A DNA stretch of 64,000 bases, taken from the NCBI RefSeq assembly GCF_024362525.1, contig NZ_CP101459.1, positions 1-64,000 of the forward strand, given 5' to 3'. The translations under genes were made by a program, and so were the position numbers. The stretch's first letter is position 1. Every line of letters begins with the position of its first letter. Shown here one piece after another: positions 1-64,000 of the stretch. Origin of the DNA: Natrononativus amylolyticus (GTDB taxonomy: Archaea > Halobacteriota > Halobacteria > Halobacteriales > Natrialbaceae). The notes under the pieces were generated by a model that worked only from the letters and a program-made list of their open reading frames with translations, made no database searches and was not told where the DNA came from.

Positions 1-390
1 AGAGCCGTCCAGTTGTGTGGTATTCTGAGACGACTGGTATACGCTGTCGATCACGGATTGGACTGACAATCCCTCGAAGACCGTGTTTCGCTTCGGGTCG
101 ACGCCGTTTTCGACTGCGTTCAAGAACGAACGCGCCTGTCGCTCGTACGGGTCGATCCGATCGACCTCGAGGGTCGTTCGTCGATCCCCATTGAAGAGTT
201 CGATCCGATTCCCGCCGAGGGCCAACTCCGCCCCGCCTTCAGTGCCGTTGATCACGAACGTCTTATTTTCGGGACCATTGGTTTGCCATACGACCTCGAG
301 AGAGATCGTATTCCCATTGGCACAGCGAATGAACGCGCTTGCGGCGTCTTCGACGTCGATTAGAAGGCGTACTCCTCGACTTCATTCGAC
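1..390 (-). pseudogene. Broken Gfo/Idh/MocA-type dehydrogenase, C-terminal half
   Basis: On the minus strand the translation reads IDVEDAASAFIRCANGN and then GGAELALGG and DPYERQARSFLNAVENG, which is typical of the C-terminal substrate domain of Gfo/Idh/MocA NAD(P)-dependent sugar dehydrogenases. The gene runs off the left edge of the window. Upstream there is an in-frame TGA near position 385. The preceding family-like residues VEEYAF occur one frame over, so a frameshift separates them from the rest. The whole Rossmann half is absent, because the next gene upstream lies about 80 bases away. I read it as a truncated, frameshifted remnant. Family assignment is fairly sure; loss of function is inferred. 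Confidence 0.7.
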
Positions 391-468
391 AGTGTAAGCA
401 CGTGGCCACACAAGCGTGAGGGAAGTACGGGTGAATTGTGAGCTTTCGGGCCGTTCTCTGTCACCGTT

Positions 469-1338
469 TCAGTTCTCAGTGCTCTCCGTATTTCGCCGCT
501 CCATTAGGACGTAGAGACCGGATAATCCGACGAGGTAGATCGTGATACCACCGAGTACGATCCAGAGGACTGGGTTCGTCGGGTCGACATCGGTCCACGA
601 CCGGCCGAACCCGAGGAGTAGCAACGCAAACCAGATTACGAGACTCTGTATCGGGATCTTGGCGGCGCTCCATCGAGTTTCGAACGCAAAATACACGTTG
701 ACCACGCTGAACACCGCTGCCCAGCCCAGAAGCACCCGCGAAGTGAGTGGGCTCACTGCCCACGGCCATGAATTGATCATCAGGTCTGGAACGACGAACA
801 AGACCAGAATCGCCAGGGTCAGCACGATCCCGACGGCGCCACTCGTCCAGCGAATGATCGACGGTATCATCGCTTCATCAGACGCTGGTGTTCGGGGATC
901 AGTCCGACCGTTATAGAGCCAGAGACCCGGAATGAGTATGGGCGTCGCTATGTACAGGAACACCCAGAGCCAGGTGGAGAAGTGCCCGTGGTTGAACGCT
1001 TCCCAGTGAAGGTACGTCGCGATAGCCATCGCCAACGTAAAGACGGCGATCCCCGGAAAGAGGACGTGGACCCGATGCCATTCATCTGCCGTGACAACCC
1101 GATAAAAGAAGTATACACCGGCGCCGTACCCGGCACCCATCAAAAGGGGAGTGAGCGCCGGGTTGATCTCCCAGGCGAAATAGACTCCCGTCTGATTCGG
1201 AGCGAAATAGAGGGTGACGAACGCCAGAAACAGCACCGGCGCGATAATATACCCGCTCCACCGCGTCACTCGAAACACGCGATCGTCCCTGATAGTCTCA
1301 GTCGCCGGCGCCGCTGAGGAATGCTCGGTTGAACCCAT
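469..1338 (-). CDS. Polytopic membrane protein of unknown function
   Basis: A 289-residue protein with about eight hydrophobic segments spread over the full length, for example near residues 30-46, 64-85, 91-112, 123-145 and 165-190. There is a short polar N-terminus and a charged C-terminal tail. No signature motif was recognised. It lies 31 bases downstream of a winged-helix regulator gene on the same strand, and that gap carries an inverted repeat and a TATA-like element. It is therefore probably the regulator's target and may be transcribed both from the regulator promoter and from its own. It could be a transporter or sensor, but nothing in the sequence decides this. Confidence 0.8.
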   Translation of the reverse strand: MGSTEHSSAAPATETIRDDRVFRVTRWSGYIIAPVLFLAFVTLYFAPNQTGVYFAWEINPALTPLLMGAGYGAGVYFFYRVVTADEWHRVHVLFPGIAVFTLAMAIATYLHWEAFNHGHFSTWLWVFLYIATPILIPGLWLYNGRTDPRTPASDEAMIPSIIRWTSGAVGIVLTLAILVLFVVPDLMINSWPWAVSPLTSRVLLGWAAVFSVVNVYFAFETRWSAAKIPIQSLVIWFALLLLGFGRSWTDVDPTNPVLWIVLGGITIYLVGLSGLYVLMERRNTESTEN

Positions 1339-1341
1339 TGA

Positions 1342-1369
1342 GACTATAATGATTTACTATTATATAGTC
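1342..1369 (-). promoter_or_regulatory. Inverted repeat with TATA element before the membrane-protein gene
   Basis: GACTATA at 1342-1348 is mirrored exactly by TATAGTC at 1363-1369. Read on the minus strand, a TATATAAT-like box lies about 25 bases before the ATG at 1338, which fits a leaderless archaeal promoter. Because the repeat covers the box, it is a plausible operator for the regulator encoded immediately upstream. Confidence 0.5.
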
Positions 1370-2035
1370 TTAGGCTGGCTCCATCCGGTAGGCCGTGTCA
1401 GTGTCGACGTCGTCGTACATCCGACCGAGCATGTCGAGTGCCGACTCGAAGGTCGCGTAGTACTCGGTTGCGAACGCCACGGTCTCCTGGAGCGGGATGA
1501 CGGGCCGTCCGTCGACCATCTCGGCATCGACCTGTGACCGGGGTTCGAAAACGACCTGTATGGCGCCGTCGAAGTCTTCGGTGGGCCGCCGTTCTTGTGC
1601 AGTCGAGATTCCGAACCGATCGAAGAACTCCGCCCAGGCGTCGAGGTTGGACTCGTAGACGGCGATAAACAGTGGATAGTCCTCTGGGTCGCGAGCGACC
1701 TGGTAACCACCGCGGGTCCAGACGTAGACCGCATCGATGGCAGTGTATGCATACTCCATACCTGCAAACTGCGGGAGGACATATGCTTCTGAGATCGACG
1801 GTGGCGAGGTGTCTGCTGACGCCGTCAGGAACTCGAGACCAGCGTTTCGGACTGTCTGATCGACGAGATGGAGGCCATCATCGTATGCGACGTATCCTGC
1901 CTCCTCGAGACGGTTCACGACTCGACGGACGGTCTCTCGATTCTCGTCGATCTTCCGTGCGACGCCGGAGATGGAATCACCCGACTTGAGCGCGAGGATG
2001 ACCTTGAGCTCCTTCTCGCCACATACTTCGTACAT
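1370..2035 (-). CDS. Winged-helix transcriptional regulator with unknown C-terminal domain
   Basis: Residues 1-60 form a winged helix (KELKVILALKSGDSISGVA, then NRETVRRVVNRLEEAGYV). The remaining 160 residues form a mixed domain with the pattern WTRGGYQVARDPEDYPLF and PVIPLQETVAFATEYYATF, which I do not recognise. I chose the ATG at 2035, which gives 221 residues starting at MYEVCGEKE, because a longer frame to 2086 would read through the operator-like palindrome at 2043-2060. The gene is divergent from the MNT/HEPN pair and upstream of a membrane-protein gene, so local control of either or both is likely. It could be a TA-linked regulator; function is inferred. Confidence 0.8.
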   Translation of the reverse strand: MYEVCGEKELKVILALKSGDSISGVARKIDENRETVRRVVNRLEEAGYVAYDDGLHLVDQTVRNAGLEFLTASADTSPPSISEAYVLPQFAGMEYAYTAIDAVYVWTRGGYQVARDPEDYPLFIAVYESNLDAWAEFFDRFGISTAQERRPTEDFDGAIQVVFEPRSQVDAEMVDGRPVIPLQETVAFATEYYATFESALDMLGRMYDDVDTDTAYRMEPA

Positions 2036-2042
2036 CCTATGG

Positions 2043-2060
2043 TTACACAATTCTGTGCAA
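2043..2060. promoter_or_regulatory. Operator-like palindrome TTACACA-N4-TGTGCAA
   Basis: An 18-base near-perfect inverted repeat lies just upstream of the regulator start at 2035. A matching half-site, TTGCACA, recurs at 2184-2190 in the divergent promoter. The position next to the expected transcription start and the shared half-site suggest autoregulation and co-control of the divergent operon. Confidence 0.45.
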
Positions 2061-2170
2061 TAGACAAAAGGATTATTGGAAGACAAGGAGAAGGTCTCCC
2101 CCTTCCAATATAATTCTATAAATTTATTGCGTGTTTTCCAGGACGGCGGTCTACTGTCCTCGCCGCCACC

Positions 2171-2201
2171 TATTTATATGTCGTTGCACAAAATCAGATA
2201 G
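2171..2201 (+). promoter_or_regulatory. TATA promoter for the MNT/HEPN operon
   Basis: TATTTATATG at 2171-2180 lies about 26 bases before the GTG at 2201. That would make the transcript leaderless and the GTG, rather than the ATG at 2210, the start. The TTGCACA half-site at 2184-2190 sits between box and start, where a bound repressor would block initiation. Confidence 0.5.
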
Positions 2202-2890
2202 TGTCTGAAATGGCGAAACAGGGTATAACAGTCTGTATCGATGCCTATCCAAACGCGGAGACCGATGTCTTTCGTATCGGAGCCGCAGATGACATCCTTC
2301 GATTGTTGGCCGACGCCCACGACACGGAGTTTACGATCCCAGAGCTCGTCGACGCTACGGGTGTGACCCGCTCAACGGTTTGGCGGGCTGTCGACCTCCT
2401 CGAGAGTATCGGTGCCGTACAGATTCGGGAGACACCGCAACGAAACTACGTCGCTATCAACCCGGACCGACTCCGAAAAGACGACCCGATCCTCGCCGTT
2501 GCACAGTCGGAGTTCCATCCGCCGATCCGAGCGTTCGTAAGCCGCGTTCGAGAGACGATTACCGACGCCGACGACATCGATGAGCTGCTCGGGGTCGTCG
2601 TGTTTGGGAGCGTCGCCCGCGGCGACGCTGACCGCCGGAGCGACATCGATTGCTTCGTCGTCGTCGACGGTGACCGGACGGCTGCCCGCCGTCGCATCAC
2701 GGATATCGTTGCCGAGCTCCAGACCGAACGCTTCGACGGTGACCGCTTCGTATTCGAGCCGTACGTCGAATCCGCGGAGAGTGCACGTAGAGCCGGATCA
2801 AAACTCCGTGAGATTTTCGACGAAGGGATTACGGTGGACGGGAGCGACCGACTCGACTCGCTCCGAAAGGAGGTGCTTGCCGATGAGTAG
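2201..2890 (+). CDS. MNT-type nucleotidyltransferase antitoxin with N-terminal winged helix
   Basis: A 229-residue protein. Residues 25-80 form a winged helix (TIPELVDATGVTRSTVWRAVDLL). Residues 130-165 carry the minimal nucleotidyltransferase signature GSVARGDADRRSDIDC, with both catalytic aspartates of the DxD. In the known MNT/HEPN toxin-antitoxin family the nucleotidyltransferase counteracts a HEPN ribonuclease, in studied cases by nucleotide addition to it. The gene overlaps the HEPN gene by eight bases (ATGAGTAG junction), so the two are translationally coupled. The fused winged helix makes direct operator binding likely. The GTG start at 2201 is supported by promoter spacing. Confidence 0.85.
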   Translation: MSEMAKQGITVCIDAYPNAETDVFRIGAADDILRLLADAHDTEFTIPELVDATGVTRSTVWRAVDLLESIGAVQIRETPQRNYVAINPDRLRKDDPILAVAQSEFHPPIRAFVSRVRETITDADDIDELLGVVVFGSVARGDADRRSDIDCFVVVDGDRTAARRRITDIVAELQTERFDGDRFVFEPYVESAESARRAGSKLREIFDEGITVDGSDRLDSLRKEVLADE

Positions 2891-3380
2891 TACGCGAATC
2901 GAGCAACTCATCGACAGCGCCCAGGCCGCGTTCGACCGCCGTCCGACGGCGATCGAAGCCGGGCTCGACGTCGATGACGCCGCACTCCTCCAGTTGCGGA
3001 AGGCCTGTCGCTTGCTCGCCGGCGCCGAGGCACTACGAGATGCCAACTACTACACACTCGTAATCGAAGCCTCGTTCGTCGCCATCGAACGAACCGTGGA
3101 ATTCCGGCTCCTTGAACGCGGAACGATGCAGCCGACCGATCTCCCCGGTACGCATCCCGGAGTCTACCGGGAGGCGGCAACCGCCGGTGTCTTCGGGGAG
3201 TCGATGGCAGCAGATCTCGCGGATCTCTGGCGCGACCACCGGGCAAAAACGTACTATCAGGACGGACTCGCCTCAGCTGCTCGTGCCGACGCGATGTACG
3301 AACTCGCCGTCGAAGTGCATGCATACGTTACTGGCCGGTCTCGCCGGGGTCACGAGTGTCTCTGCGGCGACGAGACGTAG
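2883..3380 (+). CDS. HEPN-domain protein, probable toxin partner
   Basis: A mostly helical 165-residue protein. The segments LRKACRLLAGAEALRDANYY and LVIEASFVAIERTVEFRLLE match the helical core of HEPN proteins, and a later RDHRAKTYY stretch occupies the position of the usual catalytic turn. A clean R-x(4-6)-H ribonuclease motif is not visible, so activity is uncertain. The start overlaps the end of the nucleotidyltransferase gene by eight bases, the standard MNT-HEPN arrangement. The ORF ends before an IS-like scar region. The pair assignment rests on the neighbour more than on this sequence alone. Confidence 0.75.
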   Translation: MSSTRIEQLIDSAQAAFDRRPTAIEAGLDVDDAALLQLRKACRLLAGAEALRDANYYTLVIEASFVAIERTVEFRLLERGTMQPTDLPGTHPGVYREAATAGVFGESMAADLADLWRDHRAKTYYQDGLASAARADAMYELAVEVHAYVTGRSRRGHECLCGDET

Positions 3381-4138
3381 GTGCCGCTTCGTCGCCCAAT
3401 CGACGGTCTCCCGACCGACATGCGGAGGGAGTGTTACTGTCGTGAGCGGTATCGTCGATACAGGTGAACCCGATGTGAATAGGAGGCGAGAGCGCGTGTT
3501 CTGCCCCGTTCGCTGCTGACAGGTCGGACAGCGATTCGGGGGACGATCAGTCACGACTGTCTCGAGTCAGGCCCGAAAACAGATCGATCGACGGAGAGAC
3601 CGACAGGTAGTCGATCCGGATGGACACCTACGCTGGCTTTGTGTGGTGGGGGTAGTTTGGAGCGTGGCTGCTCTCTCGAGGGTGTTTCGGGTCCGTGGTC
3701 AGCGGTCGCCGTGGCCGCCAGCTGTCGCCAGTGGATCGTTTCGCCCGGAACTTTGGCGTCCGCGGGCAGGCACAGCCGTCGTTCGGTGTACGAGAGGCCG
3801 TTCTTGCGTTCGGTGCGTTTGCGGATCGAGGCGGTGGTTGGTGAGGCCCTGGAGGGCGTCGATCGTTCGCGGGACCAATTGCTTGGCGAGTGGCTTCACC
3901 GTTCCGCTCAGGTTGAGCCGAGACACCAGTTGATCGGCGTACTGATCGGTCACACCCGTTGTGAGCGCGAGTAGGACCACAACCCTGGATTCTGCGTTAT
4001 CTTCACTCCCACCACTACTAATCAGGAAGGCGTTCCTCGTCGTTGTGACTAGCGAGAGCGGCGACGTCGACCGATGAGTCGACGTCCATGATCGTGCGAG
4101 TGGTGATCCCTATCCTGTGGGTGGCTATCTCTGTGTTC
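3381..4138. other. Gene-poor stretch with a short decayed coding remnant
   Basis: No intact gene is visible. On the minus strand, about 3700-4000 translates to a family-like run (TDQYADQLVSRLNLSGTVK, then AKQLVPRTIDAL). It is similar in DNA and protein to a fragment at 24067-24300, so both are remnants of one repeated gene, possibly a mobile element. The remainder shows nothing recognisable. Confidence 0.4.
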
Positions 4139-4996
4139 TCACGGCGGGTCGGCGTCGGGCTGGGTCACAACGGGTGTGACGCCGCATTCGGTCACGGTAC
4201 TTTCCTCGAGTAAATCGAGGTGACAGTACCGGTTCTCTGTGAGTCCGACAGCCGTCTCGCGATCCATCGTCAGAATCTGCGTGGCAGGTTGGGTTGGACT
4301 CACCTGGCGAGTCGACGCCTCAAGGTCACTCCCACCAAGCCGGTCCATCGCTTCCCAGACGCGCGTGATGGTCGTCCCGTGGGGCTTTTCGCCCATGATC
4401 GCAGTCAGCGCCTGGCGGACGTCCTCACGAGTGTAAAAGACGCCACTACCATCCGTGCGTTTGGTTGCGAACTCCTCCCAGCGTTGGGTGACTAACAGTG
4501 CCCGATAGGTGTTGTGCTCGCTGCGTTCGTCGACAAAGCGTTTCTTGACCTTGTACTGGCGACAGTTCGCGAAGAAATCTAGCGGGCTCGTCGATGGCTC
4601 GACGTCGTCGGGGAATTGTCTCGTGGGCTCTTCAGATGGATCGGTGGTGGCCTCGAGGCTCGCTTCGACCTGGCAGGCTTTCGCGCTTGCAGCGCGAGCG
4701 ATCTCCGTCGCATGTTCGGCCGCACTCGCTGCCTGGGTGGCCTTCTGTGCGAGGTCTGTCCGTGTCTGGTCGCTTTTGTCGATTCGCTTCTCGAGGTCGG
4801 TGATGCGCTCGTGCTGGGCCTCAAGCTGGCCGCGAAGCGATCGGTTGTCGGCTGCAAGTGATTCGACGTTCGAGTGGAGCTGTTGGGCTACTTCAGCAAG
4901 TCGTTGGAATTCTCGAGAGAGTTGATTGACGTTATTTGGGGTTTCCTCAGGCGATCGCGCTGTGCTCCCTCCGAGGTCCTGATTTTCGGTCGACAT
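4139..4996 (-). CDS. Plasmid/provirus-type coiled-coil and winged-helix protein
   Basis: A 285-residue protein. Residues 20-115 form a long coiled coil rich in Q, E, A and L (LREFQRLAEVAQQLHSN-like heptads). A compact domain at 160-235 with YTREDVRQALTAIMGEK and TTITRVWEAMDRLG resembles a winged helix. It has the same plan, length and gene neighbourhood as the protein at 11278-12174, although identity is low. Both sit just downstream of a paralogous small 'VGDHVRDRE' protein. Such proteins are common in haloarchaeal integrated elements, and a role in replication or partition is only a guess. The start ATG at 4996 begins MSTENQDLGG. Confidence 0.75.
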   Translation of the reverse strand: MSTENQDLGGSTARSPEETPNNVNQLSREFQRLAEVAQQLHSNVESLAADNRSLRGQLEAQHERITDLEKRIDKSDQTRTDLAQKATQAASAAEHATEIARAASAKACQVEASLEATTDPSEEPTRQFPDDVEPSTSPLDFFANCRQYKVKKRFVDERSEHNTYRALLVTQRWEEFATKRTDGSGVFYTREDVRQALTAIMGEKPHGTTITRVWEAMDRLGGSDLEASTRQVSPTQPATQILTMDRETAVGLTENRYCHLDLLEESTVTECGVTPVVTQPDADPP

Positions 4997-5087
4997 TCGA
5001 TTAGGGAGCGTGTGTTCTCGTAGAGTGAGCAGTCGACAGCCAGTGGTGTATCGCGGGTGGGCTGAGGAGGGTTCCGTTGAACGTCAT

Positions 5088-5561
5088 TTACATATCGTCC
5101 CCCTGGATTCGAGTAAGAAGCTTGAGGCGACCACGTGGGACGGGACCGACGATGAGCTCTTCGAGGCGAGTCGCGGCTGCTCGAGGATAGGCGACTTTGA
5201 CGATCTCGTCGGTTGGGTCGTATTCGGGGTGGACGTCGGCGACGGTCGTGGTGGTGCCGCCGATGCAGTACTCGTTCGCTGGGGTATCTGTGAGGCCGGC
5301 AACGAGCAGATGTTGGGTGGGGTCTTCGCGGTCGCGGACGTGGTCGCCGACGTGGAGGGCAAGGGTGTCATCGGTGGGTTCGTCCTCGAGGGCGGTTCCA
5401 CCGTCGGTCTCGAGGGTGTGAGCCTGTGTGGCGGTCTGTGTTTCTCGGTGGTCGCTTCGGTCGAAGCGTTTCCAGATACTCTGAGCGAGGTGCTGGAATT
5501 CGGTCGACGGGGTAGCGAGCTGTACGTCGTTAATGCGAGCCGTGTGGTGATGGGTGAACAT
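5088..5561 (-). CDS. Small conserved 'VGDHVRDRE' protein, copy 1
   Basis: The last 85 residues (VGDHVRDREDPTQHLLVAG, TTTTVADVHPEYDPTDEIV, GPVPRGRLKLLTRIQG) are close to the whole of the 108-residue protein at 12832-13158. This one carries an extra N-terminal 70 residues. I chose the ATG at 5561 (MFTHHHTARIND), giving 157 residues, because sequence before it has poor coding character. The gene lies 91 bases upstream of the coiled-coil gene on the same strand, repeating the gene order of the second module. Function unknown. The conservation between two diverged copies shows that it is a real gene. Confidence 0.75.
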   Translation of the reverse strand: MFTHHHTARINDVQLATPSTEFQHLAQSIWKRFDRSDHRETQTATQAHTLETDGGTALEDEPTDDTLALHVGDHVRDREDPTQHLLVAGLTDTPANEYCIGGTTTTVADVHPEYDPTDEIVKVAYPRAAATRLEELIVGPVPRGRLKLLTRIQGDDM

Positions 5562-6044
5562 GCTGGATCGTCTACTCGAGAAACGACGATATGTGAGCGA
5601 TACACGGAGAGCACCGTGTAGTGTAACCAGAACACAGCGGCTACTCGTTTCGTCCCCCAACAAGCAGGCTACTTGTCGTCACCAAGTACAGTCTCGCCGC
5701 TGACTGCTGAGCACGTACGTGTTGCCCTAGGGAAGACTTACAAGTCAAGGTTCCGTACCGTTCAGTACTCTGGTGTCCGGTTGCGTACATATCTTGGTGC
5801 CAGAGTATTGCTCGGTGAGCGCGCGAACGAGTGCCTTGGAACTCACTTTCCGTTCGTTCGCTCACCGGAGCCACGTGACCTCGAGCGGTGAGTGATTCTC
5901 ACGAGGCTCACCTCTGGCATAAGCGATGTATTGCCACCGCTGGTAATAAATGTGTGCATCACGATGAAGAAAATAGTTCATGGTGATGTATCTAACCGGC
6001 AAATCCACTGTGGTTAAGCCGCTAGATTGATGTATTGTAAGTCA
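5562..6044. other. Intergenic region without recognisable gene
   Basis: Short reading frames on both strands lack coding character. The stretch separates the leftward module from a rightward repressor-like gene. No clear repeat or RNA gene was seen. Confidence 0.4.
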
Positions 6045-6365
6045 ATGCCACCTCCGATGGTGCCGTGGATGACCAAAACTGACCAATATATTCTCACCCT
6101 GCTTGATCGAGTAGGGTTTGCACTTCCCCCGAAGGCGATCGGACTGGGGCTCCGTGAGGAGTATGGTGAGGAGGCTCCTTCGTGGCGACACGTCTCTCGC
6201 CGATTGAGCGGTGATCTGACTGACCACGGCCTCGTCAATCAGCCGTATGCCGGGGAAGTTCGTGGCTACTATGCGATCACTGAACTTGGAGAACGGTATC
6301 TCCATGATCCCGATGCTAAACCGGAGGAGTTCGTCAACGATAATACGACTACCGAAGAAGGATGA
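6045..6365 (+). CDS. PhiH1-repressor-like winged-helix protein
   Basis: The 106-residue product starts MPPPMVPWMTKTDQYIL and has the haloarchaeal phage-repressor pattern: a short N-terminus, then LPPKAIGLGLREEYG and SWRHVSRRLSGDLTDHGLV as the recognition region, and the wing sequence GYYAITELGERYL. The start at 6045 gives the usual MPPxMVxWM beginning; 6027 would add six residues. This family is named for the repressor of halovirus PhiH and is frequent in proviruses and plasmids. Here it stands beside the module-1 genes, consistent with an integrated element. Its operator is unknown. Confidence 0.85.
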   Translation: MPPPMVPWMTKTDQYILTLLDRVGFALPPKAIGLGLREEYGEEAPSWRHVSRRLSGDLTDHGLVNQPYAGEVRGYYAITELGERYLHDPDAKPEEFVNDNTTTEEG

Positions 6366-6495
6366 AATCCCTCGGGTAGTGGGATTCTGATTTCCCTTAG
6401 CTCTCCAGTTTACCACCGTTTTTCACTGGCAGTTTCTTCTCACGAGAAGACTATATCGTCACTGGCGTTTACACTGTATATATGTGTGAGAGTTG

Positions 6496-7632
6496 CTATT
6501 TGCTTTCCACTGCAGATGGTGGCCGAGCCAGAACGCGATAAGAATTATACAAGTCAATTCCCCAATCGACCATCTGTCTATTCGAACTTACAATCATGGC
6601 AATGTGTTTTCCGCTTCCATACTCATTGTAAGCCGCAACCGCAACCTTGCGTGTATCGTAGATACCGATACCGAGGGTATGTGCTTGGTCGAGCACCAAC
6701 GGTTGATGACTTCTATACGCCGTTTCACTAACCACAAACTGTGTCTGCCGATTTTCTCTTGCCTCGAGATAGCTTGGCAAATCAAAAATGACCTCCGTAT
6801 CGATGCCTAGCTCGAGAAGACCTCGATATGCGTGGTACAAAATTGGGTTATAGATCGAGCAAAGCGCTCGGAACTTGCTTGTTTTGTGGTCATACAATTT
6901 GAGGGCTGTCCACAGTGCCAACGAAGGACGAGTTGGATCGGAGATTATCAACTCCGTGTCAGCCAATTCAGGTAGCGGAACGGTCGCATGTTTTGGTGGG
7001 AGGCGTTGTAACCAGGCTGCCTTTTCTATAAGCTGCTCAACCGCGATCCCCAATTCTGTATAGGCAGATAACGCACGTGTGCCTGTCGCTGTGAGTTGTC
7101 GTTGACCACTGAGATCCTCCGTCCAGCCAAACTCGTCGAACTCTCCAAGAATCCGTCTAACTGTCGGCCGAGAAGGCGAGCCTTCTATCTTCGTCTGTAG
7201 CTCTGTTAGACGAAATTTGCTTTCTTCTAACTCTCGCAATAGGGTAGCAGGGTGATCAGAACGAGTCATATACGACAATCTCTCTGCCGAAATCGTACCG
7301 AGAGAGGTTTCGATACTGTCCAGAAGCATTTTTCCGCCGGCGGTAAGCTCGATGCCCCTCTCGTGGCTGTTTACGAATCCACGATCGCGCAGTACAGCCA
7401 AATGGTTAGAGGCCGTTTGCCGAGAGACGTCTGCCTGCTTGATGAGGTCTGTTTGTGTGACTGGGTTCGAGAACTCATTGAGTCCACGGAGAACTTCGAG
7501 ACGTGCTGTATCGACCGTCTCGTTGATTACATCGCGTACAACGAGTTCCTCCCTTGTGAGGGGATTTTTTGCCCGTCTTGTATTCGAGGACACTGTCTCT
7601 CTTACTCCTCTCTTCCGCTCTACTCTAATCAC
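6496..7632 (-). CDS. Archaeal HTH regulator with FilR1/DUF1724-like sensor domain
   Basis: A 378-residue protein. An N-terminal winged helix at about 45-110 (TQTDLIKQADVSRQTASNHL) is followed by a second helical winged segment around 150-195. A C-terminal region from about 235 (ELIISDPTRPSLALWTALK through AYNEYGSGKHIAMIV) resembles the FilR1-type domain of archaeal regulators. It is divergent from the cytochrome P450 gene, with 130 bases between the starts, so it is the likely local regulator of P450 expression. The ligand is not evident. Domain naming is from pattern recall and moderately sure. Confidence 0.75.
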   Translation of the reverse strand: MIRVERKRGVRETVSSNTRRAKNPLTREELVVRDVINETVDTARLEVLRGLNEFSNPVTQTDLIKQADVSRQTASNHLAVLRDRGFVNSHERGIELTAGGKMLLDSIETSLGTISAERLSYMTRSDHPATLLRELEESKFRLTELQTKIEGSPSRPTVRRILGEFDEFGWTEDLSGQRQLTATGTRALSAYTELGIAVEQLIEKAAWLQRLPPKHATVPLPELADTELIISDPTRPSLALWTALKLYDHKTSKFRALCSIYNPILYHAYRGLLELGIDTEVIFDLPSYLEARENRQTQFVVSETAYRSHQPLVLDQAHTLGIGIYDTRKVAVAAYNEYGSGKHIAMIVSSNRQMVDWGIDLYNSYRVLARPPSAVESK

Positions 7633-7732
7633 GGTTTTTATTCCAACAGTGGAAATGGAAAAATCACTATTTCATTTGATTTTCCAAATTGGTTAATTCG
7701 TCCTCATATTTGTGGATTTAATTCGGCAGTGG

Positions 7733-7763
7733 ATTTATTTGTGGGCTAGTAAGTATTGGACTA
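7733..7763 (+). promoter_or_regulatory. TATA promoter of the cytochrome P450 gene
   Basis: TTTATTT at 7733-7739 sits about 27 bases before the ATG at 7763. This spacing supports a leaderless transcript and favours this start over the upstream in-frame ATG at 7712, which lies before the box. Confidence 0.45.
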
Positions 7764-9130
7764 TGGACTCACAAATCCGACATCCACCTATTCCTTCTGG
7801 ACATCCACTCATAGGACACGCTCTTGATTTTGCTCGTAGCCCATTTGACTTTATAGACCGTGCAACAAGTGAATGCGGCGATCTTTATCTTATGGAACTT
7901 CCGGGTACAGATGTTTATGTATTGGCTCATCCGGAATACTTCAAACAAGTCCTCGTAACTGAGGTCGATTCGTTCGGGAAAACTGCAGATTTTCAGCGAG
8001 TCTTCGGTAACGGATTGCTCTCTACGGAAGGTAGACAGTGGAGTTACCAACGAAAGATTCTCCAGCCGTTGTTCCATCGGCAACGGATCGGAGGGTATGG
8101 TAATCAGATGGTCGCCGCTACACAGCGACGACTCGACACATGGACTCCAGGCAAAATCCATGATATCGAGTCAGAGATGCACCACCTCACCTTGGAGATT
8201 CTCTTTTCGACACTTCTTGGACGTGAGCTGCCACCTGAAGAAGGCGACGACCTTCGTGCTGCATCAGATGGGCTCAATAAGTGGTTCGTTCCAACATCAT
8301 GGCTATTGCCAAGTTGGGTGCCAACACCGTCACGCCGAGAATTCACTAATTCACAGGGGGTCCTGCGAAAGGAAATTCGCCGGCTACTAGCAGATCATAG
8401 CGGAAGTTTAGAAGATCAGCAGAGTCCATTCTCAAGTGAACCTCAACAAGATACTCTCTTATCGAAACTCCATCAGGCAAGTGAGGAAAGTGATCAGGGT
8501 ACCCTCAGCAAAACAGAGATTGAAGATCAGCTGCTGACGATGATTTTTGCTGGGTATGAGACGACTGCATCAGCGCTCGGATTTGCCTGGTACTCGCTGG
8601 CAACGAATCCCGAAATCAAACACGCATTTCATGAAGAACTCGACACGGTGCTGGATGGTGACCTCCCTACTCAAGAAGATATTCCTGACTTAGAAATCAC
8701 AAACCAAATCGTCACTGAGACGATTCGGATGTATCCGCCAATTCACACCATACCCCGCGAAACGACGCGAGACGTCGAAATTGGTGAATATCGGATTCCA
8801 GCTGGCGAGGAGGTTCACTTATCGGTTATGGCAGTTCATCGTGATGAGCGGTATTATGATGATCCGCTATCGTTCCGACCCAGTCGATGGACAGCAGAAT
8901 TTGAGGACGATCTACCTAATCATGCGTTCATCCCGTTTGGTGGCGGTCGTCGAACATGTATTGGCCGAGAGTTTGCCCGTCTGGAAGCGGCACTAGTATT
9001 AGCGACGATCGGGCAGCAATGGACTCTCGAGTGGGCAGGTGAAGAGACGACGCTTACAGTTGAACCAGAAATCACGACACGGCCGAAAAACGGCTTACCG
9101 ATGCAGATTACACGTCGAGAGACGTCATAG
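7763..9130 (+). CDS. Cytochrome P450 monooxygenase
   Basis: A 455-residue soluble P450. It has the I-helix motif AGYETTAS at about 263, the K-helix E-x-x-R in ETIRMYPP at about 320, the PERF-equivalent FRPSRW, and the heme-binding loop FGGGRRTCIG, whose cysteine ligates heme, near residue 395. These are the full set of catalytic elements, so the enzyme should bind heme and oxygen. An N-terminal proline-rich PPIPSGHPLIGH precedes the fold, and no membrane anchor follows the chosen start. The substrate is unknown. A UbiA prenyltransferase gene lies convergent and adjacent, which may point to an isoprenoid or lipid substrate (inference). A separate electron-transfer partner is not encoded nearby. 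Confidence 0.95.
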   Translation: MDSQIRHPPIPSGHPLIGHALDFARSPFDFIDRATSECGDLYLMELPGTDVYVLAHPEYFKQVLVTEVDSFGKTADFQRVFGNGLLSTEGRQWSYQRKILQPLFHRQRIGGYGNQMVAATQRRLDTWTPGKIHDIESEMHHLTLEILFSTLLGRELPPEEGDDLRAASDGLNKWFVPTSWLLPSWVPTPSRREFTNSQGVLRKEIRRLLADHSGSLEDQQSPFSSEPQQDTLLSKLHQASEESDQGTLSKTEIEDQLLTMIFAGYETTASALGFAWYSLATNPEIKHAFHEELDTVLDGDLPTQEDIPDLEITNQIVTETIRMYPPIHTIPRETTRDVEIGEYRIPAGEEVHLSVMAVHRDERYYDDPLSFRPSRWTAEFEDDLPNHAFIPFGGGRRTCIGREFARLEAALVLATIGQQWTLEWAGEETTLTVEPEITTRPKNGLPMQITRRETS

Positions 9131-9211
9131 TTGAGCACTGTAGTGGCTTATCTCGTACGGAAGATCGCGTATCGGGCTTGATGACGGCCTCAATCATCAC
9201 TATCCCGCAGA

Positions 9212-10063
9212 TCACACAACGACCGTAATGCGACCTACGATAAACGCTATTGCAGTAAGATATGTTCCCTTCTTGAGTAGCGATTGCCCGGCCGTCGGGT
9301 CGGTAAAACTCCGATACCCTGCGTAAAACATCATCGAAACTGCGGGTGCCGCGAGAAGAAGATATGATTTTCCGAGTGCTCCAATAACGTACGGAAGAGG
9401 GCTAGTCAGTACTACAGCCGTGAGTAGCACCATTGCGATACTGAGCGCTCGTTGTTCTCCAATGGCGATCGGCAAGGTGTTCAATCCCTCTTCGCGATCG
9501 CCTGCGATGTCTTCGACGTCTTTGATGATCTCGCGGGCGAGCGTCGATAATGCTGCGATCAAGAAGAGGACTGTTACAGGGACCGTCAACTGATCAACTG
9601 CAACCGCCCCAAAAAGGAACGTACTACCACCAAGAAATGCAACCACAGCGTTTCCCACTCCTGGTAGTCCTTTGAAGAACTCCGTATATACTGCCAGTAG
9701 AAAGAGATTCACCAAAGCGATGGTCGTAGCCACTACTGGTAGTGTAAAGGCGAGACCGCCAGCCACAATGAACAACACGATGCTAAATATGAGTGCTATC
9801 CGTGGTGACACAGTTCCTCGAGGGATTGGCCGCTCGGGATCGTTGATTCGGTCGAGATCCCTATCGAAGTAGTCATTTAGGACCATGCCAGCGGCCGTTG
9901 CCAGGATTGTTATCGCGACTGCCAGCGTAACTGATTCTGAATAAGCAACGACCTCTGTTCCCTGAGCGACAAACGCACCTGTGAACGTCAGCACTCCGGC
10001 TACAATGGCGTTTCCTGGTCGTGTTAATTCCAGTAGTCCACTGATGCGCTCGGCGTTCGACAC
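9212..10063 (-). CDS. UbiA-family prenyltransferase, geranylgeranylglyceryl-phosphate geranylgeranyltransferase type
   Basis: A 283-residue membrane protein with about nine transmembrane segments. It carries the two aspartate-rich prenyl-diphosphate motifs NDYFDRDLDRINDPERP (about 63-80) and DVEDIAGDREEG (about 180-192). The N-terminus LLELTRPGNAIVAGVLTF matches archaeal digeranylgeranylglyceryl phosphate synthases, which attach the second geranylgeranyl chain in ether-lipid synthesis. Lying beside a P450 and between plasmid-type modules, it may be an accessory copy rather than the housekeeping gene; the window cannot show whether another copy exists. Other UbiA substrates, such as aromatic acceptors, are possible. 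Confidence 0.85.
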   Translation of the reverse strand: MSNAERISGLLELTRPGNAIVAGVLTFTGAFVAQGTEVVAYSESVTLAVAITILATAAGMVLNDYFDRDLDRINDPERPIPRGTVSPRIALIFSIVLFIVAGGLAFTLPVVATTIALVNLFLLAVYTEFFKGLPGVGNAVVAFLGGSTFLFGAVAVDQLTVPVTVLFLIAALSTLAREIIKDVEDIAGDREEGLNTLPIAIGEQRALSIAMVLLTAVVLTSPLPYVIGALGKSYLLLAAPAVSMMFYAGYRSFTDPTAGQSLLKKGTYLTAIAFIVGRITVVV

Positions 10064-10305
10064 GGGGCGTGCTTTTGCTGACGACGCGAAAAAGCCCCCG
10101 AAACGCTTTCTATGATGTATCGGAGTTGAGGTATAGGATTAGTATTCTGAGCACTGACTTACCCTCGATCTTTGAGTCCTGGATATACGGATATCGCTCG
10201 AGTGATACTGGCACCTCAGGTTAGCATACGGAATTGTACATAAAATTCGATTTCTCACAAGTGCTGAAAGAGGGCTGATCTACAAATAATCTGAAAAGAA
10301 CGAGA

Positions 10306-10995
10306 TTAGTGGACGGTAAGGTCGCTCTCGTCTGGGTGGGAGGTACTCACCCAATAGTGTTTTCGCAGGAGTAAATCTCCGTCTTCAATCTGATATGCTC
10401 GAGGTGATTGCGCTTTTTGTTCTTCCCACTCAATGGCCCACTGCTCAGAAGCCAGTGGGAAGTTCGATAGCTCATACCACATGGTTTTGGTACTCTCGTC
10501 CCATCCAAGAACCTCCCATTCTACAGGGTACACGGGAAGGTCTGGATCTCGAATCAGTGATGGAAATGCCGCCGGATCATCGCTGACTGAGTCTGATTCG
10601 CTAACTCGCCCAAGGTGCGTTAGCTGATCACGCAGTTCACTAGCAAGTTCCGCAGGAAGTGGGACCGAATTTCGCTTTTCATCGCCAATTATTACGTACT
10701 CGTCGCCGAGCCGTCCGAAAACGAGCTGTGGATCAGCTACCTCGAGTGTAATGTATGGCTCTAACGGTGGATGTGATGCGGTATCTGGAATTTTGAGTTG
10801 GGCCCATTTCCCAGCAGATTCGCCACCATCAATTCGCCAGCAAATTTGTGGATCACAAATGGAGTTTTGATAATGAATACCGAACTCAACTGAGTGCCCA
10901 TTGATCTCAATTTCGTATTCGTATGATAGATGATCGTCGATGTTGGTCCTCCTGTTCATGATGTTCTCTTCAGCTTCTATGGTAGCCGCCCGCAT
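10306..10995 (-). CDS. Hypothetical protein rich in tryptophan and acidic residues
   Basis: The 229-residue reading frame has good coding character and even domain-like structure (YEYEIEINGHSVEFGIHYQN, then VEWEVLGWDESTKTMWYEL), but no family was recognised. No signal peptide or membrane segment is present. The start is uncertain: ATG at 10995, or at 10959 (MNRRTNIDD), which gives 217 residues. Its G+C is lower than that of the modules to its right, as for the adjacent P450 and UbiA genes, suggesting that these three genes arrived together. Confidence 0.6.
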   Translation of the reverse strand: MRAATIEAEENIMNRRTNIDDHLSYEYEIEINGHSVEFGIHYQNSICDPQICWRIDGGESAGKWAQLKIPDTASHPPLEPYITLEVADPQLVFGRLGDEYVIIGDEKRNSVPLPAELASELRDQLTHLGRVSESDSVSDDPAAFPSLIRDPDLPVYPVEWEVLGWDESTKTMWYELSNFPLASEQWAIEWEEQKAQSPRAYQIEDGDLLLRKHYWVSTSHPDESDLTVH

Positions 10996-11051
10996 AGTGA
11001 TTTACTTCGGTTCACGACGCCCCACATTATCTGGAACGAGCCAGTGAGGAG

Positions 11052-11280
11052 TGATTACGGTGTTGTAATCACCGCCGACGCTGTGGCGTAATCACGCGAG
11101 ACACCTCGTTTCGACGCGTCTAGACGAGTAGAAAACGAGTATCGGAGACACCTCACAGTAGCCGACCGTTCATTCCACCGCAGACCAGCGACAATGTATC
11201 ACTGGTCCCCCTTTGGAGGGATCGTGTGGAGTCGCGCTGATTACGCGGTCTCTCGAGTCGTGGTTACGACACTGTAATCA
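11052..11280. repeat. Cluster of five GTAATCA/TGATTAC motifs
   Basis: The heptamer TGATTAC occurs at 11052-11058 and 11238-11244. Its complement GTAATCA occurs at 11065-11071, 11088-11094 and 11274-11280. The first pair forms a perfect hairpin with a six-base loop, and GCGTAATCA at 11086-11094 pairs with TGATTACGC at 11238-11246. The cluster lies at the 3' end of the module-2 operon, in an otherwise gene-free stretch. It may be protein-binding iterons, a terminator array or an attachment site. Confidence 0.55.
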
Positions 11281-12174
11281 CCTGCTGGATTCGTCGTCAG
11301 GTGTTCCGTCAAACCTGACCTCCGAGTCGCCTCGCAGAGACGGTGCAGTAGGTTCCGTCTCGAGGTCAGTCGGTTCAGCTGTCTCCTCAGGTACCATGAG
11401 TGCGTTCGCAGTCACTCGCCTGGTGTATGCGAGCCAGTCGTCACGGTCGGCGACGATCCGGTTCTGTTTTGGTTCGTCGTTGAACTCGAGGAGGTCAGCA
11501 CCGAATGTCCCAATCCACTTCATCGACTCGCGAATCGTGTTGTTGTTCGGGCTATCAACGTCGAGGTGCTTCGCGAGTTCAGGCGAGTAGATCTCGCGAT
11601 CGATGATCTTGCGGACGTCGTTCGACGTCAGTACCATCCGTCCCTCGTTCGTGTGGGCATACTGCTCGAAATGTGGAAAGAGTCGTGCGGCGAGTTCCTG
11701 ACGTGCGTACAACCGGTGTTGCTCGCGAGGGACGTGTTGTACCGTCAGGTATTTCTGGTGGATCGGGAGCAACTCCTCGAGATCTGTCCCGCCGGATTCG
11801 GCGATCAGTTCGCCCGGATCGATCTCGCCAACCTCGATATCGTGAACCCGATCCTCGATCGCCAGCAGATCGGCCTCGAGGGCCTCGATCTCCTGTGCCC
11901 GCATTTGCACGCCGTTTCCGATCGGAAGGCCATCGATCCAGATGTTCTCGATGAAGTGCTTCCCGCGGATTTCGACGGTGGGCTGCGATTGGACGTCGCG
12001 ATCGAGTGCAGCGAGTCGGCGTTCGAGTTGGCGGCGTCTGCGCTGTTCGGCTGTGAGTGTTGCCTCGAGGCGTTCGATGGTGGCTTCCTGGTGGTCAACT
12101 CGTTTCTGGAGTTGTTCGACGTGCGCTGTGCGGTCGGGTCCGTCGGACTGGTCAGCGTGGGAGTTCGAAAACAT
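11278..12174 (-). CDS. Plasmid/provirus-type coiled-coil and winged-helix protein, second copy
   Basis: A protein of about 298 residues. An N-terminal coiled coil at 15-65 (VEQLQKRVDHQEATIERLE, then RRRQLERRLAALDRDVQ) is followed by a middle helical region around EALEADLLAIEDRVHDIE. A C-terminal winged-helix-like domain around 180-260 contains VLTSNDVRKIIDREIY and NTIRESMKWIGTFGADLLEF. The same architecture occurs in the gene at 4139-4996. It is the last gene of a compact six-gene leftward operon. The ATG at 12174 (MFSNSHADQ) is preferred; 12198 would add eight residues. A replication, partition or virion role is unproven. Confidence 0.8.
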   Translation of the reverse strand: MFSNSHADQSDGPDRTAHVEQLQKRVDHQEATIERLEATLTAEQRRRRQLERRLAALDRDVQSQPTVEIRGKHFIENIWIDGLPIGNGVQMRAQEIEALEADLLAIEDRVHDIEVGEIDPGELIAESGGTDLEELLPIHQKYLTVQHVPREQHRLYARQELAARLFPHFEQYAHTNEGRMVLTSNDVRKIIDREIYSPELAKHLDVDSPNNNTIRESMKWIGTFGADLLEFNDEPKQNRIVADRDDWLAYTRRVTANALMVPEETAEPTDLETEPTAPSLRGDSEVRFDGTPDDESSR

Positions 12175-12261
12175 GGCTCTGGGGTAGGGAGTGGGCAATC
12201 GGCGACACTGGCACCGGTGTAACTACGACCTGTGGGTGTGTTCGAGAGGGTACCATGGGGG

Positions 12262-12474
12262 TTACCGCTTAGTCGTGTCCTCTCGAGTCTCGGTATCGGA
12301 GCTCGCCGTCTCGAGGCGCCGACAGGCAGTGGCGGTGGTGAGGAGCTCCCGGCGAGCGGTCGCCAGCGTGAGTGGCTCCGGCAGAGAGTCCTCGAGGCCC
12401 TCGAGGTCGGCGGCAATTTGCTCGAGGCGTTGAGCCACCTCTCGCGGTGGGCGGTCCGCTGGATTATCGGCCAT
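12262..12474 (-). CDS. Small acidic helical protein
   Basis: A 70-residue protein of amphipathic helices (REVAQRLEQIAADLEGLED, TLATARRELLTTATACRRLE) with a charged tail. The start overlaps the end of the preceding gene by 11 bases, so it is almost certainly translated as part of this operon. No family recognised; the short coiled-coil character suggests a protein-protein adaptor (inference). Confidence 0.7.
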   Translation of the reverse strand: MADNPADRPPREVAQRLEQIAADLEGLEDSLPEPLTLATARRELLTTATACRRLETASSDTETREDTTKR

Positions 12475-12835
12475 TGGCCACCTCTCTTGTTACTGAATCG
12501 GCAGTTTCACTCGCGATGGTGGTGTCTCGAGTCCTGTCGAGTGTGGCCACTGGACGGCACTCTGTGGGAGGACTCGAGGCGAGTATCTCTGGGTCGCTAA
12601 TGGCGAAATCAGTGTCCGTTCGGAGCCGACAACGCACCAGGAGTTCCGTACAGCCAAGGGTGGGGTGGCGGATCGCTGTGGGGCTGCAGGCCGTACAATA
12701 GGTACGGTGGATCGTCCACTCCTCGCCGGCCGGCCGAGAGGCGAAGACGGTCGCGGTGTCGCCTGCGGTGAACTGGTGAGTGCAATGCAGGCAACGAGTC
12801 CCGACAGGGTGGCCACACAGTGTTGTGAGGCTCAT
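12464..12835 (-). CDS. Small zinc-ribbon-like protein
   Basis: A 123-residue protein with cysteine pairs CLHC (about 15-18) and CTAC (about 48-51), plus a histidine at HRTYCTAC, a zinc-binding arrangement. The C-terminal half is polar and likely disordered. It overlaps both neighbours in the operon (four bases with the gene before, eleven with the gene after), which supports it as a real gene. Similar short zinc-finger proteins are frequent on haloarchaeal plasmids. The function is unknown; nucleic-acid or protein binding is likely. Confidence 0.75.
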   Translation of the reverse strand: MSLTTLCGHPVGTRCLHCTHQFTAGDTATVFASRPAGEEWTIHRTYCTACSPTAIRHPTLGCTELLVRCRLRTDTDFAISDPEILASSPPTECRPVATLDRTRDTTIASETADSVTREVANGR

Positions 12836-13158
12836 TGTGGTCCTCCCTGGAAGCGGGTCACGAGTTCGAGTCGCCCGCGTGGGATCGGCCCCATAGTGAG
12901 GTCGGCGAGATCGGCGGCACCCGAGTGGGGGTAAGCGACGAGCAGTACCTCGTCGGTCGGGTCGTACGCCGGATTGACGTCGGCGACGGTCGTCGTGGTC
13001 TCGCCGAGGCAGTACTCGGCTGCTGGGGTGGCGGTGTGTTGGGCGACCAGCAGTAGTTGGCTGGGCTCCTCACGATCGCGGACGTGATCACCGACGTTGA
13101 GGGAGGGTGGCTGGTAGTCGAGTTTGTCCGCGAGGGACTCGAAGTCGGGGTTACTCAT
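12832..13158 (-). CDS. Small conserved 'VGDHVRDRE' protein, copy 2
   Basis: A 108-residue protein whose body (VGDHVRDREEPSQLLLVAQ, TTTTVADVNPAYDPTDEVL, GPIPRGRLELVTRFQG) is plainly paralogous to residues 70-157 of the protein at 5088-5561. It overlaps both neighbouring genes by a few bases. The invariant VGDHVRDRE and TTTVADV blocks, kept between otherwise diverged copies, mark the functional core. It may be a small beta-sheet protein. No enzymatic motif was recognised. Confidence 0.8.
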   Translation of the reverse strand: MSNPDFESLADKLDYQPPSLNVGDHVRDREEPSQLLLVAQHTATPAAEYCLGETTTTVADVNPAYDPTDEVLLVAYPHSGAADLADLTMGPIPRGRLELVTRFQGGPQ

Positions 13159-13435
13159 CGGTGGGCCCTCCGTTGGTGCAGTCGGTGAGGGTCGCGTCTT
13201 CTACGTGTTCGAAGCCGACCTCTCGCCATTGGTCGGTGGTGGGGTTGTACTCGAGTTCGGTTCGGATCCACGCCTCGGTGCCCGCTTCGAAGACAAGTTT
13301 TCTAGGGTTGCCGTGGGTAGGGGTCCACTCGATCTCGAAGCCGTCGGTCAGCGTTCCGATCGTGTGGAACTCACAGTCCGTCGACTCGAGGTCGGTGGGA
13401 GCGAGCGGGGCGGTAAGATCGAATGAGGTGGTCAT
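13151..13435 (-). CDS. Small hypothetical protein of module-2 operon
   Basis: The 94-residue product starts MTTSFDLTAPLAPTD. It has beta-rich composition (FEIEWTPTHGNPRKLVFEAG) and an acidic C-terminus (EHVEDATLTDCTNGG). Its ATG shares bases with the preceding gene's TAA (TAATG-like junction), and its end overlaps the next gene by eight bases, so it is translationally coupled on both sides. No family recognised. Confidence 0.7.
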   Translation of the reverse strand: MTTSFDLTAPLAPTDLESTDCEFHTIGTLTDGFEIEWTPTHGNPRKLVFEAGTEAWIRTELEYNPTTDQWREVGFEHVEDATLTDCTNGGPTDE

Positions 13436-13803
13436 TAGACGCCACCTCGGATCACGTCGGCGACGATTTCTCCGATGGCTGGTGGGCGCTCCTCCCAGCC
13501 TCGTTTTGCGTCGACGTACGCGATCCACTCCTCGAGGTCGCGATCGTCGTACTGGGAGAGGTCTTCGACGTGGTGGGCTTCGCCGGTGACGCGAAACCAG
13601 TACAGTCCTGCGTTGTCGGGGAGAAATCGCTCTGCGCGGTCGTCGGTTACGTAAATCGTGTTGGTCTGTTCGTCGACGTGATGGTGGTGTCCTTTGCTGT
13701 CTTCGCCGAGGTAGCTGTAGTAGCTGCCCGAGCGCTCGAGGAGGACGTCGTTTGCTGGCGGTGCATCCGCAACTGTTTCGTGCGTGGTTGATGTAGGAGT
13801 CAT
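13435..13803 (-). CDS. First gene of module-2 operon, hypothetical protein
   Basis: A 122-residue acidic protein (NDVLLERSGSYYSYLGEDSK, then TIYVTDDRAERF and YDDRDLEEWIAYVDAKRG). It has a histidine run GHHHHVDE at about 38-45, unusual in so small a protein, which could be metal binding. It begins the leftward operon ending at 11278 and faces the rightward antitoxin/HNH operon across 187 bases. No family recognised. Confidence 0.7.
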   Translation of the reverse strand: MTPTSTTHETVADAPPANDVLLERSGSYYSYLGEDSKGHHHHVDEQTNTIYVTDDRAERFLPDNAGLYWFRVTGEAHHVEDLSQYDDRDLEEWIAYVDAKRGWEERPPAIGEIVADVIRGGV

Positions 13804-13990
13804 TGCTTCTGGACCACAGAAGCACGGAGGTCGGTGCCTGAAACACCGGCCTCAGGTTCTCTGAGACATCCCCGTGCCTAGTAGAGGGTTATAGGCCCAC
13901 CACTATAAAACTATTCAACCACTCATGCATAATCTTATAACCTCAGAGATAGCATAGCGTTATATGGGGAACGGTACCCAAGCAGTTGAC
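13804..13990. promoter_or_regulatory. Divergent promoter region between module-2 and HNH operons
   Basis: The AT-rich interval contains ACTATAAAAC at about 13903, CTTATAACC at about 13934, and TTATATGG at 13960-13967. The last lies 27-30 bases before the ATG at 13991 and so is the likely leaderless promoter of the antitoxin/HNH operon. The leftward promoter is less clear. Confidence 0.45.
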
Positions 13991-14116
13991 ATGGCCGATC
14001 GAACCAGTATTAGTGTCTCCGAGGAGCTTGCTGACGAACTGTATAGTCGGAAGCGTCGGGGTGAAACCTACGAAGACGTGATCTGGCGCTTGATCGAGGA
14101 AGAAGGGAATGAGTAG
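13991..14116 (+). CDS. VapB-like small antitoxin-type protein
   Basis: The 41-residue product reads ADRTSISVSEELADELYSRK and then TYEDVIWRLIEE. This is the pattern of the short beta-strand plus helix-turn-helix (ribbon-helix-helix-like) antitoxins of haloarchaeal VapB type (DUF7557-like by recall). Its stop codon overlaps the ATG of the downstream HNH gene by eight bases, so the next product is the coupled partner. A PIN toxin, the usual partner, is absent; an HNH protein takes its place. It lies 24 or more bases after a good TATA box, suggesting a leaderless mRNA. Confidence 0.75.
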   Translation: MADRTSISVSEELADELYSRKRRGETYEDVIWRLIEEEGNE

Positions 14117-14573
14117 TGAACACTACCGCGAGAAGTGCCTCAACGCGAAAGGTGAGGAATGTATTGAGTGTGACGCGACGAGCAAGATCGTTGTTCACCA
14201 CATCAACGGAGACCGAACGAACGACAGCCTCGACAACTTGGTTCCGATGTGCCGGAGTTGTCACACAAGCGTCCACGCAGCCGGCGACGGGTTCGAACGC
14301 TGGACCAAGGAACTGCCAGAGCTCGCTATTCGGAGAGAAGACATTGTGGATGTTACAGAGCACGGATACGAAATACTTCGCGTGTGCCAACGTGAGGATG
14401 ACCGAGTCAATCCCCTGCTCGTACGGCAGTTGACGGAACTACCAGCCACGACGGTTCAGTCGTCTATCGATCGACTCTGTCGGTGGGGCTACGTTCAACA
14501 GGTGACTCGGGGACTCTACGAGATCACCGAGAAAGGCAGAGAGACTGTGAGTGATACGGATGGACGCGAGTGA
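14109..14573 (+). CDS. HNH endonuclease with C-terminal winged helix, first copy
   Basis: A 154-residue protein. An N-terminal HNH core (about 14-60) has CIEC, the HHINGDRTND catalytic histidine segment, DNLVPMCRSCH, and a final histidine in SVHA, giving two zinc-binding cysteine pairs around the nuclease fold. Residues 85-145 form a winged helix (LLVRQLTELPATTVQSSIDR, GLYEITEKGRETV), an uncommon fusion for an HNH nuclease, suggesting sequence-specific DNA binding. It is coupled to the upstream antitoxin by an eight-base overlap and overlaps the next HNH gene. It could be a toxin, a restriction nuclease or a homing-type enzyme. Confidence 0.85.
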   Translation: MSSEHYREKCLNAKGEECIECDATSKIVVHHINGDRTNDSLDNLVPMCRSCHTSVHAAGDGFERWTKELPELAIRREDIVDVTEHGYEILRVCQREDDRVNPLLVRQLTELPATTVQSSIDRLCRWGYVQQVTRGLYEITEKGRETVSDTDGRE

Positions 14574-15225
14574 ATTCGACGATGCTTCCTCTCGTGGATA
14601 CGGCTGGAGAAAACGGGCGAATCAGATAAACGAGCGAGATGATGATGTCTGTCAACGTTGCGGTGACTGTAACGAGAACTACGATCACTTCCCGCTCGCG
14701 ATGTCGACCCATCATATCGTACCCGGAAAGTATCTCCCGAAGTCGGACGCGCGGGTTGATCTGAATCTCGTCACGCTCTGTAGAACATGTCATGGCTCAC
14801 TCGAGGGTGTTCACGTTGAACGACAACTGGCAGCGATCGGCCGAGATGATACGCTTCAGGTTTTGGAATTCCTGAAAGGCCGTCGCAGAAATATTCGACG
14901 TGTTTCGAAGGAACTCGATATACCGAAAGAGCGCGTGGAATCATTGATTCACCAACTCGAGTGCATGAATCTCGTATACAGTCCTGGCGGACAAACGTAT
15001 CGAGCGTACTGTCCGGCGGTGTCGGCCTCGCTAGTACAGCAGTACGAGGCGAAGTGGCAGCGTGAGCACCAAACGAGGCAGCAACTCGAGCAAACTCGAG
15101 ACACTCTTCGATACGAGTTTTCGAGAATTCTCGACGATCTCGAGTATGGCCTCGAAACTGGCCACTGGACTCGAGTTACATCGGCACTGCAACGAGGACG
15201 GGATGTGCTCGAAGAAGTGGAGTAA
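14560..15225 (+). CDS. HNH endonuclease with winged helix and coiled coil, second copy
   Basis: A 221-residue protein. An N-terminal HNH core has CQRCG (about 34-38), STHHIVPGK catalytic histidines, and NLVTLCRTCHG. A winged helix follows at about 100-145 (NIRRVSKELDIPKERVESLI), then a C-terminal coiled coil (QREHQTRQQLEQTRDTLRYE). It shares the HNH-winged-helix plan with the upstream gene but has lengthened loops and an added oligomerisation tail. The start overlaps the previous gene by 14 bases; GTG at 14551 is an alternative. Adjacent paired HNH nucleases may act as a heterodimer (inference). Confidence 0.85.
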   Translation: MDASEFDDASSRGYGWRKRANQINERDDDVCQRCGDCNENYDHFPLAMSTHHIVPGKYLPKSDARVDLNLVTLCRTCHGSLEGVHVERQLAAIGRDDTLQVLEFLKGRRRNIRRVSKELDIPKERVESLIHQLECMNLVYSPGGQTYRAYCPAVSASLVQQYEAKWQREHQTRQQLEQTRDTLRYEFSRILDDLEYGLETGHWTRVTSALQRGRDVLEEVE

Positions 15226-15284
15226 CCTCCCGCCAGACACACGGACTGGCTTTATTTGGCGTCGTTGGGCATGTCCTCGAGAGA

Positions 15285-16502
15285 TCACTCTTTGGTCAGG
15301 CGGTTATCTCGATGCTCTCGAGGCCGCTCTTCAAGCGAGAGCAACAATCCAATCGTGATCCCCAACATCACAGAGGAGACGCTGAGCCCACCGAGAAAGT
15401 GCGACTCAAAGGCCATGTACAGCAAAATCCCAATCCCGGTCGCGAAGACGAACCCACTCCAGGGCGTCCACCGGGCGCGGATCCCTCGAGCCAGGGCATA
15501 CGCAATCGCACCGAGGTAGAGCCCCCCGGCGATGAGACCTGTGTTCAACAGGACGTGCAGGTACGAGTTGTGCGGTCCGTTACTCTCGCCGATTTCGGGG
15601 CCGGGGTCGACGAAGCCAATGCCGAACAGTGGGCTCTGCGCGAGGCGCTCGAGGGAGGCCACCCACCGGTCGACGCGGCTCATCAGCGTGGTCTCCATCA
15701 CCTCCCCGACGTGGCCGAGGCTGATCGCGACGTAGACCCCAAGGAGAACGAACACGAACCCGGCGAGGGCCAACCGACGGTCGAATCCCGCAAGCAACAC
15801 CACGACGGCGACGGTAAAGCCGACGAAGGCGGCATCACCCTCCGCGAGGAGCAGGCCGAGTAGACAGACCGCGAGGGCGACGAGCCAGATCACGCCGCGA
15901 CGAGTGAGGTAGGTGTAGAGCGCCGCCAGTGTCCCGACCATCATGAAAAAGCCGTACGTGTTCGGGTTGTGGAAGATCGACACCGTCCGAACGTTCCCAA
16001 CGCCCATCACCGGCTCGCCCACCCAGCGGTAGAGGTTCTCGTCGGTCGTCTGTTCGTGGAGTAGCATGACCAGTCCGATGGCGACGATCACGACGGCGAC
16101 CGCCGTGAGCCCCATCGCGAACGCCTCTCGGTTGTCGTCGATCAGCTGCGGAAAGACGATGACGGTCGTGCCGACGACCAGCGGCGTGACCAGGATGTAG
16201 TAGAGGAGTTCGGTGTGTGGGTGGTAATAGTAGTGTGCCAGCAGTCCGATCCAGTAGCCTCCGAAGAGAAAGACAAAGACCGGGTCCGTTCGAATCCGAA
16301 TCCTCGGGGAAACGATAGCGTAGACTGCGGTCGCGGAAATCGCAACGAGCGCAATCGCGTAGCCCCTTTCGCGCGGGAACGCCCACGTGGTGACGGTGAG
16401 GCTGGCGACGATGACAGCCACCGCGAGAATCGTCTGCAATTGTGGTACTGTTGAGCGGTCGTTCCCCCTTTCTTGAGCCTTTTGCAGACTAATTATTGAC
16501 AT
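15285..16502 (-). CDS. O-antigen ligase/polymerase family membrane protein
   Basis: A 405-residue protein with about eleven transmembrane segments. It has a large extracytoplasmic loop near residues 270-330 carrying GIGFVDPGPEIGESNGPHNS and then HVLLNTGLIAGG, the conserved Wzy_C/WaaL feature. Family members transfer or polymerise glycan repeat units on the outer face of the membrane. I use the ATG at 16502 because sequence upstream to 16691 codes for a poor, arginine/histidine-rich extension. It borders a surface polysaccharide region extending to 36.5 kb, so it probably acts on that glycan; acceptor unknown. Confidence 0.85.
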   Translation of the reverse strand: MSIISLQKAQERGNDRSTVPQLQTILAVAVIVASLTVTTWAFPRERGYAIALVAISATAVYAIVSPRIRIRTDPVFVFLFGGYWIGLLAHYYYHPHTELLYYILVTPLVVGTTVIVFPQLIDDNREAFAMGLTAVAVVIVAIGLVMLLHEQTTDENLYRWVGEPVMGVGNVRTVSIFHNPNTYGFFMMVGTLAALYTYLTRRGVIWLVALAVCLLGLLLAEGDAAFVGFTVAVVVLLAGFDRRLALAGFVFVLLGVYVAISLGHVGEVMETTLMSRVDRWVASLERLAQSPLFGIGFVDPGPEIGESNGPHNSYLHVLLNTGLIAGGLYLGAIAYALARGIRARWTPWSGFVFATGIGILLYMAFESHFLGGLSVSSVMLGITIGLLLSLEERPREHRDNRLTKE

Positions 16503-16674
16503 TAGCGACCGTACGTCCCCCCGGTTCTCGGTCGGTATCACACCGCCCTGTATACCTATCCGGCTCTTAATCGCTGTCTGTGCCGTTCTTCCTGACAGCT
16601 GGGTAATGAAACGGACGCGCTCGGTGGCTCGGTGGGGCTGGTTTCGGTGGGATCGACTGAAATGAGGGGGATGC

Positions 16675-17457
16675 TCAGTGTGACTTGTCACTTCGAGTCA
16701 GTTTCTCGAACTCTGCGCGTGCTGCGTCACTGGCCTCCGCGAGGTACGCGATGTCCATACCGACAATCACGAAATCGACACCGACGTCGATCCAGCGATG
16801 AATTCCATCCCGGTCGGTTGCGAGCATGCCGACCGGCGTATCCGCGTCGTGAGCTACGTCTATCACTGACTGCAGGGCCGTCTGGAATCGCTCGCTCTCC
16901 CATTCCCCGAAGACGCCGAGCGACGCCGAGAGATCGCCGTGGCCGACGATTACCGCGTCGACGCCGTCGACGGCGACGATCTCGGCGGCGTTCTCGACGC
17001 CGCGTTCGGTCTCGATCTGGACGATCGTCGTGAGTTGCTCGTTCGCGGTCTCGAAGTAGTCACTGAAGGTCCGTCCGTAGTCGGAGGCGCGTGCCGGGGC
17101 AGCGCCGCGAACGCCTTCCGGTGGGTATCGCATCGCTTCGACGGCCCGTTCGGCCCCCTCGGCCGTTTCGATCATTGGGATCATGAGCCCCGCGACGCCC
17201 AGGTCGAGTACACGTTTTATTCGGACCGGGTCGTTCCACGGGACGCGGACGAAAGGTGTGACATCCTCCTCAAGGGCCTCGACGGCGCGGAGGGAGTTTT
17301 CGAGCGACTCGAGACCGGTAGGGGTGTGTTCGGTGTCGATGATCACGAAGTCGAACCCGCGGGCGCAAACCTCCGCGACCGTCGGGTGGCCAATCGAAAT
17401 CCAGTTCCCCACCGCGTGTTCGTCTGTGTTCAGCAGGGGTCGTGATGCGTCGTCCAT
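16675..17457 (-). CDS. HpcH/HpaI-family aldolase
   Basis: A 260-residue TIM-barrel enzyme. Key segments are FDFVIIDTEHTPTGLES near the start, GLMIPMIETAEGAERAV, the metal-site and substrate loop QIETERGVENAAEI, and VGHGDLSASLG. This class II pyruvate aldolase family (4-hydroxy-2-oxovalerate or 2-keto-3-deoxy-rhamnonate type) cleaves 2-keto-4-hydroxy acids to pyruvate plus an aldehyde using Mg or Mn. The catalytic arginine is plausibly in RVPWNDPVRIK. The adjacent ROK kinase suggests a sugar-acid pathway, but the substrate cannot be decided. Confidence 0.9.
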   Translation of the reverse strand: MDDASRPLLNTDEHAVGNWISIGHPTVAEVCARGFDFVIIDTEHTPTGLESLENSLRAVEALEEDVTPFVRVPWNDPVRIKRVLDLGVAGLMIPMIETAEGAERAVEAMRYPPEGVRGAAPARASDYGRTFSDYFETANEQLTTIVQIETERGVENAAEIVAVDGVDAVIVGHGDLSASLGVFGEWESERFQTALQSVIDVAHDADTPVGMLATDRDGIHRWIDVGVDFVIVGMDIAYLAEASDAARAEFEKLTRSDKSH

Positions 17458-17788
17458 ACGCTACACTCCCGCCGTCGGCATTTGAACGCGGGGATGGCGG
17501 AAATTCGTCTCGAGGGGTCTCGGCTCGGCAATTTCGGAATTATAGGCACTATTCGGGAGGTGCAGACGAGTGGTTCGTATTAGCAGATCGGTACCGGTCG
17601 ATACTCTCCGTAACGCTGTCCGACAGCTGGTGCCACTATTATGTGTTTTCGAGATATGTTTCTGGCAGCTTCAAAAGACAGGATCGCGAATCAGTATTGG
17701 TTATACAATTACCGATTATGGGATGTATTTCTGTAATATCGGACAGTGCGGCCGAAATTACTAAGTGTGGCATCTTGTTATCTATCTT
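17458..17788. other. Intergenic region without recognisable gene
   Basis: About 330 bases between the divergent aldolase and ROK genes. It is AT-richer than its flanks, and several TATA-like runs occur (for example around 17700). No reading frame with coding character and no strong repeat was seen. Confidence 0.4.
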
Positions 17789-18763
17789 ATGGATCTGGTC
17801 GCGCTCTTCGGTATCGGGAGCACGAATTTTCACTATACTATCGGAACGCCGGCGGGAGACTTCGTGATGGACGTCTCGACGGAACCGACACAGCCGCATC
17901 GACTGGCGGAACAGGTATGCGAGACGCTCGAGGAACTGCAGCAAGAAATACCACTGGATGCGGTGGCAATCTCCGCGCCGGGATTGGTCGATCCTGAGGC
18001 AGGGTGTATTCGGAAGTTCGACACCGTCGACGGGGAGTTAATTGACAAAATCGATCTTCGGGAGCCGGTCGAACGTGCGTTTGCGCTACCAGTGTATCTC
18101 GAGAACGATTGCTCGGCCTCCGCGCTCGGCGAGTGGTATTTCGGCCGTCGCGGGGAACACGACTGCGTGATTCACGTAACCTTTGGCACCGGAATCGGCG
18201 GTGGTGTCGTGGAAAACGGACAGTTGCTACGGGGAGAGTCAGGACAGGCCGGCGAGTTCGGGTTGATTTCTATCGATCCAGGGAGTGAACTCGAGAGCTC
18301 AGGCGTGACGGGCGCTTGGGAGGCGTTCTGTTCGGGGCGGGGGATTCCACAATATGTCGAACAGCGGTTCAAGCGGGACACCTCCGCTGTAACCGCCAGC
18401 GAACTCGCTCGAATCGACGTGGCGGATCTCACCGCACCAGAGGTGTTTGCGGCTGCTGAGAATGGGGATCCGTTCGCTCGAGCATGTCTCGAGCAGATCA
18501 GTCGGTACAACGCTGCCGGGATCGGGACGCTCTGTAATATCCACAACCCAGGGATGGTCACGCTGGGTGGTGGTGTGGCGTTGAACAACGAGGAGTGGCT
18601 GCTCGAGGGAGTGAGGAAGCATCTCGAGGAATTCTGTTTCGTCGATCCGCCGACGCTCGAGATGACGCCACTAGGTGAAGAAATCGGATTATACGGTGCG
18701 CTGGGAACGTATATGGATCGAGCTGAGGAAATTTCTCGAGCTACCGTACCCGCATCGGATTGA
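17789..18763 (+). CDS. ROK-family sugar kinase or regulator
   Basis: A 324-residue protein with the actin-like kinase core: phosphate loop at the N-terminus (LFGIGSTNFHYTIG), DCSASALGEWYFGRRGEHDC, the adenosine loop TFGTGIGGGVVENG, and GQAGEFGLI. The family usually has a zinc motif CxCGxxGC after the GEFG region. Here the matching stretch reads TGAWEAFCSGRGIPQYV, so the zinc site is lost. Residues NDCSAS include the catalytic aspartate. Start at 17789 (MDLVALFG) rather than 17765. Possible roles are glucokinase-like phosphorylation or, without the zinc site, altered specificity. Confidence 0.85.
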   Translation: MDLVALFGIGSTNFHYTIGTPAGDFVMDVSTEPTQPHRLAEQVCETLEELQQEIPLDAVAISAPGLVDPEAGCIRKFDTVDGELIDKIDLREPVERAFALPVYLENDCSASALGEWYFGRRGEHDCVIHVTFGTGIGGGVVENGQLLRGESGQAGEFGLISIDPGSELESSGVTGAWEAFCSGRGIPQYVEQRFKRDTSAVTASELARIDVADLTAPEVFAAAENGDPFARACLEQISRYNAAGIGTLCNIHNPGMVTLGGGVALNNEEWLLEGVRKHLEEFCFVDPPTLEMTPLGEEIGLYGALGTYMDRAEEISRATVPASD

Positions 18764-18797
18764 AGCGACTACGGATACTCGGTACTCGCTTTACAGC

Positions 18798-19057
18798 GAC
18801 GAAGATAGCGAACTCGTCTCTGCGTCGGTCGGTTGGCACTCAAAGGTGGTCTTGTCCTCGAGTTACCGGCAAAGCCGCTCTACCGGAATCTCAACCGCCA
18901 CGGCCACGAGACCGGCTACTCGACGGTTCAACAGCGGCTCGGAGAGTTCAAGCAACACGGCCTGCCCGAGAGGGTTGAAGATGAGGGACTACTACCAGGG
19001 GAGTTCGAAAGAGAAGACATACCTCGAAGGGGAGGTATCGGTTGAGGAACTCGAGTG
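18798..19057 (+). pseudogene. Decayed PhiH1-repressor-like winged-helix gene
   Basis: In one frame the text reads PLYRNLNRHGHETGYSTVQQ and then RLGEFKQHGL. In the next frame it continues as YLEGEVSVEELE, the usual end of haloarchaeal PhiH1-repressor-type proteins. The switch of frame in the middle and the missing N-terminus show an inactivated gene. It is similar in plan to the intact gene at 6045-6365 and marks former element insertion at this site. Confidence 0.6.
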
Positions 19058-19079
19058 AGCCAGTCGCGTTTCGAGTGAA

Positions 19080-20012
19080 CTAGCTGGATTTAGATGCCTG
19101 GATCGTTTTCTCGAGGCCCTCTTTCAGCGAGACGGTGGGCTCGTAGCCCAGGTCGGTTTGAATCTTCGAGATATCCGGTTCGCTGTGGCGGATGTCTCCC
19201 TCTCGTTCTTCGGTGTGGACGATGTCCGAATTCGAGTCCGTGACGTCTACGATCGTCTCCGCGAGTTCGTTGATCGTGACACTCTCGCCGGTGCCGACGT
19301 TGTACGCCTCTCCCGAGTGATCAGAGTCGGCTGCGAGGAGGTTCGCCTGGACGACATCGTCGACGTAGACGAAATCGCGCGTCTGTTCGCCGTCGCCATA
19401 GATCGTGATTGGATCGTCGTTCTGGGCTTGCTCGAGGAAAATACTAATGACCCCACTGTAGTCACCCGCTGATTGGCGTGGGCCGTAGACGTTAAAGTAG
19501 CGCAATGCGACCGTGTCAAGTCCATAGAGGTCGTGGTACTGTCTGGCGTAGTGGTCGATCGTGAGCTTCTCGAGCCCGTAGGGTGAGGACGGGGTTTTCG
19601 CGTCTGTTTCGCGGATCGGGATCTGTTCGGGATGGCCGTAAATCGCTGCACTTGAGGCGAGGACGACTCGTGCGTCAATTTTGCGAGCGCGCTCGAGCAG
19701 CGATAGCGTTGCCCGGACGTTGATCGCGTGGCTTTTCTCGGGGGCTTCGACCGATTGCTGGACACTCACGAGTGCGGCTTCGTGGAAGATCAGGTCTACG
19801 TCCGCGGTGGCTCGCTCGATGGTTTTCCTGTCGCAGATATCACCGTCGAGGCAGGTTGTCTCTTTGGGGACGTTCGCACGGCTGCCAGTCGTGAACGAAT
19901 CGACGATGCGGACGTCATTGTTGGATACCAGATGATCTGCGAGGTGGCCTCCAATAAATCCCGCACCCCCTGTAATGAGGACTGTTTGATCCGTCAATCC
20001 GGAAATGTCCAT
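19080..20012 (-). CDS. NAD-dependent nucleotide-sugar epimerase (UDP-glucose 4-epimerase type)
   Basis: A 310-residue SDR-extended enzyme. It has the Rossmann motif TGGAGFIGGHL at about 14-24, the catalytic YxxxK in SPYGLEKLTIDHYA (about 144), the upstream serine in LASSAAIYG, and the substrate region RYFNVYGPRQ. The family interconverts nucleotide sugars, commonly UDP-glucose and UDP-galactose, feeding glycan assembly. It stands at the edge of the polysaccharide locus, next to decayed IS DNA. GalE, GDP-mannose or dTDP-glucose specificities cannot be separated by eye. Confidence 0.9.
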   Translation of the reverse strand: MDISGLTDQTVLITGGAGFIGGHLADHLVSNNDVRIVDSFTTGSRANVPKETTCLDGDICDRKTIERATADVDLIFHEAALVSVQQSVEAPEKSHAINVRATLSLLERARKIDARVVLASSAAIYGHPEQIPIRETDAKTPSSPYGLEKLTIDHYARQYHDLYGLDTVALRYFNVYGPRQSAGDYSGVISIFLEQAQNDDPITIYGDGEQTRDFVYVDDVVQANLLAADSDHSGEAYNVGTGESVTINELAETIVDVTDSNSDIVHTEEREGDIRHSEPDISKIQTDLGYEPTVSLKEGLEKTIQASKSS

Positions 20013-20218
20013 AATATCATAATCGATGGAATCTGGTTTGATTCCTTCGACTCTTTGTGAGATAGCACTCCATCTGACCTAGTCAATAAAAACCATATTA
20101 CTGATGTTAGGTCTACTTAAATCGAACTGGGAACGCTCGCTGGTACGCTGGGTAACGCAAGTAGCTGTGACGGGGCGGTTTGAGGCACTCTTACTTCCTA
20201 CCCCACGAGCCATCAGCC
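20013..20218. other. Short gap before IS remnant
   Basis: Mostly AT-rich sequence upstream of the epimerase start, followed by IS-edge DNA. Its last part may be the left end of the IS4-type remnant that follows; no gene is visible. Confidence 0.35.
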
Positions 20219-20656
20219 ATGTCTGATTATCGATTGAACCGGATATTCAAGGCACACTATCTGGAAACGGCTCGACCGACTCCAGGCGGCCGAACACATC
20301 GAGTAACTCTATGAACCAATTGCGCTCTGGTTGCTCGTCGATGACAACGCCGAACACTCGCGGGGTTTAGATGCAGCTACAACTCGACGGTTGACAAGAC
20401 GAGTTCGCCAGACGGCTACTATCAGCGGTTGACACCATCTCGCACAGAGTACTTCTGCGACCTCGTCGAGACCGTGCTCCACGAGGTCGTTATTCCTGAT
20501 GCTGTTGACACTGATATCAACCGGGCAGGGGACGTGATGATCGCTGATGGTACCGCCTTTCGGTTGCACGAACTTCTCTCGAGGATTACGGAACCCGGAA
20601 AAAGGAGCAGGCTAGAGGGCCGTGGTGAATCGCTATACGGCATTGAATTTGCTTAG
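20219..20656 (+). pseudogene. Degenerate IS4-family (ISH8-like) transposase remnant
   Basis: The text starts with the family-like MSDYRLNRIFKAHYLETAR at 20219. After a deletion it continues from about 20350 with YNSTVDKTSSPDGYYQRLTP, DLVETVLHEVVIPDAVD and GDVMIADGTAFRLHEL, the DDE region of ISH8-type transposases with an aspartate in IADGT. The reading frame is broken by a large internal loss and the C-terminal half is missing. Clearly a dead insertion sequence. Confidence 0.7.
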
Positions 20657-21473
20657 TTCACAGTACGCTTGATGTTGTAGACGACACACATCAGGACGAT
20701 TTCACGGAAATCTCGATACTGGCTTCGCGCACGCACGGCATCGCCGAGCGTGCGCTTGATCACTTAGAAGATGGTCTCAGATAACGCTCTCTGGCCGTAG
20801 AGTGTTCATCGATCCGCGCGTTATGCGCGTGATCGATGAGACGGAACTCACGATGCTTGATTAGCGGTCTCACGCCTTCTTCCCTCAACTTATCGCGTAA
20901 TTGCTGCCAATCGTAGCCTTCGTCGGCGGCGAGGCTGGGTAACTCGCCCGCCGCAACGCGGGCGAGTTGCCAACCGAGCTGGGTGTCATGCCGTTTCTCG
21001 GTCGTGCAGTGAACGTCGAGAACAGCTTGTGGCTCAGTATCGACGAGAGCGGTTGTTTTGAGCGTCTGGACACGGTAATTCGTGCGGCGACAGTAGTGTT
21101 TGCTCGCGTTCTTGCGGTCGAAAAATGTCGCGTCCATCGCAGCATGACCAGATGGCTCGTGCAGTTGCGCCGACAGGCGCAGAAGCATTCGCCAGACCGC
21201 CATCTTGACCCTGTCAAACGCCTTCACGAGCGTCGAGTGATCAGGGAGATCGTCCTTCAGAAGGCCGATCTCCGCCAGTATTTGTGGCATCTCGCTCAGG
21301 AGATCGAGCGCCTCGCGGTAGGATTTCTCTAAATAAATCCGTAAACAATGTAGCGAAACAACGGCGTAATCGGCGAATCCGCCGCCCCGCAGGGTGGCGG
21401 ATTCGCCTCGGCCACCAACAGCACTTTTAGCTAACGCCACGACCTTCCCAGTGAAGCGGGAAATTTTGGACAT
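20653..21473 (-). pseudogene. IS5-family transposase, inactivated by frameshift and stop
   Basis: The first 220 residues are intact IS5/ISH1-type transposase (LLSEMPQILAEIGLLKDDLP, HAAMDATFFDRKNASKHYCR with the DDE aspartate, LAADEGYDWQQL). Near DEHSTARERYL the frame shifts by one. The normal continuation LYGQRALSETIF, then a TAA, then VIKRTLGDAVRARSQYRDFR follows in another frame down to the stop at 20653. One shift and one stop make it non-functional in its current form, though recently inactivated. A second fragment of the same family is at 27267-27530. Confidence 0.8.
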
Positions 21474-21678
21474 GAACCATCCGCCGTTTCCCGCTTCAAC
21501 TCCCTAGGTCTGACGGGTCAAGTCAGCGCTTTCTTGCGATTCACCAGAGCCTCGGAAGTGATGGTCAAAGCAGTGTCATAGCCGAGAACTGCGTTGAAAG
21601 TTTCGAAGCAGCGAACATCCAAGAAGACGGAAGACACGGTTCTACGCTCAGAACAATGATACCTGACGAATCAGAAAC

Positions 21679-21711
21679 ATATATAGCATCTGGCCGAAGA
21701 TTGCATAATAA
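21679..21711 (+). promoter_or_regulatory. TATA promoter of the deacetylase-like gene
   Basis: CATATATAG at 21679-21687 lies 27-30 bases before the ATG at 21711, the expected spacing for a leaderless archaeal transcript. This supports the start codon. Confidence 0.5.
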
Positions 21712-22622
21712 TGACTGCAACTTTCGTTGTCAGCATTGAGGTTGAACTTGGATGGGGCACCCATGATCTTAATGATTTCAGTCATTTGAGTGCTGATGGT
21801 AGTGTTGAAAGAGAGTTTCTAGACCTCTTCCTTCAGATTGCAGATCGGCATTCAGTTGCAGTTACATTCAACGTTGTTGGGAAATTGTTTGATAAGTGCG
21901 ATACAAATAATGACAGACATTTGTATCCATCTGGTTGGTTTAGTTCGGAAACCGGTCAAAAGGGTTTGTTCTACGGCCCTGACCTTATCAATGCAATTGA
22001 TAATACAGATGTCAATCACGAAGTCTGTACGCATACTTACAGCCATATTCTATTTGAAGATATGTCACGTAACGTTGCTCAAGCAGATTTGAGAGAGGCT
22101 CAAAGAACTCATTATGAGAGATACCGTTCTAAAACGAAATCATTGGTTCCACCCCGTCATCAAGAGCCTGAAATGGAAACTCTCAAAGAAAATAACATCG
22201 AAATTATTAGATTGGGTCGACCCCTACAATCCAGCACCCGACCGGGACTCTTCTGGGAGTTATTTGTTGGACTGCCATTCGCACACACCCCCCGGACTGT
22301 GGATGATGTTGTTGAGACGTACGTCTCACGCTTTCCTTCGCTCACTGTTCCATTGCTTCCCCGAGGCCGGTCAAGTCCACCATCAGTTTTCAAACTAATT
22401 CCAACAGAGTTTCGGGGGCGAACATACCGATATGGAATTAAACGAGCTCTTGATCAAGCTAGTAAGAACAATCAGGTTGTCCACCTTTGGTGCCACGTTT
22501 ATAACTTCTCCTCAAAACAACAAATAAAACACATTGATAAGCTCTTTAGTATGGTTAGTTCCCGTGACGATGTTCAAACAAAGACAATGGCTCAGCTAAA
22601 TGAAGCAGTTCGGGGTCAGTAG
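21711..22622 (+). CDS. Polysaccharide deacetylase-like protein
   Basis: A 303-residue protein of NodB-fold type. The N-terminus FVVSIEVELGWGT corresponds to the first catalytic strand (usual D replaced by E-V-E). EVCTHTYSHILFEDMS provides the HxxxH metal motif, and a late VVHLWCHVYNF matches the LxLHxH end motif. Family members remove N-acetyl or O-acetyl groups from glycans. It is AT-rich like the rest of the surface-glycan region, faces an N-acetyltransferase gene, and probably acts on the same polysaccharide. No signal peptide is seen, so it may act inside the cell. Confidence 0.8.
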   Translation: MTATFVVSIEVELGWGTHDLNDFSHLSADGSVEREFLDLFLQIADRHSVAVTFNVVGKLFDKCDTNNDRHLYPSGWFSSETGQKGLFYGPDLINAIDNTDVNHEVCTHTYSHILFEDMSRNVAQADLREAQRTHYERYRSKTKSLVPPRHQEPEMETLKENNIEIIRLGRPLQSSTRPGLFWELFVGLPFAHTPRTVDDVVETYVSRFPSLTVPLLPRGRSSPPSVFKLIPTEFRGRTYRYGIKRALDQASKNNQVVHLWCHVYNFSSKQQIKHIDKLFSMVSSRDDVQTKTMAQLNEAVRGQ

Positions 22623-22632
22623 AACGGAGAAA

Positions 22633-23715
22633 TCACGTAGTATCTAATTCAGTAAAGTTCACAGCCCAATTGTCAGGATTAGATAGATCAATAGGCAGAT
22701 CTCCACTGAGACTCCTTGCCACCATGTTTTTTTGAGTGAGTTTAAAAGAAAGCGGTATAGACCCATCTGAAAGGAAGCCTAATCGACGGAGAACCTTCTC
22801 TGGAATGGCGTTTCCAGCAGCAATAAAGAAGTCTGTTTGAGAATGATCTACAATCGCCTCACGATAGAGGCACTCAGTTGCGGTAAATGGGGCGTTTTCT
22901 GCTTGGATCGGGAGACTCTCCACGATTCGAGTTTGGTTCAGCCCGTTCGATTTCGATGCAAAGATTGTTGCAGCTATGGATTCACCATTGTCTCGAGCAA
23001 TATATGCACGATAGTCCCATTTTGGGTTTTGGAACTTCCAGTTATAGAAAGTCTCGTCTCGGATAGCATGGATTGCTATGGGCCGGTTTTGATTGTGAAG
23101 TTCGGAAAATTCGTTAGCTGGGACATGATCGTACCGCTCAATTGACAGTCCAGAAATTGATGAGGACCGGAGATTTTGAATTTGACAATATCCCTGAAAC
23201 GCTGCTGAAGCAACTTTCCCAGTAAGGGTTGCAAATCTGCTGTCAAATTTCAACTGGGCAATCCTGTCGGGGTTCTGAATGCGGTAATGCCGCTCAAGTG
23301 GCTGTACAAATTCCCATCCCATCTTTAAATTCCCTGGAAGCGCCTTCTTGTTCGGGAAATTAAAAAAGAACCGAACATCACTGTTTTCGTATTTCTGGAT
23401 TGCTTTCTGGTTCATTCGGGTGAAAATACCGTTTCTACGGTGCTCCGGGGAAATCATTGTGTCGCACGGTTGAAGGGCATGGTATTCCCGGTTGTTGCAT
23501 GACATTCTAACCGAGAAAAAAGACCGCGCACCGATGATCCTACCTTCGTGCTCAGCAACAATTATCTCTGAATTTTCAGAGGAGGGAGGCTCCTCATATT
23601 TCCATCGGAACCACTTATCGTCTCTGACAGCCTCAAACACTGAGCGATAGAGTTCAAGATATTCATCCAAATCCTCAGGGCGATAATCACGAATATAATA
23701 GTCATCCAATGCCAT
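22633..23715 (-). CDS. GNAT-fold acyltransferase (FemAB/GNAT type)
   Basis: A 360-residue protein. The N-terminal GNAT domain (about 1-150) has YRPEDLDEYLELYRSVF, the acetyl-CoA-binding segment EHRRNGIFTRMNQKA with its RxxG, and FFFNFPNKKA. A second GNAT-like domain follows, as in glycan-modifying GNAT proteins. It is convergent with the deacetylase-like gene, 10 bases apart. Together they suggest controlled acylation of a sugar amine in the surface glycan. Substrate not evident. Confidence 0.8.
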   Translation of the reverse strand: MALDDYYIRDYRPEDLDEYLELYRSVFEAVRDDKWFRWKYEEPPSSENSEIIVAEHEGRIIGARSFFSVRMSCNNREYHALQPCDTMISPEHRRNGIFTRMNQKAIQKYENSDVRFFFNFPNKKALPGNLKMGWEFVQPLERHYRIQNPDRIAQLKFDSRFATLTGKVASAAFQGYCQIQNLRSSSISGLSIERYDHVPANEFSELHNQNRPIAIHAIRDETFYNWKFQNPKWDYRAYIARDNGESIAATIFASKSNGLNQTRIVESLPIQAENAPFTATECLYREAIVDHSQTDFFIAAGNAIPEKVLRRLGFLSDGSIPLSFKLTQKNMVARSLSGDLPIDLSNPDNWAVNFTELDTT

Positions 23716-25652
23716 ATCTGTAAATCTATTTGGACGGGGGGACTAAATGGTATCTACTGAGCTATACCCTGTAGCTACTTCCTTTCTCGAGTGAAAGTAA
23801 GTATCTCGAAGTTCCGGAGTAATTGACTACAACAAGTGGATACGGTGGGGTGATCGCGACGATCTTGAGAAGTTACTCATGGACAACTGATGTCTTCAGT
23901 ACTTGCTATTGATTGTCTTCGATTGATATCGGCAATAACCGATTGGCGAAGAAACCGATAGATAGTCGGCCCAATACTTACAACCCCCAGTTAAAGTGTG
24001 GTGAGGTTTTTGAGAGATTTCTCTCTCGAGTTCCGCTTATGCCTTTCTAACCGTGGACTCCAGCTGTCACCGGCTGACTGAGTCCGCTCTGTGTCTCGCC
24101 CGGGATCTTTGCGCCCGCTGGGGGAAGATTCTCCGATCTGTGTAGAGAAGGCTGTTCTTCCGTTCGGTCTGTTTGCGGATCGCGAATCGGTGGTCCGAGA
24201 GATCCATGAGCACGTCGATCGCCTGTGAGACCAATTTCTTGGCTATACGTATCACTCGTACCAATCACATCCGCGACTACATGAATTACGATTCTTTTGA
24301 TCTCTTCTATCATCTGCTACGCGGGGAAAACAAACTAAAACGCATCATCTCGTTATTGTTGTGCCCCGTGATCAACGAATTACTCGAGGCAAATCTATAC
24401 CTCGACAGCCGCGTTGAGAGTACCATGGACAACGAGGAGATGTTCTTACCACCCTATAATGCCGCGGAGTTCAAGGCGCCACTCGCCCTGGGAGCTGAGC
24501 AGGCGTTTCGAGAGGACGCAGCCCCGACAAGGTTTTCGACTACGGCTTCAATGAAGTGGCCAACCGGTGGGGCGACGCTCCAAGGTACTTACGCTGTTTC
24601 GCCACGCCAGCGAGACGAGCAACGAGGAAAGGCTTGAGGCGGTTAGCGAGGAGGGACACGCGGTGAATATAGGGCAGGTGAAGAAGCCACGGTTCTTGAG
24701 CGACTGTCGCGATTACCGCTCCAACATCTGCTTATGCTGACTACGATGACGTCGTGGACGCAGGGACCTGGCGAGATTGTCCCGCCGGTGACGACCGCAC
24801 AGATACAAAAAAGCCTGGAAATACTGGCGGAGAGACCGTTTGTGCCAGCGTGAGTCACAGACGCCACGACGGAGTTTGCCGAGCGGGTGAAGTCTAATGA
24901 CGAATAAATTCGTCTTGAACGGCGAGTCGTCTCCAGGTTGGTGGTGAGTTCAGAGGAGGGCGATCTGTGTGAATCATCAATGGCCAATGGGAAGCGGCGA
25001 TGGCAATAGTTTATTCAGGCGTTTGGTGTGCTATTCGTGACCGCCAAGAGGGAGACACCAATACACGCGGGATATAGTTAATTTGGGCTATACGCCTAAC
25101 GTTGTCGGCCACTCATGGGGGTGTGGCGTCAGTCAGTGGTTCCACGAAGGGTCGTATGAAACCGGATGTACGGGAACGGCGACAGGAACTGCGGCAGCGC
25201 ACCGTCCTCAAGGACGAACTGACCGTGATCTCGGAGCTAGCAGCCAAGTAAGAGGTCTACGAAGAAATGATTAGGAAAGAGATAGGTACGCTGGTCCTAG
25301 GTCTCTCTATCGTTCCAGAGTCACAAGAGACGTCTCCGCGTTTGTCGAACTTCAGGTGAACCGCCATCGCATGCACCAGATGCTAGTGAAGACTTAGGAA
25401 AGCAGTGACCTATAACTTGAGTTGATGACCCGCAAGGGCCTGGCCAGATGATCAGCCAAGAGAACAATTCGGTAAAGAAATCAAACTAAAGATCGAAAAA
25501 ACCGTCGGGTGAATGCGAAAACCGGACAGGGATCGGGAGTGAGTTGATCGATCAATTAGTGAGCCATCGCCCGCCTGCACTGGTTGGGCGAAAGCCGATT
25601 AGACACGAGCCCCCTGTAACAATGGATTTCAGCAGATTGAATCCTTCATCGC
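23716..25652. other. IS graveyard with several decayed fragments, no intact gene
   Basis: A 1.9-kb stretch of broken reading frames. At 24067-24300 (minus strand) lies a fragment related to that at 3700-4000 (RIAKKLVSQAIDVLMDLSDH). The middle around 24400-24990 contains broken pieces with stops and frame changes, none with a clear domain. Near 25160-25290 a short helical piece (ERRQELRQRTVLKDELT) is followed by a stop. It looks like layered insertion-sequence decay. Confidence 0.5.
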
Positions 25653-25661
25653 TTTATTTAA
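25653..25661 (+). promoter_or_regulatory. TATA element of the membrane-glycan gene
   Basis: TTTATTTAA at 25653-25661 precedes the ATG at 25688 by about 30 bases. That argues for 25688 as start, not the upstream ATGs at 25544 or 25622, which lie before the box. Confidence 0.45.
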
Positions 25662-25687
25662 GTAATGGCAATCAAACAACTACCAAG

Positions 25688-27178
25688 ATGCGTTTGCAGA
25701 GCATAAAGTTATTCGGAATTGTCTCTTCTATACTGGTATGTTTTTCTTCTATTAATTGGTATGATCAAAGAACATCTTCTGGATTCATATTCAGGAGGGT
25801 AGGAATATTATCATATCAGATGCCCGATGGAGATATAACCGATGGATTTGAAGGCATACCGTTTGAAGGGGTATTTCTCGGTGTGCTATCCGAAATACTA
25901 GGTTTGTATCCAGTTTATGTGATATATCTCCCGATAGTCACGATCTTAGCAATTCCATTTATCTATGCTGGTATGAAACTCTCAACAGAAAATGAAATAC
26001 CAGTTCTCATAGGGGGCGCTCTAATTATTTTTCATTTTGCTGCTGAACCTCATTACAAAGAATATTATATAACAATACCACTATTTCTCATATTCTCACT
26101 TACTACATTTAACTTTATTTTTTATAGTGATGTTCGCGATGCCTTTTTAACTATTTTAATGTTTATTTCATTGCATTTATGGGGCCCTCCCATTTCTATG
26201 TGGTCTGTATCATTGTTTTGGTTTTTGACATTATGGTTTCTAATCTCTAAATATTTTCATCCATCAATCAAAATAAGAGGAATTGCTGGAATGGCGATTC
26301 TTTCAACAGTAATATATTTTTGGTTCAATGATAAAGTTTTTGAGCAATTTATTGGCAATAGACTGGTTGATTTTTTAATATCGGTTCAAACACTTTTTTC
26401 ACCTGAAGAGGGTCCAGTTCGTCCATATGCTTACTCTGTTGAGCACCCTGATATTTATTTTATATCTGGTGCTCTCTGGTACATAATCATTTTTCTTCCA
26501 ATCATTTTTGGATTCCTTTGGAATACATATCGCGGAGGTATTTCTCCATTCTCTCGATCCCCACGAGAGCTATTTTTGATTTCTTTATTACTATCGACAA
26601 CAACTCAAATGGGACTATACTTTTTCCTTATCGGTGAATTGAGGTTACGCTCATTAAGACTCTTAGGACCAATAATAGCGGCCTATTATTTATACAAACA
26701 CTGTTCGCGGAATCTGATAAAGCTATTTGGATTAATAATCATATGTATATCTCTTATAAATGCAGGTGCGATAATTGGATATGGTTTGAATGCTCCAGCC
26801 ACGGACCGGGACGCCACATCTAACAAGTATAACTTTCATGACGAGTATGGACAGGGAACTTTCACATCTGACTTTCAGACTACAGAAGAAATTTTAGCTG
26901 TCGCTGGGGAATATGAAGAACATCCGGATGATGTGCCTCGCGAATTCTATAGTCAAGATGTTATGGCAATGATTATTGATGGAAAATCACCACCCGACAA
27001 TATATCAGAATACATAATAATAAATAAAAATAGATTATCACATCCAACTGTTTCTGGAATTGACTGGGTAAGATACTACCCTCTTGGTTACTATTATGAA
27101 GACCTTAATAATAGAAATGATATTAGTAAAATATACTCGGATGGGTACTACGACACAATGTATATTAAGGGGGAATAA
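25688..27178 (+). CDS. AT-rich polytopic membrane protein of the glycan locus
   Basis: About 496 residues with some ten transmembrane segments, then a soluble C-terminal domain of around 130 residues (DRDATSNKYNFHDEYGQGTF onward, rich in D, Y, N). The layout of a long hydrophobic half plus exposed tail resembles glycosyltransferase-C or EPS polymerase proteins, but no conserved motif such as the DXD of GT-C was identified. It is much AT-richer than the core genes, so likely acquired. It lies between two IS remnants. A polymerase or mannosyltransferase role is a guess. Confidence 0.7.
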   Translation: MRLQSIKLFGIVSSILVCFSSINWYDQRTSSGFIFRRVGILSYQMPDGDITDGFEGIPFEGVFLGVLSEILGLYPVYVIYLPIVTILAIPFIYAGMKLSTENEIPVLIGGALIIFHFAAEPHYKEYYITIPLFLIFSLTTFNFIFYSDVRDAFLTILMFISLHLWGPPISMWSVSLFWFLTLWFLISKYFHPSIKIRGIAGMAILSTVIYFWFNDKVFEQFIGNRLVDFLISVQTLFSPEEGPVRPYAYSVEHPDIYFISGALWYIIIFLPIIFGFLWNTYRGGISPFSRSPRELFLISLLLSTTTQMGLYFFLIGELRLRSLRLLGPIIAAYYLYKHCSRNLIKLFGLIIICISLINAGAIIGYGLNAPATDRDATSNKYNFHDEYGQGTFTSDFQTTEEILAVAGEYEEHPDDVPREFYSQDVMAMIIDGKSPPDNISEYIIINKNRLSHPTVSGIDWVRYYPLGYYYEDLNNRNDISKIYSDGYYDTMYIKGE

Positions 27179-27266
27179 CCGTTTATCGGCATGAAATGCA
27201 AAGTACTGTTAAGTTAGTTAGGTTCGCGAAGAAAGTAGATCTTGGAGTTGGCCTGGCAGGGAGCAT

Positions 27267-27530
27267 TTACGCAAGAAATTGAGGAAAGAAGGCGTCGGAC
27301 CACTTATTAAGCATCGTGAGTTCAGTCCTCATCGATTACGCGCACAATGCGCGGATCGAGCAGTTCTCTACAGCCAGAGAGCATTGTCTGAGAACGTCTT
27401 CTCGGTGATCAGCCACACGCACAACTGAATGGTGCGTGCGCGAAGCTGGTATCGAGAATTCCGTGAATTCGTCCGGATATGTATCGTCTACAACATCATG
27501 CGTGCCGTCAACTGGCGAAATCAACCGTCG
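27267..27530 (+). pseudogene. IS5-family transposase C-terminal remnant
   Basis: The plus strand translates to RKKLRKEGVGPLIKHREFSP, then with frame change to YSQRALSENVFSVISHTHN, then a stop and RARSWYREFREFVRICIVYN. This is the C-terminal part of the same transposase family as at 20653-21473, with the same conserved LIKHREF block. It is N-terminally truncated, frameshifted, and stopped. Confidence 0.7.
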
Positions 27531-27582
27531 TATGGTATCACTTGGTCAGTAAACACCTACGGCGATGCTCCACTATACAATG

Positions 27583-29055
27583 CTAATCGGATCCAATTAC
27601 TTTTTCATATGATTTCCGTACGTTAAAAACCCCAAGTATATGTAATAAGGATAGCCAAATCACAACCCCTAATCCCACAATTGCAAATAGGGTTATAAAA
27701 CCGGTAATGTATTCGATAAACTGTGAAACAATCAAATATATTATCACTGATATAGATATGGCTACCGCTATTCTCTGGAACAAGAATTTTACACTGATTT
27801 TGAGCTCTATCGTAATAAGGAAAACTGTGCCAACTGTATAGATCGAATAAGTGATCACAGTGGCAATTGCTGCTCCAATAACTCCAACAATTGGAATAAG
27901 TATTATGTTTAGAACCGCATTCAAGACCGATGTAATCACCATGAGGATTGCTCGTTCTTGAGCTCTTCCAAGAAAATCAAGTCCTTCACTTGTGATTTTA
28001 GTAATTGATTGTAAAATAGCATAGATAGATAGTATCTGTAATACAGGGACAGCACCAAGATAATCACTTCCAAAAATAATTCTAATCATCGGTTCAGATA
28101 TCAAGATAAGTCCTGCCGCTCCAGGTACATATAATAATAATCCATATGAAAAAGCCCTCTCATATATTCTAGCTGCTGTTTCTGAGTTGCCACTTGTTTT
28201 TTGAGCAGCGTATGTTGGCGAAAGTGTGAAACCTAGTGCCGATATTGGGGTTTCTACAAATGTGATCACTTGTTTACTGATTGTGTAAAACGCTACTGCA
28301 GTCGGGTTGAGAAAAAACCCAACCAAAATAGTGTCGACTTGTTTTGCAAGAACATTTGCACTGTTTGTCGCAATCAAAGGGAACGAATAAGAGACAATTT
28401 GCCGTTGAAGATCGATCTCAGTATCTCTCTTCTCCCCACCACGATAGTATTGAATATATATGTAAGATAGGCCTAAAATACTGATAATAATAAAACCAAG
28501 AATGTATCCAACAAGTGCTCCAATAACCCCATATCCAAGGAGAACAAATCCAACAGCAAATAGAAGTTGGATAATACTAACTCCAGCGTTTAACAGTGCA
28601 CTTATTTCTATTGCCTCAAACCCTTGCAGCACGTGGCGATTAAATACGACAAGAGTGGAGAATGCAATATATAGGACTCCAACTATAAGAAGGGGAACAA
28701 GATCCGGCTCTTCCAGCAAATACGCTATATGAGCGTGTGATAGTAAAAAAACCACAGAGACAATTATAATCATAACAATATTGTAGATGAATGAGAATTT
28801 TAAGATGTATGTAATTTGGGTGGGGTTCGAACCTCTGTGTTCAACTATAAATCGGGCAGCGGATTTTGCGATTCCAAATCTGCTTAGTATCTCGGCCATC
28901 CCAAAGATGGAAATCGCCAGAAATAATAATCCATATGCGTTTGGATCCAGTAGATGGGCTAAAGCGACGATTAGTATTCCTCCTGAAATAACATCAATAA
29001 TCCGACCAACAAGTTCAGCTCGGAATCGTTTACTAAGATCAGAGATAAGACTCAT
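27583..29055 (-). CDS. Polysaccharide flippase (Wzx/MATE-like)
   Basis: A 490-residue protein with about 12-14 transmembrane helices and the oligosaccharide flippase plan: a charged N-terminus with RFRAELVGRIIDVISGGILI, repeated helix pairs, and the middle hydrophilic stretch KRDTEIDLQRQIVSYSFPLI. Such proteins move undecaprenyl- or dolichyl-linked repeat units across the membrane. AT-rich like its neighbours. Its proximity to three glycosyltransferases and the O-antigen-ligase-type protein makes export of the locus glycan the likely role. Confidence 0.85.
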   Translation of the reverse strand: MSLISDLSKRFRAELVGRIIDVISGGILIVALAHLLDPNAYGLLFLAISIFGMAEILSRFGIAKSAARFIVEHRGSNPTQITYILKFSFIYNIVMIIIVSVVFLLSHAHIAYLLEEPDLVPLLIVGVLYIAFSTLVVFNRHVLQGFEAIEISALLNAGVSIIQLLFAVGFVLLGYGVIGALVGYILGFIIISILGLSYIYIQYYRGGEKRDTEIDLQRQIVSYSFPLIATNSANVLAKQVDTILVGFFLNPTAVAFYTISKQVITFVETPISALGFTLSPTYAAQKTSGNSETAARIYERAFSYGLLLYVPGAAGLILISEPMIRIIFGSDYLGAVPVLQILSIYAILQSITKITSEGLDFLGRAQERAILMVITSVLNAVLNIILIPIVGVIGAAIATVITYSIYTVGTVFLITIELKISVKFLFQRIAVAISISVIIYLIVSQFIEYITGFITLFAIVGLGVVIWLSLLHILGVFNVRKSYEKVIGSD

Positions 29056-29197
29056 TTAGAAAAACGTCGCCAAACAAGTTATTATATCTTGCGAAAATTC
29101 CGAATATGTGACGTTCAATATGACTGAGAATATCTATTGTTGTTTCAAGCGTTATTTGAGACGGGATAGACTGGTAGTAGTTTCGTTCAAGCGTCCG

Positions 29198-29580
29198 TCA
29201 TCGAAAACAGCCAATCAATAGAGGAAGATGACTCGTTCTGATGGGGCACCCATGCAGCCACATCCGAACGAAGGAGCGCTGAGTCCGAATGCGCTGATCG
29301 AAACACTGAGATGAAAGTACGCTGAACTCGATTTCTACCATATTGAGCCACCTCTCGTGCCTGGGCGTGAAATAGAACTCCGGTCGTTCCAATAATTGAC
29401 GAGCCTCGGCCGGCCGGAGATACTCGTAGAACGCCTGTTCAGTATGCGTATTGAAGTTGTCGAGTACTATCCGGATACGAGTAGTTGCATCCGGGTAATG
29501 CTGGTCAGCGAGTTGGCGCATCTGTTTCAGTAGTTCGGTCACGGCGCTATCGACGCCACCTAGTTCGACCGTCGACAGGC
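29198..29580 (-). pseudogene. IS630-family transposase remnant
   Basis: The minus-strand translation GGVDSAVTELLKQMRQLADQ, then DNFNTHTEQAFYEYL with the catalytic DN, and RHERWLNMVEIEFSVLSSQC matches the C-terminal part of IS630-type transposases. The N-terminal part with the first aspartate is missing. The C-terminus loses family character after IRTQRSF, so it is truncated or shifted at both ends. Confidence 0.65.
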
Positions 29581-29980
29581 ATCAAACCACTACCTCAACC
29601 GCTGTAACCGAGACGTGTGGGCGATACAAGCGACGTTTCTCATTGATACTGTGCAGGACGTGGTTATCGACGTTTAATACGATCTGTGAAACCGTGAACT
29701 GAGTGATCAAGCGCTCGTAAGACTCCTTCATCCGAACGTGTATATGGTAACCGCCAGTTCCGTGGAATCAATCTCGCAGTCACACTCTACAACGTCAAAC
29801 AATGAAACTTGTTGCCCTCAGCGGATTCAATAGAGCCGTCCGCTCGTTCTCCCAAGCACCTTCTAAATCCGCGTCGCAGCTCTCACTGTGCGGGTCTGCG
29901 AGCATTTGTCCAAATCAACTTATGGGGGGGTAATAATCAACTTCGCTAAAATTATTAGCCAAGAAGATTAGTACCAATCT
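29581..29980. other. Intergenic region with IS-like scraps
   Basis: About 400 bases with no intact reading frame. A short run (FLIDTVQDVVIDV) in the plus strand resembles a transposase strand region but is unconvincing. The last 60 bases are AT-rich and act as promoter region for the next gene. Confidence 0.35.
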
Positions 29981-31114
29981 ATGAGTCGTGGAAGAGTCTT
30001 GTTACGCGATAATATTACAACATATGATCCGGAAAAAAGAGGTGGATCAGGAACATATGTGCACAATCTATCTAAAGGTCTAGCCAGAAAGAATTGGGAG
30101 GTAGATGTTCTAACACCATATGCGAAGGATAATTCACCACCTGATTATGATAATATTGAGTATATCACGTTCAAATATCCCAATCCAAATAGTCCTTTTA
30201 TAAGATTGATCCAAGCTTTTAAAGGAGGGAGAATGGTTAAGAATATTATAGAATCGAATGATTATGATTTGGTCATTGACAACATCTCCCATCTCCCGCA
30301 TATTCCACTTCACTTCTTTGCAAGAAATACAAAGACGGCAGTTATTATCCATAATTTTAGATTGTCTTCTTCAAAAGATATTGATGGTCGAATCAAAGGA
30401 ACTGTTGTTGAGTGGGTCGACCGGACCATTCCCTACTTAGGAAAGCCCCATATTATTTGCGCGGGCCCTAGTACTGAAATGAGGATTAGGGATTACCACA
30501 ATTATTCCCGAACATCCATTTTAAGACCTTGTGTAAACACTACGCACCTCCAATATAATTTTAGTCCAGAATCAAAAACGCTGCTATTTCTAGGTAGGTT
30601 GGTTAATGTGAAAAACATACCAGTATTATTGAAGGCTTGGGAGATAATTAATAAGAGACATCCAGACTATCAGTTAGTTATTGCAGGCAAGGGAAGAGAG
30701 CGGAAGAAGTTAGAGAGTATAGTCCAAAGTGAGAATATAAACAACGTTGTTTTCCCAGGTTTTGTGAAAGGAAATGAAAAAAAGTCACTTCTTGAAAATT
30801 CTCTTGCGATGATTATCCCATCATATTTTGAGGGTTATGTGACAACTGGTATTGAGGCCCTAGCAGCGGGCACTATTGTCATCGGTTCAGATACTAGAGG
30901 AATTAATGATTATATCGATGATGGAGTAAATGGATTGCTTTTTCCCATTAATGATGTAAACTCACTAGTTGAACAACTCAACAAAGTAATCAATAACCCT
31001 GAGGAATTCCGAAATGTTTCGGAACGAGGATACGAAACAGCAAAAAACCATACATTTGAGGAATTTTCCAAAAATGCGGATGAATTGGTTGAAGAGATAA
31101 TTAAGTGTGATTGA
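29981..31114 (+). CDS. Glycosyltransferase, GT4 family
   Basis: A 377-residue GT-B enzyme. The N-terminal domain carries RGGSGTYVHNLSKGLARKN, and the C-terminal donor-binding domain has LFLGRLVNVKNIPVLLKAWE, VIAGKGRERKKLESIV, and the E-x7-E region GYVTTGIEALAAGTIVIGSD, which contacts the nucleotide sugar. It retains the sugar donor. Strongly AT-rich codon use shows a recent or foreign origin. It presumably adds one sugar to the lipid-linked glycan of this locus; acceptor and donor unknown. Confidence 0.9.
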   Translation: MSRGRVLLRDNITTYDPEKRGGSGTYVHNLSKGLARKNWEVDVLTPYAKDNSPPDYDNIEYITFKYPNPNSPFIRLIQAFKGGRMVKNIIESNDYDLVIDNISHLPHIPLHFFARNTKTAVIIHNFRLSSSKDIDGRIKGTVVEWVDRTIPYLGKPHIICAGPSTEMRIRDYHNYSRTSILRPCVNTTHLQYNFSPESKTLLFLGRLVNVKNIPVLLKAWEIINKRHPDYQLVIAGKGRERKKLESIVQSENINNVVFPGFVKGNEKKSLLENSLAMIIPSYFEGYVTTGIEALAAGTIVIGSDTRGINDYIDDGVNGLLFPINDVNSLVEQLNKVINNPEEFRNVSERGYETAKNHTFEEFSKNADELVEEIIKCD

Positions 31115-31140
31115 ATAACACATTCTATGATCGCCCTATT

Positions 31141-31839
31141 TTAAATAAAACTGTTAATAAGAGAAGTGGCTTCCTCTTTTACATCTGATACATTTTTATC
31201 AGTAGTGTCGATCTGAGCAACGTTGAAGCCAGGAATCTCATTAGCTGTCTGATGAAACATTTCTTGGACAGACTCCATTAACAAACACGACTGCTTAACG
31301 GTTTCCTGGTCGAAAGAAAAGGTATTTGGTAAATAGTCATTTTTCTGTCTTTTACGGTTTCTAAGCCGGTCAATTATCGTCTCTTGGTTCGCCGTGAGAA
31401 CTATAAACAGTTGAGGAGGAGATTGAATTATAGATTCACACTGAGAATATAAATCTTGCCCGTTAGATCTTCCGAGTGTATAACTAATTGACCAAATTGC
31501 TTGTAAAATGCCTTGGTCTAGGATTGTTATGCTGTTTGCTGACCGATGATACCCTACAACTAAATACCAGTTGAGTAATTGTTTGAACCACGTCATCGTT
31601 GGTTGTTGGAATAATGTTTTTAAAGATAGTCTGGTAAAAGTTGGGGATTGAGTAGTCGTTGATAATATCTTTATAATTTTTAAAACATTTCTTTTCAAAA
31701 CACATGACTCATGGTCTAATGTGTAAGATGGGGACTTGACTAAAGTCGGTTGAGTATGAATCAATTCGGCAACAATTGTTGACTTTCCGACTCCAGGAAC
31801 CCCCGCGAATTCAATTACTGGATATTGATTATAACTCAT
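31141..31839 (-). CDS. P-loop kinase-like ATPase
   Basis: A 232-residue protein with a Walker A motif GVPGVGKST at residues 13-21, followed by helical regions and LTANQETIIDRLRNRKRQKN as a possible LID or nucleotide-binding arginine stretch. It resembles nucleoside or thymidylate kinases and other P-loop NTPases. It lies 27 bases downstream of the asparagine synthase-like gene on the same strand, so they are probably cotranscribed. The role, perhaps phosphorylation of a precursor in glycan decoration, is inferred. Confidence 0.65.
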   Translation of the reverse strand: MSYNQYPVIEFAGVPGVGKSTIVAELIHTQPTLVKSPSYTLDHESCVLKRNVLKIIKILSTTTQSPTFTRLSLKTLFQQPTMTWFKQLLNWYLVVGYHRSANSITILDQGILQAIWSISYTLGRSNGQDLYSQCESIIQSPPQLFIVLTANQETIIDRLRNRKRQKNDYLPNTFSFDQETVKQSCLLMESVQEMFHQTANEIPGFNVAQIDTTDKNVSDVKEEATSLINSFI

Positions 31840-31866
31840 GTTAATCTAATTAATGCCCCCACTATA

Positions 31867-33762
31867 TCATTTGCTGATAAACCCACTATCCTGCATTCGT
31901 TTAGCCCACTGTTTAAACACATAAACTGTCCAAAGGAACCTCCCATGGTCATACTGGCCAGACTTGTGTTCAGAATAAACATCTAATACCGCATCATTAT
32001 CTAAAATTCCAAGGTCTACTGCTGTAACCGCTATCCGAAAGTCATTTGCAAGTTCATTTTTGAACCATTCCCCGATCGGCATATCAAATCCTTGTTTATC
32101 GCGTTCAAAGATAGAAGGAGGGAGTTCACTCGAGAACGCATTCTTGAGCACGCGTTTCCGGTCTGACCATGTTAATTTGTATTCCGATGGAAGGCTCATC
32201 GCGTATTCAACTACAGCAGTATCTAGGAACGGTACTCTGACTTCGAGCGAATTATACATACTCGCTAGATCCACTTTCTGCAACATCTGGTTGGGAAGTG
32301 AATATTGCGTATCAACCCCTTGAATTTTAGTTAGACTATCTCGATCTCGTAATTGTGGTTTTAGTTGACTGTATTCTATAGATAAGGCGTCCTGGCCGAA
32401 TCTGACAGGGTTGACCTGTGTAAATACATTCACAGCGTTCCCGGTAGGGATTCGCATTAACTCAAAATGCCGTTCTGGCGTGCGCTCTGGGCCGCTACGA
32501 TTCACAAACCATTGGGCTTGATATACTTTGGTACCTACACGACTACCTCGTGATGCAGGAAGCGCATTGACGGTAGGTTCTATAACCTCCTCTCGGACTA
32601 GTTCTGGAAGTGCACGATAGTATTTTGATAGTGACTCAACACGATACTTGTCATAACCTGCAAACAGTTCATCAGCGCCGTCACCAGATAGTGCCACTGT
32701 GACTTCTTGGCTTGTATCACGTGCAACGACATAACTCGGCATCAAAGATGGGTCAGCAAACGGTTCGCCTAGTTGATCAAGTACTGTTGGTATCAGATCA
32801 CGCACATCGTCAGCCGACATCGTAAACTCATGATGATTTGTGCCATGATACTCAGCAACCTCACGGGCAGCCCACGATTCGTCGAACAAGTCCTGATCAA
32901 ATCCTACTGTGAAGGTACGTACTGGTTCGTCCATTAACTCCGCCATTGTTCCAACAACGATACTTGAATCAATACCACCGCTAAGAAATGCACCTAATGG
33001 AACATCACTCATCAATCGTTTCTCAATGGAATTTATGACCCGTTTTCGAAGTTTTTGGGTGGCTGTGTCAAAGCAATCTGTCCGCTTGGGTACAGAAAGC
33101 GAGTAATACGAATCTCGAGAGATGCCTTGATCAGTAATAACTACGCGTTCCCCTGGTCTGACCTTTCGAATGTTCTGGAAGGCTGTCCGAGGAGCTGGAA
33201 TATAGCCAAATGCAAAATACTGCGATAATGCCTTTTTATCTATCTCCCCATGATCTAGCTCCGAAGTAAGCAGTGCAGGTAATTCAGAGGCAAATCCGAA
33301 TTTTGACCCATCCTGTAAGAGCAACAAGGGTTTAACTCCCATCTGGTCACGGGCTAGGACCAGCTGTTCCTTAGTGGAATCCCATAGGGCGAAGGCGAAC
33401 ATTCCCTCTAATTGTTGTACGAACGATGGACCATAATCCTCATACAGATGTACAAGTACCTCTGTATCTGTTTCAGTACTAAATTGGTGGCCTGCCGTTA
33501 TCAGCGAATTGCGAAGGGACCTATAGTTGTAGATCTCTCCATTAAAAATCACAACGATAGATCCATCTTCATTGTATATCGGTTGATCTCCAGATTCATG
33601 AGGATCAATAATACTGAGTCGACGGTGAGCCAACCCAATCGGTCCATCTGTAAAGATTCCGTGGGCATCTGGGCCTCGATGCTCTTGACATTGATTCATT
33701 CGATGAAGCTTTTCGGGGTTAGGGGACGAATCGGGATCAAAAAGTCCAGTAATTCCACACAT
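31867..33762 (-). CDS. asnB: Asparagine synthase, glutamine-hydrolysing (AsnB-like)
   Basis: A 631-residue class II amidotransferase. The N-terminal Cys2 nucleophile is in MCGITGLFD, with RGPDAHGIF and GEIYNYRSLR in the glutaminase domain. The synthetase domain has the ATP loop FLSGGIDSSIVVGTM and the conserved DGADELFAGYDKYR. It would amidate an aspartate or other carboxylate using glutamine. In glycan loci such enzymes often amidate sugar carboxyls, and that may apply here since it sits between two glycosyltransferase genes and a kinase. Length and motifs are complete. Confidence 0.9.
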   Translation of the reverse strand: MCGITGLFDPDSSPNPEKLHRMNQCQEHRGPDAHGIFTDGPIGLAHRRLSIIDPHESGDQPIYNEDGSIVVIFNGEIYNYRSLRNSLITAGHQFSTETDTEVLVHLYEDYGPSFVQQLEGMFAFALWDSTKEQLVLARDQMGVKPLLLLQDGSKFGFASELPALLTSELDHGEIDKKALSQYFAFGYIPAPRTAFQNIRKVRPGERVVITDQGISRDSYYSLSVPKRTDCFDTATQKLRKRVINSIEKRLMSDVPLGAFLSGGIDSSIVVGTMAELMDEPVRTFTVGFDQDLFDESWAAREVAEYHGTNHHEFTMSADDVRDLIPTVLDQLGEPFADPSLMPSYVVARDTSQEVTVALSGDGADELFAGYDKYRVESLSKYYRALPELVREEVIEPTVNALPASRGSRVGTKVYQAQWFVNRSGPERTPERHFELMRIPTGNAVNVFTQVNPVRFGQDALSIEYSQLKPQLRDRDSLTKIQGVDTQYSLPNQMLQKVDLASMYNSLEVRVPFLDTAVVEYAMSLPSEYKLTWSDRKRVLKNAFSSELPPSIFERDKQGFDMPIGEWFKNELANDFRIAVTAVDLGILDNDAVLDVYSEHKSGQYDHGRFLWTVYVFKQWAKRMQDSGFISK

Positions 33763-33893
33763 TGATTATCTATTGGCTAATATGACGTACTCTAGTACTA
33801 GTTCAGTAAGATGATCACGAATGAGTGCCGAATACATTTCAGCTGTTATAGACTCTGCAAGACTTATAAACAGTCTGTGAGTTACTTTTTCAG

Positions 33894-35096
33894 TCATATT
33901 AGCGATCTATATTTGCATGTGGTGAATCTCACAGTTTCATCCCATGAATATTCATCGAGAATGCACTCTCGCCCTACTCTGCCCATATGTGTCCGAAGTT
34001 CCTTATTCGCCAAAAGCCGTTTCATTTCCGAAGCTAATATATCTGGATTCTCACGTGGTACTGTTACTCCTGCCTCTTCAACCAAGGACTCTAACTGCTC
34101 GAGATCAGAAACAATGACTGGCACTTCACAGGCCATTGCCTCAAGTACTGTCCGAGGAAGTCCTTCGTTCAAACTCGGAAGGACAAATATCTCACTCTCT
34201 GCATAGACCTCTGCTACCTCACTGTTTTCGATCTGGCCTACAAATTCGACATTGGAGGAAATATCACGTTCCTCTGCTAGCGCGACTAATTCTTCTCTCA
34301 GTGGACCATCACCGACAATCTTCAGAGAGTACTCTGGAAATTCAGAAATAATGTTGCTAAAGGCTGCGAGTAAATGGCGGACACCCTTCCCAGGTTTGAT
34401 CCGGCCGACGAACAGAATTTGATTTTTCGATTTGTCGCTCTGAATGGGCGAAAACTGCTCGCAATCAATCCCATTGTGGACAACTGATATTGAACTATCG
34501 ATCCCACGTTCTCGCAACCGGCGTTTGTCGGTCTCCGTATAACACAGAATCTCATCAGCCGAATTCAACGTGAACTTCGCGACCGTTGGAATGAACGCCT
34601 TTTGGACCCATTTGGGAGCGGTCTGAGACATCAACCCGTGATTCGTCACCACCAACGGCGTCTCGAGAGTCCGGCCCACCGCAGCCGCAACATTCGTCGA
34701 GAAGAACAGGTGTGAGTGTGCGTGGATCACGTCGTAATCGTCCCCGATCCGCCGGAGCGTTCGCGCCAGCCCGGGGGTGATCGTATTGTCGAGCGGACTT
34801 GCCACTTCCCGATGGCGGATCAACTCGTAGCCATCCCGTTCCTCACGCGAGGGCTGATCCCGATCCCCGTGATCGGAGGTCAACACCGTTACGTCATGGC
34901 CCATCTCCGCCTGCACTCGAGACATCTCATGGACATGCAAACTGAGTCCACCCATAACCTCCGGGTAAACGTCGCTGGCGACCCTGAGGATCTTGAGTGC
35001 GTCCGCCTCTAGAACCTTCTCGGGTTCCTGTGTCGGAGCTTGCGTTTTGCTCTTTGGTTCCTCAACTTCCGGTGGTACTGTCTCTGGACTAGCCAT
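33894..35096 (-). CDS. Glycosyltransferase, GT4 family, with proline-rich N-terminus
   Basis: A 400-residue GT-B glycosyltransferase. A disordered PEVEEPKSKTQAPTQEPEK N-terminus leads to the Rossmann-like domain (SDVYPEVMGGLSLHVHEMS, VIHAHSHLFFSTN). The C-terminal domain has ILFVGRIKPGKGVRHLLAAF, IVGDGPLREELVALAEE and the E-x7-E element SLNEGLPRTVLEAMACEVPV. A transferase of the surface glycan. The N-terminal 30 residues are unusual and might be dispensable; the start could be later. Confidence 0.9.
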   Translation of the reverse strand: MASPETVPPEVEEPKSKTQAPTQEPEKVLEADALKILRVASDVYPEVMGGLSLHVHEMSRVQAEMGHDVTVLTSDHGDRDQPSREERDGYELIRHREVASPLDNTITPGLARTLRRIGDDYDVIHAHSHLFFSTNVAAAVGRTLETPLVVTNHGLMSQTAPKWVQKAFIPTVAKFTLNSADEILCYTETDKRRLRERGIDSSISVVHNGIDCEQFSPIQSDKSKNQILFVGRIKPGKGVRHLLAAFSNIISEFPEYSLKIVGDGPLREELVALAEERDISSNVEFVGQIENSEVAEVYAESEIFVLPSLNEGLPRTVLEAMACEVPVIVSDLEQLESLVEEAGVTVPRENPDILASEMKRLLANKELRTHMGRVGRECILDEYSWDETVRFTTCKYRSLI

Positions 35097-35160
35097 TATT
35101 CACAAACAAGTCGAAAACTTCCGTCCGCAAATCGATCGCTGACGATGTGTCCTGAAGTAT

Positions 35161-36465
35161 TCATGCCGCAGCCTCTTTGAGTTCGTCGATCATGTTCGAA
35201 ATCCGGTTGAGGATGAGCCCACAGAACACGCCGAGAACACCCACCAGCGTGAAGAAGACGCTCACGAGGACCTGGCCGATCGCGAAGGCGCCCTGACTCG
35301 AGTACATCAGGAGGGCACTGACACCGAACGCTAACCCAACGATGGTGAACGCCAGTCCTGGCGCCCCGAAAAAGACCAGGGGGTGGCGATCCCGGATCAG
35401 CTGCAACACGAACGTCGCCACGCCGAACCCGTGTCGCAACGGATTGAACGTCTGGCCGTCGATGCCCTCATAGCGGACGTCGATAGGCACCTCTTCGATC
35501 GCCAACTCCTCTTCCATCGCACTGCCGATCATCTCGCTTTCGACGCCCATCCCGTCGGTCCGCAACGCCAGCCGATCGATCGCCCGCGCCGAAAACGCCC
35601 GGAATCCACTCTGAGTATCGGTGAGCTTCGCCCCACTCGAGCCCAGCGTCAGATAATCGAGCGTCTGCTGACCCACCCGCCGATACAACGGCGTCTCGTC
35701 CTCACCGCCCTCGAGATAGCGGCTGCCGACTACCATGTCGACCTCGCCTTCCTCGACGGGCGCCACAACCTCAGGAATATCTTCGGGCAGGTGCTGGCCG
35801 TCGCCATCGAGCACCACAAACGAGTCGTGATCGCTCTCCTGGGCGTACTCGAAAAACGTTCGCAACGCTGCCCCCTTGCCCTGGTTGACGCCGTGTTCGA
35901 GTACCGTCGCCGACGTCTCGCGTGCGATATCGACGGTGTCGTCACCACTGCCGTCGTCGATGACGACCACTTCGTCGGCGTACTGCTGGGCGGCGATCAC
36001 CGTCGAGCCGATCCCGACGGACTCGTTGTACGCCGGAATGCCGACTAACCGACCGGTCTCTTGGGCGGTGTCGTAGGCCGCTGCTTCGAGTGTGAACGCC
36101 GACTCCCCGCTGAGATCTCTCCGAAGCGCCGCAAAGTCGAACTCGCCGCCGGGTTCGCCGACGGCAATCCCATCGAGGGAGTGCAGTTGGGCGGCCTTCT
36201 CGAGGCGATCGTACGCATCCGCACGCGTTGAACACTCCGGGTGGTCGACGAGCGATACCTCGAGGGTACCCAGCAGCTCTGTCGTCGTCGCATCACAGCC
36301 AAGCGGCACGACGTACACTTCGAAGGCTGCCCGTCTGGCCTCGAGGACCGTTCGGAAGACGGTGTCGTCATCCTGGTCGGTGACGACGAGACCCAGCGCG
36401 TAGGCGGCCTCGAGGTCGTGCTCTGACCGACCAATCGACGTGTGATTAATCGACTCTTGAGACAT
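35161..36465 (-). CDS. GT2 polyprenyl-phosphate glycosyltransferase with membrane anchor
   Basis: A 434-residue protein. An N-terminal domain of about 140 residues with no known motif precedes the GT-A catalytic domain (GRLVGIPAYNESVGIG, VVIDDGSGDDTVD, LDGDGQHLPEDIPEVV with the DxD, GSRYLEGGEDETPLYRR). Two transmembrane helices follow at about 350-415 with RHPLVFFGAPGLAFTI. The domain set matches dolichol-phosphate glycosyltransferases such as Haloferax AglJ-type. It could load the first sugar on the lipid carrier. The added N-terminal domain is unusual. Confidence 0.85.
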   Translation of the reverse strand: MSQESINHTSIGRSEHDLEAAYALGLVVTDQDDDTVFRTVLEARRAAFEVYVVPLGCDATTTELLGTLEVSLVDHPECSTRADAYDRLEKAAQLHSLDGIAVGEPGGEFDFAALRRDLSGESAFTLEAAAYDTAQETGRLVGIPAYNESVGIGSTVIAAQQYADEVVVIDDGSGDDTVDIARETSATVLEHGVNQGKGAALRTFFEYAQESDHDSFVVLDGDGQHLPEDIPEVVAPVEEGEVDMVVGSRYLEGGEDETPLYRRVGQQTLDYLTLGSSGAKLTDTQSGFRAFSARAIDRLALRTDGMGVESEMIGSAMEEELAIEEVPIDVRYEGIDGQTFNPLRHGFGVATFVLQLIRDRHPLVFFGAPGLAFTIVGLAFGVSALLMYSSQGAFAIGQVLVSVFFTLVGVLGVFCGLILNRISNMIDELKEAAA

Positions 36466-36489
36466 ATGTCCCTCCAGACACGCTGGTCA

Positions 36490-37003
36490 CTAATTGCATC
36501 TCAATACCCTCGTCCGTGTTCCGCTGACCGTCCCCCGTTTCGACAGGTGAAGCCATCTGTGCTGTGGTAGTGCAAGTTTCGTCCTACGTATGGTGTGTGA
36601 TTTGCTGAATGTCCGGTGCCGGGGTCCACACAGCAGCAAGCGACTCAGTTCCATCACGCCGCTGCAGGTGCCGTCACACAGTAGGCAGTGCATACTGTGG
36701 AGACCATCCCGAGTTTACGTACAAACACATAACGTGTAACACGTAAATAGCTAACGGCTTATTGACACTGGTTGTCCCATCATGAAACGCTCGAGACCAC
36801 TGGTAACAGCAAATAGGGATATCGTCAATAATAATCCGTAACATATTGTATTTTTCTATGGAGTGTTAATACTTGAGTGAGTGAGGCGTGGCACCAGCCC
36901 ACAGATTGACGGAGACACTTGATTTCGTGAGCGTCGCTCCGAGTGATCGGTACTGTCGTTTCTCGATGCCGGAACCATCGCCCCCAACCGGAACGGTCTC
37001 GCG
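36490..37003. other. Intergenic region with a 13-base palindrome
   Basis: No gene visible. ACGTGTAACACGT at 36732-36744 is a perfect palindrome around one central base, 267 bases upstream of the GT2 start. It may be a regulatory site. The rest shows no structure. Confidence 0.4.
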
Positions 37004-37286
37004 GTGACCGCCGCCTGGCACACGGCGTTTTTCGACTGGCGGCTCCTGGCGCGAGCGCGTGCCCGTGACGGGCTCTGTTACGTCGTGGCCGCGAATCACA
37101 CCCGGCGACCAACGCGGCCGCCAGCACGCCGGCCACAGCCTCGTCGCCGGCCCCGACAGGCAGATCCGCGCCGAAACGGAACGGTCGACGGCAGTCGCAA
37201 GCGCCCGCGTCGCTGTGGACGGCCTCGAGCGCGAGTGCGAGCGAAATCCGGTTCGCCAGACGCGTCTCTCCCGTGGCGACTGGTGA
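37004..37286 (+). pseudogene. Carbon-nitrogen hydrolase (nitrilase-type) remnant
   Basis: Frame one reads AFFDWRLLARARARDGLCYV and then VAANHTR. The frame then shifts, continuing GRQHAGHSLVAGPDRQIRAE and NPVRQTRLSRGDW to a stop at 37286. The AGHSLVAGP element is typical of the C-terminal part of nitrilase-superfamily amidohydrolases. The catalytic lysine and glutamate region upstream is missing, so it is a truncated and frameshifted relic. Confidence 0.6.
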
Positions 37287-37321
37287 GAATGCATACCCGT
37301 CCCTTCAGGTGTTGGAAGAGG

Positions 37322-37831
37322 TCAACCAACGGTTGCTTCGTTCGGAAGGCGCGGAACGCCATCTTCCCACGTGAGCGCGTTGAGAACCTCCACGAGGTCC
37401 TCGATTCGCTGATCAAACACGTTCAGCGGGTGGACATCGAGAAACGCAGCGTTCTCTCGCTGCACAGTCTCACCCTGGTAATCGATTTGAAAGTGACACT
37501 CGCCGAGATCCGCGTGCGTTTCGTCCTGGTGCCATCCGACCATGAGATTTCGGTCCGGCTCGACCCACTGAATCGCATAGAAGTCGTACGAGTACGTCTG
37601 TGGGAAGTCAAACGAGACCTGCACCTCTGCGTTCTCGACTGGGTACGACGTTCCGAGGAACTGGGCCGGGCAGACCGTCGCCCGGACGCCGGTTTTGTTT
37701 CTAGCAGACGTATGATACCACATCGGCTCGACCGGGGACTCCTCTTTCGGGACCTGTGTCAGGAGGCGAGTGTGGATCTTTGTGAAAAGCGTCCGTGTAT
37801 CGAGATTCGCGCGGTTTGCGAGAAAGATCAT
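37322..37831 (-). CDS. Hypothetical protein paired with a winged-helix protein
   Basis: A 169-residue protein with aromatic-rich blocks (SFDFPQTYSYDFYAIQWVEP, VGWHQDETHADLGECHFQID) and an acidic tail, looking like a compact beta domain. No family recognised beyond recall that such pairs are frequent in haloarchaea. The gene ends the operon that begins with the winged-helix gene at 38398, with 12 bases between them, so they are likely functional partners, perhaps regulator plus effector or toxin-antitoxin type. Confidence in the call as a real gene is high; function unknown. Confidence 0.75.
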   Translation of the reverse strand: MIFLANRANLDTRTLFTKIHTRLLTQVPKEESPVEPMWYHTSARNKTGVRATVCPAQFLGTSYPVENAEVQVSFDFPQTYSYDFYAIQWVEPDRNLMVGWHQDETHADLGECHFQIDYQGETVQRENAAFLDVHPLNVFDQRIEDLVEVLNALTWEDGVPRLPNEATVG

Positions 37832-37843
37832 CAGCGTAGCTTA

Positions 37844-38398
37844 CTACGAGAGTGGGATCGAAGAGGGCGACTCGTCGGCCTCTCCGGGGTAGAGTTCGCG
37901 GACGTCGTCGTAGAGTTCGAGCGCGTGTTTGAGTAGTCGTTTGTTGTCCTCGGAGCCCTCCCAGTGGCGCAACACGCGGTTACGGCCCCGAATAGCCTCA
38001 CTATCGAGGCCATCATCGGTGAGCGTCGATTCAAGCTCGTCTCGGGATTCGACGGCGAATTCGCGTTTCCACTCGTCGATTTCGGCCTGGATAGACGCAA
38101 TTTCCTCCCGGAGTTCCTCCCGCGTATGGTTGTTGATCAACTCAGTTACTTCGTTGAAGTAGCGAAGCTGGTAGTTCGGTGCGTACTTCGTGTTCCCGTC
38201 ATCGCCCTCGATCGCCTGTACTTGGCCGAACTCGACGAGCATCTCTAGCTCGTCTTTCGCGGTTTGCCAAGAGGATACCTGCGCTTGTTCGCGTACCCAT
38301 TCGACGGATCGAGGCTCGGTGAGGGTCGTCGCGATTGCTCGCACGCGCTCTCGGGTCGAGAGGTCGTCGGTCCACGAGCCAAGCCCATGGTCGGTCAT
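37844..38398 (-). CDS. Winged-helix and coiled-coil regulator (DUF7342-like)
   Basis: A 184-residue protein. An N-terminal winged helix at about 20-75 ([38 protein letters not shown]) is followed by a coiled coil around 90-125 ([20 protein letters not shown]) and a C-terminal helical region with [13 protein letters not shown]. Recalled as the haloarchaeal DUF7342 family. It starts an operon with the 169-residue gene. Its upstream region overlaps a TnpB fragment. Sensory partner unknown. Confidence 0.75.
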
Positions 38399-38455
38399 AC
38401 CTGCAAATATGCGTTTTGCTCTATTATATCTTTGAACACTTCACGCATATACGAG

Positions 38456-38568
<113 letters not shown>

Positions 38569-38572
<4 letters not shown>

Positions 38573-38697
38573 AGGAGGGAGACGACCGCATCCGGGCCAC
38601 CGACGGCGACAACTACGAGCGCCTCCAGGCGGTCAAAAAGCGCTACGACCCCGATAACTTCTTCCGCGGCAACCAGAACATCACGCCGATGGCCTGA
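38569..38697 (+). pseudogene. FAD-linked oxidase (BBE domain) C-terminal fragment
   Basis: The 42-codon stretch ends [20 protein letters not shown] then [11 protein letters not shown] and TGA, the signature C-terminus of berberine-bridge-enzyme-like FAD oxidases (NYERLxxVKxxYDPxNFFR). The rest of the enzyme is missing. Its start coincides with the end of the TnpB fragment, so insertion or deletion by the IS element probably created the junction. Confidence 0.65.
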
Positions 38698-38818
38698 GAT
38701 GCGGCGAGTGTCCCTGCGCACTCGAGACCACGCCCAGTCCCCCGTCACCAGCAGCGCAAAGACAAGCCAGGCGTTCGCCTCTCCCGGCAGGACCAACGCG
38801 CTCGTAAGAACGGGGTGT

Positions 38819-39088
38819 CTACGGCGAACACCCACCGCTGGCCGCAGGGATCACGCGGATCTGGGAGTCCTCTTCGACCGGTTCGTCGAGATCGGCCACC
38901 TCGGTGCCGTCGACGTAGACGTTGATGAACTCCTTGATTTCGCCGTCCTCGAGCACGCTGTTCTTGAGCGAGTCGCCGTGTTCGGCGGCGTGGTTGTCGA
39001 ACGCCTCGGCCAGCGTCTCGCCGTCGACGTCGACGCTCGCGGACGAGCCGCCGCCGGTCAGCACGGCTGGCACTTTGATCTGGGGCAT
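38819..39088 (-). CDS. Ubiquitin-like small archaeal modifier / sulfur carrier (MoaD/ThiS/CysO family) with C-terminal cap
   Basis: An 89-residue beta-grasp protein. [39 protein letters not shown] and [13 protein letters not shown] are typical of MoaD/SAMP/CysO proteins, whose C-terminal GG is adenylated, then thiolated or conjugated. Here the GG (85-86) is followed by CSP, so the protein must be trimmed before activation. Known capped carriers such as QbsE of quinolobactin synthesis (ending GGCF) are trimmed by a JAMM protease, and a JAMM gene lies 1 kb away. The E1-like gene is divergent at 39215. This links carrier, activator and protease in one island. Confidence 0.9.
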
Positions 39089-39214
39089 ACGGTGGTGTTG
39101 GCGACACCGTCCTAAAAGGACCGTGCTATCGGCAACGATCCGTCTCGTCGTGGGTAGCGGCAGATTTGCTGGGTGGACCACGGTCTTATTCGCCGGCGGG
39201 ACTAGATCGAGCCA
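39089..39214. promoter_or_regulatory. Divergent promoter region between carrier and E1 genes
   Basis: The carrier and E1 genes face away from each other across 126 bases. AT content rises around 39110-39135 (CCTAAAAGG) and 39180-39195. The short shared region favours joint regulation, but no clear operator was seen. Confidence 0.35.
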
Positions 39215-40069
39215 ATGAGCGACCTCGACCTCTCGCCGACGCAACTCGACCGCTACTCGAGACACATCATCATGGACACCGTCGGGCCCGGCGGCCAGCG
39301 CGACCTGCTGGACGCCCGCGTGCTCGTCCTGGGTGCGGGCGGGCTCGGTTCGCCGATCATCCAGTACCTCGCGGCGGCCGGCGTCGGGACGCTCGGGATC
39401 GCCGACGACGACGAAGTCGAGCTGTCGAACCTCCAGCGCCAGGTCATCCACGGCGACGACGACGTCGGCCGAAAGAAAGTCGACAGCGCCGCGGAGTACG
39501 TCGACCAGCTCAACCCCGACATCACCGTCGAGCGCCACGAACTCCGGGTCGGCCCGGACACCATCGAGGACCTGATCGACGACTACGACTTCGTGATCGA
39601 CGGCACCGACAACTTCGAGACGCGCTATCTCGTCAACGACGCCTGCACCCTCGCCGGCGTGCCGTTCTCCCACGGCTCGATCTTCCGGTTCGAAGGCCAG
39701 ATCACCACGTTCGCCGGCGGCGCGGACTCGCCGTGTTACCGGTGTATGTTCCCCGAAGCGCCGCCGGCCGGCATGGTGCCCAACTGTGCGACCGCGGGCG
39801 TCCTCGGCGTGCTCCCCGGGACCGTCGGCTGCATCCAGGCCACCGAGGCCGTGAAGTACCTGCTCGAGGCGGGCGACCTCCTCGACGGACGGATGGTGTT
39901 CTACGACGCCCTCGAGATGGAGTTCGACACCGTCGAGATCACCAAAAAGGACGACTGCCCCGTCTGCGGGGACGACCCCGCGATCGACTCGGTGCACGAC
40001 GTCGAGTACACCGCCTCGTGTGCGATCGACGGGACGGCCGAGGAGCCCGAAATCGAAGCGAGCGACTGA
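39215..40069 (+). CDS. ubaA: E1-like adenylyltransferase (UbaA/MoeB/ThiF family)
   Basis: A 284-residue protein. The nucleotide-binding loop is LGAGGLGSPI at about 39-48, and the acidic motif IADDDEVELSNLQRQ follows (about 62-76). Catalytic Cys191 is in PNCATAGVLG. Zinc cysteines are in CYRC (174/177) and CPVC (248/251). Family members adenylate the C-terminal glycine of ubiquitin-like carriers, after which sulfur is transferred from a rhodanese or persulfide. No C-terminal rhodanese domain is fused, unlike MoeZ, but separate rhodanese and TusA genes are nearby. It would activate the trimmed carrier. Symbol by family only; a core UbaA elsewhere in the genome cannot be excluded. Confidence 0.93.
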   Translation: MSDLDLSPTQLDRYSRHIIMDTVGPGGQRDLLDARVLVLGAGGLGSPIIQYLAAAGVGTLGIADDDEVELSNLQRQVIHGDDDVGRKKVDSAAEYVDQLNPDITVERHELRVGPDTIEDLIDDYDFVIDGTDNFETRYLVNDACTLAGVPFSHGSIFRFEGQITTFAGGADSPCYRCMFPEAPPAGMVPNCATAGVLGVLPGTVGCIQATEAVKYLLEAGDLLDGRMVFYDALEMEFDTVEITKKDDCPVCGDDPAIDSVHDVEYTASCAIDGTAEEPEIEASD

Positions 40070-40084
40070 ACCGCCCCTTTCGGG

Positions 40085-40537
40085 TCAGCGCCCCTCTCGC
40101 GCCGGCGCCTCGAGGGCCGAATCGGCGGCGACCCGAACCAGTTCCTGCTCGAACGTCGCCTCGTCGGCCCGCCAGCGCCACGAGCCGACGTAGGGGTAGC
40201 CGTCGAGTGCAACGATGACGTAGGAGAGGTCCGGCCACGTGGCCCGCGCCGCGTCCGTCTCGCTCGGGTGGGTCGGGCCGGCGGGGTGGGAGTGATAGAA
40301 GCCGGCGACCTCGAGCCCCTCGTCCTCGATCGTTTCGGTGATATCGAACTGCTCCTCGGGATCGATCGAATACCGCACCGCCGGCGTGTCCGCGACGTTG
40401 TCGGCCGGGTAGACGTCCGTGACGACGGTGCGGTCGTCGGCGTATGCGCCCGCGAGAACGCCGCAGATTTCCCGGTCGGCGCCGCCGTAGCCTTCGTACA
40501 CGACCTCGTCGTAGGCCGAACGCGAAAAGACGATCAT
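40085..40537 (-). CDS. JAMM/MPN+ metalloprotease
   Basis: A 150-residue single-domain protein with a complete JAMM zinc motif: Glu23 in DREICGVLAG and the loop HSHPAGPTHPSETD (H82, H84, S92, D95). Archaeal JAMM proteins remove ubiquitin-like modifiers; bacterial ones such as Mec and QbsD act on sulfur carriers. Mec releases cysteine from CysO, and QbsD trims the C-terminal cap of its carrier. The start at 40537 is chosen because upstream codons look random. In this island it probably either trims the GGCSP end or hydrolyses carrier conjugates. Confidence 0.93.
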   Translation of the reverse strand: MIVFSRSAYDEVVYEGYGGADREICGVLAGAYADDRTVVTDVYPADNVADTPAVRYSIDPEEQFDITETIEDEGLEVAGFYHSHPAGPTHPSETDAARATWPDLSYVIVALDGYPYVGSWRWRADEATFEQELVRVAADSALEAPAREGR

Positions 40538-40631
40538 GGCTCCTCGTGGGTCCCTCACGACCTTAAGTCCCGCAGCAGCGGCGCATTCGACCGGAAGCGG
40601 ACGCCGCCCGCATCGTCCGCTACCCGGCGAT

Positions 40632-41000
40632 TTAGAGGGTGATAACCTGATCCGGCGGGTTCGTCTCGAGTGCTGCATACAGGTCCGGGAAGCAGCCGAC
40701 CCTCACGCCGTCGACGACGTTCCGGGGGGCGTAGCCGCCGTCGTCGGTTTCGACCGCGAGGCCGCGTTCGGTGGCGCACAGATCGCACAGCATGAGCAGG
40801 ATGTTCTGTTCGGCGGCGAGCGCGGAAAGCCGTTCTCCGAGGTCGCTTCCCGCCTGCAGGGCGTAGGTGTTATCGTCGAAAAAGAACATCCCGGCCACGT
40901 CCGCCCCGTGGTCTCCCGCCTCGAGTTGGGGGAGGATCATCCGCTCGAGTTTGTGCGAGACCGTGTGCCCCGTCGTGCTGAACACGTATGCGACGCGCAT
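40632..41000 (-). CDS. DsrE/DsrF-like small sulfur-relay protein
   Basis: A 122-residue protein of the DsrE fold: strand and helix 1 as MRVAYVFSTTGHTVSHKLER, middle FFDDNTYALQAG, and a cysteine pair CDLC at 72-75. The DsrE/TusD/Mth1491 family binds sulfur on a conserved cysteine in sulfur-relay complexes. The CxxC placement in the helix after strand 3 matches this role. It is a single gene between the JAMM gene and the propeller operon, with gaps of about 95 and 124 bases. Likely carrier between rhodanese/TusA and the next acceptor. Confidence 0.8.
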   Translation of the reverse strand: MRVAYVFSTTGHTVSHKLERMILPQLEAGDHGADVAGMFFFDDNTYALQAGSDLGERLSALAAEQNILLMLCDLCATERGLAVETDDGGYAPRNVVDGVRVGCFPDLYAALETNPPDQVITL

Positions 41001-41123
41001 GGGTGGGCTACCGGTCGCTCGGTGGTGATCGTTTCGACACTGGCGACATCCGACGCTATCTGTGACCGTGACCGTCCGACGACACGCCCGCCGATACCCG
41101 ACTCGCGACCGCTCGCCGCACCG

Positions 41124-42092
41124 CTAGACGATCACGGCACCGAACGGGTTCGCCGGCGTGTCGCACGTCCAGACGACGCGACCCGCTGTCGCGTCGACGA
41201 GACTGACGGCAGCGTCGTCGTAGTGAGAGAGCACGTAGCGATCGTCGCCGGCCGGCGTGGCGACGATCGACGGGTGTGGCACGTCGATCCCGTCGCCCGC
41301 GAGCGAGCGAAACCGGGGGCGGGTCCGATCGACGACCCACCGGCGTCTGCCCACCACGTCGGTCGGGCGACCCCCGACGTCGTGGACGGCAGCGACCTCG
41401 AGGGCGGCCGTCAGCTCGTGTACCGTCCCGTCCCCTCGCCCGGGGACGCAGAGACGGCCGTCGAGAATCGACAGGTCGTACGGATCGGCGCCGACCGTCG
41501 CCGCCGCCGCCGGAGCCGCCGGAAGCGACTGGTCCGGCCCGCCGACGTCGAACCGGACGATCGACGCGTTTCGCTGGTCGACGGCGTAGACGAGCGTCCG
41601 CTCACCGTCTTCGACCGCGGCGACGCCCTGGACGCGTGCGTCCCCCGCGAGCGCGAGTCGTCCCCGGACCGACCCGGTTGCGGCGTCGAACACCGTCACG
41701 GAGCCGTCCCGGCGACTGCCGACGAAGCCGGTTCCCGCGCACACGTCGATCTCGTGTGGCTCGGCACCGACCGGGATGCGGCTCTCGAGCGCGGTGACGG
41801 CTCGATCGAACACCGCGACGACGTCGCCCGCGGTACACGGGACGAAGACGCGCTCGCCGCTGGCGGCGAAATGCGATGGCCCGAGGACGCCGGTCTCGAC
41901 GGTCCGAACCGAGCCGTCGGTGTCGACGACGGTCACGGCGCGCTCGCCCATCGTCGCGACCAGCACCCGGCCGTCGACGACGTGGGCGTGGACGGGGTCG
42001 CGCCCGACGGGGATCGTGCCCCGGTCGGCGCCCGTCTCGACGTCGACCAGCGCGAGCGCGTCCGCCCCCTGACAGCAGATCGCGGCGAGCAT
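41124..42092 (-). CDS. Beta-propeller protein (YncE/YVTN-like)
   Basis: A 322-residue protein made of repeated blades: VVDTDGSVRTVETGV, VAVFDRAVTALESRIPVGAE, VTVFDAATGSVRGRLALAGD, ADPYDLSILDGRLCVPG. Such proteins are usually scaffolds or ligand binders. No signal peptide is visible, so it may be cytoplasmic, unlike the larger propeller at 43125. It ends the leftward operon with a TGATG overlap with the rhodanese gene. Cysteines near the N-terminus (AAICCQG) are notable. The role is inferred from its fixed place in the sulfur island. Confidence 0.8.
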   Translation of the reverse strand: MLAAICCQGADALALVDVETGADRGTIPVGRDPVHAHVVDGRVLVATMGERAVTVVDTDGSVRTVETGVLGPSHFAASGERVFVPCTAGDVVAVFDRAVTALESRIPVGAEPHEIDVCAGTGFVGSRRDGSVTVFDAATGSVRGRLALAGDARVQGVAAVEDGERTLVYAVDQRNASIVRFDVGGPDQSLPAAPAAAATVGADPYDLSILDGRLCVPGRGDGTVHELTAALEVAAVHDVGGRPTDVVGRRRWVVDRTRPRFRSLAGDGIDVPHPSIVATPAGDDRYVLSHYDDAAVSLVDATAGRVVWTCDTPANPFGAVIV

Positions 42093-43135
42093 CAGCCGGT
42101 ACAGGAGAAGTCGCCGCCGTCCTCTCCGCCGAGGTCGCCGTCCGTCTCGATGACGACGTTCGTCTTCGTCTCGACGGGGTACCCGCCGCGGTCGTCCTCG
42201 GGCACGTTCGCCCACTCCGTAAAGCCGCCCTCGTAGAGGCGAACGTCCTCGAAGCCGAGCGCGCGGAGCACGGCCCAGGTCTGGGTCGGATCGACGTTGT
42301 CGTCGCCGTAGACGACGACGGTCTCCTCTTCCTCGAGGCCGGCTTCCGCGAAGAACAGGCGGGCGAGTCGCGTCGGCTCCTGCAGCCGGGTCCCGCTGAC
42401 GTTGCCGAGCCAGTGAACGTTGATCGCCCCCGGCAGGTGGCCGTGGCGCTGGTGATCCGGATCGAGCGCGTCGGAGCCCGCTGCGCCGAGGTACGCCTCC
42501 GGGACGCGGACGTCGACGAGCGAGTCCGGCGCGTCCTCGCCGAACCGGTCGGCCTCGTCCGCCAGCCACCGCCGGGTCGCCACGAGGTCGTCCACCGGGT
42601 CGGCCTCGTACTCGGTCGCCTCGGGTTCGTCAGGGGTTCCCGTGCCGATTCGACCGGTCCAGGCGTCGACGCCGCCGTTCAGGATACGAACGTCACCGCG
42701 GTGACCGAGGTACGCCAGCGCGAACGCGACGCGGGTCACTCGCGAGCCGACGCTGTTGCCGTAGACAAGCACGTCGTCGTCGGGGGCGACTCCGATACCG
42801 GCAAACCCTGCGGCTATCTCGGACGGGTCCGGCTCGAGTCCACCGTCGCCGTCCCGTCGCGTGGTGAGCGCCTCGAGGGCGACGTGACGCGCCCCGTGGA
42901 TCCGCTCGCGGCGGAAGGCGTCGCGCTCGCGGGCGTCGATGACGGCGATCTCGTCGCGGTCGCGGTCTGTGAGCCACGACGGGCCGACGAACGTCCGGAC
43001 GTTGCCGCGAACCTCGCTGCGCACGCTCGTATCCGCCGGCGTCGTCACGGCGGTACAGCCGGCGGTGCCCGCGACGGCCGTGCCGGCGGCCGCCTGCAAG
43101 AGCGCCCGCCGGGTCGCGTTCGGTTCATCTGTCAT
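42092..43135 (-). CDS. Tat lipoprotein with two rhodanese domains lacking active-site cysteines
   Basis: A 347-residue protein. Tat signal with RR at 9-10, and a lipobox with acceptor Cys27 (AGTAGC). The first rhodanese domain is at about 60-165 (EIAVIDARERDAFRRERIHG), the second at about 195-320 (PDSLVDVRVPEAYLG, GHLPGAINVHWLGN). The site that normally holds the catalytic cysteine reads LVYGNSVGS in the first and VVYGDDNVDP in the second, so neither has one. The C-terminus ends DFSCTG with a single cysteine. It probably binds rather than transfers sulfur, or uses the C-terminal cysteine. It overlaps both neighbours. Confidence 0.85.
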   Translation of the reverse strand: MTDEPNATRRALLQAAAGTAVAGTAGCTAVTTPADTSVRSEVRGNVRTFVGPSWLTDRDRDEIAVIDARERDAFRRERIHGARHVALEALTTRRDGDGGLEPDPSEIAAGFAGIGVAPDDDVLVYGNSVGSRVTRVAFALAYLGHRGDVRILNGGVDAWTGRIGTGTPDEPEATEYEADPVDDLVATRRWLADEADRFGEDAPDSLVDVRVPEAYLGAAGSDALDPDHQRHGHLPGAINVHWLGNVSGTRLQEPTRLARLFFAEAGLEEEETVVVYGDDNVDPTQTWAVLRALGFEDVRLYEGGFTEWANVPEDDRGGYPVETKTNVVIETDGDLGGEDGGDFSCTG

Positions 43136-44465
43136 CGCTTCTCACTCCTTCCTCGCTGTGATAGCCGCAGTAGCAGTACTGCTCGGGGCAGTACGCCAGT
43201 TCCTGGTCGCCGACCGAGACGCCGAGGGAGGCGATGGCCCCCTGGAGACGCTGGGTGGTACTGGTGTCCGGGCGGACCATTCCGCCGACGGCGCCGGTCG
43301 GCGACTCGCCCGCCTCGACGGTTGCGACCACCTCGCGCTGGGCGTGGTCGATGACGGCGACCTGGTTCGCGGTCTGGACGGGGACGTACAGCTTCTCGCG
43401 GTTCGGCCCCCACGCGCCGGCGATCGCGGTGCCGCCGATGTCGAGTTCCTGGTCGACCGCCTGGTCTGCGAGGTCGATCACCGTCACGCTCTCGCTTTCG
43501 GGCGTAAACAGATACGCCGCCTCGTTGTTCGGGTCGATCTCGCTGGTAATCGGCGGCGCCGGCAGCCCGTCATCGCGCGTGATGCGCTCGATCTCTTCGG
43601 GGTTCTCGGGATCGGAGATGTCCCAGATGCTCTCCGACCCTTCCCGCTCGATGTCCGGCTCGTGGCCGAGTCCTCCCTCGCCGTTTTCGACCAACAGGAG
43701 GTCGCCGTCGAACGTCGCGGTACACATGAACGGCAGGACGTCGCCGTCGCCCGCGGGGTCGCCGACGTCGATCTGGGCGGCGATCTCGAACGGATCGACG
43801 CGGATCACGGTCAGCGTCTCGTTGGCCACGTCCGAGACGAACGCGTACTCGCTGTCGGGGCCGAGCGTCATGTCGCACGGCCCGGTGTACCCCACCTCGA
43901 GTTCGCCCGTCACGTCCCCGAAGCCGTCGCTGTCGGGGTCGGCGTCGACCCGAAAGAGCATGTGGTCCTCGGGTTCGGGCGGGTCGGGCTCCATCGACGT
44001 CGTCCCGCCGGCGGCGACGATGAGGTGTTGCTCGTCGGGCGTCACGTTGGGATAGTTCGGGCCGAACCCGGTTTCGACGTGGGCGACCTCCTCGAGCGTC
44101 CGCTGGTCGAACCCCCTGACGCCGCCGCTGACGTTGAGCCAGAGCACGTCGTGTTCCGACTCCGCCCCGGTGCCGTACTGGTTGGCCGGAAACGACGCGG
44201 TCGTCCCCAGAAAGACGCTCTCGATGAGTTCGTCGGTTTCGGCGTCGATGACGCTCACCGTCCGGTCACCGTTGTTGAAGACGTACATCGTCGGGGCGCG
44301 TTCGTCGTCGTCGCTCAGACAGCCCGACAGCGTCGCGGTCGTGCCGACGACCGCCGACGACTGTAACACCCGTCGGCGGTCGATCCCCCGGCCGAACGGG
44401 TTCTTTCGATCCGGGTTCGCCTGGAGCCCATCGTCCGCCCCCGTCGCGTCCCGCCGCTGGTTCAT
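43125..44465 (-). CDS. Tat lipoprotein beta-propeller with cysteine-rich C-terminus
   Basis: A 446-residue protein. Tat motif RRR at 30-32 and lipobox Cys49 (TATLSGC) anchor it to the membrane. Propeller repeats follow (MYVFNNGDRTVSVIDAETDE, ITSEIDPNNEAAYLFTPESE, VPVQTANQVAVIDHAQREVV). The C-terminus reads ELAYCPEQYCYCGYHSEEG, three cysteines in six residues that could bind metal or a persulfide. First gene of a three-gene operon, overlapping the next by 11 bases and divergent from the transporter by 155 bases. It probably works outside the cell with the rhodanese-like lipoprotein. Confidence 0.85.
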   Translation of the reverse strand: MNQRRDATGADDGLQANPDRKNPFGRGIDRRRVLQSSAVVGTTATLSGCLSDDDERAPTMYVFNNGDRTVSVIDAETDELIESVFLGTTASFPANQYGTGAESEHDVLWLNVSGGVRGFDQRTLEEVAHVETGFGPNYPNVTPDEQHLIVAAGGTTSMEPDPPEPEDHMLFRVDADPDSDGFGDVTGELEVGYTGPCDMTLGPDSEYAFVSDVANETLTVIRVDPFEIAAQIDVGDPAGDGDVLPFMCTATFDGDLLLVENGEGGLGHEPDIEREGSESIWDISDPENPEEIERITRDDGLPAPPITSEIDPNNEAAYLFTPESESVTVIDLADQAVDQELDIGGTAIAGAWGPNREKLYVPVQTANQVAVIDHAQREVVATVEAGESPTGAVGGMVRPDTSTTQRLQGAIASLGVSVGDQELAYCPEQYCYCGYHSEEGVRSDDR

Positions 44466-44620
44466 GTTCCCCCCTCGGACGCGAGACCGTAAAGGACATT
44501 GGGAGCGCCCCTCCTTTGCCGTCGACCCACTTTCGAGGCAATACTTACAGCTACCGCGGGACCCTGGCGAGTCGTTCCGTCATCCGTGCGCTAAAGAACG
44601 CCGAGTGGAGAGTACTGGTC

Positions 44621-45826
44621 ATGTCGCTCTCGCCCACAGCGTATCTCGCCGTCTCCCTCTTCGTCGGGCTGTCGTTCGGGGTGTTCCTCCAGAAGGCGCG
44701 CTTCTGTTTCGTCAGCGCCTTTCGCGACTTCGTCGCGTTCAAAGACACGCGCGTGCTCAAGGGCGTTCTCGCCGGCGTCTTCGTGATGACGCTGTTCTGG
44801 AGCGCACAGATGGCGACCGGCTACTTCCGCGGGTTCTGGACACCCGCGTGGGGGATCGGCTCGTTCATCGGCGGCTTCGTTTTCGGGCTCGGGATGACGA
44901 TGGCCGGCGGCTGTGCCAGTGGCACGCTGTATCGCGCCGGGCAGGGCTACGTCCAGTTCTGGATCACGCTGCTGTTCATGGGCGTCGGCTACGTGATCTT
45001 CGCGCTGTTCTTTTCGACCTTCCGCGCGTATTACTTCGAACCGCTCAACCCCGCCCCGGGGACGTCGCTCTACCTCGCGTTCCCCTGGTCGCCGGCGATC
45101 ACCGGCGCCGCGTTCGTCGCGGTCGGCGTGCTGGCGTACGCGTTCGTCGTGGGACGAACCCAGCTCCCGGACGAGCCGGCGGGACCCTCGTCCACCACGA
45201 CCGGCGAGCGGGCCCAATTGACCGTCGCCGCCCGCCCCGTCCGGGCTGTGACGGCCGGCCTCGTCTCGCTCGTCGCCGGGATCCGGCAGTACCTCCGTAG
45301 TTTCGCGACCGACGACCGCCCGGTGGCGGCCCGCCTCAAGGGAACGTGGGACGCTCGCACCGCCGGCATCGGGATGGCCCTGGTCGCGAGCCTCTGGTTC
45401 TGGGTTCACGGCCACTGGGCGATCACCGGCAGCGAGGCCCGCTGGGCCGGCTACCTGCTCGGCGGTGCGGGCGTCGACGTACAGAGCATCGAGTACTGGG
45501 GCTCCGTGCTGTTTCACGAGGGCGACATCACGATCACCATCGATATGCTGATGATCGCCTCGCTGGTCGTCGGCTCGTTCCTCGCGGCGTGGTTCTCGGG
45601 TGACTTCCGCCTGCGGATGCCCAAGTTGAACCGGCTGCACAACCCGATCGTCGGGGGGCTGCTGATGGGGTTCGGCTCGAGGCTCGCCGCCGGCTGTAAC
45701 ATCGCGAACCTCTTTTCCGGGGTCGCGCTGCTCTCGGTGCACTCGTTTCTCGCCGGAGCCGGCATCATCGTCGGCGTGTACGTGATGACCCGCTGGCTGT
45801 ACCGCGAAGTCGGCTGTGCGCTCTAG
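44621..45826 (+). CDS. YeeE/YedE (TsuA-type) thiosulfate transporter
   Basis: A 401-residue membrane protein with about nine helices. It carries the three family cysteines in conserved settings: Cys29 in KARFCF, Cys98 in AGGCASGTLYR, Cys359 in AGCNIANLFSG. Bacterial TsuA imports thiosulfate through these cysteines, and partners such as the TusA-family YeeD process it. TusA and rhodanese genes follow directly on the opposite strand. The start at 44621 gives an N-terminal helix; upstream in-frame codons to 44516 look random. Thiosulfate uptake feeding the sulfur island is the likely job; selenium transport by related YedE proteins is an alternative. Confidence 0.93.
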   Translation: MSLSPTAYLAVSLFVGLSFGVFLQKARFCFVSAFRDFVAFKDTRVLKGVLAGVFVMTLFWSAQMATGYFRGFWTPAWGIGSFIGGFVFGLGMTMAGGCASGTLYRAGQGYVQFWITLLFMGVGYVIFALFFSTFRAYYFEPLNPAPGTSLYLAFPWSPAITGAAFVAVGVLAYAFVVGRTQLPDEPAGPSSTTTGERAQLTVAARPVRAVTAGLVSLVAGIRQYLRSFATDDRPVAARLKGTWDARTAGIGMALVASLWFWVHGHWAITGSEARWAGYLLGGAGVDVQSIEYWGSVLFHEGDITITIDMLMIASLVVGSFLAAWFSGDFRLRMPKLNRLHNPIVGGLLMGFGSRLAAGCNIANLFSGVALLSVHSFLAGAGIIVGVYVMTRWLYREVGCAL

Positions 45827-45893
45827 CACGCAGTCGAAAACGGAAGATCGCTACAGAGCGCTCGAGCGCCCGGCCATTGGGGCCGTCCGAAGC

Positions 45894-46232
45894 TTACAGC
45901 TCCGCCGCACCCTCGCCGTCGGCCGTCTCGAGGTCGTACTCCCACGCCTCGTAGCCGCCCTGCATGCTCGTCACGGCGTCTGCCTCGGCGCCCTCGAAGC
46001 TGCCGATGAGCCGCGCCGCCTGGATCGAACTCTGCCCGATCGGGCAGGCGACGACGACGTCGTCGCCCCAGTCGTACTCGTCGATTCTGGCGGGGAGTTC
46101 GGTCATCGGAATGTTGATCGCGCCGGGGATGTGACCCTGTGCGAACGCCTCCGGCTGGCGGATGTCGACGATCTGGACGTCGTCGTCGTCGAGCTTTCGG
46201 TTGACGTCTTCGGGGGTGACTTCGTCGACCAT
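45894..46232 (-). CDS. Single-domain rhodanese with active-site cysteine
   Basis: A 112-residue protein. Family blocks VQIVDIRQPEAF, GHIPGAINIPM and the active-site loop VACPIGQSS with Cys63 are present, so it should form a persulfide from thiosulfate. It ends MQGGYEAWEYD and an acidic tail. It is three bases downstream of the TusA gene, an obvious operon, and convergent with the transporter gene. It likely transfers thiosulfate sulfur to TusA, DsrE or the E1-carrier complex. Confidence 0.93.
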   Translation of the reverse strand: MVDEVTPEDVNRKLDDDDVQIVDIRQPEAFAQGHIPGAINIPMTELPARIDEYDWGDDVVVACPIGQSSIQAARLIGSFEGAEADAVTSMQGGYEAWEYDLETADGEGAAEL

Positions 46233-46234
46233 CG

Positions 46235-46534
46235 TTACTTGCGCGAGAGGAAGATGCGATACCGACCGTCCCCGCTCTTCCAGACCTTCGCATCCGCGAG
46301 CTCCGAGACCGCCTTCGGAACGTTCTCCGTACTCGGGACGTGGTCGGTCTCCTGGACGAGTACGTCGCCCGCCTCGAGGCCCTGCATGGCTTTCTTGGCC
46401 TCGACCTGCGGGTAGGGACAGACCTCGCCGGTCATGTCCTGTACCTCGTCTGCCCCCTCGTACAGCTGTTCGGCCGTGTCGTCGTCGAGTTCGTCGGGGA
46501 GGTCGACGACGTCGTCCCAGCTTGCGTTACTCAT
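46235..46534 (-). CDS. TusA-family sulfur carrier
   Basis: A 99-residue protein with the CPxP motif CPYPQ at 39-43 (GEVCPYPQVEAKKAMQGLEA) on the first helix, and a short second half ending ADAKVWKSGDGRYRIF. TusA proteins carry a persulfide on this cysteine and pass it along. The YeeD protein, also TusA-type, works with the YeeE transporter in bacteria, and here the two genes are about 400 bases apart. First gene of the TusA-rhodanese operon. An acidic N-terminal 30-residue extension is typical of halophiles. Confidence 0.93.
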   Translation of the reverse strand: MSNASWDDVVDLPDELDDDTAEQLYEGADEVQDMTGEVCPYPQVEAKKAMQGLEAGDVLVQETDHVPSTENVPKAVSELADAKVWKSGDGRYRIFLSRK

Positions 46535-46685
46535 GTGGTAGTCGTATTGGACTCGGTCAGTTAACGGCTTTCGGTCGGGTCAGAAGCTTCCCGTATCTCG
46601 GACGGTCAGCGCCGCGTGCGACCGACGTGGTGGCCGTATCGGCCGTTTCCATCAGACCCATATTCGATCGGTGGCTACGGGTGGT

Positions 46686-47708
46686 ATGACCGATGAGGCG
46701 TCGTCTCCCGTCTACGACGAGTCGACGATCTTCGAGACACCGTTGCTCGAGTTAGACGTCGACGTACCCGGGACGGTGTACGGCAAAGCGGAGTGGTACA
46801 ACCTCTATTCGGCACCCCACGGCGGCGGCTCCGTCAAGTCCCGTATCGCGAAGGGAATGCTCGACGGCGCCGAACGGCGGGGCGACCTCGAACCGGACGC
46901 GACGATCATCGAACCGACCTCGGGGAACACCGGCAGCGAACTCGCCCGTCTCGCGACGGCCAGGGGATACGACGTCGAAATCGTGCTGCCGGATAACGCC
47001 AGCGGCGGAAAGATCGACGCGATTCGCGACGCCGGCGCGACGCTTCACTTCGTCGACGCCGATCGCGGCTACGACGCCGTCATCGATCGGTGCGAGGAGC
47101 GTATCGCAGCGGACCCCGACGGGTACTATCGGCCGAACCAGTACGAGAACCCCGACAATCCCGGCACCCACGAACGGACGACCGCCGCCGAACTGTACGA
47201 GCAGACCGACGGCGAGATCACCCACTTCGTCGCGGGTGCCGGCACCGGTGGCACCGTCACGGGGACCGGTCGCGGCCTTCACGACCGGGGCGACGTCACG
47301 GTCGTCGGCTTCGAACCGGCCGAAGCGCTACACGCCATCGACGGGCTGAAGTACCTCAAAACCGGCGATCACTACCACCCCGAGACGTACGACGAGTCGG
47401 TGCTCGACCACAAGGAGTACGTCTCCACACAGCGCGCGTACGATCGCGCTCGAGCGCTCCGTAACCGGTACCAGGACACCGACATTCGGGTCCACGACAC
47501 CGGCCAACACGACCGCAAGACCGTTACCGACCACCTCCGTGTCGATGGACAGTTCGTCGTCGGCACCTCGAGCGGGGCGGGCATCCAGGCCGTCCACCAA
47601 CTCGCCGATGCGGGTGCGCTCGACGAGACCTCCGTAATCGCCGTTATGCTCTACGACCGTGGCGATAAGTACGCTGACATCCCTCTCTGGGAGTCGTACC
47701 TGAGTTGA
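46686..47708 (+). CDS. PLP-dependent cysteine synthase-like enzyme
   Basis: A 340-residue fold-type II PLP enzyme: PLP lysine K51 in GGGSVKSRIAKG, the substrate loop PTSGNTGSE at 78-86, the phosphate-binding AGAGTGGTVTGTG, and GTSSGAGIQAVHQ near the C-terminus. It is cysteine synthase (CysK/CysM) like but with the variant GGGSVKSR in place of the usual PxGSxKDR. In Mycobacterium, CysM uses O-phosphoserine and the CysO thiocarboxylate as sulfur donor. The present gene is divergent from TusA and part of the island, so a carrier-linked donor is plausible. Start at 46686 (MTDEASS); 46671 adds five residues. Confidence 0.9.
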   Translation: MTDEASSPVYDESTIFETPLLELDVDVPGTVYGKAEWYNLYSAPHGGGSVKSRIAKGMLDGAERRGDLEPDATIIEPTSGNTGSELARLATARGYDVEIVLPDNASGGKIDAIRDAGATLHFVDADRGYDAVIDRCEERIAADPDGYYRPNQYENPDNPGTHERTTAAELYEQTDGEITHFVAGAGTGGTVTGTGRGLHDRGDVTVVGFEPAEALHAIDGLKYLKTGDHYHPETYDESVLDHKEYVSTQRAYDRARALRNRYQDTDIRVHDTGQHDRKTVTDHLRVDGQFVVGTSSGAGIQAVHQLADAGALDETSVIAVMLYDRGDKYADIPLWESYLS

Positions 47709-47901
47709 CACCCACCCGTCGCTAACGGACGGGGCAGTTCTCGAGGCGAGTTCCGGTGCCGTTCGAGCCGGCGTTGCGATGCCGTGACGGCGACCGAGCA
47801 GCGACTCCTACCGCTCGACGCTGTGGCGATGGGCGATCGCGCCGCTGGCGGTGCGATCGCCCCCACAGATCCCATACTCCCGTCTGTGCCCGGCCACAGA
47901 C

Positions 47902-49224
47902 TCACGCATAGCCCAGGTCTTCCAGGCGCGTGCGGACGGCTGGCGGAACGGCGACGGGCGTTCGTCCAGCCGTCGCGCGGGGGTCGACCGCGGCGGTGAG
48001 CTCGCGGAGGCGCTCGCGTGGCTCCGACACCCGCGACACCCCGCGTTCGGCCCATCCGGTGAGGGTTTCGTAGCCGTAGTAGGCATCCGGGCCGGCGAGG
48101 CCCGTCAGCGGCCGGTCGTAGGCGGCGATCACCGCCTCGGGGTAGCGGTCGTCGCGCATCCCCGCGATACGTGCGGCCCGAAGCCCCTCGTATTCGGTGC
48201 GGACGAACCGGTCGGTGAGCGGCGCGAGCAGGTGCTGGCCGCGGGAGTCACCCCCCACGTCCAGGAGCGCCAGAATCGTCCGGTGGACGTCGAGGAGGCT
48301 GACCGTCTGCGAGCACGTCCCCCCGAGCCCGTCGCCCGAGATCACCAGCGGAACGCGCGTCAGTTCGGGGTAGACACCGTGGAGATGGCGCCAGCTGCCG
48401 TGTTCGCCGAAGAGTTCGCCGTGGTCGCTGAGAGTGATCACGTACTCGAAGCGGGCCGCGAGTTCCGCGAAGATGTGTTTGTACCGGTCGGCGAGATACC
48501 GGACCGAATCCGCGTACGCACGGGCCACCACCCGCGGCTCCGGCTCGTCGTCGGTCAGGGTCGCGGCGACCTCGTCGTACGAGGGGGTGTCGACGGTCCG
48601 ATACGCCGCCGGTGGGGCGTACGGCGCGTGTGCTTCCATGAGGTTCACGAAGAGAAAATCCGCGTCGCGATACCGGTCCCCGCGAACGGCCTCGAGGAGT
48701 GCCGAGGCGCCATCGTCGTGGGGTGCGCCACAGCCGAGCGGGCCGGGCAGCCGACGCGCGAGGCCGGTCGCGACCGACGAGCGGATGCGGTACTGCCCCG
48801 CGAGGCCCCGCGCGACCAGCGACCGGGGGTTCGGCGGCTCGGCGCGCCCGCCCCCGAGCAGCTCTCGCCACCCGAGGAGCCCCTTCCCGTTCACGTTCAC
48901 GCGCCACGTGCCGTCGAAGGCGTCGAACCCACGGTCGAAGCCGAAGACGGGCGACACCATCAGGTTCGCGCTGAACGCGTGCGAGCGGTAGCCAGCGTCG
49001 GCGAGCAGCTCTGCGAGCACCGGGTCGGGGCAATCGAGCCCTTCCGAGGTCGCGTTCGCGCCGACTTCGCTGGCGTACTTCCCGGTGAACAACGAGGCGT
49101 GCGCCGGCATCGTCCACTTCGCAGTCGACCACGCCTGCTCGAAGCGGCGACCGGGCAGCCACTGGAAGTACTCGTCGAAGACGTCTTTCCGGAGTGTATC
49201 GAGGACGACGAGCGCGACACGCAT
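47902..49224 (-). CDS. Alkaline-phosphatase-superfamily (sulfatase-like) protein
   Basis: A 440-residue protein. The metal-binding N-terminus LVVLDTLRKDV leads to the nucleophile segment AKWTMPAHASLFTG, and the C-terminal metal segment is ITLSDHGELFGEHG. The usual sulfatase signature CxPSR, where the cysteine becomes formylglycine, is absent. The equivalent reads WTMPAHAS, so threonine is the likely nucleophile, as in phospho-transferases of the superfamily. It is at the edge of the sulfur island; a role in sulfate-ester release is possible but not supported by the active site. No signal peptide is visible. The start at 49224 is chosen from coding character. Confidence 0.85.
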   Translation of the reverse strand: MRVALVVLDTLRKDVFDEYFQWLPGRRFEQAWSTAKWTMPAHASLFTGKYASEVGANATSEGLDCPDPVLAELLADAGYRSHAFSANLMVSPVFGFDRGFDAFDGTWRVNVNGKGLLGWRELLGGGRAEPPNPRSLVARGLAGQYRIRSSVATGLARRLPGPLGCGAPHDDGASALLEAVRGDRYRDADFLFVNLMEAHAPYAPPAAYRTVDTPSYDEVAATLTDDEPEPRVVARAYADSVRYLADRYKHIFAELAARFEYVITLSDHGELFGEHGSWRHLHGVYPELTRVPLVISGDGLGGTCSQTVSLLDVHRTILALLDVGGDSRGQHLLAPLTDRFVRTEYEGLRAARIAGMRDDRYPEAVIAAYDRPLTGLAGPDAYYGYETLTGWAERGVSRVSEPRERLRELTAAVDPRATAGRTPVAVPPAVRTRLEDLGYA

Positions 49225-49500
49225 ACCCGAGTGACGCCTCGAGCGATGAAAAAGGTAGTAGCGCCGTACACCGGCCACGTGGCGATCGGCAGCCAGCGAC
49301 GAAGGTCGACCCAGCCTGGGGCGCCAGCACCACGCCCGCGGCGGCGCCGGCCCCCGCGTCGTCGAGTACCCCACAAACCTCTCGTAGATTGACCTTCGGC
49401 TCGTGCTACCTGATTCGAGGAGAGAGTCCCACCGTTCACGGCGTCCTTAGAGACATATCGGATAGCCATCCCTCGTTCTTATCTTATAGTACGATTTAGA

Positions 49501-49833
49501 ATGTCTATGGTGGAGGTTGACACGGTGTTAGGTCTACTCAATGAGCAAAGGAGACGATACGCACTCTACTATCTGACAGAACAGGATGGGCCCGTTCACG
49601 TAGATGAGGTAGTGGAGGCCGTTGCTGAGATGGAGTCTAATCCCGACCAGGTTAGCAGCCCTGAGAGAAAATATAGGGAGATTGAGATCTCTATTGAGCA
49701 CACCCACCTTCCAAAAGCTAGTGAAGCCGAATTCATTGAATATGACCCCGAGAAACGGGAGATACGGCTAACGGACAACCCAACCGAGTTCGATACAATC
49801 CTTACCATAGCCAAAGTTCTGGAGGGGAACTAG
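49501..49833 (+). CDS. DUF7344-type winged-helix protein
   Basis: A 110-residue protein. The N-terminal winged-helix block LGLLNEQRRRYALYYLTEQD and the middle IEISIEHTHLPKASEAEFIE match the DUF7344 domain found in many haloarchaeal regulators, here as a stand-alone protein. It faces two HalOD1 genes on the opposite strand, a pairing typical of haloarchaeal signalling clusters. The start could be 49501 or 49507 (second Met). It is thought to act in transcription, but the target is unknown. Confidence 0.8.
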   Translation: MSMVEVDTVLGLLNEQRRRYALYYLTEQDGPVHVDEVVEAVAEMESNPDQVSSPERKYREIEISIEHTHLPKASEAEFIEYDPEKREIRLTDNPTEFDTILTIAKVLEGN

Positions 49834-49848
49834 ACGCGATCTCAGCTC

Positions 49849-50124
49849 TCAATCCTCATCTGGGGTCTCGATTAGTACGGTTTCGTCGGCTCGGACCTTT
49901 ACACTACAGCCCCCATGCTCGAACACCACCGTTACCTCTTCAGTCCCCGATTCAATCACCTTATTCAAGCCATCTGGGTCAAGGGTACGATATAGGGGAG
50001 CCAATTCCTCCGGCTCTGTTTCCTTGATGTCTGAAAGTGATTCTACCACACCCACAGCTGGCGTTTCGTACTCCTCGATGGAGCACCGATGTAAGTCGCC
50101 CCCCATCATGGTACTCATTCGCAT
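49849..50124 (-). CDS. HalOD1 output-domain protein, first copy
   Basis: A 91-residue protein: EYETPAVGVVESLSDIKETE, EELAPLYRTLDPDGLNKVI and VTVVFEHGGCSVKVRADETV form the HalOD1 pattern. HalOD1 is the small beta-alpha output domain of halophilic signal transduction and often stands alone. Start codons at 50124, 50118 and 50109 are possible. It is convergent with the DUF7344 gene, 15 bases between the stops. Confidence 0.85.
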   Translation of the reverse strand: MRMSTMMGGDLHRCSIEEYETPAVGVVESLSDIKETEPEELAPLYRTLDPDGLNKVIESGTEEVTVVFEHGGCSVKVRADETVLIETPDED

Positions 50125-50237
50125 GGGATGCCATAAATGTATCTTGAAAACCTCAACCAGCGACAGAAGGGGATAGCCGTCCCTGTCTTCTCTCGAGATT
50201 CAAGGTCAATTGAACGAAACTCGAATCGGGCTCTATC

Positions 50238-50492
50238 TCACTCTTCCTCTGAGGGAGTAACAGTTACAAGTCCATCCGATCGAACCTCTATTCGGCATCC
50301 CTCATGCTCAAATACGATCCTTGCTCCGTGAGATGTGCGAGTGAAAAGCGTATTAAGCGCATCAGGATCGATAGAGTCATTCAACGGAGTCAAATCCTCA
50401 GAGTCACCATCTCTAACCTCTGTAAGAGCCGATACCACGGCCGTAGTTGGTGTCTGATACTTCTCAGTAGAGTATTGGCATACTGCTCCCAT
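50238..50492 (-). CDS. HalOD1 output-domain protein, second copy
   Basis: An 84-residue protein paralogous to the one at 49849-50124: EKYQTPTTAVVSALTEVRDG, EDLTPLNDSIDPDALNTLF, ARIVFEHEGCRIEVRSDGLV. The shared FEHxGCxxxVR block is the most conserved part. The 113-base spacing suggests separate promoters rather than one operon. Tandem HalOD1 genes are a sign of local duplication. Confidence 0.85.
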   Translation of the reverse strand: MGAVCQYSTEKYQTPTTAVVSALTEVRDGDSEDLTPLNDSIDPDALNTLFTRTSHGARIVFEHEGCRIEVRSDGLVTVTPSEEE

Positions 50493-50697
50493 CCCGTTTC
50501 TACATTATCGAGGGGAGGGAAAAGTGTATTTCACAACCCTGAATCGTTATGTTTGCACGTGTAGTGATCGGGTGGTCCATCGGTTTCGGTCTGAAACAAA
50601 CGAAGCCGTCGTGCTGAACTCATCCTCTCAATCCGCGACTCTTCTATCAATCTCCAAGGGTTCCAACAGAGCCAAACAGTTCGATGCTACCGACCGC

Positions 50698-50945
50698 TCA
50701 CAGCCGGCGCTCGAGGACGTCAGCCACCGCGGCCGCGATCTCGTCGCCGTACTGCTCGCATGAGTGTTCGTCCTGGCCGATCCAGACACCACAGCGCGTG
50801 GCGAGCCGGTTGGCCAGCGTCCCGTCGCCGTCGGCACGGGACTGGCCACTCCCGAGGACCGCCTCGAACTCGGTGCCCTCGAGAACGCCGTTGATCGCAT
50901 CCCGCACCGCCTCGCGGAACGACTGTGGGGCCTGGCCGCCGATCT
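50698..50945 (-). pseudogene. Possible fragment of a haloarchaeal protein
   Basis: On the minus strand a stretch from about 50945 reads GGQAPQSFREAVRDAINGVL, then EGTEFEAVLGSGQSRADGDG and SCEQYGDEIAAAVADVLERR. This has natural-looking composition but begins right after an in-frame stop, so its N-terminus is missing. Family not recognised. It may be the end of an old gene. Confidence 0.35.
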
Positions 50946-51040
50946 GACTTTATTCCACCCGACTACTTCTGAACTACCCGAAAGAGAAGCGCGCTCACTG
51001 ACCATCTGCGGGTGGTTTCGAATCGGCGTCTTCTTTCTGC

Positions 51041-51235
51041 TCAATAGCCACCAGCATCTTCGAAACAGCGTCCACAGTGACTGAATTCATCTGGGAGCTC
51101 AGTTATCTCAGCAGCGATTGTGCGGACGTGCTGGTCTGGAACCTCTTTGAGTGCGCCACACTGTGCGCGGCGAACGTTGCTCTCGGACGCGGGCTTGTGC
51201 GCGGTCTCAGTATGCCCATTGAGCACAATCCTCAT
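51041..51235 (-). CDS. Small cysteine-containing protein
   Basis: A 64-residue protein with single Cys at RRAQCGAL and the pair CGRCF at the C-terminus, plus two histidines, so it could bind zinc. The acidic middle AAEITELPDEFSHCGRCFED is typical of small haloarchaeal zinc-finger proteins. No family name; the gene is isolated. Confidence 0.6.
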   Translation of the reverse strand: MRIVLNGHTETAHKPASESNVRRAQCGALKEVPDQHVRTIAAEITELPDEFSHCGRCFEDAGGY

Positions 51236-51324
51236 ATCTCAGTTTTCGTGAGAACGTCTATAAAACTACTCACCTGACTCTGCGGCGACCATGACTGCCA
51301 TTAGGCCGAACGTTCGTATTGAGG

Positions 51325-51504
51325 CTACTCTTTTTTCTGATTCGGAGGCAGATGAGGGTGCTGACCGAGGTTTGCGATGGCCTCCGTTGACACAACCGTG
51401 TGTCCGGTTTTGCGGTGATGCACAATCGCTCGTCGGTCCGGGTCAGATGAACAGCCGTCTGACGCGGTAGCAGACCACTCACACTCGATACACTGCTTTG
51501 TCAT
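51325..51504 (-). CDS. Small zinc-finger protein
   Basis: The 59-residue product starts MTKQCIECEWSATASDGC and continues HHRKTGHTVVSTEAIANLG. The CxxC at 5-8 and the HH...H motif form a compact zinc finger of the type that is widespread and small in haloarchaea. The start at 51504 is chosen because upstream codons up to 51597 lack coding character. Role is unknown; such proteins often affect transcription. Confidence 0.65.
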   Translation of the reverse strand: MTKQCIECEWSATASDGCSSDPDRRAIVHHRKTGHTVVSTEAIANLGQHPHLPPNQKKE

Positions 51505-51636
51505 TCTATATCGTACTCGTACCGACTTCGATAGAAGCTGTGGGGACATATGCAAGGTGAGCGTAAACAGGAATGTTACGGGTGCTGAACGGAGCAATCA
51601 GAGAAGACGCAGGTGTTCTCGATGGTGTCTGGGTGG

Positions 51637-51981
51637 TTAGTGGTCAGCTTCTGCACCGACGAATACCCAGCCGTCGCTTCTGACTGTAATCTCGTGGCCA
51701 CGGTACGAAAACGTCAGTGACTCATCCCCGGTGTGGTTTTCACGCCTGGCTGCCGGGCCGAACAGCGCCTCTTCGACCGCAACGGTATCCACGGAGTCGT
51801 ATAATGGTGGGGTTTTGATGTCTGGGGGCTCAACCCCTTCAGCGTCGGCAACGGCAAAAATGATCGTCGTCGTTAAATCCTGTGGGTCGTCGTGGTCGTA
51901 GTGTGCCTGTGCGTCTGCAACTGGCCGGTTCCCTCCATCGAGTGTCTCTGTGGGAGAAGTCTTATCGTGGCTGTCATTCAT
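51637..51981 (-). CDS. HalOD1 output-domain protein, third copy
   Basis: A 114-residue protein with an N-terminal disordered region and the HalOD1 core DPQDLTTTIIFAVADAEGVE, PPLYDSVDTVAVEEALFG, SLTFSYRGHEITVRSDGWVF. It starts inside the end of the DUF7344 gene at 51974-52417 with an eight-base overlap. It therefore forms a two-gene operon with it, a clearer pairing than the other two HalOD1 genes, and may be its partner. Confidence 0.85.
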   Translation of the reverse strand: MNDSHDKTSPTETLDGGNRPVADAQAHYDHDDPQDLTTTIIFAVADAEGVEPPDIKTPPLYDSVDTVAVEEALFGPAARRENHTGDESLTFSYRGHEITVRSDGWVFVGAEADH

Positions 51982-52417
51982 GATACTCCCTCTCTGCGTG
52001 CGACTGCTGGGTGCTATCAGCACTCCCTCCTAACCCTGCCAGCATCGTTAAAATTCCGCCAGCGTGTTGCCCCTTCGTAATGGTCTCGCTCTCACGATTG
52101 AAGCCGACAACGCCGTAGTCAACCAGTTTTGGAACGTGCGCATGCAGGAGCGAGACGTAGACCTGATTCCGTTCGTCAGCTGTCACCGTCTCTTCTGGAA
52201 TATCTAACTCCCACGCGGCGACCTTCGTGGCGAGTTCGCGCAGTGACCACTGGGGCTTCTCGCTGAGCGTATAGAGAAGATACCGCCGCCGTGGATGTGC
52301 AAGGACAGCGAACTCGGTGTCCATCTGAAGAAGCGTGTCAGGCACCTGCGGTGGGCCTTGTTGCTTGCCGTCAGCGTGTGTGGTGCTGTCAGTATCTTCT
52401 CCGCCGGTGCCATTCAT
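51974..52417 (-). CDS. DUF7344-type winged-helix protein, operon partner of HalOD1
   Basis: A 147-residue protein. A polar N-terminus to about 30 is followed by the DUF7344 domain (MDTEFAVLAHPRRRYLLYTL, QVYVSLLHAHVPKLVDYGVV). It is coupled to the downstream HalOD1 gene by an eight-base overlap, suggesting that the two make one signalling unit. The chosen ATG at 52417 avoids a weakly coding upstream extension to 52444. Confidence 0.8.
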   Translation of the reverse strand: MNGTGGEDTDSTTHADGKQQGPPQVPDTLLQMDTEFAVLAHPRRRYLLYTLSEKPQWSLRELATKVAAWELDIPEETVTADERNQVYVSLLHAHVPKLVDYGVVGFNRESETITKGQHAGGILTMLAGLGGSADSTQQSHAEREYHE

Positions 52418-52718
52418 ACTTGAGTATTTTGCCCTCCAAGCCATTACGTCCTGCGGTAGATGAAATAGCGCTTAACTTCCTTCTGCGGGTGCTTTTCACC
52501 GAAACTGGGTTCTCAGTCCAGAATCATCCTCGCGGCGTCCAGTGCACGCCGCCGCAGGGAGTACTGCCGACTACCAGCAGCACAAGAGCGTCAAATTCTG
52601 CTTGCTTCATCTATACTCGGGACGCTACGTCCGACAGCTATGAAATCGCTTACTACACACCGTGCTCTGTTCTTCGCCTGTACTGAGCGTTCGCCCCTTC
52701 ACGTTAATCACGCTCTGA

Positions 52719-52916
52719 CTCGTACGACAGTCGCGCCTTCTATTCAGCACGGCTGCTGAAACCTCTCATCAATCGAGGATTTCAACAGACCCACGACGAT
52801 AGCATTTACGGGATTCATCCCACGAGTACACTCCTAGGCTTTCTCCCTGCACCCGTGTAATCGACTTTCAGCTCGTGCCACAGTCGCTCCCTCTATTCAG
52901 CACGACTGTTGAAACC
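52719..52916. repeat. Two direct copies of a 46-base element with internal palindrome
   Basis: Bases 52719-52764 and 52871-52916 are about 40/46 identical. Each contains TTCAGCAC near-symmetric with TGCTGAA or TGTTGAA, a palindromic core. The copies are 106 bases apart in a gene-free region between a regulator and two signalling genes. They may be short mobile or regulatory elements. Confidence 0.6.
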
Positions 52917-52931
52917 TACCACGGCAGTCGC

Positions 52932-53558
52932 CTATGAGATGAACTCTTTGATAATCCGGCCTTCACCTCGATGCAGAACGCCACTGGCCGCCGATTGATT
53001 GATCCCGAATGTGTCTGCAAGCTCGACGAGCGTACAGCCACGAGGACTGTCGTAATAGCCGCGTTCGACCGCTTCAGTAATGAACTCCCGTTGGCGCTCG
53101 GTGAGGAGTCCGCTCGCATCGTATGATTGGGTAACCGATATGATCTCGAACGGGAGATCAGCCACTGCTAACCCGGTGGTGAACTCCGACAACTGCTCCT
53201 GTGAGCCGAGTAGTTCACCTGATAACCACCCGTCTTGGATGGTGAGAGGAAATCGCGGAAGGTTCCCCGTCGCACGCCTCGCCTCGTACGATGACGGCAT
53301 CGGAAACACGAACTGGATCAGTACCATCCCCTCGTCGGAATGGAGCACTTCGTACGAGCGCACTTCCGGTGCGTCGTCGAACCGGCGAACGATGGCGTCC
53401 CCGTCCGGTGTCGTTACTTCGACCACTTCGAGTACGCCATCGTCTGTGGGCTGGCTCGCCAGGATCTTGAACTCGGCATCCGAGAAGTCGGTCGAGACAC
53501 CAGCTAGCCAATTGTCGTCGTCTGCCCCAATCTTGACCTTCAGGCGTATCCGAGGCAT
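52932..53558 (-). CDS. Bat-type HTH-10 regulator
   Basis: A 208-residue protein. The C-terminal HTH-10 domain is at about 145-208 (LTERQREFITEAVERGYYDS, RGCTLVELADTFGINQSAAS, VLHRGEGRIIKEFIS), as in bacterio-opsin activator-like regulators. The N-terminal 140 residues (LRLKVKIGADDDNWLAG-like, EVLHSDEGMVLIQFVFP) are the accompanying Bat-type sensor fold. It is divergent from the DoxX gene across 115 bases, so it may control that gene. Ligand or stimulus unknown. Confidence 0.9.
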   Translation of the reverse strand: MPRIRLKVKIGADDDNWLAGVSTDFSDAEFKILASQPTDDGVLEVVEVTTPDGDAIVRRFDDAPEVRSYEVLHSDEGMVLIQFVFPMPSSYEARRATGNLPRFPLTIQDGWLSGELLGSQEQLSEFTTGLAVADLPFEIISVTQSYDASGLLTERQREFITEAVERGYYDSPRGCTLVELADTFGINQSAASGVLHRGEGRIIKEFIS

Positions 53559-53673
53559 AACACGGTCGAGTTGGCTGGCGAGTGGCTTAACAGACTCGCG
53601 GGAGACTTAAAAAGGTGAATCGATTCACGCGTGAATCCGTGGTCTCGCCCAGCATAGCAAGTAGAGACGATCT

Positions 53674-54048
53674 ATGAGCACAATTGAAACGGCGATCCCC
53701 GTCGTGCAGGGACTGCTCGGACTCATCATGGTGGGTGCGGGCAGCGTGAAGATCATCGGCGTTGACATCGCGAAAAGGGATTTCGAGCGGTACGGCTATC
53801 CAGAGTGGTTCCGATTCGTTACCGGTGGCATCGAAACTATTGGAGGGGTCGGGTTGCTCGTCGGTCTCGTGTTCGCGCCGATTCTCGCTGTTCTCGGCGG
53901 AATGCTAATCATCGCCACGATGATCGGGGCCATCCTGACGCATCTCTTCCGGGTTGACGATCCACTCTGGAGATCAGTTGGGCCAGCGGTCTACCTCATC
54001 GCCGGACTCGCCGTCACGAGTTTCATGCTCCTCTCGTCCTCTCCGTGA
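53674..54048 (+). CDS. DoxX-family membrane protein
   Basis: A 124-residue protein with four transmembrane helices and the DoxX pattern PVVQGLLGLIMVGAGSVKII, FRFVTGGIETIGGVGLLVGL, MLIIATMIGAILTHLFR. Some family members belong to thiosulfate:quinone oxidoreductase complexes; most are of unknown function. It is divergent from the Bat-type regulator, which may control it. Confidence 0.85.
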   Translation: MSTIETAIPVVQGLLGLIMVGAGSVKIIGVDIAKRDFERYGYPEWFRFVTGGIETIGGVGLLVGLVFAPILAVLGGMLIIATMIGAILTHLFRVDDPLWRSVGPAVYLIAGLAVTSFMLLSSSP

Positions 54049-54650
54049 GCAGTGGTACCTCGCTCTCCTGTACTGAGCAATCACCGCCCCTCGGTGACCG
54101 CTGGTGATACTGTCGGACAAAACGGTTCACACACCGATCACACTCGAGACGCTGTCACCACCGGCAACAGCCGTCGAAACGCGATCGGGTGGTCGCGGAC
54201 TTTTGGCTGACAATATGAATGTGTGCGACGGACTCAGCATGACTCGACAAACAGTATCTAGACCTGATGGAAATTCCGCCGATCAGTTCGCCCGTTCTCT
54301 ACTGGGGAGGTCAGGGACAATCGCGCGCAATGACGCAAGCCGCCGCGCTGCATCCATCCTCTGTATCTCACACGCGTCTCTTGACAGCGCGCATAGTCCG
54401 TCGAGTCTCTGCTGAAGAGACGGCGCGACTGTGGCACGAGTTGAAGGCTGATCGACGAAGGGTGGTGGTCGGTCAAGAGAGGGAATACGGAGAGGAAGTG
54501 CTTCAAGTACGACAGTCACGTAATGAAAGCGCTCTACTACTGATCTCCCTCGCTGCGCCCTCGCCGTTTGCCCTGTTTACTTTCCTGACTGTATACTGAT
54601 CCTCTGAGAAAGTCTTTTATCGGAGCCTGTCAACGTTGACTCGAGAGTAC
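54049..54650. other. Intergenic region without recognisable gene
   Basis: A 600-base stretch. The reading frames on both strands are short and without coding character. No repeat or RNA gene was seen. The last 60 bases contain TCTTTTATC before the next start. Confidence 0.4.
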
Positions 54651-55442
54651 ATGGGAGTCAATAACACACAAGGTTTCCTTAATGTCCAGTATGATTCAGC
54701 ATCATGGCTTGTCACAGCTGTTGGTCTGGTGTTAGGCATCGTCGGCGTCGCGTATCTCGTTACCCATCCGGAACCGCTGGTCGTCTGGGCCATTGAACTC
54801 GTGCTCGTCAGCGGCCCGGCTGCAGCAATCGTCTACGGCGGCTACTGGATCGCGGCGCATCAGGTGCCTCGCGGAGACGGCTGGAACATTGCGAAGTGGT
54901 GCCTCGCCGGGACTGTCGTCGCCGCGGTGCTCCTTCTCGGATACGTGAGCGCCGAACGGATCGGCGGTGCGACCGTCCTCAACTCCGAACTGCTCGTCCT
55001 GCTGGGCGCACTCGGCGGCGGAACCGTGTCGTTGTTCGCGGCGATTTCGAACGAACGACGGCATCTGGATGTCGCTCTCGATACTGAGGGAAACGAATTA
55101 GTCGACGCGGGCGCGGCACCGTTCTCCGCCGACGCACAGGCGTTCGCCGAGCTCGCAGCAGAGACGCGGTCGTGGTACGTCATCCGCGCACTCGAACTGG
55201 CGGAGGGGCCACTCGGTGTCGAATCGCTCGCCGCCCAGATCGCGACACTCGAAGAGACGGATGCGCAGCAAGTACAGATCGAGTTAGTTCATAGCCGACT
55301 CCCGAAACTGGCCGCCGACGGGCTGGTTCACTACGACCCGGACGTTGACGTTGTGCGGTCCGGCGACCGTGTGCCGGTAGTGATACAGGCGAGCGACGAA
55401 CTAGCGATAGCCGGTGATAACGTCACTCCACTCGACCAGTAA
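54651..55442 (+). CDS. Membrane-anchored DUF7344 protein
   Basis: A 263-residue protein. Four transmembrane helices lie in residues 20-140 (WLVTAVGLVLGIVGVAYLVT, TVVAAVLLLGYVSAERIGGA, VLLGALGGGTVSLFAAISNE). A cytoplasmic DUF7344 domain follows at about 165-240 (FAELAAETRSWYVIRALELA, VQIELVHSRLPKLAADGLVH). A regulator domain attached to a membrane bundle suggests a membrane-bound sensor or one-component regulator. Start at 54651; an upstream TTG at 54636 is possible. Confidence 0.8.
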   Translation: MGVNNTQGFLNVQYDSASWLVTAVGLVLGIVGVAYLVTHPEPLVVWAIELVLVSGPAAAIVYGGYWIAAHQVPRGDGWNIAKWCLAGTVVAAVLLLGYVSAERIGGATVLNSELLVLLGALGGGTVSLFAAISNERRHLDVALDTEGNELVDAGAAPFSADAQAFAELAAETRSWYVIRALELAEGPLGVESLAAQIATLEETDAQQVQIELVHSRLPKLAADGLVHYDPDVDVVRSGDRVPVVIQASDELAIAGDNVTPLDQ

Positions 55443-55674
55443 TCACCCGACCAGTAATCGGCTCCCTCCTCCTCCTGAGTGGTTTGCGGGTTTTATTGGA
55501 CGGATCCCTGAGTATGGGTTGAGAAACACCTCGAACTCAGTTCAAGAGAGCTACAAGCCAAATGGAAACGGCGACGACGTGTGCGAATCCATGTGCGATC
55601 ATCGCTGCTTCGAGACTGTACCCCAACAACAGTTCAACGAGTAGGGCGTTCTTCAGGGTCTGCGTCAAATTTCG

Positions 55675-56346
55675 CTATAGACCTGAACCTGGCGAAGAGG
55701 AGTCATCCCGTTCGATCTGTTCGTACAGATAGAACGAATATACAACGGTGATGGCGGCGGTGGCTACTGCCGGTACGAGGAAGAAGTACAGTGCGTATTC
55801 GCCGAACAGGAGTCCGCCCACCGTGAGTAGTGCGGTCAGCTTGAATAGTTTCCCACCGAGAGCGTGCGTTCGATTCCAGACTTCTTCGTTACTGAGCGTC
55901 CACGGCGTCCGGATACCGACAAACCAATTTCGCTTGGCGTGTGTGAGCACGACTCCGCAGTAATAAAAGAGCCCAGCTCCTCCGAACAGGATCAGGTAGA
56001 CGAAGTCGAATTCGTAGCCGAGATTGAACGCGATAATGCCGGCGTGAATGAGGAACAGATACGCTGTGAAGATGACGACGAACCAGTCGTAATAGGGACG
56101 AAATTCGTCGATGTTCGCCCGAAGTGGGTCAATTCGAGGAATAACGGCGAATACGCCGAGTAAGCCCGCACCCAACACGGGAACGAGCCCGACTGCAAGT
56201 GTTTTGGACATGGTCCCGCTCGGTTCGCCGGCGGCGTTCCAGTTCGAAACGACCTGGTCGGGGAGCGCAGGTGCTGCAATCACGCTCACGATCGCCGAAA
56301 GCACGACGAAGCCGCCTGCCAGCGCGAACCGATGACGAGTGTTCAT
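55675..56346 (-). CDS. SdpI/YhfL-like (DUF1648) membrane protein
   Basis: A 223-residue protein with six or seven transmembrane helices. The N-terminal DUF1648-like block (ALPDQVVSNWNAAGEPSGTM) and the SdpI block (RNWFVGIRTPWTLSNEEVWN, RTHALGGKLFKLTALLTVGG) are clear. In Bacillus, SdpI gives immunity to the SdpC toxin; in archaea the role is unknown. No ArsR-type repressor gene is beside it, in contrast with the usual sdpRI pair. Confidence 0.85.
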   Translation of the reverse strand: MNTRHRFALAGGFVVLSAIVSVIAAPALPDQVVSNWNAAGEPSGTMSKTLAVGLVPVLGAGLLGVFAVIPRIDPLRANIDEFRPYYDWFVVIFTAYLFLIHAGIIAFNLGYEFDFVYLILFGGAGLFYYCGVVLTHAKRNWFVGIRTPWTLSNEEVWNRTHALGGKLFKLTALLTVGGLLFGEYALYFFLVPAVATAAITVVYSFYLYEQIERDDSSSPGSGL

Positions 56347-57845
56347 GGTGGGTGATACGTAGAAAGCACTGATGAATGTGAGGTAGTGAGGGAGTCTGCG
56401 GTAAACCAGCGTACTCGCCAGTATTACGGTGGCGGCGACGACCACGAGTTCATCCTGCTCACGAGACGTGTGGGTCACTGGTTTAGGAAATCTCTTCGGC
56501 GACGAGATGCGGTGAGGCCCACAAGTGCCACAACCTCGGTTTCTTCGAGCGTCACGGTCTCAACGCCACCCGAAACGCCGAAGAGACGAGCGCCATCGAG
56601 TGTAACGTCCTACACAGAAGATACCAGGCGTTTTACTATAACAACCCCAGATAGTAGTTAAGTTTCCGAACAATATTACTCGGAGCAAGGCCTGTTTTCG
56701 ATGAGGTGTTTTCCAACTGAATAAACCCCAGACCCTGTCCAGTAGTCGGGGTAGACAGTTTGAATACAGTCACCCTTACTTTCCGGCCCTCTCTTACAAA
56801 CGCTCACATTCCTACTCTATAACCTCATAATATGGTCTAAAATAACCCAATTCACAATGACACAACACGATTCACCCCCTAATACACTAATAAGTCAAAA
56901 TCCACGGGCATAAAATAGTATTGTCTCGACAGGACATAACTGGTTGCTACTGTTCTTGGATTAGATAAATTTCTTATGTTTTAAGAAGCGTGATTCCCGG
57001 CGTCGGTGGTGGCGAAAAACACCCGTCTGCAGCCCCCGTCACCGCTGCGATCTCGTTTTAACGATCGTGAATGGGTATCAGGTTCGAATCGGGTGGAGTT
57101 GGGTATTACAATAATATGCTCGTAATAGCAACAGGGAGTTTCCGGAGTGAGGATTGCGAAAACGGAACGAAGATCGGGTGACGCCGATGATCTCTACACA
57201 GTCACACGAGGCCGCCCGCCCACCCGACGCTAGTGACGGACCGGAACGCGGTACCCACGGGGGAGGGGTGCGTACTGTCGATCTTCGTGAATTCGGCTTG
57301 TTCACCCACGTTACGCTCGATACCGGGGTTTTACATCATCTTTCATTCAGCGATTCAATACGGTCGAAAGCTGGCAATGGGCCATCTCCCCTGGGAGTCA
57401 GGTCCTGGTGGGTTCCGAGACACCGGGAAACTGGAACAGGGGCCTGAGGAACCAAATATCACTCGAGTGATTAGACCCCATCGCTGATCGTCGATTGAGG
57501 TCCGTGACGTGACCTCGAGGAACCCAGCTCCGGGAGTGCTCGGTCGCTAATCCCGCCGGCAGATCACTACCAGCGCCGGTCGCTGAAGCGACGGCTCCCT
57601 CGTGGACAGCCTGGATACTGGTGGCTTGGCGATGCCTGTGTCGAGAACACCGCTCGGCCGCGGTACATCACGTCTCCCGCCACACTATCCGTCGGTCGGG
57701 ACTGAATTGAACGACCGGTCACCGCGAGCGGTCTCCCGAAAGCATCGGCGGGAGTTTCAACAGCGTTGAATACGAGGTCGAATATCGACCCGTTCCTTCA
57801 CCACTATCGGTTCACGGACGGATTTCGACATCATGACGGAAGGAA
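56347..57845. other. Long gene-poor stretch
   Basis: About 1.5 kb without an intact gene. Part of it (56650-56950) is AT-rich, and the right part (57130-57770) GC-rich. Around 56510-56620 the minus strand reads like the fragment LDGARLFGVSGGVETVTLEE, but it has no start or partner. No repeats or RNA genes were identified. Confidence 0.4.
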
Positions 57846-57877
57846 TATTTAATATGGTCGAATCGGATGGTAGCATA
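57846..57877 (+). promoter_or_regulatory. TATA promoter of the IclR gene
   Basis: TATTTAATAT at 57846-57855 lies about 26 bases before the ATG at 57877, as for a leaderless haloarchaeal transcript. This supports the start codon. Confidence 0.5.
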
Positions 57878-58656
57878 TGACACTCAGCGATGGGGGCCAG
57901 ACCACGACGAAGACGATCAACTCCGTGGAGACCTCGTTCCGGCTTGTCGAGGCGCTCCGGCGGCTCGACGATGCCGGCGTATCGGAACTCGCGGACGAAC
58001 TGGAGCTGCCACCGAGTACAACCTACATCCACCTGAACACCCTGATGAAACTGGGGTATGTCATCAAGGACGATCACAGGTACCGCCTCTCCTTTCAGTT
58101 CTTGAACCTCGGTGGCTCGGTGCGCAAACGGTTCGATATGTATCAGCGGGCTCAGGAGGCGGTCGACCTCATCGCCCGGTACACCGGTGAAACCGCGGGT
58201 TTTGGGACGACAGAAAACGGTATGCGGGTGATTCTCTACCGGGCGAAAGGACAGCACGCGGTTGCGGACAACAAACCCCTCGGCGACTACAGCTACATGC
58301 ACCACACGTCCATCGGCAAAGCGATGCTCGCCTACCTTCCGGAGGCGGAAATCGACGAGATTATCGATCGATACGGCCTCCCGGCGGCAACCCCGAACAC
58401 GATCACCGACCGAGAGCACCTCGAGGCGGAACTCGAACGGGTTCGAACGCGCGAGTACGCCCTTGACGACGAAGAACACATCGTCGGGATCCGTGGGATC
58501 GCGGTTCCTGTCCAGAACGAAGCACAGGAGGTTCACGGCGCAATCGGCGTCGCAGGCCCCAAACGCCGCTTCCGGCCGAGCTATCTCACTCGGTTACTCG
58601 AAGTGTTGAACTACAATCGGAACGTGATCGAGTTGAAACACTCGTACTATGGCTGA
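57877..58656 (+). CDS. IclR-family transcriptional regulator
   Basis: A 259-residue protein. An N-terminal winged helix at about 15-75 (RLDDAGVSELADELELPPST) is followed by the IclR effector domain (TGETAGFGTTENGMRVILYR, MHHTSIGKAMLAYLPEAEID, EEHIVGIRGIAVPVQNEAQE). IclR proteins respond to small organic acids and often regulate adjacent catabolic genes. Here it is upstream of the threonine dehydratase-like gene and probably controls the catabolic cluster to the right. Confidence 0.92.
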   Translation: MTLSDGGQTTTKTINSVETSFRLVEALRRLDDAGVSELADELELPPSTTYIHLNTLMKLGYVIKDDHRYRLSFQFLNLGGSVRKRFDMYQRAQEAVDLIARYTGETAGFGTTENGMRVILYRAKGQHAVADNKPLGDYSYMHHTSIGKAMLAYLPEAEIDEIIDRYGLPAATPNTITDREHLEAELERVRTREYALDDEEHIVGIRGIAVPVQNEAQEVHGAIGVAGPKRRFRPSYLTRLLEVLNYNRNVIELKHSYYG

Positions 58657-58856
58657 TCGGGCCGTCGCCGAGGCGGAGTCACCGAGGCGATTCACGTTCC
58701 CAGACGGTCGAGCGAGCCGTGTGTGTCCTGGTTTCGATGGCGTCTCGAACCAGGAGATGCTGCCGTGATTCAACGGCCGCAGCCCACTCACGCACGCGAA
58801 TGGGACAGCCGCTTGACCGGATATTACATGACACCGTGGCTGAGCTAATCGGAGAA

Positions 58857-58866
58857 ATTATATGCT
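58857..58866 (+). promoter_or_regulatory. TATA promoter of the dehydratase gene
   Basis: AATTATATGC at 58857-58866 lies about 26 bases before the ATG at 58888, so the mRNA is probably leaderless. The promoter is independent of the IclR gene. Confidence 0.5.
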
Positions 58867-58887
58867 ATTCGGTCACACATCGAGAGT

Positions 58888-59928
58888 ATGGGCGATCGCT
58901 ACGAGCCAGTAGAGTCACCGGATGAGACGACGATTTTCGCGTATCACGACCTCACGCCACCAACGCTGGGGGACGTATACGAGGCACGAGCCGTCGTTCG
59001 CCAGCACTTGCCGCGGACACCGCTCGTTCGAAGCGAGTTTCTCTCCCGCGAACTCGATGCCGACGTCTATCTCAAGCGTGAGGATACGCTCCCGACGGGC
59101 GCGTTCAAGGTGCGCGGGGGGATCAACCTCTGTTCGCAACTGGACGATGAGTTCACCGACCGCGGACTGATCGCCGCGAGTACCGGCAACCACGGCCAAT
59201 CGGTTGCGTATGCGGGCCGGGCGTTCGACGTGCCGGTCACGATTGCCGTCCCAGAGGACCCAAATCAGGACAAGGTCACGGCGATGGAGCACCTCGGGGC
59301 GACGGTGCGATCGGGAGGGCGGGACTACGACGAAGCTCGCGAGTGGGCCGAATCCCAGGCCGCCGAACACGGGTATCGATACGTCCACTCCGCAAACGAA
59401 CCCGCCCTCATCGCCGGCGTCGGCACCGCCGGACTCGAGGTACTCGAGGACCTCCCGGCGGTCGATACCGTCCTCTGTCCCGTCGGTGGTGGCTCGAGTG
59501 CGGCCGGCTACTGTTTGACCGTCGGCGCGACCGGCTGTGACGTCGTCGGCATTCAGTCGACCGAGGCCGATGCCATGACCCAGGCGTGGCGAACCGGCTC
59601 CCTGGAGCCGAAACCGAGCGCAGACACGTATGCGGAAGGGCTCCAGTCGCGTGTCCCGTTTGCGCTCACGGTCGACATCCTCAGAGAGCGGTTGACCGAG
59701 ATGCGAACCGTCGGCGACGAGGCGATCCGGGACGCGATCCGCCGAACCCTCGCCGAGGAACACATCCTCCTCGAGGGCGCGGGTGCGGCAGCGATCGCGG
59801 GCGCACTGCAACTGAAGGAGGCGGTTGCGGGCGACACAGTCGTCATCCAGCTGTCCGGGCGCAACCTTGCACAGGAGAAGTTACAGCAGTTACTCACCGT
59901 CCCACCGGGGGCGACCTCAGCAGAATGA
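58888..59928 (+). CDS. Threonine/serine dehydratase-like PLP enzyme
   Basis: A 346-residue fold-type II PLP enzyme. The PLP lysine is in TLPTGAFKVRGGINL at about residue 74, the serine-rich loop ASTGNHGQSVAYAGR at about 96, and the glycine-rich CPVGGGSSAAGYCL binds the phosphate. It lacks the C-terminal ACT regulatory domain of biosynthetic IlvA, so it fits the catabolic or serine racemase-like class. Reaction: beta-elimination giving 2-oxobutyrate or pyruvate plus ammonia via an enamine. Its stop overlaps the next ATG by four bases (ATGA junction), so it is coupled to the amidohydrolase. Confidence 0.93.
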   Translation: MGDRYEPVESPDETTIFAYHDLTPPTLGDVYEARAVVRQHLPRTPLVRSEFLSRELDADVYLKREDTLPTGAFKVRGGINLCSQLDDEFTDRGLIAASTGNHGQSVAYAGRAFDVPVTIAVPEDPNQDKVTAMEHLGATVRSGGRDYDEAREWAESQAAEHGYRYVHSANEPALIAGVGTAGLEVLEDLPAVDTVLCPVGGGSSAAGYCLTVGATGCDVVGIQSTEADAMTQAWRTGSLEPKPSADTYAEGLQSRVPFALTVDILRERLTEMRTVGDEAIRDAIRRTLAEEHILLEGAGAAAIAGALQLKEAVAGDTVVIQLSGRNLAQEKLQQLLTVPPGATSAE

Positions 59929-61217
59929 CGCCACCGCTCTCTCGGGACGAGCTGATCGAGCTCAGACGCGACCTCCACCGCTATCCCGAACCGGCGTGGT
60001 GTGAGTACTATACGACGAGTCGACTCGTCGATGCAATCGAGGAGATCGGTGTCGACGAACTCCATCTCGGTCGGGACGTCCACGCCGACGAGCAACGCAT
60101 GGCACTCCCACCGAAACGCGAGCGCGAGCGATGGTACGACCGTGCCGTCGACCGAGACGCGAGATCGGACGTGTTGGAGCAGGCGAGAGGGGGGTTCACC
60201 GGCGGGATCGCGGTACTCAGACAGGGACCCGGTCCCGTGGTCGCGCTTCGCGTCGACATGGACGCACTGTATCAGTCGGAAGCGACCACACCGACCCACC
60301 GGCCGCAGGCGGCTGCGTTTCGCTCGACGAACGACGGCGTGATGCACGCCTGTGGCCACGATGGGCATATGGCGATCGGCGTCGGGGTGTTGCAGGCGAT
60401 CAAGGACAGCGAGTTCGACGGTGTCTTCAAACTGCTCTTCCAGCCGGCAGAGGAGACCGCCGGCGGCGCGAAGTCGATGGCGGCCAGTGGCCACGTCGAC
60501 GACGTCGACTATTTCTTCGGGCTGCATCTGGGACTCGGTCGGCCCACCGGGTCGCTCGTCGCAGGAATCGTCAAACCGCTCGCGGTCAGTAACTTCGACG
60601 TCGAGTTCACCGGGCAGGCGGCCCACGCGGGCAACGAACCCCACGTCGGCAAGAACTGCATGCAAGCCGCCGCGACCGCCGTCCAGGAACTGTACGCGAT
60701 TCCGCGCCACTCCGACGGGGTAACCCGCGTCAATATCGGCCAGCTCGAGTCGGGAACCTCGCCGAATGCGATCGCCGCGTCCGCCTCGCTTCGGGGTGAA
60801 GTCCGCGGCGAGACGAACGCGATTCACGACTACATGGAACGGCGGTTCCGGCGAATCATTCGCGCGACGGGAGAGATGCACGAGTGTGACGCTGACATCG
60901 AGATTACGAGCGATGTCCCGCGAGTCGATAGTGATCGAACGCTCAGCAAACACGTCGCTGAGGTTGCAGCCCAGCACGACGCCATCACAGACATCGATCT
61001 GACCGCCGAGTTCGGGGCCAGCGAGGACGCGACGCACCTGATGCAGGCAGTCGAGGGGACCGGTGGCTCGGCGGTGTACTCGATCATCGGGACGGACCAT
61101 CCGGGCGGTCACCACTCGCCGACGTTCGACATCGACGAACAGAGCATCGGGGTTGGGATCGAGATCCTCACAGACGCGATCAGTCGTATCGACGCACTCG
61201 AATCGGCCACGCAGTGA
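59925..61217 (+). CDS. M20-family amidohydrolase (AbgA/HmrA-like)
   Basis: A 430-residue metallo-aminoacylase. The N-terminus RRDLHRYPEPAWCEYYTTSR and an inserted charged region (about 45-90) mark the AbgA type. The metal ligands are in MHACGHDGHMAIG and LFQPAEETAGG, and the dimerisation domain is in the middle (VEFTGQAAHAGNEPHVGKN). It would hydrolyse N-acyl amino acids, aminobenzoyl-glutamate or dipeptides. It is translated from an ATG overlapping the upstream stop, so it works with the dehydratase: release of an amino acid, then deamination (inference). Confidence 0.92.
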   Translation: MTPPLSRDELIELRRDLHRYPEPAWCEYYTTSRLVDAIEEIGVDELHLGRDVHADEQRMALPPKRERERWYDRAVDRDARSDVLEQARGGFTGGIAVLRQGPGPVVALRVDMDALYQSEATTPTHRPQAAAFRSTNDGVMHACGHDGHMAIGVGVLQAIKDSEFDGVFKLLFQPAEETAGGAKSMAASGHVDDVDYFFGLHLGLGRPTGSLVAGIVKPLAVSNFDVEFTGQAAHAGNEPHVGKNCMQAAATAVQELYAIPRHSDGVTRVNIGQLESGTSPNAIAASASLRGEVRGETNAIHDYMERRFRRIIRATGEMHECDADIEITSDVPRVDSDRTLSKHVAEVAAQHDAITDIDLTAEFGASEDATHLMQAVEGTGGSAVYSIIGTDHPGGHHSPTFDIDEQSIGVGIEILTDAISRIDALESATQ

Positions 61218-61239
61218 ATCACGGCTTTCCGGGGCCGTC

Positions 61240-61899
61240 TCAGAACGTGCCGTAGCGTTCATACGCCGTGACCGGGTCGACCCCCTCACGAACCGCCGCT
61301 CGAACGTCGTCTTCGGTCTCGACGAGGGCTTCGGCCCGCTCGAGCACCTCCACCCGGCGGTCTGCAGGGACACAGACGACACCGTCGATATCCCCTACCA
61401 GCACGTCTCCGGGGGTGATCTGGATGTCGCCGACTTCGATCGACACGTTCCACTCGTCGAGTCGCCAGCGCGGTGGCGCGTCAGCCGGTGTTCGGTACCG
61501 GCTGAACACGGGAAACCCTTGCTCGAGAATGTACCCGAGGTCCCGAGCACCGCCGTCGACGATCGCGCCCCGACACCCGCGTTCCTGGAGGGCGGTCGTG
61601 GACAGCTCCCCGATGTGTGCGGCGTCGTCGTCGTGGGTTTCGTATGCGATAACGCTGTTTTCGGGGGCGTCGCTGAGCATTTCAAGGAAGCGCCGGATGT
61701 TCTCATCGTAGTCGGCGTCATCGTCGGGGCGCCCGCGGACCGGATAGGCGAACCCCGCCGTCACAAACTCGTCGTCGATTGGATTGATTTCACTCGGAAG
61801 TGTCTGGTTCTCGTAGCCGAGTTCGTCGAGGCTATCGGTCACCGCACCCGTATAGAGCCCGGCGTATCGGTCACAGAGCTCCGTGTCTTCGATTGACAT
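61240..61899 (-). CDS. RraA-like protein (4-hydroxy-4-methyl-2-oxoglutarate aldolase family)
   Basis: A 219-residue protein with GAVTDSLDELGYENQ at the start, GAIVDGGARDLGYILEQGF with the conserved G-x-R-D, and PGDVLVGDIDGVVCVPADR with the metal-binding aspartates. The family contains aldolases of hydroxy-oxo acids and RNase E regulators; archaeal copies are usually enzyme-like. It is convergent with the amidohydrolase (22 bases between stops) and may act in the same organic-acid pathway. Confidence 0.9.
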   Translation of the reverse strand: MSIEDTELCDRYAGLYTGAVTDSLDELGYENQTLPSEINPIDDEFVTAGFAYPVRGRPDDDADYDENIRRFLEMLSDAPENSVIAYETHDDDAAHIGELSTTALQERGCRGAIVDGGARDLGYILEQGFPVFSRYRTPADAPPRWRLDEWNVSIEVGDIQITPGDVLVGDIDGVVCVPADRRVEVLERAEALVETEDDVRAAVREGVDPVTAYERYGTF

Positions 61900-62090
61900 T
61901 CCGTCTCACACTCTCACCTCCATGCTCGTTAGCGTATCGGATAAATTCAGAGAGTGGCCTGGGACGGAGGTCGGTGTCTCCCCGGCGGGAGCGCGGTCAG
62001 AACCCGGCTGATCGAGGAACCTGTGACACGCGGGTCGTCACAGCAGCGACCCCGCAGTCGGCCACCGGCAGTCACGAATGCGGGCGATAA

Positions 62091-62122
62091 GTATATTACG
62101 GCGATCTCCGATGATGGCTGTA
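62091..62122 (+). promoter_or_regulatory. TATA promoter of the RidA gene
   Basis: GTATATTA at 62091-62098 precedes the ATG at 62122 by about 27 bases, in line with the other leaderless genes of the cluster. It supports the short RidA start. Confidence 0.5.
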
Positions 62123-62496
62123 TGCGGCCAATAGAACCAACCGATGGTGCATCGACGTCGTACCCATACTCCTCCGGCATCGTGGAGGGACCGGCAGTCT
62201 ACGTGTCCGGACACATCGGCACCGATCCCGAGACGGGCGAGGTCGTCGATGGAGGGATCGAGGCCGAAACGAAACAGGCACTCGCAAACATCGCGGCAGT
62301 GCTCGAGGCAGCAGACGCCTCGCTCGAGGACGTCGTCAAGACGACCGTGTACCTGACCGATGCCGACGATTTTGAGGGGTTCAACGCGGCCTACGAATCC
62401 CAACTGTCCGAACCGTACCCTGCGCGGACGACGGTCGTGTCCGATCTGGTCGTCGACGCAGCGATCGAGATCGACGTCGTAGCGACGGTGTCGTAG
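62122..62496 (+). CDS. ridA: RidA-family enamine/imine deaminase
   Basis: A 124-residue protein with VYVSGHIGTDPETGEVVDGG, ETKQALANIAAVLEAADASL, TTVYLTDADDFEGFNAAY, and YPARTTVVSDLVVDAAIEID with the catalytic arginine in ARTTV. RidA hydrolyses the reactive enamine/imine intermediates produced by PLP dehydratases, which fits the dehydratase in this cluster. It is separately promoted. Symbol from strong family match. Confidence 0.9.
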   Translation: MRPIEPTDGASTSYPYSSGIVEGPAVYVSGHIGTDPETGEVVDGGIEAETKQALANIAAVLEAADASLEDVVKTTVYLTDADDFEGFNAAYESQLSEPYPARTTVVSDLVVDAAIEIDVVATVS

Positions 62497-62603
62497 CTCG
62501 ACTCACGACCAGCCAGCGCGTCACCACCGGTGGCGCGACAACTGTCGCTCACGACGAGGCGCCCACACGACGACTCAATCCGCTGGGGTCCTACCCGAAC
62601 GAC

Positions 62604-62639
62604 TTTATACTATTAGGTCTATGGAGTATGATAACGCCA
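62604..62639 (+). promoter_or_regulatory. TATA promoter of the substrate-binding lipoprotein gene
   Basis: TTTATACTA at 62604-62612 lies about 30 bases before the ATG at 62639. It favours this start over the in-frame ATG at 62621, which lies only about 13 bases past the box. Confidence 0.5.
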
Positions 62640-64000
62640 TGCACAATCGTAGACGCTTTCTTAAAGCGACAGCAGTGGCGGGGACTGCTGTTGGACTGTC
62701 AGGGTGTCTTGGGGAGGACGACGACGACCACGACCTGCCGGCACCGGAGGACGACGAAGAGTACGAAGAACTCGATACGATCGAGTGGGTCGGCATCTCG
62801 CGTGACGCGGCGCCCCTTCGGAACGAAGCGCAGGGGATGATCGCCGACCAGTGGGCGGAACTCGGCATCGACGTGAACGTCGATATCCGGGATCTGAGCG
62901 GACTGTTCGATCGCTGGTACGATCGGGATTTCGATGTCCTGACACTCTGGGTCGTCGCGCGACCGGACCGACTCGACCCGTTCTTCATGCTGGTGCACAA
63001 CTTCCACTCCGATTACGCGGACGAAGGGGAGAACGCGATCCAGTTCCGAAGCGACGAGTACGACGAACTTGCGGATCGAATTCGAAGCGAAATGGACGAA
63101 GACGCCCGCCAGGAGGCAGTCATGGAGGCCCAGGAGATTCTGGCCGAGGAACAGCCCGTCATCCCGATTTACCATCAGGATGCGCTCTCCGCAGCGAACG
63201 AATCGTCTTTCGGCGGGTGGACTGAGCAGATCGGTGCGTATCCGTACTGGAGCGTTGCGGTTCTCGACAACCTCGAGCCGGTCGATGGCCAGGATCAGTT
63301 TACGTTGGCGTCGCTCGAGGAGCCGACAACGATTCACCCGATGGCAATCCAGGGGAACGCAGCGGCCGAGGCGACGAAGATGATCTTCTCGCGGCTGGTT
63401 CGGTACACAACCGACGGCGAACCGGAACCAGCCGCCGCGAGTGAAATCGAGGTCGTGGACGATACGACAGTCGAAGTGGAGTTACGCGAGGATATCACGT
63501 TCCACGATGGTGAATCGCTGACGGCCGACGACGTGCAGTTCACGATGGACTACTATCAGGAATACGAGGTCCCGTACATGGCTGGCTACTACGACGTCGT
63601 CGAAAGCGTCGACGTCGTCGACGATGAGACGGTCCATTTCAACCTCGAGGAGCCCGACGCCTCGTTTACGACGGTCTCGCTCTCCCAGCTTAACATCCTC
63701 CCCCAACACATCTGGGAGGACGTCGTCGACGACGAAGGGATCTCTCATCCCAACGAGTACACCGACGACGAGGTGTACGTCGGCAGCGGCCCGTTCGAGT
63801 TCGTGACCTACGATCCCCAGGATCAGATCGTCTACGAAACGTACGACGACTACCCCCTCGCGGAGATCGACTTCGAGACGCTCGTCTGGTCGCTCTACGG
63901 GTCCGAGTCGACCGCCTTCGGGGCCGTCGAGCAGGGAGAAGCCGACTGCATCCAGGAGATCCAGGTCACCCACTTCGAAGAAGCAGAGGCGAATGAGGAC
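62639..64000 (+). CDS. ABC transporter substrate-binding lipoprotein, peptide type (partial)
   Basis: The gene runs past the right edge; about 454 residues are visible. Signal: RRRFLKATAVAGTAVGLSGC, a Tat motif with lipobox Cys23, followed by an acidic linker. The SBP_bac_5 fold follows: VVARPRDRLDPFF-like region, then LREDITFHDGESLTADDVQF, SLSQLNILPQHIWEDVV and GSGPFEFVTYDPQDQIVYET. Such proteins deliver oligopeptides or related compounds. It ends the catabolic cluster, so it is a plausible supplier of its substrate. Permease and ATPase genes would be expected to the right. Confidence 0.9.
   Translation, partial: MHNRRRFLKATAVAGTAVGLSGCLGEDDDDHDLPAPEDDEEYEELDTIEWVGISRDAAPLRNEAQGMIADQWAELGIDVNVDIRDLSGLFDRWYDRDFDVLTLWVVARPDRLDPFFMLVHNFHSDYADEGENAIQFRSDEYDELADRIRSEMDEDARQEAVMEAQEILAEEQPVIPIYHQDALSAANESSFGGWTEQIGAYPYWSVAVLDNLEPVDGQDQFTLASLEEPTTIHPMAIQGNAAAEATKMIFSRLVRYTTDGEPEPAAASEIEVVDDTTVEVELREDITFHDGESLTADDVQFTMDYYQEYEVPYMAGYYDVVESVDVVDDETVHFNLEEPDASFTTVSLSQLNILPQHIWEDVVDDEGISHPNEYTDDEVYVGSGPFEFVTYDPQDQIVYETYDDYPLAEIDFETLVWSLYGSESTAFGAVEQGEADCIQEIQVTHFEEAEANED

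Follow-up and report, generated by a model that had tools for sequence, protein, structure and literature searches.

A CysO-like sulfur carrier precursor with residues beyond its diglycine motif, and a neighbouring JAMM protease, in a haloarchaeal gene cluster with a proposed role in cysteine synthesis

Introduction

Since residues that follow the diglycine (GG) of a sulfur carrier must be removed before the glycine carboxylate can be adenylated, a carrier gene of the haloarchaeon Natrononativus amylolyticus that encodes the ending GG-CSP raises the question of what removes this cap and what the matured protein is used for. The gene lies in the stretch of 64,000 nucleotides analysed here (hereafter the window), which belongs to a 768-kb contig, i.e. 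a large secondary replicon separate from the main 2.98-Mb contig (C1). A sequence-only reading of the window had drawn a parallel to the QbsE/QbsD pair of Pseudomonas and proposed that a JAMM protein encoded nearby removes the cap, and that the cap cysteine might act as a redox or sulfur sensor.

Results

The carrier and its orthologues

The translation of 38819-39088 on the reverse strand confirms the reported ending at residues 85-89, as the last codons are GGT GGG TGT TCG CCG TAG (GGCSP-stop). The start codon (ATG at 39088) is backed by all orthologues, each of which begins at the aligned methionine, and a bacterial-type sigma-70 promoter scan gave no match, such promoters not being expected in archaea. 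The product is a beta-grasp protein of the ThiS family (Table 1). In profile comparisons it matches CysO of Amycolatopsis and Mycobacterium tuberculosis (E = 1.1e-9 and 1.3e-4) ahead of SAMP1, and with the SAMP1 model NF041918 it scores 42.3 bits, below the curated cut-off of 60 bits. A Foldseek search with its AlphaFold model returned 4n6e_B (TM 0.82) as the best match, followed by 3dwg_C (TM 0.78) from the CysM-CysO complex 3dwg. The carrier is hence nearest to CysO by profile and by predicted fold. Residues 85-89 are the sole stretch of the predicted structure with a pLDDT below 50, as one would expect of a flexible terminus.

The sequence-only reading had called for a comparison of C-termini, and these were read in homologues from named haloarchaeal genomes, from the same family of archaea and from a class-wide sample. 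All 39 distinct core orthologues carry one to three residues after GG and none ends in bare GG, which rules out a sequencing or frame artefact. The cap is R in 30 sequences and Q in two, while AR, SR, RR, QA, QF, TRA and CSP occur once each. Conservation is strong up to GG; the presence of a cap is conserved but its sequence is not. It should be kept in mind that the R-capped sequences are largely from close relatives, many of them Halorubrum, so that the number of independent cap events is far smaller than 39. SAMP1-type paralogues served as a control: of the 22 found by a family search in the same family of archaea, 21 end in bare GG, the lone capped one (L016) ending GGCCNPN. The earlier statement that most SAMPs end in GG holds for SAMP1 but has to be qualified for SAMP3, where the 30 orthologues read comprise 16 bare ends, eight short caps and six sequences that run on into longer tails.

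Across haloarchaea, SAMP3 ends range from bare GG over short caps to long tails that lead into a second domain (motif REVAYRGISRRLAAHYL), and the genome analysed here encodes a SAMP3-type carrier that has a cap as well (GGASR; C1:1131499-1131783; L001, L184). Another ThiS-like haloarchaeal family (L012, L018, L029 and L036) ends in PAVQGG followed by variable tails (SRSMP, SRK, SQK and a long one).

The gene cluster

The genes surrounding the carrier are listed in Table 1.

Table 1. Features of the carrier gene cluster (window coordinates).
Feature	Position	Strand	Basis
CysO-like sulfur carrier precursor	38819..39088	-	89 aa, ends GG-CSP; translation; Pfam ThiS 28.5 bits
Cap codons C-S-P and stop of the carrier	38819..38830	-	Translation; caps in 39/39 distinct core orthologues
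UbaA-type E1, no rhodanese domain, divergent from carrier	39215..40069	+	NCBIfam UbaA NF047750, 469.4 bits, cut-off 450
JAMM/MPN+ protease, proposed cap remover	40085..40537	-	Prok-JAB; desampylase above cut-off; motif invariant; predicted fold nearest 2kks and 5lda
DsrE/SaoD-like protein	40632..41000	-	NCBIfam NF040913, 178.8 bits, cut-off 152; conserved in cluster
YncE-like beta-propeller protein	41124..42092	-	Weak beta-propeller matches; conserved in cluster; 'YncE family' in H. salinarum pHAR01
Two-domain rhodanese, Tat-lipoprotein-like N-terminus	42092..43135	-	Pfam Rhodanese 111 bits, two stretches; signal read from sequence
Second beta-propeller protein, Tat-like N-terminus	43125..44465	-	Beta-propeller repeat matches; conserved in cluster
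YeeE/YedE (TsuA-like) sulfur transporter, likely thiosulfate	44516..45826	+	Pfam Sulf_transp 187 bits; TsuA models matched below cut-off
Single-domain rhodanese	45894..46232	-	Pfam Rhodanese 74 bits
TusA-family protein, CPYP motif	46235..46534	-	Pfam TusA 45.7 bits
CysK/CysM-type PLP enzyme	46671..47708	+	Pfam PALP 163.7 bits; cysKM model 226.9 bits, below cut-off 344

The gene set recurs among 29 orthologous loci, some of them on short contigs, with an E1 near the carrier in 28, a JAMM gene in 25 and a synthase in 22; no synthase lies near the carrier in the Halobiforma-type loci, in L039-L041 and in genome G148. In the profile models the synthase stays under all cysteine-synthase cut-offs, and the PDB entries closest to it are Rv1077 and E. 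coli CysM, with M. tuberculosis CysM absent among the best 60 listed. Not being specially close to the mycobacterial enzyme, it is a candidate rather than a clear CysO-dependent CysM. An open reading frame at 45823-46293 (reverse strand) was rejected as a gene, since the conservation there is due to TusA and rhodanese, which are read in other frames. The SaoD/DsrE counterpart in Halorubrum sits at the far end of the cluster, unlike in the window.

Within 391 genomes the carrier occurs patchily, namely in 35 (31 with core and four with divergent carriers). Plasmid pHAR01 of Halorubrum salinarum bears the same genes in the public record, where no pathway is named, and a second carrier-bearing plasmid is found in Halolamina. 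Together with the trees described below, the patchy occurrence and the plasmid location suggest horizontal spread of the cluster.

The JAMM protease and the E1

The JAMM gene most likely starts at 40537, as the orthologues begin at an aligned 'MI(E/V)' and the longer reading frame (40085-40678, 197 aa) overlaps the DsrE gene and is too long. The revised protein has 150 residues, and its start lies 997 bp from that of the carrier. Its motif (E23, H82-x-H84-x7-S92-x2-D95) is invariant in 15 aligned relatives, so that the claim of a full-motif JAMM gene 1 kb from the carrier proved correct, the gene being complete. It matches Prok-JAB and exceeds the cut-off of the NCBIfam desampylase model NF041370 (138.2 versus 130 bits), and its predicted structure is closest to 2kks and to JAMM1 of P. 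furiosus with SAMP2 (PfJAMM1-SAMP2, 5lda).

The JAMMs of the cluster group together with good support (99/95) in a clade that takes in the JAMMs of three genomes in which no carrier was found (G130, G147 and G160), and a related JAMM adjoins divergent carriers with bare GG in two genomes (L095, L096). A strict bond between this JAMM and capped carriers is thereby ruled out, and the protein must have work besides cap removal. From comparison with characterized JAMMs, two known jobs would fit, i.e. the removal of SAMPs from proteins or the release of cysteine from the carrier in the manner of Mec+. JAMM-carrier pairs are also present in the small haloarchaeal genomes G142, G286, G337 and G409 (L095, L096, L094 and L093), with the ends GG, GG, GGG and GGTGQ, and the second carriers of these genomes (L097-L100) bear the caps S, C, ST and SR.

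The E1 of the cluster differs from the resident UbaA encoded on C1, to which it is 65% identical: it is a second copy, and the cluster E1s form one separate clade with 100/100 support (in the tree, row CLU_L005 represents the resident copy as taken from a second locus). In the 391-genome sample, a second UbaA-type E1 is present in all 31 core-carrier genomes versus six of the 356 carrier-less ones (Fisher p ~4e-40, for species that are not phylogenetically independent). A genome with two carriers has three UbaA-type E1s, and a single one is present in each of the four divergent-carrier genomes. The genome also encodes a second desampylase-type JAMM on C1, which is 50% identical to that of the window; it and the resident UbaA are convergent neighbours (C1:1303936-1305450), as are the E1 and JAMM genes in the window.

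Discussion

From our point of view, the best explanation, and a reasonably probable one, is that the carrier is a capped CysO-like precursor that is trimmed by the JAMM protein, charged by the dedicated E1 and used for cysteine synthesis. In such a pathway, (i) the JAMM protein encoded 1 kb away would cut after GG and thereby remove CSP; (ii) the cluster's own E1 would adenylate the exposed glycine; (iii) sulfur, probably derived from imported thiosulfate via YeeE/TusA and rhodanese, would yield the thiocarboxylate; (iv) the CysK/CysM-type enzyme would use this thiocarboxylate and attach a serine-derived unit, giving carrier-bound cysteine; and (v) the same JAMM protein would free the cysteine and restore GG, as Mec+ does. 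We infer every reaction of this pathway from the observed cap, the gene content and synteny, the co-occurrence of genes, the intact motifs and the fold, and consider the removal of CSP the most secure of the five steps and the release of cysteine the least. The low synthase scores, the loci with no synthase near the carrier, the JAMM genes beside bare-GG carriers or in genomes with no carrier found, and the second desampylase-type JAMM of the genome speak against it. As YeeE takes up thiosulfate with a TusA-family partner (PMC11073785), the presence of both genes in the cluster fits thiosulfate uptake.

That the neighbouring JAMM protein trims the cap, as the sequence-only reading had proposed, is very probably correct, judging from the universal caps, the JAMM gene in 25 of the 29 loci and archaeal precedents (PMC4443979; PMC6043591). 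Cysteine synthesis further appears more likely as the function of the carrier than a QbsE-like side pathway. It is possible, though doubtful, that the cluster encodes a mobile pathway from thiosulfate to cysteine in haloarchaea, with a single JAMM protein responsible both for maturation of the capped carrier and, at a later step, for the release of cysteine from it. In this strain, the precursor with its GG-Cys end written in the gene would then mimic the natural adduct of carrier and cysteine. If this holds true, the pathway would to our knowledge be the first in archaea shown to make cysteine by way of a protein thiocarboxylate.

Several other explanations have to be weighed. E. coli CysM, which is among the nearest solved structures of the synthase, can use thiosulfate, and one could imagine that the synthase takes thiosulfate or sulfide directly, while the JAMM-trimmed carrier acts chiefly as a protein modifier (SAMP) or supplies sulfur for a different product, e.g. 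in tRNA thiolation. The scores of the JAMM and the E1 above the desampylase and UbaA cut-offs and the loci that lack the synthase speak for this idea, which we nevertheless regard as unlikely, as the carrier misses the SAMP1 cut-off (42 versus 60 bits) and resembles CysO most closely in profile and fold, 22 of 29 loci have an adjacent synthase, and an E1 clade of its own points to a task other than that of the resident SAMP system. It is also improbable that the chromosomal JAMM rather than the neighbouring one trims the carrier. Its position beside the resident UbaA, its 50% identity to the window protein and the promiscuity of which archaeal JAMM1s are capable (PMC6043591) would be compatible with such a role, yet G133, G154 and G148, which have the cluster, show no desampylase-type match other than the cluster JAMM.

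The two remaining explanations concern the cap itself, which may be no more than a precursor tail, or else a neutral remnant. In the latter case, stop codons would drift downstream in a neutral ratchet as soon as a JAMM capable of trimming is present, and the cap would have no role and need removal only because it is present. The sequence-only reading had suggested that the cap may keep the carrier inactive; as a means of regulation this is unsupported. The variable cap sequence would fit simple maturation and such a ratchet equally well, and sporadic caps in SAMP3 (ASR, ASGST, T, A, NR) as well as the varying ends of the divergent JAMM-linked carriers (G and TGQ versus bare) speak in its favour. 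Some constraint is however indicated by the fact that none of the 39 distinct core sequences is bare and that the length is kept at one to three residues, although 30 of the 39 caps are R, mostly in close relatives, which leaves few independent events. Overall, we regard the ratchet as conceivable but the less favoured account, and mechanistically it shares the JAMM trimming with our preferred explanation. A redox or sulfur sensor that gates trimming through the cap cysteine, by comparison, is very improbable. A cysteine directly after GG also occurs in CsUb-pre of Caldiarchaeum (Cys79), in the divergent carrier L098 (GGC) and in the SAMP1-type protein ending GGCCNPN; among the core sequences, however, it is confined to the window carrier (one of 39), the other 38 having R, Q, A, S or T, and the sensor claim is thus unsupported. 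Moreover, the Cys79Gly variant of CsUb-pre was cut faster than the wild type (PMC6043591).

The preferred explanation, a trimmed carrier that serves cysteine synthesis, suggests a way in which certain haloarchaea could derive cysteine from thiosulfate. It further offers a testable model for the division of archaeal ubiquitin-like proteins into those for tagging and those for sulfur delivery, with a carrier/E1/JAMM set alongside the resident SAMP system. While the haloarchaeal cluster with a capped carrier is new, the principle is not, and the cap finding alone is modest, since JAMM trimming of capped archaeal SAMP precursors has been published for Caldiarchaeum (PMC6043591). In that organism, CsSAMP (Csub_C0702) and CsJAMM (Csub_C0703) as well as CsUb-pre and CsRpn11 likewise involve archaeal ubiquitin-like precursors with residues after GG, such as Cys79 of CsUb-pre. 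The SAMP and JAMM genes have consecutive locus tags, and CsJAMM cuts only CsSAMP precursors, its gene number adjoining that of one of them; precursor cleavage was demonstrated there. Caldiarchaeum belongs to another phylum, and a sulfur-pathway context or a dedicated second E1 is not described in the consulted part of that report.

In Haloferax, SAMP1-3, UbaA and HvJAMM1 represent the same protein families, and HvJAMM1 cuts linear SAMP1 fusions after GG; in a SAMP1-MoaE fusion it cuts exactly after the glycine, thereby restoring function in vivo (PMC4443979). The E1 and JAMM of the window-type cluster, by contrast, fall into clades apart from the resident haloarchaeal copies, and Haloferax SAMP1 is uncapped.

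Operons that combine ThiS/MoaD, an E1, a JAB protein and cysteine synthase have been known as a bacterial type since 2006 (Iyer et al., PMC1779556). Type 4c of that survey contains these four, with E1s fused to rhodanese, and type 4e includes SirA/TusA and sulfur transport; the haloarchaeal cluster mixes features of both, and the 4c/4e rows name no haloarchaeon. A survey of archaea from 2010 reported a cysteine-synthase link for E1 and termed the JAB-Ubl linkage rare in archaea (PMC2948915), and among the papers searched none joins archaea, CysO and JAMM.

The parallel to Pseudomonas QbsE/QbsD (thioquinolobactin) is fair inasmuch as a capped carrier is paired with a JAMM protein, the QbsE cap having a cysteine after GG. 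These proteins belong to a siderophore pathway, though, and no such biosynthetic genes were recognised in the window. The closer model is the CysO/CysM/Mec+/MoeZ system of M. tuberculosis, in which the JAMM protein Mec+ frees cysteine from CysO-Cys (PMC3227635). Both share a CysO-near carrier, and the window unites JAMM, E1 and a cysteine-synthase-type gene in one cluster. The mycobacterial CysO (3dwg) ends in bare GG, whereas the window carrier and all its core orthologues are capped; the E1 of the window lacks the fused rhodanese and its synthase is not specially close to mycobacterial CysM. Finally, the haloarchaeal cluster adds a thiosulfate-type transporter, TusA, DsrE and propeller proteins to the set.
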